This document shows positions 1 through 31,510 of a stretch of DNA of 31,510 nucleotides, piece by piece. The DNA comes from a virus. Positions within the stretch are counted from its first letter, which is position 1. Each line of letters opens with the position of its first letter. Under the pieces are notes generated by a model. It was not told the origin of the DNA. It ran no database searches and saw only the letters and a program-made list of their open reading frames with translations. Both the position numbers and the translations under genes were made by a program. The stretch covers positions 1 to 31,510 of IMG/VR virus record IMGVR_UViG_3300017527_000084, one strand, 5' to 3'.

Positions 1-70
1 GGAGTGAAACTAATAATTAAATAGATTATGAAAGCACAAGGTTAAAGACTATTCTTAAAATGGTTAGGTT

Positions 71-101
71 GGGCGTACTGGAAACGGTGCGCCTTTTTTT
101 G
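71..101 (+). terminator. Rho-independent terminator at left edge
   Basis: A 7-bp stem (GGCGTAC at 72-78 with GTGCGCC at 87-93, one G-T wobble), an 8-nt loop, then seven T residues. It probably ends the transcript of the gene left of the window. An open frame starting at base 60 runs through it, so that start is not credible for the next gene. Confidence 0.8.
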
Positions 102-123
102 TTCCGAAATAATTGTATATTTG
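98..123 (+). promoter_or_regulatory. Bacteroidota-type promoter (TATATTTG)
   Basis: TATATTTG at 116-123 matches the Bacteroidota -7 element TAnnTTTG. A TTTG lies at 98-101, but only 14 nt upstream instead of about 19, so the -33 element is weak. The next ATG is at 129, only 5 nt past the box, so a transcript from here would be nearly leaderless. Confidence 0.45.
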
Positions 124-128
124 TTCAC

Positions 129-371
129 ATGATAGAGGAATATACATTAGCATTAAAGATATTTTTGTCTGCTTGGTTCGTTACTAACTTTGATCCCATC
201 GTTGCGGTGGTGTATGTGATCGAACAAAAGCTACCCGAACGAATAGCACCGATACTGTACCCTATACAATGCTTTAAATGCCTTACCTTTTGGAGTACGT
301 TAATAATCACACAAGACATTTGGGTATCACTTGCATCATCTTTAATTGCATCGTTGTATGATGGAGATTAG
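129..371 (+). CDS. Small membrane protein with CxxC-FW motif
   Basis: 80 residues. Two hydrophobic stretches (about 6-32 and 53-75) flank a polar segment, so it is probably a two-helix inner-membrane protein. Just before the second helix is a CFKCLTFW motif, whose two cysteines could bind metal or form a disulfide. Small phage membrane proteins with a similar Cys-x2-Cys...Phe-Trp signature occur in Bacteroidota phages and resemble DUF1360-type proteins; this is recall by pattern and not tested. The start at 129 is chosen because upstream in-frame codons lie inside the terminator. Its end overlaps the next gene, so the two are probably co-translated. Function unknown. Confidence 0.6.
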   Translation: MIEEYTLALKIFLSAWFVTNFDPIVAVVYVIEQKLPERIAPILYPIQCFKCLTFWSTLIITQDIWVSLASSLIASLYDGD

Positions 372-567
372 CCAATCAGATATCGAGGTGTTCGAAGCGT
401 CCAAACAGGACACACTATATTCTAAGGCATCACTTAAAAAGTTGGCACGATCTTACAACAAATATGTGGAACCAAAAGATGTGATTTCCTATTGTATGTG
501 CAACAAGGTTCGACGAAAAATATATCACAACCTAATCATTGATTGGTATGCACAAAACAGCAATTGA
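358..567 (+). CDS. Small hypothetical protein
   Basis: 69 residues, charged and probably helical, with no family I recognise. Two consecutive ATG codons (358 and 361) could start it; a TTG at 346 is less likely. It overlaps the end of the membrane-protein gene and the start of the HTH-like gene, so the three form a tight operon. The Lys/Arg-rich middle (KKLARSYNKY, CNKVRRKIYHN) would suit a nucleic-acid or protein adaptor, but that is a guess. Confidence 0.55.
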   Translation: MMEISQSDIEVFEASKQDTLYSKASLKKLARSYNKYVEPKDVISYCMCNKVRRKIYHNLIIDWYAQNSN

Positions 568-1051
568 TAAACAACTGCCAACGCTGTATCCTGCACTACT
601 TGACACTTCCACCCGAATGTGTTACAAATACCGACGAACATACCCACCAGAGGAAGTGATTAATATCGCTTATCTATACATCATTAAGATCAAGCACAAG
701 GTGGAAGACGATGACATGCTACGTAGATACCTTACTGCAAAAATATGTCAGGAAATCGCATTAACACAGTCCGAAACCAACAGGAAACTAAACACCAGGC
801 ATTGCGATCTAAACGAAAACACAGCAATTGAATACGAACCATACAAAGACCCATACGAATACGAAGTAAAAGCACTAGACAAGTATCGTGAAGTTCCAGA
901 CCGTGTGAAGCGTAGAGTCTTCGAAGTGTATTTCGACAAAGGGGAAAACACATGCAGGAAAATGGCAAAGTATTTCAACATAGACACAAAGAGCGCGATG
1001 AACTTAATACGTGAAATGAAGGAAGACCTTCAACAAATAGCTGAACAATAA
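548..1051 (+). CDS. HTH / sigma-factor-like protein
   Basis: 167 residues. The N-terminal half is helical (LYPALLDTSTRMCYKYRR, then EEVINIAYLYIIKIKHK). The C-terminal part (about 120-165: VKRRVFEVYFDKGENTCRKM followed by AKYFNIDTKSAMNLIREM) reads like a sigma region-4 type helix-turn-helix: a helix, a turn at GENTCRKMAKYFNID, and a recognition helix. It lies three genes before the terminases, so a late-gene activator or sigma-like factor is plausible. A role as a DNA-binding packaging accessory is the alternative. ATG 548 is preferred to a TTG at 539. It overlaps the gene before it by 20 nt. Confidence 0.55.
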   Translation: MHKTAIDKQLPTLYPALLDTSTRMCYKYRRTYPPEEVINIAYLYIIKIKHKVEDDDMLRRYLTAKICQEIALTQSETNRKLNTRHCDLNENTAIEYEPYKDPYEYEVKALDKYREVPDRVKRRVFEVYFDKGENTCRKMAKYFNIDTKSAMNLIREMKEDLQQIAEQ

Positions 1052-1084
1052 CTATATTTATATAATTAACTAATAAACAAAGAC

Positions 1085-1450
1085 ATGGCAAAAGTATTTA
1101 AAGAAGAGTATCAAAACTGTACGGTAACAGTACGAACACAGTTTGGAAGAAAGGTAAACATAGACACTGCAACGGCAGACCCGAATGCATGGATCAAGCT
1201 TGAAGAATTTGCTTTCCTATTTGAAGACGAAGGTACACTAGCACCAAAGAAAGTGAAGAAAGCTGCACCAGTTGCGACGAAAACAACACCGACTGAAACA
1301 CCAGAGGAAAAGCACGAAGAAATCGCTAAGGAAGTAGCAAAGGAAAACAGTGTTGAACTATCCGATCTATCACTAAAAGAACTAAGAGCAAAGTTTCCTG
1401 ACATTAAAGACACATCGAAAGCTGGATTCTTAAAACAACTAGGACAATAG
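1085..1450 (+). CDS. HeH/SAP-like domain protein upstream of terminase
   Basis: 121 residues in three parts. Residues 1-50 are a compact mixed domain. Residues 51-92 are a Lys/Ala/Glu/Thr-rich linker of low complexity. Residues 93-119 (SLKELRAKFPDIKDTSKAGF and following) look like an HeH/SAP-type helix-extension-helix, a small fold found at the ends of phage head and packaging proteins. It ends one base before the terminase small-subunit ATG, so translational coupling is likely. A head/neck or packaging accessory role is inferred from position. TATATTTA (1053-1060), one base off the Bacteroidota -7 box, lies just upstream and may be a weak promoter. Confidence 0.5.
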   Translation: MAKVFKEEYQNCTVTVRTQFGRKVNIDTATADPNAWIKLEEFAFLFEDEGTLAPKKVKKAAPVATKTTPTETPEEKHEEIAKEVAKENSVELSDLSLKELRAKFPDIKDTSKAGFLKQLGQ

Positions 1451-1451
1451 T

Positions 1452-1877
1452 ATGCCTGTTCCTAATATTAAAAACGTCGATCACATGTTACAATTGTGGT
1501 CGGCGTATAAGGAGTCATTAACCGACGAAGCAAAGAAGTGGGAACAAATACAATACGTAGGAAAGGACGGTGACAGAAGAACAGACTATCCCAAACTTCC
1601 ACTAACACTAGAGGGTTTCAAGACGTATTGCCACAATGAAAAGATAGGCTATATCCATCAGTACTTCGATAATAAAGACGAATTGTACAACGATTACGTG
1701 GTTGTCTGTACGCGCATACGTGAGGAAATACGCCACGACCAGATCACTGGAGGGTTGTTAGGGTTCTACAATTCAAGCATTACACAACGTCTTAACGGCT
1801 TAGTAGACAAGAAACAAACCGAACACAAAGGTGAACCTAGAGTGTTTAATTTACCCGACGACGACACAGAGGAATAA
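1452..1877 (+). CDS. terS: Terminase small subunit (gp3-like)
   Basis: 141 residues. The pattern LPLTLEGFKTYCHNEKIG, then a conserved YIHQYFDNK and TRIREEIRHDQITGGLLGFY with NSSITQRLNGL, is that of the phage DNA-packaging protein gp3 family (P22 gp3-like, Pfam Terminase_6-type small subunits). Such proteins form rings that recognise phage DNA and hand it to the large subunit. The small acidic tail (DDDTEE) could contact the motor. It directly precedes the large subunit, which supports the call. The start is fixed by the 1-base gap from the gene upstream. Confidence 0.85.
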   Translation: MPVPNIKNVDHMLQLWSAYKESLTDEAKKWEQIQYVGKDGDRRTDYPKLPLTLEGFKTYCHNEKIGYIHQYFDNKDELYNDYVVVCTRIREEIRHDQITGGLLGFYNSSITQRLNGLVDKKQTEHKGEPRVFNLPDDDTEE

Positions 1878-1884
1878 AAGGGTA

Positions 1885-1897
1885 TCCACCGCGTGGA
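1885..1897. other. Short hairpin between terminase genes
   Basis: A perfect 5-bp inverted repeat (TCCAC / GTGGA) with a 3-nt loop in the 60-nt gap between the terminase genes. There is no T-tract, so it is not a terminator. It could be an mRNA processing or translation element, or part of a packaging site, but nothing shows which. Confidence 0.3.
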
Positions 1898-1937
1898 GTA
1901 AGTAGACTCACTCACTAATAATCAAGCACTTACAAAA

Positions 1938-3128
1938 ATGGCTTTTCAACTCACCACGGCAGTAGTTAAGATTCTAAGAATGAAAGCCCGTAAAAAGGTT
2001 ATTCAAGGTTCAACATCATCTGGTAAGACATACGGGATAGTTCCGATAGTATACGACAAATGTCTGGCAAAGGATAGGATCAAAGCAACGATAACAGCGG
2101 AGACACTTAGCTCACTAAAAGATGGTGCTATCGACATCTTCAAGAACTTCATGATGGACGAAGGTCGCTGGGATGATAACCGCTGGAATGCCACAGACTT
2201 TGTGTACACACTTGGCAATGGTTCAAAGCTACAATTCAAGACATTCGACACAGTAGGAAAAGCGAAAGCAGCAGGTAAGCGTGATCTGTTATTTATCAAT
2301 GAAGCGAACCATGTACCGTATGATATTGCCGATACTCTAATCATTCGATCTAAAGAAGTGTATTTGGACTTTAATGCAGATGAAGAATTCTGGGCGCATA
2401 CCGAGGTGCTTACATCGCCAAACAGTGAGTTCTTAAAATTGACTTACCACGACAACGAAGCACTACCCAAAGAAACCTTGGAAGACTTAATGGAAAAGAA
2501 GCGCAAAGCAGACTTGGAAGAAGCAGCTGGTGTAAAGGGTTATTGGTGGAACTGGTGGCAAGTGTACGGACTTGGTGAAACAGGGCAACGACAAGAACTT
2601 GTATTTGCACCGTGGGAAATTCTCAAAGAAAAACCTGCACGATTCACTCGATACGTGTATGGTATAGATTTCGGATATCAACACCCCACGGCATTGATTA
2701 AAGTTTGGTATCACGAAGATGAACGATACTTGGAGGAAGTGATATACAACCCTCTTTTAAGTTCACCTAAGTTATTGGACAAGATGGAAACCAAGAACGT
2801 ATCAAGGGAAATCGAAATGATTGCAGACCATGCACGACCCGAAATGATCACCGACCTTCGAGACAAAGGATATTATGTACTGAATGCAGACAAATCTGTG
2901 GACGCTGGAATTGAAGATTTAAGAAAGTGTAAAGTGTACGTTGACGAAAAAGCCGTCAATATAATCCGAGAAAATAAGAAATACAAATACAAGAAGATCA
3001 ACGGACTGATTACTGACACGATTCACAAGATCAACGACGATGCAATGGATGCAGTGAGATACGCCAACAGGTGGATAAGTAAATACTCGGTCGACTCAAT
3101 GGATGAAACTATCTCTATTAATCTTTAG
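1938..3128 (+). CDS. terL: Terminase large subunit
   Basis: 396 residues, the ATP-driven packaging motor and nuclease. Walker A is GSTSSGKT (24-31) and Walker B is LLFINEA (117-123), with the catalytic Glu after the aspartate-like position. The RNase H-like nuclease has its three acidic clusters: GIDFGYQHPTA (D244), IADHARPE (D297) and INDDAMDAVRYA (D367/D368/D371). Length is typical of the shorter PBSX/Terminase_3-6 type subunits. It is preceded by the small subunit. The A-rich leader (CTTACAAAA) before ATG is typical of Bacteroidota. This gene is the best marker for phylogenetic placement. Confidence 0.95.
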   Translation: MAFQLTTAVVKILRMKARKKVIQGSTSSGKTYGIVPIVYDKCLAKDRIKATITAETLSSLKDGAIDIFKNFMMDEGRWDDNRWNATDFVYTLGNGSKLQFKTFDTVGKAKAAGKRDLLFINEANHVPYDIADTLIIRSKEVYLDFNADEEFWAHTEVLTSPNSEFLKLTYHDNEALPKETLEDLMEKKRKADLEEAAGVKGYWWNWWQVYGLGETGQRQELVFAPWEILKEKPARFTRYVYGIDFGYQHPTALIKVWYHEDERYLEEVIYNPLLSSPKLLDKMETKNVSREIEMIADHARPEMITDLRDKGYYVLNADKSVDAGIEDLRKCKVYVDEKAVNIIRENKKYKYKKINGLITDTIHKINDDAMDAVRYANRWISKYSVDSMDETISINL

Positions 3129-3160
3129 TTAACGACAAACGAACACCGTACTATACAAGT

Positions 3161-4582
3161 ATGGCAATAACACTTAAAGCAAAACCATTTGTAATATCAC
3201 CAGCGTTCAACGAACTGCGTTTCATATACGACAGCACGAATAAGAACAACACTGGATTCAAATATATCTTTGATATTTACGAAGCAGGAACAGCGACCAA
3301 GATAGCAGAGCGCAAGATATCACCACAGTATTCAACAGGATATGGTGATCAAGATGTATCTAAGTTAATTCAAGGATTCTTGTCTGGTGATTTCACACCA
3401 TCAAATTCGACGACATTCGACGCGACGAAATCCTATTATAGTTATGATGTAAAGATCGGTGAAGAATATGTCGCCGAATATAATTATACATCTGCCTTAG
3501 TACAGAATGGTTCATACGTAAAGATAACGGTCACACATGCCTTTGAAGTAGGTGATGCTGTTGTCATAGCACAAGATGATGGTGGAGCAGCCAACCCTGG
3601 TCTTGAAGGGCTGTTCGTTGTAACGGCAATAAATGGAACGACAGACTTTACTATCAATTCGCTATGGTCAGAAGTAACGGACATAAACATTGATGGAACC
3701 GCAAAGTACAGCGATAATAGAAAGACGATAACACGAGACATTACTACATCACTAGCAAACTTTGTCTTCAACGGTGCGTTTAGTTTCCTTAACTGGATAG
3801 CATACGACCAAGCACAATATGAATTGACTGACTCGACGACGAAGATGTTAACCGACCTACCCGACGAATTCAGCATATTCGAAGGGCAAGACAATTGGGT
3901 GAACGTATTATCTGAAACAGACGCGACAAACTTCATGTACTTCGAAAACAGTACAGGCGATATATTTAAAAAGGCTATAACATCGGGTGGATTCATTGAT
4001 CAGATTCTAGTCAGTGGTGAGGACTTACAGGCAGGACTAACACTTGTCAGTGGTTCGGGTGATCTAGTTGAGGACGATGTGGAGTACTACCAGTTCTGGA
4101 TGCAGACAAGTGCAACATTAGAATTAACACAACGCTATCAATTCAATATAGATAAACGTTGCAAGATAAACGACTATCAACTGGCTTTCCGAGATCGTAA
4201 AGGTTCGATGTTGTCCTATGGTTTCCAATTGCACGATGTAGAAAGTGGAACGGTCAAACGAACGACATACAACAAGGAAGTGGTAGGTGCGATATCAAGC
4301 TCTAAATGGACATACGAAAGCCATGAACGTGGAATGAAGCAGGTAGATATTACCAAGGACGAAACACTTACTTTAAGAAGTAACTATATCCGAACACAAG
4401 AAGACTTGGACTTGTTCGAACGCTTGGTAACTTCACCAGACGTATACATCAAGATCGGTGATGATTGGTTGGCTGTAACGGTACAGGATAATTCATACAC
4501 TAATCCAAGACTAAGACAGAGCAGATTACACAAGAAGGAAATCAAAGTCAAATTGGCAAATCAAGACATCATCAATGGCTAA
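3161..4582 (+). CDS. Phage tail/structural protein
   Basis: 473 residues, beta-rich and low in cysteine. The N-terminus (ITLKAKPFVISPAFNELRF and following) and an internal repeat-like module at about 115-190 (HAFEVGDAVVIAQDDGG, then LEGLFVVTAING and YSDNRKTI) are features I associate with large structural proteins of Bacteroidota phages, where the module is often inserted in tail proteins. It overlaps the next, larger tail gene by 8 nt. Position between terminase and tape measure, in an all-structural block, suggests a tail-tip or distal tail component. I cannot assign a specific part of the virion. Confidence 0.65.
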   Translation: MAITLKAKPFVISPAFNELRFIYDSTNKNNTGFKYIFDIYEAGTATKIAERKISPQYSTGYGDQDVSKLIQGFLSGDFTPSNSTTFDATKSYYSYDVKIGEEYVAEYNYTSALVQNGSYVKITVTHAFEVGDAVVIAQDDGGAANPGLEGLFVVTAINGTTDFTINSLWSEVTDINIDGTAKYSDNRKTITRDITTSLANFVFNGAFSFLNWIAYDQAQYELTDSTTKMLTDLPDEFSIFEGQDNWVNVLSETDATNFMYFENSTGDIFKKAITSGGFIDQILVSGEDLQAGLTLVSGSGDLVEDDVEYYQFWMQTSATLELTQRYQFNIDKRCKINDYQLAFRDRKGSMLSYGFQLHDVESGTVKRTTYNKEVVGAISSSKWTYESHERGMKQVDITKDETLTLRSNYIRTQEDLDLFERLVTSPDVYIKIGDDWLAVTVQDNSYTNPRLRQSRLHKKEIKVKLANQDIING

Positions 4583-7310
4583 TAATACAACGGCATACAT
4601 AAAGACTAGCAACGGCAACATCCAACTAATTGAGGGTACAAGCTGTTCGTTGAATTTTGGTATAGCAGATATCCGTGATCTATCTAGTCGGGGTGGTACA
4701 TTCTCGAAGCAATTGAATGCTGTGTGGAGTGATGAGAACCACAGGATACTTGGACAACTATTTGACATCAATGCAACAACGTTCGAATATAATTTCAATG
4801 AGCGTGTCGAATGTGAGGTGATACAGAACGGTCTTGTGATAGTCTCGGATGCTTACTTGCAACTAATCGAGATAAACGAATCACAATCAACGAACGCACA
4901 ACAAGCGAACGGTAGCTATTCAATTCTTGTTAAGTCTGCACAACGCGACCTATTTGCCAAGATGGGATCAAAGGAATTAACGGACTTAGATTTCACATAT
5001 CTCAATCACACCTATACAGCTGCAAACGTTGTTAGTTCATTTACGAACGACTACACCGATGGATATGTGTATCCGATGGGTATTAATGACACGGCAGACT
5101 TTTTGCTCACAGACTTTAGTCCAGCGATATATGTTAAACACTACTTCGACCAGATACATGCAACGAATGGATTTAGTTATGAAGTGCAAGATTGGGATGT
5201 GTTCGACAAACTCATTATACCATTCAACAATGATAAACCAGTAGTTGACAATACAGACTTTTTAGTTGAAGCGACGAAGAGTAGTTTTTCCAGTGGAGTG
5301 GGAGCGATAACAAACTGGACAGAGGTATCCGACAATGAAAGCCTATTCAATCCGACAACAGGAATATATGATGTACCTGTGTGCCTAACAGGTGGACAAG
5401 CGATAAATGCCAACATTGTAATTGATTTCGACCTAGTACTAGATAATTCTTCTGGAGCAAATGCGTATCTAGTCGATATCCAAAACACTGCATATGATAG
5501 AAGTGTACGATACAAGGGATTCTTCCGAATACTAAAGAACGGAGTATTTTACATGGGTGGAAACTTTGTACCACCAACGAATGGAGGAACACAAGGACAC
5601 GAATTCTTCGAAAGTGACACACCAGTATCAAATGGTGATACAATCATACTATCCGACAACAATACGATTAACGTACCAGCAGGAAACTTACTTCCAACGG
5701 ATACGCTATCCTTTGAGATAATAGTCCAAGCACATGCAGGAAATGCACTCCCTGCGTTTATGAAGTGGAAGGATTCAGCACTATCAACTGCCAACGATGT
5801 AACGGTCACACCACGAATTGATATAAACGATGTGACGATCAAATTAGAATTAACAGCCAATTCGATAGGGTACAACTCCGAACAGGATATGAACAACTAT
5901 ATACCGACGAAGATTAAACAAAAGAACTTCGTGAAATCGGTGTGTAACATGGCACAGTTAATGGCATATCCCGACCCCGACAATAGTAACAAAATAATAT
6001 ACCAACCTCGTGATGCATATTTAGATGCAGGACAAGAAAAGGATTGGAGGGAAAAATTAATCAAGGACGAAAACCAATTGGTGCGGTTCTTACCGGAACT
6101 TGCTGCAAAGCGTAAAATCTTCACGTACAAAGAAGATAAAGATGTGTACAACGTTTCCTATAAAGGAGCGACGAATGAGGTGTATGGTCAAGCTGAATTC
6201 ATATTTGATACAGAGTTCAGACAAAACATTGAAACACTGGAGTTGGTTTTCTCACCTACACCAATGGCACAGATAGCAATCGGTGCGATAGTTCCAACAT
6301 TCATTGGAGGTGCGCCAAATGTGAACATTAGGATACTAATTCACAACGGTACGCAAGTATGTAATCAGTTCAATATATACGATTATGCATCAACAGGTTC
6401 GACAGGTGTCGTAGACTATCCGATGGTAAGCCATTTCGATGATCATTACAATCCGACTGTTGACATCAATTTCGCTGTATGTGACTACTATTTCTATCAA
6501 GGCATAAACCTCACGAATAACAACCTGTACAATTTACATTGGCGAAGAACAATGGCACAAATGAATAGTGGTAAGATGCTCACAGCCATGTTTGATTTGA
6601 GTGTTGCAGATATCGCCAATCTAAAGATGAACGATAAGGTGTACACAAAGAACGCTTGGTGGAACTTCAATAGGGTGATTGATTACAATGCTAATGGAAA
6701 CCAAAACACGAAGGTTGAACTATTAAGCATCGACGACGAACTCGATCTACCTACAACCCGAAAAGCAGGACAACCAACTGACCTTCCTATTAGTACACCA
6801 TCTGCACTTCCTTCTGGTTCGGATAATCCAATCAAGGGATTACTAGAAGAACTATACACAGAAAACAACGTGAACCTATCCGATGGTGCTACAACGGTAA
6901 AAGGTACAGGTAATGTGATAGGGCAAAACGTTCGTGGATTCATCGTTGGTAACAACCAAATTATTGAAGAGTCGGGATATTGGATTAACGGTAAAAACAT
7001 CGGTGATGGTTCGGACTTCTTCGAAGCGGTTGAATACTATTCTATCAATATTGATTCAGACTATACGGTTGACCCAACGGCACAAGCAGTGATTTATTTA
7101 ACAGCAAGTGGCTTGACGATCACCTTACCAGACCCAGACGATTACACAGACACAAAGATATACATCAAGAACAAATCCACAGGATCAAACACAATAAGCG
7201 TTGAATTGGTTTCACCACCTGCAACAATTGATGGAATGGCAACGGTGAAACTAAAGAAATTAGAATCATTAACACTTCATGCAAATGAAGGAATTTGGAG
7301 CATACTATGA
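4575..7310 (+). CDS. Large tail protein (tail tip/baseplate-like)
   Basis: 911 residues. The N-terminus (about 5-115: a segment with DIRDLSSRGGTFSKQLN, FDINATTFEYNFN and VECEVIQNGLVI) is a signature of structural proteins in Bacteroidota phages and resembles the start of tail-tip or baseplate-type proteins. The middle (150-750) is beta-rich. The C-terminus (about 770-911) has a glycine-rich piece with VKGTGNVIGQNVRGF that suits a trimeric beta-helix, followed by a domain ending in TLHANEGIWSIL that looks like a phage tail-fibre end domain. It probably forms the distal tail and contacts the host. Its stop overlaps the next start (ATGA). Confidence 0.65.
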   Translation: MANNTTAYIKTSNGNIQLIEGTSCSLNFGIADIRDLSSRGGTFSKQLNAVWSDENHRILGQLFDINATTFEYNFNERVECEVIQNGLVIVSDAYLQLIEINESQSTNAQQANGSYSILVKSAQRDLFAKMGSKELTDLDFTYLNHTYTAANVVSSFTNDYTDGYVYPMGINDTADFLLTDFSPAIYVKHYFDQIHATNGFSYEVQDWDVFDKLIIPFNNDKPVVDNTDFLVEATKSSFSSGVGAITNWTEVSDNESLFNPTTGIYDVPVCLTGGQAINANIVIDFDLVLDNSSGANAYLVDIQNTAYDRSVRYKGFFRILKNGVFYMGGNFVPPTNGGTQGHEFFESDTPVSNGDTIILSDNNTINVPAGNLLPTDTLSFEIIVQAHAGNALPAFMKWKDSALSTANDVTVTPRIDINDVTIKLELTANSIGYNSEQDMNNYIPTKIKQKNFVKSVCNMAQLMAYPDPDNSNKIIYQPRDAYLDAGQEKDWREKLIKDENQLVRFLPELAAKRKIFTYKEDKDVYNVSYKGATNEVYGQAEFIFDTEFRQNIETLELVFSPTPMAQIAIGAIVPTFIGGAPNVNIRILIHNGTQVCNQFNIYDYASTGSTGVVDYPMVSHFDDHYNPTVDINFAVCDYYFYQGINLTNNNLYNLHWRRTMAQMNSGKMLTAMFDLSVADIANLKMNDKVYTKNAWWNFNRVIDYNANGNQNTKVELLSIDDELDLPTTRKAGQPTDLPISTPSALPSGSDNPIKGLLEELYTENNVNLSDGATTVKGTGNVIGQNVRGFIVGNNQIIEESGYWINGKNIGDGSDFFEAVEYYSINIDSDYTVDPTAQAVIYLTASGLTITLPDPDDYTDTKIYIKNKSTGSNTISVELVSPPATIDGMATVKLKKLESLTLHANEGIWSIL

Positions 7311-8335
7311 CATACATATCAAACAATAACTTCTTACTTGAAACTGCACGAAAAAACAATGCAGGTGTATCGCCGTATAATAAATTTGGATCAAATAGTG
7401 ACATTGACACAGGAAGCGCACCAGAAGACATTTGTGGATACCCTGGGCTTTATACAGGCTTTGATGCAACGGCAGGTGAAGCAATAGGTGTAAGAAGCAC
7501 AGGAGCAGGAAGTGGAAACGACACAGGTTCACTAGTAACATCTGGAACATCAACAGGAGGAAGCGACACAACACTTGAAGATACAGGTACAAATTTTATT
7601 GTGGCTAGTGTTTCAGTTGGTGATATGATACTGAACGATACAGACCAATTCCACGGTGTAGTGACGGCAGTAACTAGTGCAACCGTTTTAACTGTTATCG
7701 CGTTTGATAATGGCGATGCAGAAAATCCACCATCTTTTGAAACTGGCAAAACGTACAGGATCGTTCAACCATCTGGAAGTGGTGCATGTGTTGTAAAGGT
7801 AATAAAAGCCTTAGAAACTGATTACGCAGAATACAAAAGTGAATATGTAATCATGAACGGTTCAACGGAAGTTGATACGGTTGGAACGGACTATATACGA
7901 TGCTCACGTGCTAAGGTTGTTTTGTGGGGTAGTGGTGGAACAACGGATGGAACAATCGTTGGAAGACAAACCACAACCACGGCAAATGTATTTTGGGAAA
8001 TCGAATCAGACCACGACCAAACACTGGTTGCATGTGATACAATACCAGCAGGACACACGCTATACATAACAGGGATATCTGCAAAAATGGCAAGAGCAAA
8101 CGGTTCGGCAGGTTCGGCAGAGGTGGATTTCAAAACCCGACAAGTAAACACCACAGGGTTCAACACTAAGATACACGAATACATAAGCCATGGTGCGCCC
8201 TTTGATCCTGCTATTGATTACATATTAGCAGTCACACAATTCAGTGATTTCAAATGGTCGTGTAATGATGTAAGCGATAACAACACACAGATATCCGCAC
8301 AGATTAACGGGTTTTTAGTAGCAAATAATTCTTAA
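7307..8335 (+). CDS. Structural surface/fibre protein
   Basis: 342 residues with low-complexity Gly/Ser/Thr segments (about 63-95) and beta-rich flanks, acidic and probably secreted into the virion. The C-terminal part (LYITGISAKMARANGSAGSAEV...) resembles small head or tail decoration proteins. ATG 7307 overlaps the stop of the preceding tail gene by ATGA, so the TTG at 7295 is rejected. Placed just before the tape measure, so a tail-surface or receptor-binding role is possible, but no family is recognised. Confidence 0.6.
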   Translation: MTYISNNNFLLETARKNNAGVSPYNKFGSNSDIDTGSAPEDICGYPGLYTGFDATAGEAIGVRSTGAGSGNDTGSLVTSGTSTGGSDTTLEDTGTNFIVASVSVGDMILNDTDQFHGVVTAVTSATVLTVIAFDNGDAENPPSFETGKTYRIVQPSGSGACVVKVIKALETDYAEYKSEYVIMNGSTEVDTVGTDYIRCSRAKVVLWGSGGTTDGTIVGRQTTTTANVFWEIESDHDQTLVACDTIPAGHTLYITGISAKMARANGSAGSAEVDFKTRQVNTTGFNTKIHEYISHGAPFDPAIDYILAVTQFSDFKWSCNDVSDNNTQISAQINGFLVANNS

Positions 8336-8338
8336 CAA

Positions 8339-8371
8339 ATGGCGAACGTAGTAATAACAGCATTATTATAA
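8339..8371 (+). other. 10-codon micro-ORF before tape measure
   Basis: ATG to TAA encoding MANVVITALL, sitting 3 nt after the previous stop and 4 nt before the tape-measure ATG. It has the look of the start of a phage structural gene that was cut short, or of a translational bridge that lets ribosomes reach the next ATG. Too short to claim as a gene. Confidence 0.25.
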
Positions 8372-8375
8372 ACTC

Positions 8376-10763
8376 ATGGCAAGTAAAAAGAAAATAATCA
8401 ACGTTGAGATCAAACCAGAATTATCTGGGATAAGAAATCTAAACAACGAAATATCCAAGATGCGTTCAGAGTTGGACGAAGCGACAGATGCAAAGCATAT
8501 TGACAAGCTCAACAAAGAACTCGGCAAGACCGAGAAGCAAGTTGTGGATATCAACGAAGCAGTTAAGAAGGTTGGTATCGGTAAGAAGTTCGAAGACGCA
8601 TTTGATGACCTTGCACCACTATCTTCACGACTCGGTGAACTTGAAGATCAAATGTATGAATTAGCATTTGCAGGAAAAGCCGATAGTGAAGCCTTTCGTG
8701 AATTACAACAGGAGGCGGTGAAGATGCGCCAAACCATTATCGAGACTGATAAGCAAGTGGACATCCTAGCAGACAACAAAGGCATGTCAGTCTTTAGTGA
8801 TGGTATTGGACAAGTCGGTGCATCAATGGCACGTTTGGACTTTGAGACAGCAAGTAAACAAGCGACAAGTTTAGCAGGTGCAGCTGGAAAGATTTCTTTT
8901 GGTTCAGCAATGAAATCAATGAAGCAATTTGGTAGTACGATTATGCAACTAGGAAAAGCGATCTTAATGAATCCGTTGTTTTTACTTGCAGCCGTTATTG
9001 CAGCCGTTGGATATGCAGTATATAAACTGCTCGATGCGCTTGGTGTGATCAAGGTAATATTTGAAGCAGTAGGAAAAGCCATTGGATGGGTTGTGCAACA
9101 ACTTAAAAACTTCTTGGATTGGTTGGGCTTAACGAACTATGCAGAACAAGACGCAGCGGAAAAGAGCGCGAAGTCTGCCGAACGTAGAGCGAAAGCATAC
9201 GAGACAGCAAGTAAACGAATCACACAAGCACTGGACACTGAAATCAAGTTAGCAGAACTTGCTGGTGAATCTACCGAAGCACTAGAAAAGAAGAAGCTGG
9301 AAGTTACAGAAGCGACAACAGAAAAACAGGTTGAAGCATTACGTGCAAGATTCAAAGCCGAAAAGATAAAGCAGGAAATGACACACGAGGAAATGGTCGA
9401 ACTGCGCCAACAACTAGAGGAAAAGAAACTACTCCACAAGAAGAGTATCGACGATTTAAAGATATTCGGAGCAGAAGAAGCAGCCGAACGTCGTGATGCG
9501 ATCATAAGAGACAAGAAAGCCAAAGCAGAACTAGCAGGTGATACGATTAAAGCACAGACGATCCAATTAAAAAAGGAGCGTGATCTAGCACTAAGAAATG
9601 AGAAGTTAACACAGAACGAGATTTTACTCATAAAGAAACAATTCAATGACGAGGTTGCAGAACTCGAAGAGGCAGACAGAGCAGAACGATATGCAAAGTG
9701 GAAAGCATGGAAGGACAACCGTGTGAGTACTGAACGTTTGATCCAAGACATTGAAACGGATTTATTGGAAGATGGTATCGACAAGGAACTCCAAGCGAAC
9801 AATTACAAATTCGACAGGTTAATTGAAGACACCAAGCGTGATGAAACGATAAACCAAAAGGAGCGATTAAGATTAGTCGAACTATATGGTAAACAACGAA
9901 CAGAAGCAGAAGCACAACTACGTGAGAAGAACCGACTAGCAGAAGCAGATGCGAAACTAAAGGAGAAAGAACAAGCACAAACCGACCTTGATAAATTGAC
10001 AGCATGGTACGCTAAAAAGGACGCACTGGAACGTTCGTTGATACAAGACCAATACGAAAAGGAAAAAGCAGAACGTACAGCACAATTCGAAGACCGTATA
10101 GCAACACTCGAAGCAGAAGGATTGCTAACCAATGCGATTGAGTTGAAAATAAAAAAGAAGTTGCAGAACGATCTGGACGCGATAGACAAGAAAGCGAACG
10201 ACGAAAAGAAAGCAGCGGATGCGAAATCAATTGCAGACGCGAAATCATTAAGTGAAGCCAAGGCAAACATGGCAGTACAAGGATTGCAACTTGTTGCTAG
10301 TGTAGCAGAGTTATTTGCAGATAAGAGTGAAACGGCTGCGCGTGTTGCGTTCAATGTCCAAAAGGCTGCAAGTATAGCACAGGCAACAATGGATGGATAT
10401 AAGGCTGTGATAAGTACATACGCGAATGCACCTGGTGGAGTTGTATTAAAGGGTATTCAAGCAGGTATAGCTGGAGCGTTCGCAGCTGTTCAGATTGCTA
10501 ACATAGCCAAAACAAAATTCGAAGGTGGTGGAGCAGGTGCAAGTGGTGTTGCATCGGCAGGTTCATCTGCTGTTGGTGGTGGTGGCGCACAACAAGCACA
10601 AACACCAAACTTGGAATTGTTCGGACAAGCGAATAACTTAAATACATTTTTCCAACCCGAAGGACAGGAACAAGGACAAACGGTACAGGCTGTTATATCA
10701 TTAGATCAGTTAAGTACGTCACAGGACAAAGCGTCACAAATATTTGAAAGCGGTCTATTGTGA
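8376..10763 (+). CDS. Tail length tape measure protein
   Basis: 795 residues and nearly all helical. Order: N-terminal helical part (1-185), a hydrophobic block (about 186-250, containing NPLFLLAAVIAAVGYAVYKL), a very long Lys/Glu/Ala-rich coiled coil (about 255-640), a second Ala/Gly-rich helical hydrophobic stretch (650-735, AARVAFNVQKAASIAQATMD, then IQAGIAGAFAAVQIANIA) and a Gly/Ser/Ala tail. This is the usual plan of siphovirus tape measures. At about 1.5 Å per residue the tail would be about 120 nm. It is the longest helical protein in the tail block. It uses ATG 8376; the next gene overlaps its stop by GTGA. Confidence 0.9.
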   Translation: MASKKKIINVEIKPELSGIRNLNNEISKMRSELDEATDAKHIDKLNKELGKTEKQVVDINEAVKKVGIGKKFEDAFDDLAPLSSRLGELEDQMYELAFAGKADSEAFRELQQEAVKMRQTIIETDKQVDILADNKGMSVFSDGIGQVGASMARLDFETASKQATSLAGAAGKISFGSAMKSMKQFGSTIMQLGKAILMNPLFLLAAVIAAVGYAVYKLLDALGVIKVIFEAVGKAIGWVVQQLKNFLDWLGLTNYAEQDAAEKSAKSAERRAKAYETASKRITQALDTEIKLAELAGESTEALEKKKLEVTEATTEKQVEALRARFKAEKIKQEMTHEEMVELRQQLEEKKLLHKKSIDDLKIFGAEEAAERRDAIIRDKKAKAELAGDTIKAQTIQLKKERDLALRNEKLTQNEILLIKKQFNDEVAELEEADRAERYAKWKAWKDNRVSTERLIQDIETDLLEDGIDKELQANNYKFDRLIEDTKRDETINQKERLRLVELYGKQRTEAEAQLREKNRLAEADAKLKEKEQAQTDLDKLTAWYAKKDALERSLIQDQYEKEKAERTAQFEDRIATLEAEGLLTNAIELKIKKKLQNDLDAIDKKANDEKKAADAKSIADAKSLSEAKANMAVQGLQLVASVAELFADKSETAARVAFNVQKAASIAQATMDGYKAVISTYANAPGGVVLKGIQAGIAGAFAAVQIANIAKTKFEGGGAGASGVASAGSSAVGGGGAQQAQTPNLELFGQANNLNTFFQPEGQEQGQTVQAVISLDQLSTSQDKASQIFESGLL

Positions 10764-11095
10764 GTGCAAAACATTTATTCATATCACAATTAGGTGCTTG
10801 TACTAGAACGATCAACGCAGAGATAAAGAAGCAAATTATAGAAGTTGGTGCGGTAGACACAGGACGAATGAAGAACAACACCAAGGTGAAAGTTGGCTAT
10901 ATCTTCAACCGCGATGTGTTTACCATCCAATCTATAAACACCACAGATTATTATATCTTTGTTGATAAGGGTACGATTTATATCAAGGCTCGTGAGATCA
11001 CCGACAAAACCCTTGACCGTAAAAGAGTACAGGACGCACTGGACAAAGTATACGACAAATGGATAGATTACATGATAGATAGACAATTCGACTAA
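10760..11095 (+). CDS. Small tail/head completion-like protein (GTG start)
   Basis: 111 residues, with a GTG start overlapping the tape-measure stop (GTGA). The segment IIEVGAVDTGRMKNNTKVKV, then TDYYIFVDKGTIYIKAREI, has the layout of HK97 gp10-type completion proteins (VDTG-R near the start, a Y-x-F-V-D/E-x-G-T in the middle, a helical end). Such proteins sit at the head-tail joint or tail end. The next gene shows a faint version of the same layout. Assignment is by pattern only. Confidence 0.5.
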   Translation: MSAKHLFISQLGACTRTINAEIKKQIIEVGAVDTGRMKNNTKVKVGYIFNRDVFTIQSINTTDYYIFVDKGTIYIKAREITDKTLDRKRVQDALDKVYDKWIDYMIDRQFD

Positions 11096-11472
11096 TGGCA
11101 TTTAAAACACCTTCCAGCATAGATAGAGACTTCACCCGAAAGTTCAAAGCAGATATACGTAAAAAGGATTTGATTGACACATGGGCGTTGTATAAGTCGA
11201 TAGATGTAACAGCAGAAATTGATTTGAATTTCGGTACGTTCATGAGTGCAAACTATACATTCAGCGTACAAGTATATGCAGAACCTTATTTGGTGTATTT
11301 GGACGAACGGTTCCAAGTAACCAACGATTTCATTAATAGTCGATCATTTAGAAATACCACCGATAAGTTCCGTTTGTTTTTTACTGCATATTTGCAGAAT
11401 GAATATCCTTTGCTTAGATTTGATAATGTGACGCTTGAATTAAGCACGATCACATTAATGAATCAACCATGA
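11095..11472 (+). CDS. Hypothetical structural protein, gp10-like layout
   Basis: 125 residues. Weak similarity of layout to the gene before it: a helical start, IDTWALYKSIDVTAEIDLNF, then VYAEPYLVYLDERF and a helical/beta end. Its ATG overlaps the previous stop by one base (TAATG), and its stop overlaps the next start, which suggests tight co-translation. It is probably a second small virion protein (completion or tail end), possibly an old tandem duplicate of its neighbour. No firm family. Confidence 0.5.
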   Translation: MAFKTPSSIDRDFTRKFKADIRKKDLIDTWALYKSIDVTAEIDLNFGTFMSANYTFSVQVYAEPYLVYLDERFQVTNDFINSRSFRNTTDKFRLFFTAYLQNEYPLLRFDNVTLELSTITLMNQP

Positions 11473-11822
11473 AAATAATACTATTTATATTCCTTTCACT
11501 AGGAGCTACGGCACAAGAAACCAAGATACATGGCTTTCCAGAATTCGCAACGGTAACACGTTACATTGAACACAATGATACAAGTTATGTTCTAACATTC
11601 AAGGATCAACAATACAGCTTACTTGATATCCACGAAAGCGTAATCATTGACCCTACGCAAGTACTCAACAACTGTAACAAAGTACTTGAAACAGGTGAAC
11701 CGATAAAGACATCCGAATACACCATATACAAAGTCGGTAAGAAAGGGTTGTCTTTTTACGTTGGGAATAGTTACTTTTATCCAACACTTAGATTTTTTCA
11801 AAAGACATGCGACAAAAGGTAA
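11469..11822 (+). CDS. Exported small protein with signal peptide
   Basis: 117 residues. The N-terminus MKIILFIFLSLGATAQE is a short, textbook signal peptide: Lys, a hydrophobic core, and ATA-Q as a cleavage site near residues 15-16. The mature part (about 100 residues) is beta-rich with two cysteines (CNK and KTCDK), which could form a disulfide. Signal peptides are unusual in virion genes, so this product probably acts in the host periplasm or outer membrane rather than in the particle. It overlaps the first glycosyltransferase gene, so it may belong to that cassette. No family recognised. Confidence 0.6.
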   Translation: MKIILFIFLSLGATAQETKIHGFPEFATVTRYIEHNDTSYVLTFKDQQYSLLDIHESVIIDPTQVLNNCNKVLETGEPIKTSEYTIYKVGKKGLSFYVGNSYFYPTLRFFQKTCDKR

Positions 11823-12415
11823 GTATCATAATACCCTATGACATTGATCGTGGATGGTTGAACGAAGCTATTGAATCAGTCAACGCACAAACATATCCAA
11901 ACATTGAGTTGATTATCTCACAATCAGACAAGGGTGTAAGCTACAATCTAAACGATGGTATCATGAAAGCCACAGGAACTTATGTCAAGTATCTATGTGA
12001 AGACGACAAACTCACACCGCGATCTATCGAACTATCGGTACAAGCAATGAAAGGAAACGACCTTATCCACGGTAATAGTTTAATACTAGGACACACTGGT
12101 AAATTAAGTTTGTTCGTACCACTCGACAAACACCCAACACTCACACAAATGATTCACAACAACCGAATACATGGTGGAACATTAATGTATCGCCGTGATG
12201 TGTTTGAACGTTTCGGATACTTTGATGAATCATTGTGGACAGGTGAAGAGTATGATTTCAATATGATGCTACTATCCAAGGGTGCGAAGTTAGGATATTG
12301 CGGTGCAGCCTTATATGTTTACCGACGACACGAACAACAAAAGAGTCTTGGACGTAAAGCCAACCAAACGAAAAGAAAACAAGCGATCAAGGAAATTAGA
12401 CAACGATATGTATAA
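11807..12415 (+). CDS. Family 2 glycosyltransferase
   Basis: 202 residues. GT2/GT-A fold signatures: KVSIIIPYDIDRGWLNEAIE (nucleotide-binding beta strand), SVNAQTYPNIELII, EDDK (65-68) in place of DxD as the metal/nucleotide-sugar site, and a later GEEYDFNMML (147-156) matching the C-terminal acidic acceptor motif. There is no transmembrane helix. It is the first of three adjacent transferases on the plus strand, each overlapping the next. Sugar donor and acceptor cannot be read from the sequence. Likely acceptors are a host surface glycan or a virion protein. Confidence 0.85.
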   Translation: MRQKVSIIIPYDIDRGWLNEAIESVNAQTYPNIELIISQSDKGVSYNLNDGIMKATGTYVKYLCEDDKLTPRSIELSVQAMKGNDLIHGNSLILGHTGKLSLFVPLDKHPTLTQMIHNNRIHGGTLMYRRDVFERFGYFDESLWTGEEYDFNMMLLSKGAKLGYCGAALYVYRRHEQQKSLGRKANQTKRKQAIKEIRQRYV

Positions 12416-13052
12416 ACACTTTATATTCTGCCGTTACAACTTAGAGCTATTCAATAGCAACCCATACAAGGTGTCTAATCCTGACCAATGGATGGTTGAG
12501 CGCATACCGATGTTTAGACGACTTCTAAGATCACTTAAATACCAAACGAACAAAGACTATACTTTCGTCGTGGGAATGGACAAGAATACACCGCGTGAGC
12601 ATTTATACATGGTAGCGAAAACACTGGAGGAATTCGATATCAATTATGTTGTTGTGTTTGGTGATCCACGTACACACATTGCAGAACAATCTGAATTCGT
12701 CGAGTGGATTATAACAAGTCGTATTGACAACGATGATGAATATAGACCAGAGTTTGTTGAAGCGATACAAAGCAACTTCCAAGAAAAGACAGAACTGTTG
12801 GATGTGATCGGAGTGCAACACGATGGTAAACGATTTTATACATCTGGACGACCAACACCAAACAGTCCATTTATTACATTGATTGAAAAGTGGGATAAAC
12901 CCAAAACTGTATTGCATAGACCACACTCGATCATGAACGGTGAGTATCTTGCAAGGTACGCAAGTCTCGACCCTTTGACGATTCAACACATACACACATC
13001 GAACGCAGCGAATAGAATAATAGGCAAACCAATCAACCCGATATGGAAATAG
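12408..13052 (+). CDS. Rhamnosyltransferase-like glycosyltransferase
   Basis: 214 residues. The series WMVERIPMFRRLLRSLKYQT, DYTFVVGMDKNTP and WIITSRIDNDDEY (SRIDNDD, residues 104-110) is the pattern of the putative rhamnosyl transferase family (Pfam Rhamno_transf), which belongs to the GT-A group. The substrate is not proven; the family name comes from a few members. ATG 12408 is chosen over an earlier one at 12303, which is buried in the previous gene. It overlaps the preceding gene by 8 nt and the next by 10 nt, so the three transferases form one transcription unit. Confidence 0.75.
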   Translation: MYKHFIFCRYNLELFNSNPYKVSNPDQWMVERIPMFRRLLRSLKYQTNKDYTFVVGMDKNTPREHLYMVAKTLEEFDINYVVVFGDPRTHIAEQSEFVEWIITSRIDNDDEYRPEFVEAIQSNFQEKTELLDVIGVQHDGKRFYTSGRPTPNSPFITLIEKWDKPKTVLHRPHSIMNGEYLARYASLDPLTIQHIHTSNAANRIIGKPINPIWK

Positions 13053-13690
13053 TAGTAGCAATCGCAACAATGCCTGGTCGTGAGAAGTTCCTAGCAAAGA
13101 CAATCAAATCACTGGCAGGACAATGTGATCAACTACGGATATATGACAATGGTGTCCGTGATGTTGATTTAACCGACAATGGAAAGTTTTATTTTCTAAA
13201 GGAATACACCGAACCAGTTTATTATCTGACTTGTGACGACGATATCATATACCCACCTAATTACGTGAAGGACATGGTGAAAGCCATAGACCGCACAGAG
13301 GGAATAGTAACACATCACGGTCGCATACTCACAAGGAAAAACGTATCATACTATCGTGGAAGACACAAGACGTTCAGATGCAACGGATGGGTGAATAGAG
13401 AAAAACAAATCCACGTTGGTGGTTCTGGTGTAATGGGTTGGCGCACTGATCAATTTAATCCTGTTGAGATTTACGCAAGTGAAAACAAACGAATGTCTGA
13501 TCTAGTCGTGGCACTTAAAGCTGCACAAAGCGGTGTCAAGATTACCGTACTAGAACACCCTGTGAACTATGTGATAGTGCAACCTGTACCAAACGAACAA
13601 ACCATATTTGGAGCAGATAGACACGAGGATACTATTCAGTCACAGATTGCGAACGAGGTTTTACAGATTCTGACAAAGCGAACCAATTAA
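13043..13690 (+). CDS. Glycosyltransferase (GT2-like)
   Basis: 215 residues. It starts VVAIATMPGREKFLAKTIKS, a GT-A nucleotide-binding strand and helix, followed by YLTCDDDIIYPPNY with DDD at 65-67 as the metal-binding acidic triad, and a Gly-rich acceptor loop (HVGGSGVMGWRTDQF). Third of the cassette. Its 3' end overlaps the convergent minus-strand gene by 59 bp, so no terminator separates the two opposing transcripts. The acceptor is unknown. Confidence 0.75.
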   Translation: MEIVVAIATMPGREKFLAKTIKSLAGQCDQLRIYDNGVRDVDLTDNGKFYFLKEYTEPVYYLTCDDDIIYPPNYVKDMVKAIDRTEGIVTHHGRILTRKNVSYYRGRHKTFRCNGWVNREKQIHVGGSGVMGWRTDQFNPVEIYASENKRMSDLVVALKAAQSGVKITVLEHPVNYVIVQPVPNEQTIFGADRHEDTIQSQIANEVLQILTKRTN

Positions 13691-14282
13691 AAACTAGGAT
13701 GTGTGGCAATCCCATCACATGGCTATATTTAGTGAGATCACCCTTTGTAATCACAAATATAGTACGCATCCATGCCGTTGCTGGATCAACCTTAACCACC
13801 TCTTCGTCTTCTTCATACTCTTCGTCTTCCTCACCTGAATCAAATAGATTAGGATATTTCTTGAATACGTCTGCACGATATTGGGTGTAATTCTCGACCG
13901 CACGATATACGTCTGTGATTTTCTTGTCGTATACATCTTCACCAAGACCGTACAACAATTGCGCGACCTTTGGCAATGCATCGACAAAACTATTGGACAC
14001 TAGGATAACATCGAGATCAATAAACAACGCAATGGATAGCTTGTTGAATGGCTTTAACCCTTCGTCCTTTAGTGTGCATGATATAGGTTTCGCAATAAAC
14101 GAAATGCACTTCTTTACCTTCCTCAACTCACGGTCTGTGATATCTTCGTCCAAATCCAAGAACACATCACCGACTTCTAATATGAATTCTGTCGGTGTTA
14201 TGTCCTTGTTGGAGATTAGTTCTTGCAACTCCATGAATTGTTCCACAGAGCAGTCTGACCAGTTAAGCGGTTTCTGTTCCAT
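13632..14282 (-). CDS. Probable second tail assembly chaperone
   Basis: Between 216 residues (ATG at 14282) and 224 (ATG at 14306). Helical (VEQFMELQELIS, RELRKVKKCISFI) with an acidic linker (EEDEEYEEDEE) and a C-terminal helical part ending LPHILVFNWFALSESVK. Order, strand and partial overlap with the upstream gene follow the G/GT pair of tail chaperones used in siphovirus tail assembly; in Bacteroidota phages similar helical pairs occur next to tail genes. The frame is +1 (equal to -2) relative to its partner, so it is made either by its own start or by frameshifting. The last 59 bp overlap a convergent gene. Confidence 0.5.
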   Translation of the reverse strand: MEQKPLNWSDCSVEQFMELQELISNKDITPTEFILEVGDVFLDLDEDITDRELRKVKKCISFIAKPISCTLKDEGLKPFNKLSIALFIDLDVILVSNSFVDALPKVAQLLYGLGEDVYDKKITDVYRAVENYTQYRADVFKKYPNLFDSGEEDEEYEEDEEVVKVDPATAWMRTIFVITKGDLTKYSHVMGLPHILVFNWFALSESVKPRSQSVTE

Positions 14283-14838
14283 CTTTGGATTCGTCAGTGG
14301 ATTCATTAAGCTCTGCAAGTTGTCTACGCATCACACGAACCATGAATGGTGCAGCTACATCAGACTTCAATTGCTTTCTGAATAGTTCTGCTTTGTGCTT
14401 GATATGATTCCAATCACGGTGTTCGGTGTTTGTTAAATCCACATCTTTGAATAAGATAGCAACCACCCAACTAGGGAAATGTCCATCATACTTTAATTGT
14501 GCCTGTTCGATTAACGATATATCCCTCGCTTTGAATTCGAATTCCACACCCTCGAATGATTTGTAAGTCCTACCGTTCACAACAATTTCATCTGGAACGT
14601 CCTTTGGTAGTTCGTAGTCATTAAACGAACGCACCGTGTCAAGGAATTCTTTTTGGTTTAAACTATCCAGTACATCGTTGGGTACTTTCAACATTTCGAA
14701 AACTTCGAAATACTTACTTACTACATCGTTGCCTTGTCTGTTTACTATCGAAAAAATAGTATCGAACTCATTCAACGTCAATTCATCGGGGGCGTTTCTA
14801 AGTTCGTAAACTTTGTCACCATAATTAATTTCTAACAT
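14263..14838 (-). CDS. Probable first tail assembly chaperone
   Basis: 191 residues. Beta-rich N-terminal segment (LEINYGDKVYELRNAPDELT) followed by helical parts; NGRTYKSFEGVEFEFKARD and FPSWVVAILFKDVDL are motifs I associate with the first tail-chaperone protein of Bacteroidota phages. ATG at 14838 is chosen because the frame extends upstream only through promoter-like sequence. Encoded against the surrounding plus-strand tail and head genes, which is unusual. Its stop lies inside the start region of the second chaperone, a G/GT-like arrangement. Confidence 0.5.
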   Translation of the reverse strand: MLEINYGDKVYELRNAPDELTLNEFDTIFSIVNRQGNDVVSKYFEVFEMLKVPNDVLDSLNQKEFLDTVRSFNDYELPKDVPDEIVVNGRTYKSFEGVEFEFKARDISLIEQAQLKYDGHFPSWVVAILFKDVDLTNTEHRDWNHIKHKAELFRKQLKSDVAAPFMVRVMRRQLAELNESTDESKDGTETA

Positions 14839-14855
14839 ATACAATTCTTTTACAA

Positions 14856-14873
14856 CAAAAATACACAAATTTA
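14856..14873 (-). promoter_or_regulatory. Promoter for the minus-strand chaperone pair
   Basis: Read on the minus strand, two consecutive TAnnTTTG matches occur in the 46-bp gap between divergent genes: TAAATTTG (14873-14866) and TATTTTTG (14863-14856). The start codon is at 14838, giving an expected leader of roughly 10-25 nt. No clear -33 TTG is visible for either. It gives the inverted pair a promoter of its own. Confidence 0.5.
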
Positions 14874-14884
14874 CTATACGGATA

Positions 14885-15970
14885 ATGTTACCAGAATACA
14901 CATTATCTATCGACCCATCATTAGCCGAAAACGGTGAAGAGTTGGGTATCTTTGAAATAGCGAACACCGCGACCCCTGCAATTATGTTGAAGGGTGTTGC
15001 ATTCTCTAGTCAAGAAACGAAAGCGATCTACTTTGCAGATAACAAAAAATACAGGATTGCAGCTCCAGTTGTAACGCCTGGTAAGATATACCGCAAAGAC
15101 CCCGAAACAGAAGAAGAATACTACGCGAAAGTGACACCCGAATATATCGAAAGTGTATATGTTGACTTCATGGCAAAACGAATAGGTGGTGAAGTATTCA
15201 ACGAGGAACACAACGAAAAGGTTAAACCACCATCATACATATTGGAAACATGGTTAGTGGAAAACCCAAAGACCGACAAAGCACAAACAGTTTATGGTCT
15301 TGATGTTCCAAAGGGTACATGGTTCGCGGTTCAACAATTCACGGATAAAGAAGTTTATAATGATTACGTCGAACGTGGTCTCACAGGTTTTTCAATACAT
15401 GGACATTCAGCAATGTTGTTGATGTCCGAACAAAACAAAACAGAAATGGAAAAGGAAGAAAACAAAGAAGTTGAAGCAATGGAAACAATGCAAGACGGTG
15501 CGAAGTTCATGATAGGCGATAAGTACTATGAAGTGAAAGACGGCGTACCAGTTGAAGTTGTTGAGGTTGTCGAAGAAACTGAAATGGCAGAAGACGACAA
15601 AACCGAAGAAACGGAAATGAACGAAGAAGAGTCTAAGACAGATGAAACTGAAATGATGGACGAATCAGAGGAAAAGGAAACAGAGTTAGCAGAAGAGGAA
15701 ACAAAGGAAACGGAAATGGCTGACGAAGAGGGAACAGAAGAGACTGAAATGGCAGACGATGCAACTGGTGAGTACTACTCGAAGGAAGAGGTGGACGCTA
15801 AGTTCAGCGAAGTGTTTGACATGTTAGCAGACTTGAAAAAAGAAGAAGAAACAACAGAGGAAGTTGAAGATGTACCAAGTGTACAGATGTCAAAACAGCC
15901 AAAGAGTAGAGTGCAAAACATGCGCGAAAAACTGGATAAATTCGGAACGTTTAGCCCGAACAACAAATAA
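14885..15970 (+). CDS. XkdF-like prohead protease fused to scaffold
   Basis: 361 residues. Residues 55-175 match the XkdF-type phage serine protease: YVDFMAKRIGGEVFNEEHN, SYILETWLVENPKTDKA, and GTWFAVQQF with a C-terminal GFSIHGH (Ser170, candidate nucleophile; His109 candidate partner). Residues 185-330 are extremely acidic and carry six ETEM-like repeats of 10-12 residues, followed by a helix (YYSKEEVDAKFSEVFDMLAD) and a short basic end. This is the expected form of a protease/scaffold fusion that is removed from the procapsid. It lies directly upstream of the capsid gene. The His/Ser assignment is inferred from the motif and not tested. Confidence 0.8.
   Translation: MLPEYTLSIDPSLAENGEELGIFEIANTATPAIMLKGVAFSSQETKAIYFADNKKYRIAAPVVTPGKIYRKDPETEEEYYAKVTPEYIESVYVDFMAKRIGGEVFNEEHNEKVKPPSYILETWLVENPKTDKAQTVYGLDVPKGTWFAVQQFTDKEVYNDYVERGLTGFSIHGHSAMLLMSEQNKTEMEKEENKEVEAMETMQDGAKFMIGDKYYEVKDGVPVEVVEVVEETEMAEDDKTEETEMNEEESKTDETEMMDESEEKETELAEEETKETEMADEEGTEETEMADDATGEYYSKEEVDAKFSEVFDMLADLKKEEETTEEVEDVPSVQMSKQPKSRVQNMREKLDKFGTFSPNNK
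15572..15766 (+). repeat. Acidic ETEM repeats in scaffold region
   Basis: Six imperfect repeats of 10-12 codons, each with an E-T-E-M/L core followed by acidic residues (EETEMAEDD, EETEMNEEE, DETEMMDES, ETELAEEE, ETEMADEE, EETEMADD). The variation in length points to past slippage or unequal recombination rather than strict selection on length. Confidence 0.75.
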
Positions 15971-15996
15971 AATAACAACAATAAAACAAAGCAAAA

Positions 15997-16974
15997 ATGG
16001 CAACAAGAGAATTAAGAATGTCAATGAATGTAGCTACGGATGCGCTTTTAGAAGTGAATCCAAAAGAGTTCTACACACAAGCGTTGTTAGAAAACCGTTC
16101 ATCGGCTTACTTTCGACAAGTATTAAACATTAAAGAAAAAACAAAGATCGGTTCTTTGTCTTTCGGTACATTGCTTTTTCCAGCAGACTGTGCTTACCAA
16201 GGAGGTGATAGCACACTAGGAGCAAAGGAAATGGAACCATGTAAAATCCAAATCGGTACGGACTTATGTATGTACGAAATGGAAACTTCTTTCTTAGCGG
16301 ATTGGATGAACGCAGGATCAAACGGTGATTGGATGCCAGCGGAGTATGCAACATTCATGTTTGGTGAGTTATCGCGTGAAGTGTCTGACCTTTTAGAGGT
16401 TCTAACATGGCAAGGTGATACTGATGTAACATTTGACGAAGAAGACCCAGCTACGTTCATCGGATTATGTGATGGATTAGAGAAGCAACTATGTGGTGCA
16501 AACATACCAGCAGCTCAAAGGGTGTCAGGAACATCGATAACTTCAACGAATGTTATTGCAGAAATGACAAAAGTATACAACGCTATCCCAACGAAGGTGA
16601 AACAAAACAAGGCAGATGTATCTTGGTTCGTATCACAAAACGTTGCAGATGCGTACGTGTTAGCAGTTGCGTTGCAATCGGCAGAGGTGTACACTAGAGA
16701 CAATCCAGAATTAACTTTCTTAGGATACAAGTTGATGGTTGGTGCAGGAATGTCTGACAATGTGATGACACTTTCGAAAGCAAACAACTATGTATTCCTT
16801 GCGGATTTAGTTAGCGACCCAGAAGATTTGAATGTGATTGATTTGTCTAAAACGACAGGCGACAAAACAATCCGTGTTCGTTCTGACTTCAAAGTTGGAT
16901 TTAACTACTTGAATGATACAGATGGACCAGGTGATAACGAATGGGTTACTTACGGATTATCTTGCGCATCATAA
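15997..16974 (+). CDS. Major capsid protein (HK97-like)
   Basis: 325 residues. Directly follows the protease/scaffold gene. The start, MATRELRMSMNVATDALLEV, plus E-loop-like segments (LSFGTLLFPADCAYQ), a spine-helix region (TFMFGELSREVSDLLEVL) and a P-domain-type VIAEMTKVYNAIP with KADVSWFVSQNVADAYV agree with HK97-fold capsid proteins of Bacteroidota phages. No N-terminal scaffold remains, in line with a separate scaffold gene. Followed by a strong hairpin, as is common for abundant capsid mRNAs. Confidence 0.85.
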   Translation: MATRELRMSMNVATDALLEVNPKEFYTQALLENRSSAYFRQVLNIKEKTKIGSLSFGTLLFPADCAYQGGDSTLGAKEMEPCKIQIGTDLCMYEMETSFLADWMNAGSNGDWMPAEYATFMFGELSREVSDLLEVLTWQGDTDVTFDEEDPATFIGLCDGLEKQLCGANIPAAQRVSGTSITSTNVIAEMTKVYNAIPTKVKQNKADVSWFVSQNVADAYVLAVALQSAEVYTRDNPELTFLGYKLMVGAGMSDNVMTLSKANNYVFLADLVSDPEDLNVIDLSKTTGDKTIRVRSDFKVGFNYLNDTDGPGDNEWVTYGLSCAS

Positions 16975-16988
16975 GCATTGAGAACATC

Positions 16989-17011
16989 GGGGTGGGTTTT
17001 GGACTCACCCC
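16989..17011 (+). terminator. Hairpin after capsid gene
   Basis: GGGGTGGGT (16989-16997) pairs with ACTCACCCC (17003-17011), nine base pairs with one wobble and a 5-nt loop. The following sequence is TTATTATAAA, which is not a proper T-tract, so termination is probably partial. It would give capsid mRNA a stable 3' end while some transcripts continue into the tail-protein gene. Confidence 0.55.
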
Positions 17012-17039
17012 TTATTATAAATAATTAAAAACACACACA

Positions 17040-17564
17040 ATGGCAGATCAAAATTGTACAGCATTGGAAGAGGTTGTAATCGGATGTCCTAGGAATTCGG
17101 GTGGTATCTCTGATATCATAGTTGGTGATATGGAGGATGTTGCTAGTGTTGTTGCAGATGATGCGACATGGGCGTTAACAACGTTCACTGTTGACGTTGC
17201 ACCGATCACTATCAATGTTAAGCGCAGACATTCAGACTATACAGAAGAGGAAACGAACGACTTTGCAAACGGTTCGGTAAAGGTAGCGAGAACAGTTAAC
17301 GCGAAACTACCAAGACGTGAAGCAGCGAAATCAAGATCACTCAAAATCATGGGTGATGGACAAAGATACTTATACACACTTGCGAAAGACTTGAATGGTA
17401 TTTGGTGGTATTTCCCTTATTCACAACTTCAAACAGTTGGTGGTGGTTCTGGTAGAGAACGAGAAGATGGATCGAGTTATGACGTAGTAATGTACGGTGA
17501 AGATTCACAACTTGCATACGAGATACCAACAGCACTTGTTGAAGCAGCGTTGGCAGTATCATAA
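17040..17564 (+). CDS. Probable major tail (tube) protein
   Basis: 174 residues. Compact and beta-rich, with a conserved-looking GCPRNSGGISDIIVGDMEDV near the start and a C-terminal strand pattern (SSYDVVMYGEDSQLAYEI). Size, beta-rich make-up and the place after the capsid, between two hairpins, fit the abundant tail-tube protein of a long-tailed phage. Similar proteins are annotated as structural in Bacteroidota phages. It could alternatively be a head decoration protein. Confidence 0.6.
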   Translation: MADQNCTALEEVVIGCPRNSGGISDIIVGDMEDVASVVADDATWALTTFTVDVAPITINVKRRHSDYTEEETNDFANGSVKVARTVNAKLPRREAAKSRSLKIMGDGQRYLYTLAKDLNGIWWYFPYSQLQTVGGGSGREREDGSSYDVVMYGEDSQLAYEIPTALVEAALAVS

Positions 17565-17588
17565 ACTAACAACAATCTAACATAAATC

Positions 17589-17616
17589 AGGGTGACTTAA
17601 CGGTCGCCCTTTTTTT
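17589..17616 (+). terminator. Rho-independent terminator after tail protein
   Basis: An 8-bp stem, AGGGTGAC (17589-17596) with GTCGCCCT (17603-17610), one T-G wobble, a 6-nt loop and a run of seven T. It ends the capsid/tail-tube transcript. The same GTCGCCCTTTTTT end recurs in the terminator near 23.1 kb. Confidence 0.85.
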
Positions 17617-17638
17617 GTTTTGAAACGTGACTAAATCC

Positions 17639-17983
17639 ATGCACTATACTAGTATGATTAAGGTCGAAAAAGATATAGCCACAGATGTTGCAGTAACGTT
17701 TGCAGAATTGACAACAATATCACCTGTGTACTACTTGATACAAGTAATGAATTACATGGACGAGGTTGTGCAATCAATAACACCCACAGAAACGTCTGGT
17801 TCAATAGAAAGGTATAACTTATTCGAAATCACTTCAACACTACCAGCAGGTGAATACGCATACGAAGCATATCAATCTAGTACGATTAACCCTACCATCA
17901 ATGATGTCGTTGGTGATCCTGTTGAATACGGTCTATTTATAGTAACAACAACGGAAGACGTTGAAGATAACATATATACATGA
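17639..17983 (+). CDS. Conserved phage structural protein
   Basis: 114 residues from ATG 17639; a family-like start, MIKVEKDI, at 17654 would give 109. Related Bacteroidota phage proteins that I recall begin with a similar MIKI/MIRI, so 17654 may be the true start. Beta-rich (YYLIQVMNYMDEV, PAGEYAYEAYQSS). It overlaps the portal gene by 4 nt (ATGA), so the two are co-translated. A small head-tail joint or portal-associated protein is inferred from position. Confidence 0.6.
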   Translation: MHYTSMIKVEKDIATDVAVTFAELTTISPVYYLIQVMNYMDEVVQSITPTETSGSIERYNLFEITSTLPAGEYAYEAYQSSTINPTINDVVGDPVEYGLFIVTTTEDVEDNIYT

Positions 17984-19341
17984 AAATATTTGGAATTAAT
18001 TTTAGCGTACCGAGCAAGTCGCAGGTAGTACGAACAGAACCACAAGCGTACAATACACCGTTCTTGAAAATAGGCAAGGGTAATTTGTCTCTTCCTTACA
18101 TACAGTCCAACACAACAAAGGCTGGTGTAATTTACTTCGGTGATTCAAACCTATTTCCGCAAATACTGAATCAAATGTATTTTACAAGTCCGTTGCATTC
18201 GGCAATTGTTGACTTTACAGGCAATGCAGTGATGGGTGGAGGTGTTACAATTGACCTAAAGGACAAGACAGCTTCGAATGAAGTGGACGCGCGTGTGTTC
18301 ATGTCTAAGATCGGTGGACAAAAGGCGTTCAGATTGTTAGAACGTGATTACTATTTACATCGTCGGTGTCACATGGTTATAAAGTTTTCGACAAGTGGTA
18401 AATTGCTAAAGGCTGAACGTGTTGACCCTTCACAAATTAGATACCGATTCGATGGTAACTATGAGTACTGTGAAGATTGGGCGACATATAGAGGGCGACG
18501 AACGATAAGACCATACAATCCTGCTGGAAACATCGGTGAAGTGCTATACACTAAGCAAGATGAATCACCAGGACAAGATCATTATCCGATACCAGCGTAT
18601 AGTGCAGCGTTGAATTGGTGCTACTTGGACGGCGAACAGTCTCTTTTGCACAAAAGCAACATACAAAACTCGATATTCCCATCGGTTTACATTAGACGAC
18701 CGAAACGATTTAGTAATAAAAAAGAAATTGATGATTTCATTGATGGATTAAAAGGAAATCAAGGTAGTGAGAACGCTGGAAAAGTCGGTGTACTTTCGGG
18801 TGATGGATTCGAAAACACTCCAGAGGTTGTACAAGTAAGTGCGAATAACAATGATAAGCTATTCACCGAGACATCTAAAAGCATACAGGATAATATTTGT
18901 TTCGCTCACAAGATCAACCCGTCAATTATGGGTATCAAAGTGGCTGGTTCACTTGGTAATGCACAAGAACTTGAAATGTCCTACGCTATATGGGAAAAGA
19001 ACGTAGTAATGCCAGAACGTCAAATAATAGAGGAAATTGGAAAGGAACTTCTTCATATCGGTGATGTGGAAGGTACGTTAACAGTGAACGGATACAAATT
19101 ACTCGGTGAAGAAATCTTGGACGATGTGGATACAGTTAATAAAACTGCAGAAGTATTGAGTGCAATGAGTCCACTACTTGCTAACAAGATACTTGAAGCG
19201 ATGACAATCAACCAAATATTGGACTTGGTTGGACTTCCTAAAGTTGAAGATGGTGATAAGCGACCAAGTGAAACATCACCAGGTACAGAGGCTGCGAGAT
19301 TCTCTAAGTTAGTAATGGGACAAGTAAAAATAAAAGAGTAA
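17980..19341 (+). CDS. Portal protein
   Basis: 453 residues, the DNA entry ring at one capsid vertex. The segment LFPQILNQMYFTSPLHSAIV followed by DFTGNAVMGGG, and later AHKINPSIMGIKVAGSLGNA with EMSYAIWEKNVVMPERQII, matches SPP1/HK97-type portal (Phage_portal) sequence, including the characteristic helix before the C-terminal tail. Length is typical of the shorter portal proteins. It lies downstream of the capsid instead of directly after the terminase, a shuffled order. Its start overlaps the gene before it (ATGA). Confidence 0.9.
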   Translation: MKIFGINFSVPSKSQVVRTEPQAYNTPFLKIGKGNLSLPYIQSNTTKAGVIYFGDSNLFPQILNQMYFTSPLHSAIVDFTGNAVMGGGVTIDLKDKTASNEVDARVFMSKIGGQKAFRLLERDYYLHRRCHMVIKFSTSGKLLKAERVDPSQIRYRFDGNYEYCEDWATYRGRRTIRPYNPAGNIGEVLYTKQDESPGQDHYPIPAYSAALNWCYLDGEQSLLHKSNIQNSIFPSVYIRRPKRFSNKKEIDDFIDGLKGNQGSENAGKVGVLSGDGFENTPEVVQVSANNNDKLFTETSKSIQDNICFAHKINPSIMGIKVAGSLGNAQELEMSYAIWEKNVVMPERQIIEEIGKELLHIGDVEGTLTVNGYKLLGEEILDDVDTVNKTAEVLSAMSPLLANKILEAMTINQILDLVGLPKVEDGDKRPSETSPGTEAARFSKLVMGQVKIKE

Positions 19342-19850
19342 TGGCAACAGTTTATTTTGTAACAGAAAACTATATTAAACAGACGACAGCGTTAACAAAG
19401 AACGTTGACGCGAACGAGATAATGCCGTTTATTTCCACAGCTGCACAGACATGGATGCAGTCGATACTGGGTACATACTTCTTCGATGCTTTAGTTGTGA
19501 AGTTTAATGACCAAACATTAAGCGCAGACGAAGAGGTGTTGGTAGCGAAGATTCAACCTGCCGTTGCGTGGAGGGCTGCATCTGATTGTGTATTGGAACT
19601 TACTTACCAACTAAAGAATAAAGGACTACAAAAACAAAGTGGTGACAATTCAGAAGCGGTTGAGCTTAGTGAAATGGGATTCGTCAAAACACATTATGAA
19701 AACAAAGCAGAATTCTTCGAATCGTTCGTGGTGGAATACTTGAAACTCAATAACGACTTGTTCGCAGAGTTCACAGATACGTTGAACAAGTCTGGAGTGA
19801 TTAAACCACAAGACGACGACAATTTTAACAGTGATATTCTATTCGTATGA
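19341..19850 (+). CDS. Head-tail connector protein (DUF6712-like)
   Basis: 169 residues, helical: FVTENYIKQTTALTKNVDAN, EIMPFISTAAQTWMQSIL, an extended helical middle and a C-terminal acidic part (DDDNFNSDILFV). The layout is that of DUF6712-type connector proteins that follow the portal in Bacteroidota phages. It shares a base with the portal stop (TAATG), which favours co-translation. Role: ring or adaptor between portal and tail, by analogy. Confidence 0.7.
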   Translation: MATVYFVTENYIKQTTALTKNVDANEIMPFISTAAQTWMQSILGTYFFDALVVKFNDQTLSADEEVLVAKIQPAVAWRAASDCVLELTYQLKNKGLQKQSGDNSEAVELSEMGFVKTHYENKAEFFESFVVEYLKLNNDLFAEFTDTLNKSGVIKPQDDDNFNSDILFV

Positions 19851-21439
19851 TTTCATATAATGAGATTCTAACAGTAATTGAAACCTTTGTGGATGGTCAC
19901 AAGTTTGACCTTCGTTTTGAAGCAGAGTTTTATGAACAACTCCCGAACCTATCCACAGAAGACTTGGTTTTCCCTATCGTCTTTGTCGAACCCTTAGATG
20001 GTGACACAGGAAACAACACGGATGTAACGGAAATAAATGTGTATTGTCTTGACCGATTACGCAAAGACCGTAAAAACACCAACGATGTAATAAGCGATAC
20101 TAAACAAATACTATCGCAGGACTTGACACGATGGTTGGAGGAAGGACAACAAGACATCGAGATAGATCGAAGTTATCCAGCGACCCCCCACAATAATTAT
20201 CTACTTGATTACACTGCTGGGTGGTCTATGCGTATACGAGTACAGAATGAAAGGATATCTATTTGTGAAGTGCCGTATGAAGGTAGTGAACCGACACCAG
20301 TTGAGTGTGATCCTGTTACCGTTGAGAATTCAGACAGTGATATACTCGGAACACCTGCAAGTGGCTCAACGTTCACTGTGGGCGATTCTGTGATCACTTT
20401 GGATGATTCTGATGGAAATACACTAAACACGACAAATGTACCAGCAGAAGACACGGAAACGATTGTGGCGGGTGATACGAATGTACAAAACAGTGATGGG
20501 TCATATAATGTTGATGTACTTGCGGAAGGTTCATTGGTTGTTCCCGATTTGAATGTATCTAATTCGGACGACTCGTACAGTGTTAATGTACCAGCGACAA
20601 TTGACCACGAAGTACCAGACACATCTGTACGAAGTTATAATAGCTTGATAAATGTCATTGATTCATCATTTTATCCAAGTGCTGTAAATGGACAAGTAAC
20701 AATCGGAGATTCAGAAATCACTTTAAATAGTAGTGCGTTTCTTGATGTTCCTGCAACCGTTACACAGGACATTGAATTACTAGACCAGAACACAGACCCG
20801 ATTGTACCAGATTCGGTTGTTGGTAATGTTATCACGGTAGACATCCCAGAGGGTGGCGCACAATCTACCATGTTAATGGGTACAGGCTTACAAACTTCGT
20901 ACAGAACAGGTGATGATAAAGATATAAATGCAGGGCGTGAAAATGGTAGTTTTTATGTATTATCTAGTAATAACCCGTTTGGAAACACTGACAGGTTTAC
21001 CGATACTTTAGGGGGTCAAACATACGCGAACGATATTGTAATAGATTGGGCGCATAGGGATTACACGGCAGGAACGGTATTAAGTTACTATCGAGTGTTA
21101 AGAGTTGCCACTAGCTGGAATGATGCGATTGATACGGCATTGGCTTTAAGTATTACAGGATTTACAACAGGATGGTATTTGCCAAATATGGTAGAGCTAA
21201 ACAATTTGATACAGGTTTCGACAGATGCAACGGTTATTTTATACCCTCTGAATTATGCACCTTTTAACTTTACAAATAACCTTAATTATTGGACTTCAAC
21301 AACACGACCTATATCAACGCCACAGGCTATTAAGTTCTTTAATAATTCGGCATACGCTAACAATACAGCAGCGAAGACAACAGCAGGTTATTCACACTTT
21401 TACGCAAGGCATACATTATTAACTGAATTAGGACTATAA
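19847..21439 (+). CDS. Tail-terminator-like protein with lectin-like C-terminus
   Basis: 530 residues in three parts. Residues 1-140 (SYNEILTVIETFVDGHKFDL, then NVYCLDRLRKDRKNTNDVIS) look like a neck/tail-terminator protein of Bacteroidota phages. Residues 155-335 are beta repeats with two clear copies of a 22-residue unit (213-234 and 237-258: N-S-D-x-S-Y-x-V-x-V then V-P-D). Residues 343-522 match the DUF1566/Lcl family (GWYLPNMVELNNL, YWTSTTRP, FYARHT), which is related to the C-type-lectin-like fold. The fusion would place a binding domain on the neck or upper tail. Overlap with the connector gene is ATGA. Confidence 0.65.
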   Translation: MISYNEILTVIETFVDGHKFDLRFEAEFYEQLPNLSTEDLVFPIVFVEPLDGDTGNNTDVTEINVYCLDRLRKDRKNTNDVISDTKQILSQDLTRWLEEGQQDIEIDRSYPATPHNNYLLDYTAGWSMRIRVQNERISICEVPYEGSEPTPVECDPVTVENSDSDILGTPASGSTFTVGDSVITLDDSDGNTLNTTNVPAEDTETIVAGDTNVQNSDGSYNVDVLAEGSLVVPDLNVSNSDDSYSVNVPATIDHEVPDTSVRSYNSLINVIDSSFYPSAVNGQVTIGDSEITLNSSAFLDVPATVTQDIELLDQNTDPIVPDSVVGNVITVDIPEGGAQSTMLMGTGLQTSYRTGDDKDINAGRENGSFYVLSSNNPFGNTDRFTDTLGGQTYANDIVIDWAHRDYTAGTVLSYYRVLRVATSWNDAIDTALALSITGFTTGWYLPNMVELNNLIQVSTDATVILYPLNYAPFNFTNNLNYWTSTTRPISTPQAIKFFNNSAYANNTAAKTTAGYSHFYARHTLLTELGL

Positions 21440-21449
21440 ACACAAAACC

Positions 21450-21698
21450 ATGAAATACAAATTTCCATCTTTTGAAACTGTATTTACAGACCCAACAATA
21501 ACTATTAATGGGGAAGTAGGAACGCGAATAAATAACAACGTTCCCGAAGACACGGCATATTGTGATATATTAATCACAACACCACAAACAAGTAACTCTT
21601 CATTCAGATTAGAGGGTTCACCTACACCGATTGATTGGACAATGGAAAGTCTATCAAAGTGGGTAGCACAACAATTGAAACAATACGAAGTTAAATAA
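21450..21698 (+). CDS. Small hypothetical structural protein
   Basis: 82 residues, beta-rich first half (FTDPTITINGEVGTRINN), single helix at the end (SLSKWVAQQLKQYEVK). No known family. It sits between the neck-fibre gene and the holin, with a 10-nt gap upstream and 5 nt downstream. It may be a late structural or lysis-timing protein; function unknown. Confidence 0.55.
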   Translation: MKYKFPSFETVFTDPTITINGEVGTRINNNVPEDTAYCDILITTPQTSNSSFRLEGSPTPIDWTMESLSKWVAQQLKQYEVK

Positions 21699-21703
21699 AC
21701 ACC

Positions 21704-22201
21704 ATGCCACAAAACACAGTTCAATATCACTTTGTACATTACGCATCATTAGTACTTGCGTTCTTTTCACCTATTTATATGCTTATGCTTATTGTAGGGC
21801 TTACCATTTTGTTCGACACGGTTGCTGGTCGATGGTGCGCTAAACACCAAGCGATCAAACAAGGCAAGGAACCACGGTTGGAAGTAACAAGCAATAAGAC
21901 ACGAACAGGTGCGATTAATAAGATCATAATGTACAATCTTACTGTGATCACTTTGTATTTGGTCGATTACTCGATGATCAACGAAGCGGTAATGATGTGG
22001 TTGAAGTCCCCAGTGTTTACATACCTATTAACAAAATTAACTGTGTTGTTCTTAATATGGATTGAATTCGATTCGATAGATGAAAAGTACTACAAAGTGA
22101 AAGGTGTGCGTATAAAGGATAAAATAGGCGTATTCTTTTCGGGTGCAAAAATGATTGTTGAAAAAATCTTTACCTTTAGGAACAAATCAAAAAAAGACTA
22201 A
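21704..22201 (+). CDS. Holin-like membrane protein
   Basis: 165 residues with a hydrophobic helix or hairpin at about 10-40 (LVLAFFSPIYMLMLIVGLTI), a cytoplasmic Lys/Arg-rich loop (RWCAKHQAIKQGKEPRLEV), two further helices (about 72-92 and 103-122) and a basic C-terminal end (FRNKSKKD). Size, three or more helices and its place next to a lysin-type gene fit a Bacteroidota phage holin, which would make holes in the inner membrane at lysis time. Not a canonical lambda holin, so function is by context. Confidence 0.65.
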   Translation: MPQNTVQYHFVHYASLVLAFFSPIYMLMLIVGLTILFDTVAGRWCAKHQAIKQGKEPRLEVTSNKTRTGAINKIIMYNLTVITLYLVDYSMINEAVMMWLKSPVFTYLLTKLTVLFLIWIEFDSIDEKYYKVKGVRIKDKIGVFFSGAKMIVEKIFTFRNKSKKD

Positions 22202-22202
22202 C

Positions 22203-22691
22203 ATGTTATTAGAGTTAAAACGATTCGTTGATGATGGTGATACAACAGGCGGTGCATTGTTCATTAATGGTGTATTTGAATGTTTTATTGTAGAGGACCA
22301 GGAGCAAACAAAAAAAGTGTGGGGTGAAATGCGTGTACCATGTGGAATGTATGATATCACATTTCGAACGGTTGGTGGATTTCACAACCGCTATACAAAT
22401 AAGTTTGGTTCGATGCATAAGGGTATGTTGCAACTAACAAACTGCACACCAACATCTGCATCAAAAATAGTTGTTGGTGATATTCATTTTAAGTATGTAT
22501 TGATCCACATAGGTAATACGGATGATGACACGGCAGGGTGTTTGTTGCCAAACGAAACATTGAACAGTACATCAATGCGTGGTGCAGGATCAACGAACGC
22601 TTACAAACGTATGTATCCAAAGGTTGCCAAAGCAGTTGAAGCAGGTGACAAAGTACGCATACACATCACCGATATTGAAACAGGAATATAA
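22203..22691 (+). CDS. DUF5675-family lysis protein (probable endolysin)
   Basis: 162 residues. The order of conserved parts, ELKRFVDDGDTTGGALFING followed by FECFIVEDQEQ, MRVPCGMYDI, and HIGNTDDDTAGCLLPNE, matches DUF5675, which often sits beside holins in phages of this phylum and is thought to be a peptidoglycan-acting enzyme. Cys in AGCLL, His in IHIGN and the Asp cluster are candidate active-site residues. ATG 22203 is chosen over 22155 because upstream codons lie in the holin gene. Follows the holin by one base, so co-expressed. Confidence 0.75.
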   Translation: MLLELKRFVDDGDTTGGALFINGVFECFIVEDQEQTKKVWGEMRVPCGMYDITFRTVGGFHNRYTNKFGSMHKGMLQLTNCTPTSASKIVVGDIHFKYVLIHIGNTDDDTAGCLLPNETLNSTSMRGAGSTNAYKRMYPKVAKAVEAGDKVRIHITDIETGI

Positions 22692-22705
22692 ACACCAACA
22701 TAATT

Positions 22706-23035
22706 ATGGAAAACAAAGGAGTAAACGCACTGACAATTTTTGTGCAGGAAGGATTTGAACTAATCCACGAAATCAAGGAAAGCAAAAACGACGATGGTAA
22801 GATCAGACTATTCGAATGGATCGGTATAGTAAAAGAATCAACCGATGTATTGAATGCAGTGAGGGATTTAAAGGGCATTGACTTGTCGGATGCAACGGAT
22901 AGTGATATCGCGAACCTTGCAAACTTAATAATGGACAGCATCCAACGTGAAGTGAAATTCACTAGAAACGATGTAATTGATTTATTGAACATTGCAAAGT
23001 CTGTTGTATCAATAACGACACGCAAACGAAAATAA
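22706..23035 (+). CDS. Hypothetical protein at end of late region
   Basis: 109 residues, highly charged and helical with no Cys or membrane part (IFVQEGFELIHEIKESKNDD; ATDSDIANLANLIMDSI). It is the last gene before the regulatory gap and terminators, so it is the last product of the lysis/late transcript. Small helical proteins in this place occur in related phages. Function unknown. Confidence 0.55.
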   Translation: MENKGVNALTIFVQEGFELIHEIKESKNDDGKIRLFEWIGIVKESTDVLNAVRDLKGIDLSDATDSDIANLANLIMDSIQREVKFTRNDVIDLLNIAKSVVSITTRKRK

Positions 23036-23096
23036 TTTGTATATTGCGCCCTTTAGTGGTTCATTCTACATTTTTTTAAAGTTTAGGTAAAAGAAA

Positions 23097-23123
23097 GGGT
23101 AGTCCGTGAGGTCGCCCTTTTTT
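23097..23123 (+). terminator. Terminator after late/lysis genes
   Basis: GGGT (23097-23100) pairs with GCCC (23114-23117), with weaker inner pairs and a T-tract (23118-23123). It is less perfect than the next one but shares the GTCGCCCTTTTTT end with the terminator at 17.6 kb. It closes the transcript of the late genes. Confidence 0.6.
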
Positions 23124-23125
23124 AG

Positions 23126-23133
23126 TATATTTG
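23126..23133 (+). promoter_or_regulatory. TATATTTG promoter after terminator
   Basis: TATATTTG directly follows the first terminator. Transcription from it would begin near 23138-23141 and meet a second terminator about 85 nt later. No good -33 TTG was seen. Confidence 0.4.
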
Positions 23134-23153
23134 TTTTAACAATATTGAAAAGT

Positions 23154-23174
23154 GGTTGACTGAAACGGTTGACT
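23154..23174 (+). repeat. Tandem repeat GGTTGACT, period 13
   Basis: GGTTGACT occurs at 23154-23161 and at 23167-23174, a 13-nt period, slightly more than one turn of DNA. Two copies on one face are a common layout for operator sites. Confidence 0.55.
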
Positions 23175-23193
23175 TATGTATGTCATAACAATA

Positions 23194-23226
23194 AAGGGTA
23201 GATGTTCGTAGCACTACCCTTTTTTA
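23194..23226 (+). terminator. Second rho-independent terminator
   Basis: AAGGGTAG (23194-23201) and CTACCCTT (23214-23221) form a perfect 8-bp stem with a 12-nt loop, then a T-run. Strong terminator that isolates the early genes from the late transcript and from the 23.1-kb promoter. Confidence 0.85.
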
Positions 23227-23256
23227 ATGCCCTATAAATAATATTATAATAATATA

Positions 23257-23287
23257 TTTGTATATGCCATTATTATGATTAGATTTG
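23257..23287 (+). promoter_or_regulatory. Main early promoter (TTTG-N19-TAGATTTG)
   Basis: TTTG at 23257-23260, 19 nt, then TAGATTTG at 23280-23287: exact Bacteroidota spacing and -7 consensus. The leader after it, AACTTTAAAA (23292-23301), is repeated at two other early promoters. The TTTG is itself the end of another TATATTTG (23253-23260), so a second, upstream start is possible. Confidence 0.75.
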
Positions 23288-23310
23288 TATAAACTTTAAA
23301 ACAATAACAG

Positions 23311-23490
23311 ATGGACAACACTAACAAATTGCTGGATGCATTTTTCAATCGTTGTAAGAACGAAACACAAGAAGACAATGTATACACACCACCCGAAGGA
23401 TTAAACGGTCTTAAAATAGCGCATACAACGATGCCTGACAAACCGTATGGATTCAATGAGGTATTCGAAAACACAATCAAATCAAAGTAA
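23311..23490 (+). CDS. Small early hypothetical protein
   Basis: 59 residues, ATG 23311 to TAA. Its start follows a strong promoter and the shared AACTTTAAAA leader, which argues that it is real in spite of its size. N-terminal helix (NKLLDAFFNRCKN), Pro-rich middle (YTPPEGL), then a short part ending FENTIKSK. It is the first gene of the early region, a typical place for a host take-over or inhibitory peptide. No known family. Confidence 0.6.
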   Translation: MDNTNKLLDAFFNRCKNETQEDNVYTPPEGLNGLKIAHTTMPDKPYGFNEVFENTIKSK

Positions 23491-23492
23491 CT

Positions 23493-23828
23493 ATGAATAA
23501 ATTAAATTCTCGCGTAGTATTAACGCACGACGACCCGATAGAAATAACTTCACGAAGTAAGATAATAGACATTCGTGCAGACTACGGAAACAACGAAACA
23601 GAAGTGATTGCATGTGTATATCATGAGTCAGACCAGGCAGCTTTGTCGATTGCCAAACATATTTGTATGATCCCAGACATGGTAGGTGCATTGGAATTAT
23701 TCAAACAGATGCAGAACCATCAAGCGTTGGATGTTGCCGATTTGAGAATGTTATCGGCTAAGTATATCGACAAGATGAATTCAATCAATAAAACATTGTA
23801 CGATGGGGAAGACAACACCAGCGCATAA
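23493..23828 (+). CDS. Hypothetical early protein
   Basis: 111 residues with a mixed fold: beta-rich first part (VVLTHDDPIEITSRSKIIDI), a CVYHESDQAALSIAKHICM segment, then helices. Follows the 59-residue gene by 2 nt and overlaps the next by 26 nt, so it belongs to the early operon. No family recognised; no catalytic motif seen. Confidence 0.55.
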   Translation: MNKLNSRVVLTHDDPIEITSRSKIIDIRADYGNNETEVIACVYHESDQAALSIAKHICMIPDMVGALELFKQMQNHQALDVADLRMLSAKYIDKMNSINKTLYDGEDNTSA

Positions 23829-24090
23829 AATAAGGGCGGTTAATAAAGACCTTGCAACGAATAGGTATAACATATCAGAGATAGCCAAACGAAACGATGT
23901 TGGATATACTGTTGCCCTTCGTTTACATGCTATTTTTATGTGTCGTCCAAAGACACAAGAAGTATCTATGATGTACAACGGTAAGACAGAAGCATATCAA
24001 ACAGAAGACCAAGCACTATCTTGTCCACTCTACAATGCAACCAACAAAGAACTAATTACACCGATTCGAAAGGATTGGAAACTGTATTGA
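23803..24090 (+). CDS. Small HTH-like early protein
   Basis: 95 residues. ATKR-like basic N-terminus (GKTTPAHKIRAVNKDL) then NISEIAKRNDVGYTVALRLH, which resembles a helix-turn-helix (short helix, G in the turn, recognition helix with VAL-R-LH). The second half is short and polar. It overlaps the previous gene in another frame. A possible DNA-binding regulator of the early genes; evidence is a single motif. Confidence 0.45.
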   Translation: MGKTTPAHKIRAVNKDLATNRYNISEIAKRNDVGYTVALRLHAIFMCRPKTQEVSMMYNGKTEAYQTEDQALSCPLYNATNKELITPIRKDWKLY

Positions 24091-24111
24091 TACAACTTTT
24101 AGAGTGTTGTA
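24091..24111. other. Perfect 6-bp inverted repeat
   Basis: TACAAC (24091-24096) and GTTGTA (24106-24111) with a 9-nt spacer, directly after the stop of the HTH-like gene and upstream of the zinc-finger gene. No T-tract on either side, so an operator half-site pair or an mRNA hairpin is more likely than a terminator. Confidence 0.4.
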
Positions 24112-24127
24112 AAACATTTAAAAAAAC

Positions 24128-24562
24128 ATGGAAAAATATAACATAACACAGCATCAAACATCTATTGATATTGATTTTGATAAATTATCAAAAGAACAGA
24201 TAATAATTAGAGCTAAAGAAATTGAAAAAGAAGGAGAAAAAAAGACATGTAAAAGATGTCTAAAACAAAAATTGTTTAACAAGTATAGGTTAAGAACAGA
24301 AAGAAGAGGAGTGAAAGGTATTTATTATGATGCAACGTGTAAAGATTGCCATGCAAGAACAAGAGGAACCAAAGAAATAGGGAAATTGAGTTATGCAAAA
24401 ACTTTATTTGATAAAGGTTTTAGAAGGTGTACGACTTGCAAAGAAACAAAGCCACTAACTGAATACTATGGCAATAAGGCATCACCCACTAAAGTAGATA
24501 ATACGTGTAAAATATGCTCTATTAAAATAACATGTCGGAAATATCACGACTCGAAGAAGTAG
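24128..24562 (+). CDS. Double zinc-finger protein, likely acquired
   Basis: 144 residues with four CxxC pairs: C41/C44, C71/C74, C101/C104, C127/C130, forming two similar modules (TCKRCLKQKLFNKYR...CKDC and RCTTCKETKPLTEYYG...CKIC). The modules are the same type as zinc-binding parts next to HNH/homing endonucleases, but no HNH catalytic residues are visible. Codon use differs from its neighbours: arginine is mostly AGA and lysine AAA, while neighbours favour CGA. Flanked by an inverted repeat and a promoter. Probably a mobile, selfish-type accessory gene or a DNA-binding factor; function unknown. Confidence 0.6.
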   Translation: MEKYNITQHQTSIDIDFDKLSKEQIIIRAKEIEKEGEKKTCKRCLKQKLFNKYRLRTERRGVKGIYYDATCKDCHARTRGTKEIGKLSYAKTLFDKGFRRCTTCKETKPLTEYYGNKASPTKVDNTCKICSIKITCRKYHDSKK

Positions 24563-24564
24563 TA

Positions 24565-24594
24565 TTGGCGGTTAAATAAATTATACTATCTTTG
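24565..24594 (+). promoter_or_regulatory. Promoter upstream of replication genes
   Basis: TTG at 24565-24567, 19 nt, TATCTTTG at 24587-24594: both elements and spacing match the Bacteroidota consensus. The start is expected at about 24599-24601, at the left arm of the stem described next. Confidence 0.75.
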
Positions 24595-24596
24595 TC

Positions 24597-24665
24597 AGAA
24601 GAGGTTGCTTAGTTTAGCGACTGCGTAAAAGGTTTACACGCTTCCTTTCCTCTTCTATTTTTTTT
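24597..24665 (+). ncRNA. Structured leader RNA / attenuator
   Basis: AGAAGAGG (24597-24604) pairs exactly with CCTCTTCT (24649-24656), followed by A and eight T residues, so a terminator closes a 44-nt loop that itself holds a hairpin: GCGTAAA (24623-24629) with TTTAC and GC (24633-24641). The TTTACACGCTT strand can instead pair with AAGCGTGTGTAAA (24666-24678, one 2-nt bulge) near the start of the next gene. A free RNA of about 65 nt, or a leader controlling the replication genes, are both possible. No ligand or known riboswitch class recognised. Confidence 0.55.
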
Positions 24666-24688
24666 AAGCGTGTGTAAAAAGCGACATT

Positions 24689-25336
24689 ATGAAAAAATCA
24701 TTTGTATTACATCGTGATAGCTTGGTAGTTCTGGACGAACTAACTGATGAACAAGCAGGTAAATTATTTAAGGCAATACGATCATACCATGAAGGTGATG
24801 TTATCGACTTGGATTTCGCTATGAAAATGGCATTTCTACCATTCAAGAATCAATTCGAACGTGACCAAGAAACCTATCAAAAGATCGTGGAACGTAACCG
24901 TAGTAACGGACGCAAGGGTGGTGCGCCAACTAAACCCAAGACAACCCAAAAAACCCAGTCGGTTATTCAAGAACCCAAAAAAGCCGATAGTGATAGTGAT
25001 AGTGTAAATGATAGTGATAATGAAAAAGAAGATAAGAGTACATCGACTAAAGTCGAAGGGTTTGATTGGGATAGTTTACGTTTACTAATCAACAAGACGT
25101 TTGGCAGAGAATTCAAGACCATAAACAAAGACGTACGCAAAAAATACAATGCACGACTAAAAGATGGTTACACAAAAAAGGATGTACTTAATGCCATAAA
25201 CAACTGTAAGAACGACAAGTTCCACATTGACCTAAATTTCCACCACTGTACACCCGAATATTTCAGCCGATCCAATACCCTCGATTTGCACAGTACGACC
25301 AAAGCCACGAACAAACCATATAACGCTCACTCATGA
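24689..25336 (+). CDS. Replication initiator / helicase-loader-like protein
   Basis: 215 residues. The N-terminal part (VLHRDSLVVLDELTDEQAGK, AIRSYHEGD, FKNQFERDQETYQKIVERNR) looks like the DUF6291-type domain of Bacteroidota phages. A low-complexity Ser/Asp/Lys/Thr linker (90-120) follows. The C-terminal part (about 125-205: SLRLLINKTFGREFKTINKD, RLKDGYTKKDVLNAINNCKN, HHCTPEYFS) matches the phage conserved C-terminal domain Phg_2220_C, found in replication initiators and helicase loaders. It overlaps the dnaB start by 4 nt, which supports a loading role for that helicase. Confidence 0.7.
   Translation: MKKSFVLHRDSLVVLDELTDEQAGKLFKAIRSYHEGDVIDLDFAMKMAFLPFKNQFERDQETYQKIVERNRSNGRKGGAPTKPKTTQKTQSVIQEPKKADSDSDSVNDSDNEKEDKSTSTKVEGFDWDSLRLLINKTFGREFKTINKDVRKKYNARLKDGYTKKDVLNAINNCKNDKFHIDLNFHHCTPEYFSRSNTLDLHSTTKATNKPYNAHS
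24986..25021 (+). repeat. Hexamer repeat (GATAGT) in coding sequence
   Basis: Six hexamers in a row: GATAGT three times, GTAAAT, GATAGT, GATAAT. In frame they code for the Ser-Asp-rich linker of the replication protein. Such in-frame repeats vary by slippage and may change linker length between relatives. Confidence 0.8.
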
Positions 25337-26688
25337 GAACACCACAGCACGAAATATTTAACAGACTAATAAACAGTCAAGGCGGTGAAGCTATCACGAT
25401 GATATCTAAGTGTTCAGACTACACATTCCACACGGGTGATGATCGTATCATATTCGAAGCGGTTAAGCAATGCGTATCACAAGGAATGCAACCACATCCT
25501 GTTGCTATCATAAGAGTAATGAAGGAACAAAAGACGTTTGAACGTAGGTTTGTTTCTATGCTTAGTGAGTTAACGACCACCGACATGGATAACACCTTAC
25601 CATTTGATAGTGTTTGTTCACAAGCGAGGGAGGAAACAAATGAGTACATGATACGAAACTTCACAGGTAACGTGTTGAACAGTTTGAACCAAGGAACATT
25701 CACACTGGATGGATATTTAGACCAGGCAAAACAGCTTGAAACAAGTGTGACACTAGAATCAAAACAAGAGCGTACATCTAAAGACGTAATCAAAACACTA
25801 GTAACACGTCACGACAAAGCAAAGGCGGGTGACATCACAGGATTAAGTCTTGGATTTATGAACCTATCCAAATACATAATACTAGAACCTGTTGATGTTA
25901 TGTTGGTGGCTGCACGACCTGCAATGGGTAAGAGTGCGTTTGCCGTTTCATGTATCAAAAGACTTTGTTTTCAACAGAACTTGAAGGTGGCTTTGTTTTC
26001 CCTTGAAATGTCAACCGAACAGATACACCGTAGACTTGTTGCAGAACTTACTGACATTGGAATGAACCGACAAAAGGAAGGACGATGTAGCAAAACAGAG
26101 ATACAACAGATCGAAGCGTTAACGAACAAGAAGGAACTGGACAATCTCACAGTGTTCGAAGGAACACACACCAATACCGACATCCGGCGAAAGGTTACAG
26201 AACTAAAATACACTAAAGGCGTCGACGTTTTTATTGTTGACTACATCCAAAAGATCAAACCGAATAAGAGCTCAAACAGTTATGAGGAAATCACAGAAGT
26301 ATCTGGAGCATTAAAAGAAACTTGTCAAAATCTCAAAGTACCATGTATTGCACTGGCTCAACTATCAAGAAATTCAGAGCAACGTGGTGGTGATAAACGT
26401 CCAGTACTGTCTGACCTTAAAGGTTCGGGATCATTAGAACAAGATGCGTCTGTTGTTGGCTTTCTACATCGCCCAGAATATTACGGTATCATGCAGGACG
26501 AAGAAGGAAATTCTAATGCAGGACTTGGTGAGTTCATAATCGCAAAGAATCGAGAAGGTGAATGTGGATTGATTAATTTTAAGGTTGAACTAGGACTATC
26601 ACGATGGACTGAACAAAACGAAACGATAATATCCAACAACAGCATAACACAAAACATTGATTTCGACACAGAGGAAACACCGTTCTGA
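25333..26688 (+). CDS. dnaB: Replicative DNA helicase (DnaB family)
   Basis: 451 residues. N-terminal domain 1-110 (QHEIFNRLINSQGGEAITMI) then the RecA-like domain. Walker A is ARPAMGKS (194-201), Walker B VFIVDY (299-304), with the motif Q343LSRN and the arginine-rich R351GGDKRPVLSDLKGSGS region that follow the family order. Length matches the typical 450 residues. It unwinds the replication fork and would be loaded by the preceding gene's product. Start overlap is ATGA. Confidence 0.95.
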   Translation: MRTPQHEIFNRLINSQGGEAITMISKCSDYTFHTGDDRIIFEAVKQCVSQGMQPHPVAIIRVMKEQKTFERRFVSMLSELTTTDMDNTLPFDSVCSQAREETNEYMIRNFTGNVLNSLNQGTFTLDGYLDQAKQLETSVTLESKQERTSKDVIKTLVTRHDKAKAGDITGLSLGFMNLSKYIILEPVDVMLVAARPAMGKSAFAVSCIKRLCFQQNLKVALFSLEMSTEQIHRRLVAELTDIGMNRQKEGRCSKTEIQQIEALTNKKELDNLTVFEGTHTNTDIRRKVTELKYTKGVDVFIVDYIQKIKPNKSSNSYEEITEVSGALKETCQNLKVPCIALAQLSRNSEQRGGDKRPVLSDLKGSGSLEQDASVVGFLHRPEYYGIMQDEEGNSNAGLGEFIIAKNREGECGLINFKVELGLSRWTEQNETIISNNSITQNIDFDTEETPF

Positions 26689-26942
26689 TGCTAACATACA
26701 AGAAAACCGACAACAATACCACCTTGATCTTCGACAAAGACACACAGGTTGGCACGATAGAAATACGACAAGACAAGTTTATCATTGGATTGTGTGAATA
26801 TACTATCACGATACCAGTAAAGCGACGACAGGCAGTTAAACAATGCTTAGAGAATCACTACAAAGCGATCTTGGAAATGCGAGAGTGGGAAACAGAAAGC
26901 GAACTCACCGCGATGCGTAGAGGATTCACAATTAAAAAATAA
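26688..26942 (+). CDS. Small hypothetical early protein
   Basis: 84 residues, beta-rich with alternating strands (TLIFDKDTQVGTIEIRQDKF, YTITIPVKRRQAV) and a helical end rich in Glu/Arg (WETESELTAMRRGFTIKK). Its start shares a base with the dnaB stop (TGATG), so expression is coupled to the helicase. Unknown function. Confidence 0.55.
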   Translation: MLTYKKTDNNTTLIFDKDTQVGTIEIRQDKFIIGLCEYTITIPVKRRQAVKQCLENHYKAILEMREWETESELTAMRRGFTIKK

Positions 26943-26955
26943 TTATTCTAATATA

Positions 26956-26986
26956 TTGATATACTAATATATTATACATATATTTG
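26956..26986 (+). promoter_or_regulatory. Early promoter 3 (TTG-N20-TATATTTG)
   Basis: TTG at 26956-26958 and TATATTTG at 26979-26986, 20-nt spacing. The start site then lies in AACTTTAAAA (26990-26999), as in the promoter at 23.28 kb, with a leader of about 12 nt to the ATG. Region 26943-27011 holds no gene. Confidence 0.75.
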
Positions 26987-27011
26987 AAGAACTTTAAAAG
27001 ATAAGCACAGA

Positions 27012-27284
27012 ATGAACAAGGCATCACAGGCAGATATCAAATTCTATAAGGGTGTGTTGTTGGTGAAAATCCACGACAAACTGACATCAGACAAAACATA
27101 CATGAGTATCGACGAACTTGATACGTTCTTAAAGTCATACGCAGATTTGAATGAACTATCATGTGGTGAAATGACACACGAACAGATGCAGATACTAAAA
27201 GAATATTCGAAGCAATTTGCATCTAGCATTGGAATGGGTGTTGATGCATTCGACAAAGACAACGAAATCAATTTTAATTTTTAA
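27012..27284 (+). CDS. Hypothetical early protein
   Basis: 90 residues. KVLLVKIHDKLTSDKTYMSIDELDTF-type start with helices (DELDTFLKSYADLNE, HEQMQILKEYSKQFASS) and an acidic end. Read from the third early promoter, before the OB-fold-like gene. No family known to me; typical small replication-region protein. Confidence 0.55.
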   Translation: MNKASQADIKFYKGVLLVKIHDKLTSDKTYMSIDELDTFLKSYADLNELSCGEMTHEQMQILKEYSKQFASSIGMGVDAFDKDNEINFNF

Positions 27285-27294
27285 TCATAAACAA

Positions 27295-27852
27295 ATGGCA
27301 GGAAGTCGTGAAGATAGAGAACGCTGGGATATGGAATACGAACACAACAAAACCATAACCCACGATTCGACAATGAAGCAAGGCAACCACCCACTAAAAC
27401 AAATCAAAATGGAAGTTAAGTTAAATCAAGCAGTACAAGGAAAAGTGAAAAGTGTAACAGGATCGGGAACATACAAAGACATGTTCTCATTTGAATACAC
27501 ATTTGAAGATGGTGTTATCATGAAAGCGAACCACAAGACAGATGCACCACGATTTGCACCTGGTGATGATGTTGAATACACCGTGAAGTTTTCGAACGCT
27601 TATGGAAATCTAGGAAGTATCGACAAACCACAAGACCAACAACGAAGTGGTGGACATTCTACACCTCAACCATCCCACGGCATAAACACAAATGATTCGA
27701 TACTGTATCAAGTGAGTTTGAAAATTGCTAGTGATGTTCTGATCAATGGGTACAATCCAGCGTTTGAAAACACGTTCCCAACAGGACAATCAATTAACGA
27801 CCTAGCACTGGACATCGCGACAAAGGCAAAGGAAAACATTACCAAACTCTAA
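27295..27852 (+). CDS. OB-fold-like protein, candidate ssDNA-binding
   Basis: 185 residues. Acidic/polar N-terminal region, then a beta part (VKLNQAVQGKVKSVTGSGTY, KDMFSFEYTFEDGVIMKAN, FAPGDDVEYTVKFSNAYGNL) with the order of a short OB-like barrel found in a group of Bacteroidota phage replication proteins. The C-terminal 70 residues are helical (SLKIASDVLINGYNPAFEN). ATG 27295 is used because 27217 lies in the gene upstream. A role in ssDNA binding or recombination is inferred from fold and place; it is not a clear SSB by sequence. Confidence 0.45.
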   Translation: MAGSREDRERWDMEYEHNKTITHDSTMKQGNHPLKQIKMEVKLNQAVQGKVKSVTGSGTYKDMFSFEYTFEDGVIMKANHKTDAPRFAPGDDVEYTVKFSNAYGNLGSIDKPQDQQRSGGHSTPQPSHGINTNDSILYQVSLKIASDVLINGYNPAFENTFPTGQSINDLALDIATKAKENITKL

Positions 27853-27855
27853 ACA

Positions 27856-28089
27856 ATGGACTATGCACTTGCTAAACGCATAAACAAACGGTTCATACTT
27901 AAATGCACAACCTGCACTGGTCAAAAAAAACTGATCGGTGCAGGTCAATTGCATAAGTTCATAGGAATAGGTGGTGAACAGGTAGCGGTTGAATTGTATG
28001 TGTATGCACTACAACGAACAGGAAACAACTTTGAAATCAAATTGGATAGAGGCATAACCATCCGATTCAACAAAAGACAAATCAAATGA
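27856..28089 (+). CDS. Small basic protein with CxxC
   Basis: 77 residues. KRINKRFILKCTTCTGQKKL with a single CxxC pair, then a beta-rich part and a basic end (TIRFNKRQIK). One CxxC is not enough for a zinc site on its own. Overlaps the next gene by 4 nt (ATGA). Might be a nucleic-acid-binding accessory protein; function unknown. Confidence 0.5.
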   Translation: MDYALAKRINKRFILKCTTCTGQKKLIGAGQLHKFIGIGGEQVAVELYVYALQRTGNNFEIKLDRGITIRFNKRQIK

Positions 28090-28679
28090 AAAATTACACA
28101 ACAGAAGAAGTAAACGGGTTCCTAGATGAACTAAAAATGAAATTCTACACTTGTAATACACCGATGCAAATAGCAATCGAACAATTCAAACGCGACAAAG
28201 GCTTACTACCTACACTAGAGGTTGGAAAGTGGTATAAAACAACACGAGGCTATGAACGTTTGTTGTGTTGTATAACGGAAATTCAAGGCAATAGATTTAT
28301 TTACTATGGGTTCAATGTTTGTGGTCACTGGAAAGACGAAGACTATTACCCATTAGAAGATATAGACACCGAAGCAACCCCCCAAGAAGTAGAAACCGCT
28401 TTAATAGCAGAAGCAAAGAAAAGAGGGTTTAAAGAGGGTGTTAGCTTTTGTAGAAGTAAGGATTTATTGTTATCAGCTTTTCTACACCCATCAGTAAACA
28501 CAGAAGCTGTTGTTACAACCCCGTTAATCTTAGGTGATAATAATAACTTATGGACAAAGGATGGGTGTATTATATTTAGTAAGGGGATTTGGGCTACTAT
28601 AACCGAAGATAACAAACTAAACGAACTAGAGAAGAAGTACGAAGAGTTAGGAAAGGAAATACAAAGACTAAAGAAATAG
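28086..28679 (+). CDS. Hypothetical early protein with two compositional halves
   Basis: 197 residues. The first half is a mixed fold with YTTEEVNGFLDELKMKFYTC and VGKWYKTTRGYERLLCC. The second half (from about residue 95: EVETALIAEAKKRGFKEG, SFCRSKDLLLSAF, LWTKDGCIIFSKGIW) has more AGA and TTA codons and T-rich DNA than the first. It ends in a coiled coil (EKKYEELGKEIQRLKK). The change in composition suggests that the C-terminal part was gained by recombination. Function unknown. Confidence 0.5.
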   Translation: MKNYTTEEVNGFLDELKMKFYTCNTPMQIAIEQFKRDKGLLPTLEVGKWYKTTRGYERLLCCITEIQGNRFIYYGFNVCGHWKDEDYYPLEDIDTEATPQEVETALIAEAKKRGFKEGVSFCRSKDLLLSAFLHPSVNTEAVVTTPLILGDNNNLWTKDGCIIFSKGIWATITEDNKLNELEKKYEELGKEIQRLKK

Positions 28680-28683
28680 AGCA

Positions 28684-28893
28684 ATGGCAAATAGAAAAGT
28701 ACTAGATGGAAACATCACCAAGGACGCACGAGTCCAAATTGAGGCATTAATAAAAAAGGGAATCACACCGTATAGAATCTGCAAAGGTTCTGGAGTGAAC
28801 CAACTAACATTGGACAGGTTTCGCAAAGGCAAAAGAATCACAAGTGAACAACTAGACAAAATAGGAACATGGATCAAGGACGAAAAGCATTAA
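28684..28893 (+). CDS. Small XRE/Cro-like HTH protein
   Basis: 69 residues. The stretch ALIKKGITPYRICKGSGVNQ followed by LTLDRFRKGKRITSEQLDKI matches the XRE helix-turn-helix (helix, GSG-V turn, recognition helix, G-KR-x-T loop). Small enough to act as a Cro- or anti-repressor-like regulator. It follows the previous gene by 4 nt and overlaps the next. Likely target operators are the repeated early leaders, but this is inference. Confidence 0.7.
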   Translation: MANRKVLDGNITKDARVQIEALIKKGITPYRICKGSGVNQLTLDRFRKGKRITSEQLDKIGTWIKDEKH

Positions 28894-29030
28894 GATTTAT
28901 CATTAAAATCATCGTGGCTAGTGTTGCATCTTACATGATATACAAGTGTCTTGTGATTTACGCAAAGTCCAACCATAAAGAACCACAACCCAAAGGATGG
29001 AAGGTATCGAACCCCGACCACAATTTTTGA
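28869..29030 (+). CDS. 53-residue single-helix membrane protein
   Basis: ATG in a frame that overlaps the end of the HTH gene, stop 3 nt before the next gene. 53 residues with one clear membrane helix (about 8-31: LRFIIKIIVASVASYMIYKC and onward), a short basic N-terminus (MDQGRK) and a polar C-terminus (NHKEPQPKGWKVSNPDHNF). Fills a 140-nt gap that would otherwise be empty. Such small early membrane proteins include superinfection-exclusion and host-inhibition peptides, but no family is known. Confidence 0.5.
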   Translation: MDQGRKALRFIIKIIVASVASYMIYKCLVIYAKSNHKEPQPKGWKVSNPDHNF

Positions 29031-29033
29031 CAC

Positions 29034-29696
29034 ATGAAACGTGAACCCAAACTAAAAGACTGTGCCAACGAACTATGCACAAATGAATTCAAGCAGTACA
29101 AAAGTACTGTGAAGGTTTGTTCAATGGGTTGTGCGATAGCATACGCCAAACAGAAGAACCAAAAGGATGCGATCAGACAAGCAGAACGCGACAAAGCCAA
29201 ACACACAATCGAACGAATGACAACCGACAAGTACAGGGCGGTCAAAATTCAACCATTGATGAATCTGTTAGCACGTATAATCGACAACGGTCAACCATGT
29301 ATCGCCACAGGAAACCACGAAGGAAAAATGGCAGGAGGACACAGACATTCAGTAGGTAGTGCGCGAAACTTATCTTTGAACCTTCACAACATCCACATCC
29401 AATCATGGCAAAGCAACGACAAGCAAGGAGGCGACCACGTAAGATATCGCGCTGGACTCATAGAAATCTATGGAAGGAAGTACGCAAACTTTATCGACGA
29501 GGATTTAATGCAGTGTCCTTCGAAGCTATGGACTAAAGACGACCTTGTAGAGCTACGCCTACGTCTTCAAAAGATCGTTAACGACTACAAACACCTAAAC
29601 AAGATTTACACCCCCTTAGAACGTATTAAAATACGTAATCAATTGAATGTTGAATTGGGGATGTATCCAAAAGAATTTGCAGTGTTTGAAAAATAA
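29034..29696 (+). CDS. ninG: NinG/Rap-like recombination nuclease
   Basis: 220 residues. N-terminal zinc site C10, C15, C29, C33 (LKDCANELCTNEFKQYKSTV, VCSMGCAIAYA). The catalytic part MAGGHRHSVGSARNLSLNLH with NIHIQSWQSND and KQGGDHVRYRAG is the conserved core of NinG (lambda Rap), a structure-selective nuclease that acts on recombination intermediates. H103, H105 and the following N/H residues are candidate active-site residues. Typical length. Place among replication genes supports the role. Confidence 0.9.
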   Translation: MKREPKLKDCANELCTNEFKQYKSTVKVCSMGCAIAYAKQKNQKDAIRQAERDKAKHTIERMTTDKYRAVKIQPLMNLLARIIDNGQPCIATGNHEGKMAGGHRHSVGSARNLSLNLHNIHIQSWQSNDKQGGDHVRYRAGLIEIYGRKYANFIDEDLMQCPSKLWTKDDLVELRLRLQKIVNDYKHLNKIYTPLERIKIRNQLNVELGMYPKEFAVFEK

Positions 29697-29713
29697 ACAT
29701 TGTAATACAATAA

Positions 29714-29730
29714 TATATTTGTATATTGCA
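29714..29730 (+). promoter_or_regulatory. Early promoter 4, ambiguous -7 box
   Basis: TATATTTG at 29714-29721 and, overlapping in use, TATATTGC at 29723-29730 preceded by TTG at 29700-29702 with 20 nt. The second fits spacing, the first fits the -7 consensus. Followed by AACTTTAAAA (29733-29742) and ATG at 29752, the same leader as two other early promoters. Confidence 0.55.
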
Positions 29731-29751
29731 CTAACTTTAAAAAATAACAAG

Positions 29752-30033
29752 ATGAAAAAAGAACAACCAAACGGAATGCCTCAACAATGTATTGATACAG
29801 GTGAGGCACTAGTCCAAGCGTACGGATATGACAACGCTATTAAGAACATTGAAGACAACGTAAAGACATTACGAACAGTCCACGACATAATGAAGGAACA
29901 CGCACCCGAACAAATCGAAGAACGGTTAAAAATTGCTTTAATGTCTGATTTTTGGGATCAAACATTGCAATCACTCGAAGTTCCAAAGACATTGCCACGT
30001 TCATTCATGGCAGGATTAAACCCAAACGGATAA
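29752..30033 (+). CDS. Hypothetical early protein
   Basis: 93 residues, helical (IDTGEALVQAYGYDNAIKNI, TLRTVHDIMKEHAPEQIEER). ATG 29752 is preferred over an in-frame codon at 29647 inside the ninG gene because of the promoter and leader between. The stop overlaps the next start (TAATG). Function unknown. Confidence 0.6.
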   Translation: MKKEQPNGMPQQCIDTGEALVQAYGYDNAIKNIEDNVKTLRTVHDIMKEHAPEQIEERLKIALMSDFWDQTLQSLEVPKTLPRSFMAGLNPNG

Positions 30034-30851
30034 TGGAAAATTTGCTAATAACAGTATCGGGTGGTCGATCATCTGCACGAATGGCACGACACATCCAGAC
30101 AAGCCCAAAATATAAAGACTATAACAAGCTATATGTGTTTTGTAATACAGGACATGAACGCCCCGAAACAATCGACTTTTTGAAGAACATTGTAAACGTT
30201 TGGGGAATACCTCTAAACATAATCGAAGGCGTTTATAGTAATGAAAAAGGTGTTGGTGTACGTCATAGGATAGTAGACTTTGACACACTGGACATGGAGG
30301 GGCGTGTGTTTTCTGAATGTATAGATGAACTGCAAAAGATTAAATGGACAGGTGTGCCTAATATGGCAGTACCATATTGTTCTGACCGCTTAAAAGTTAG
30401 ACCAGCACACCATTTTGCCAAAACTATATTTGAAACCACCAAATACATCAAAGCGGTTGGCTACAGAAAGGAAGACTTATATACTAGGACATCACTAACT
30501 GAAATTAAAGCCAAAAAAAACATCATTGCACCACTTGTATTTGACTTTCACCCACAGATTGGGAACATTGAACTGAATGAATTCTATGATGCACAGCCGT
30601 TCAAACTAGAGATACACAATAAGCTAGGGAACTGTGAACTATGTTGGAAGAAGTCCGACCAGAACCTGATTGAAATAATACAACACGGAACACGGTTTGT
30701 TGATTGGCATATAAACGAAGAAAACAAACACGGAAATACATTCTTTCGTGGTGACAGAAGTATCAAGGAGCTAGTTAAACTAGCAGAATCTGGTGAGCAG
30801 TTAGAAATGTTCGACGATACTGGTGATGCATGTGTGTGCGAATTTGACTAA
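30033..30851 (+). CDS. PAPS reductase / PP-loop ATPase family protein
   Basis: 272 residues. SGGRSSA (9-15) is the PP-loop; YVFCNTGHE (34-42) and GYRKED (143-148) fit the adenine-nucleotide alpha hydrolase fold. C116 in CSDRLKVRP, CELC (201-204) and CVC (267-269) may bind a metal or Fe-S cluster, as in sulfur-transfer enzymes of this group. Family members reduce PAPS, thiolate nucleic acids (DndC-like) or modify bases. The phage role cannot be told from sequence. It overlaps the preceding gene by one base (TAATG). Confidence 0.75.
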   Translation: MENLLITVSGGRSSARMARHIQTSPKYKDYNKLYVFCNTGHERPETIDFLKNIVNVWGIPLNIIEGVYSNEKGVGVRHRIVDFDTLDMEGRVFSECIDELQKIKWTGVPNMAVPYCSDRLKVRPAHHFAKTIFETTKYIKAVGYRKEDLYTRTSLTEIKAKKNIIAPLVFDFHPQIGNIELNEFYDAQPFKLEIHNKLGNCELCWKKSDQNLIEIIQHGTRFVDWHINEENKHGNTFFRGDRSIKELVKLAESGEQLEMFDDTGDACVCEFD

Positions 30852-30873
30852 ACAATATTAACACTTTAGAGAA

Positions 30874-31149
30874 ATGAAAGAACAAACACCAATAGAGGAA
30901 ATATTAAAAAGGGATAGTGAAATACTTGATGTTTTAAAGAAAAAAGGATTTGTTAAATCTGATTTAGATGGTAATCATTTAACGATTAGAACGGTAACAA
31001 GTTTAATTGACTTTGTTATTGAACTCCAAGCCCAACACGAAGCAGAGTTAAAAGCTAAAGACGATAAAATCCACTTTCTAACTGAAATGATTCACAACGG
31101 TTTAGGATGGGAAGATTTAGAAGATGACAGCAAACCAATGGATAGTTAA
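30874..31149 (+). CDS. Hypothetical protein with C-terminal coiled coil
   Basis: 91 residues. Mostly helical (IEEILKRDSEILDVLKKKGF; coiled coil around 45-76, VIELQAQHEAELKAKDDK). More AT-rich, with AGA and TTA codons, than the central early genes. It follows the PP-loop gene by 22 nt. Unknown. Confidence 0.55.
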   Translation: MKEQTPIEEILKRDSEILDVLKKKGFVKSDLDGNHLTIRTVTSLIDFVIELQAQHEAELKAKDDKIHFLTEMIHNGLGWEDLEDDSKPMDS

Positions 31150-31170
31150 CACCACTAAACACGAAACAGA

Positions 31171-31510
31171 ATGAAAGCAATTTTAAAAGAATTAGGATTT
31201 GAACACTTGCCGATGCTTAGTGAGTTTTGGAAGAAATTGAGAAACCATAAAGAGGGATTCGAACCTTCATATATCACAATAGAGTATAATTCATTTGTAG
31301 AGTTTGTTACTCAACCCCTCACAAAAGGAATGTTTATACCTTGTGATGAAGCGGGAAATGTATTGGAAAAATCTTTGGCGTGTTTAAATGGCGATAATTG
31401 CCCTATTTGCGAACAATACCAACAAGCAAAGGATAGAGTATTGTTTGAGGGGTGGGAGGGTAAATCATACTGTGATTACCTTGTGATTAATGACAATCAA
31501 ACAATAAGAA
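31171..31510 (+). CDS. Partial hypothetical protein, runs off the window
   Basis: 113 codons remain open at the right edge, so the end is missing. FIPCDEAGNVLEKSL, then NCPICEQYQQAKDRVLFEGW and YCDYLVIND: a CPIC pair plus other Cys, typical of small phage proteins with a single zinc-like knuckle. No function known. Composition is AT-rich, as in the previous gene. Confidence 0.6.
   Translation, partial: MKAILKELGFEHLPMLSEFWKKLRNHKEGFEPSYITIEYNSFVEFVTQPLTKGMFIPCDEAGNVLEKSLACLNGDNCPICEQYQQAKDRVLFEGWEGKSYCDYLVINDNQTIR

Follow-up and report, generated by a model that had tools for sequence, protein, structure and literature searches.

Organization of the leader region

The analysed DNA, called the window below, is an IMG/VR virus record of 31,510 bases. 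It belongs to a phage of the Bacteroidota type, in which a short RNA segment with a predicted fold precedes the DNA-replication genes. The elements described in an earlier note on this DNA, namely a promoter, an 8-bp stem followed by T8, the pairing of a strand 2 and the motif GCGTAAA (24623-24629), are all found in the sequence. The features of the region, in order along the plus strand, are the following:

24565-24594 (+): Bacteroidota-type promoter; TTG at 24565-24567, 19 nt, TATCTTTG at 24587-24594
24597-24604 (+): strand 1 (AGAAGAGG), the 5' strand of helix P1, predicted to lie at or near the first transcribed base
24605-24628 (+): hairpin I, TTGCTTAGT (TTAGCG) ACTGCGTAA; conserved hexaloop UUAGCG at 24614-24619
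24628-24648 (+): possible weak hairpin II (AAAGG / CCTTT), with strand 2 in its loop
24633-24643 (+): strand 2 (TTTACACGCTT)
24649-24656 (+): strand 1' (CCTCTTCT), which completes helix P1 on the 3' side; A and T8 come next
24658-24665 (+): T8, separating 1' from 2'; resembles a terminator in this phage, not conserved in the family
24666-24678 (+): strand 2' (AAGCGTGTGTAAA), the partner of strand 2
24675-24680 (+): TAAAAA, matching the Flavobacterium ribosome-binding motif (from the sequence and PMC2483708); falls between 2' and 2''
24679-24685 (+): strand 2'' (AAGCG plus AC), an incomplete repeat of 2', close to the start codon
24689-25336 (+): first gene of the operon, encoding a DUF6291 replication/primosomal-like protein (Pfam PF19808, E=1.8e-25)

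The promoter motif of Bacteroidota is TAnnTTTG/TTTG, and the ribosome-binding motif of Flavobacterium is TAAAA, located 2-12 nt 5' of the start codon (PMC2483708). In the window AAGCGAC (24679-24685) is followed by ATT and then by the ATG at 24689; strand 2'' is here the 5-nt AAGCG, 5 nt before the ATG, and is too short to stand alone. The PHROG matches of the DUF6291 gene product are primosomal and replication initiation proteins, and a DnaB helicase gene (25333-26688) follows.

Helix 1:1' (P1) is formed by AGAAGAGG/CCTCTTCT, with 8 bp, and helix 2:2' by TACACGCTT/AAGCGTGTG, and the two interleave; between strands 2 and 2' there are 9 contiguous pairs, or 11 with a 2-nt bulge. Jointly, 1:1' and 2:2' constitute a predicted H-type pseudoknot enclosing a hairpin. 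Hairpin II has a calculated energy of -2.4 kcal alone, and its AGG...CCT belongs to the family consensus; a competing 6-bp hairpin (24604-24621) is calculated to be more stable than hairpin I in the window.

Two further observations concern the surroundings. The product of the gene upstream of the leader (24128-24562) is rich in Cys and weakly matches Lar-like and endonuclease VII/HNH families. At 26956-26986, 25 nt before an open reading frame at 27012, stands another strong promoter of the Bacteroidota type (TTG-20-TATATTTG), which has no structured leader.

Interleaved helices in the window and in leaders of DUF6291 genes

The best interleaved helix pair of the leader reaches -31.5 kcal of stacking, a value that no dinucleotide shuffle out of 300 surpasses (p = 0.003), and ranks first among about 2,100 plus-strand 97-nt windows of the record. 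Nested folding, under an energy model that cannot score a pseudoknot, is unexceptional (z -0.3 for 156 nt, z -2.1 for the 68-nt RNA). The signal is the interleaving of helices, not an ordinary nested fold. The earlier note recognised no known class in this leader, and the comparison with Rfam agrees, since none of the 4,227 models of release 15 gave a match above chance at either gathering or lax thresholds. A literature search, with most subscription papers outside its reach, found no earlier description of such a leader.

The first relatives were collected through searches with the DUF6291 protein, the leader sequence being left unused. The leaders of these DUF6291 genes are of similar length throughout, the distance between -7 box and gene being 94-139 nt in most, and have the order 1-2-1'-2' in common, while the sequences of the strands differ, as in L009 (GCTTCCAC/GTGGAAGC with CCGATCATTT/AAATGGTCGG) and L012 (CACGACC/GGTCGTG with CCGCCA/TGGCGG). 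In the interleaving test all 41 of these leaders gave p<=0.047, most of them at the floor of 1/301; the control, 21 regions upstream of DUF6291 genes that lack such a leader, gave p values that look uniform. A second set chosen by protein was sorted solely by the promoter box, and p<=0.05 was obtained for 16 of 19 promoter-led leaders vs 8 of 24 regions with no box, several of these 8 resembling leaders with a variant promoter. Such a leader was not found before the DUF6291 genes of Vibrio, Pseudoalteromonas and Riemerella phages or of the group E contigs, and a search based on DnaB yielded distant relatives only.

The largest subtype, group B (37 distinct sequences), shares with the window the interleaved order 1-2-1'-2' between a TAnnTTTG promoter and a gene of the DUF6291 family. 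It differs in that both helices are hairpins with kissing loops and a T-run follows 2', and the model of the window subtype does not match it. Watson-Crick pairs fill all 259 kissing cells, in six different 7-mer versions (swapped strands 85%), and one kissing position uses all four pair types. The model made from the window subtype likewise finds no match in groups A-D, so that common topology, rather than common ancestry, is what these groups demonstrate.

Several side observations were made among these leaders. Group B (L046-L144, e.g. L096:591-700) is a large separate kissing-loop family with a T-run before DUF6291 genes and has no entry in Rfam; its A-loop GUNNNAG pairs with the B-loop CUNNNAC in six fully compensated versions. 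An upstream open reading frame in this group (AUG after a GAGG) was dropped as a candidate, the AUG not being kept. In L010, L026, L012 and L200 strand 1 recurs directly before the ATG and the three copies change together (GGGCAG/CTGCCC/GGGCAG vs GAGCAG/CTGCTC/GAGCAG; CACGACC/GGTCGTG/CACGACC vs ACACAACC/GGTTGTGT/ACACAACC), the AUG itself being included in the pairing in L012. The leader at L154:590-700 has the exact order of the window (1, hairpin, 2, 1', T-run, 2', repeat before the ATG), with no sequence match to the model.

The UUAGCG leader subtype

A hairpin with a UUAGCG loop and an AGG-strand 2-CCT arrangement are common to the window and to L045, L335, L339 and L341. Viral contigs were searched with the pattern TTAGCGN{5,10}TTCAAYGAGGTT, which contains no pairing, so the loop and the joining segment are constant in the set found by construction. 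Among the 52 stretches returned, about 31 are distinct leaders that precede a gene; the others are duplicates or coding-region matches, and about 15 of the 52 were discarded as lying inside coding sequence. A TAnnTTTG-like box is located 9-22 nt (mostly 14-15) 5' of the UUAGCG loop in 28 of 32 relatives.

The window is a member of this subtype. A covariance model built from 33 leaders with the window left out matches 24598-24691 (E=0.0011, the next match at 4.7), and a sequence-only nhmmer model, also without the window, matches 24609-24690 (E=0.0016, next 0.23). Hairpin I (24605-24628, with one 1x1 mismatch) is located by MAFFT, nhmmer and the covariance model alike. The window has the 8-bp P1 at the 5' end, the UUAGCG hairpin after strand 1 and the interleaved 2:2'; it is divergent in that TTCAAYGAGG is reduced to AAAAGG, hairpin I carries the mismatch and 2'' is short.

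In a model-based alignment of 34 distinct rows, itself fitted to the structure, P1 and hairpin I are 93.1% paired, and sliding the partner by 1-3 columns lowers pairing to 19-47%. The two helices contain 147 double-change cells against a shuffled mean of 50.5 (0/500), with a covariation score of 0.838 against 0.271 when shuffled. The structured leader proposed in the earlier note is supported by these figures, the pairings of the relatives being conserved and covarying. Energies calculated on unaligned strands point the same way for each helix, own strands vs strands swapped between sequences giving -12.8 and -8.6 for 1:1', -12.0 and -6.5 for 2:2', and -6.7 and -4.5 for 2:2'' (-5.5 at best in 60 swaps). 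The observed values are lowered by errors of the automatic parse, which assigned strand 2 or 2' wrongly in L370, L387, L388 and L414. Where it was parsed, 2'' ends 0-8 nt 5' of the start codon. The comparison demonstrates that about 32 leaders have the predicted pairings of P1, hairpin I, 2:2' and 2:2'' and retain them although the sequence changes; in every case a start codon follows directly.

These results alter the pairing scheme. The earlier note had drawn two mutually exclusive pairings of strand 2, one with GCGTAAA and one with the segment before the initiator start. In the relatives GCGTAA is the 3' arm of the conserved UUAGCG-loop hairpin, and 1:1' and 2:2', being interleaved, are sterically compatible as a pseudoknot, so the exclusivity as drawn is weakly supported. 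The competition to which the family points would be that between 2' and the second copy 2'' at the start codon.

In the segment 24595-24604 strand 1 begins 3 nt past the -7 box, and the covariation of the relatives also reaches close to the box. Covariation so near the -7 box means that transcription starts unusually close to it or that part of P1 is untranscribed; at the usual distance from box to start, the first bases of strand 1 would lie at the very edge of the transcript or just outside it. Two degenerate leaders of the window type, with other hairpin loops, were also seen (L402:2873-2960 and, on the minus strand, L392:9196-9284), each before a gene with a NUMOD4-HNH-like protein start, in records that also hold a standard copy.

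Termination and the level of conservation

The stem and T8 of the window admit a reading in which most transcripts stop at T8 after 1:1', leaving an RNA of about 66 nt whose exposed strand 2 may act in trans on 2'/2'' of the read-through mRNA, like the P4 CI RNA or IsrK. An 8-bp stem followed by T8 is indeed present, the 68-nt RNA folds better than its shuffles, 2' and 2'' would offer strand 2 two targets, as seqA/seqC do for the P4 CI RNA, and in IsrK a terminated RNA is known whose target is its own read-through transcript (PMC4825925). Against this, only 10 of 32 relatives have a T-run (at least 7 T in 8) behind 1', and the loop is 44 nt, which is why the standard terminator scan did not detect the stem and T8. 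Since 2' lies downstream of the T-run, 2:2' cannot decide termination in the same transcription event. Of the terminator described earlier, the stem and T8 therefore stand in the window and their conservation does not; a small free RNA made by it is weakly supported, and termination is at best a local extra. An attenuator that releases a small RNA is on the whole considered unlikely.

The level at which the leader is conserved differs between its parts. In P1 and hairpin I, closing pairs counted, there are 61 G-U against 8 A-C cells, and this excess indicates that the plus-strand RNA is what is conserved there. Helix 2:2' shows no excess of G-U over A-C (4 vs 4 internal, 8 vs 9 flanking), so that these repeats could partly reflect DNA sites. 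The strands 2, 2' and 2'' might accordingly be iterons or operators for an initiator or repressor near a replication origin, with RNA pairing as a by-product; a word of 5-9 bp stands in three copies, one of them inverted, beside initiator genes, and the matches are near-perfect. The interleaved P1 and hairpin I show covariation and wobble of the RNA type, 2'' is often truncated and the identical layout precedes homing endonuclease and methylase genes, all of which speaks against DNA sites and leaves this explanation improbable. The case for RNA in 2:2' lies in its interleaving with P1, its position at the ribosome site and, by analogy, the existence of the kissing subtype. Antisense control of the ColE1/R1 kind was rejected, an opposite-strand -7 box being present in 0 of 41 leaders.

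Downstream genes and distribution

The genes downstream of UUAGCG leaders are mostly replication starters. DUF6291 or DUF6291-like proteins are encoded there in about 10 members and NUMOD4-HNH endonucleases in seven (L366, L369, L370, L371, L375, L377 and L399), and the other genes include a C5 methylase (L367), a GIY-YIG protein (L394) and a Prim-Pol protein (L401); further members have unassigned proteins that resemble replication starters. One clear copy of the leader is found per virus record. A host or prophage origin was rejected, as the subtype models, in searches run without a positive control, gave no match in 395 + 395 Bacteroidota genomes. The group B model gave weak matches only (at most 38 bits, true leaders scoring 63-114 bits), which were taken as chance on score alone, uninspected. 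Two leaders compared by blastn with 50,697 phage records gave chance matches only; that in Bacteroides phage BT566P1 was rejected, as it lies inside a gene on the opposite strand.

Comparison with known systems

The leader of gene 32 in phages T4 and T2, an autogenous translational operator, is likewise an H-type pseudoknot in a phage mRNA leader, located tens of nucleotides before the start, adjoined by an A+U-rich initiation region and preceding a replication protein gene (PMC3014915). In contrast to gene 32, the pseudoknot described here reaches to about 14 nt from the AUG, encloses a conserved hairpin, is accompanied by 2'' at the start codon and is found before many genes unrelated to each other. 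These unrelated downstream genes would argue against binding by the gene's own product, as in gene 32.

In the P4 CI RNA and the IsrK of Gifsy-1, too, a leader segment before phage genes can pair with complementary sites in its own transcript, and the sites of P4 also precede replication genes (PMC4825925). The targets in P4 lie on both sides of CI, whereas here both are downstream, at the ribosome site, and there is no sign of a conserved terminator or processing site. Structured leaders directly before homing endonuclease genes are known from I-TevI, SegB and mobE, where a hairpin that sequesters the ribosome-binding site is thought to limit translation; it is nested and is avoided through an internal late promoter (PMC2988022). 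Here the interleaved structure uses the transcript's own 5' end, so that every transcript from the promoter carries the leader structure.

A further conceivable role is that of a put-like antiterminator located where the operon begins, whose RNA would modify RNA polymerase. The structure immediately follows the promoter, at the very 5' end, and heads long DNA-metabolism operons, a position that would suit such a role. The put element consists of two hairpins, without such a pseudoknot, and a 2' copy within 0-8 nt of the start codon would be unneeded, which makes an antiterminator highly improbable.

Proposed mechanism and significance

The reading favoured here, held with somewhat better than even confidence, is that of a cis-acting pseudoknotted mRNA leader which would govern how the first gene of the replication operon is translated. 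All evidence for a function of the leader is comparative; we infer that the pairings form in the cell and act on translation, and the direction of control and the signal likewise. The constant features point to translation in that 2' and 2'' flank an A-rich TAAAA-like tract near the start. In Flavobacterium, translation is tuned by mRNA structure in the interval -20 to +20 around the start codon (PMC6847099).

Strand 1, at the 5' end of the transcript, would pair with 1' and close P1 around hairpin I, with its UUAGCG loop, and strand 2. Strand 2 would then dock at the translation-initiation region, either at 2', upstream of the TAAAAA tract, or at the shorter 2'', in the interval between tract and AUG. 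As 2' is the stronger and 2'' the weaker partner, strand 2 can serve as a lid with two positions, and a shift of this anchor between 2' and 2'', or its release, would open or close the start site. What sets the balance between the two is probably a signal acting in trans and recognising the conserved hairpin together with the joining segment. Since the downstream genes differ, a single protein binding autogenously is unlikely to be the shared signal, and the simplest guess is a host or phage factor common to all that reads the UUAGCG hairpin.

More tentatively, and with less than even confidence, the leaders may represent a widespread and undescribed class of riboregulators of Bacteroidota phages, in which a constant sensor (the UUAGCG hairpin and the joining segment) is combined with an address strand whose sequence is freely re-coded and which would select one of two target copies around the ribosome site. 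Such a class would be used before replication starters and homing endonucleases, and might be a phage riboswitch responding to a common infection signal.

To our knowledge, little is known of how Bacteroidota phages time their replication. The leader is probably an RNA switch that sets the amount of the first replication protein; its class is apparently undescribed, and a switch of translation is its most likely role. The mRNAs of Bacteroidota are generally without Shine-Dalgarno sequences (PMC6847099). A strongly covarying leader, absent from Rfam and common to dozens of phages and several unrelated genes, offers a compact element of phage gene control that can be tested directly, and would also be a possible expression-control part for bacteria with few such tools.
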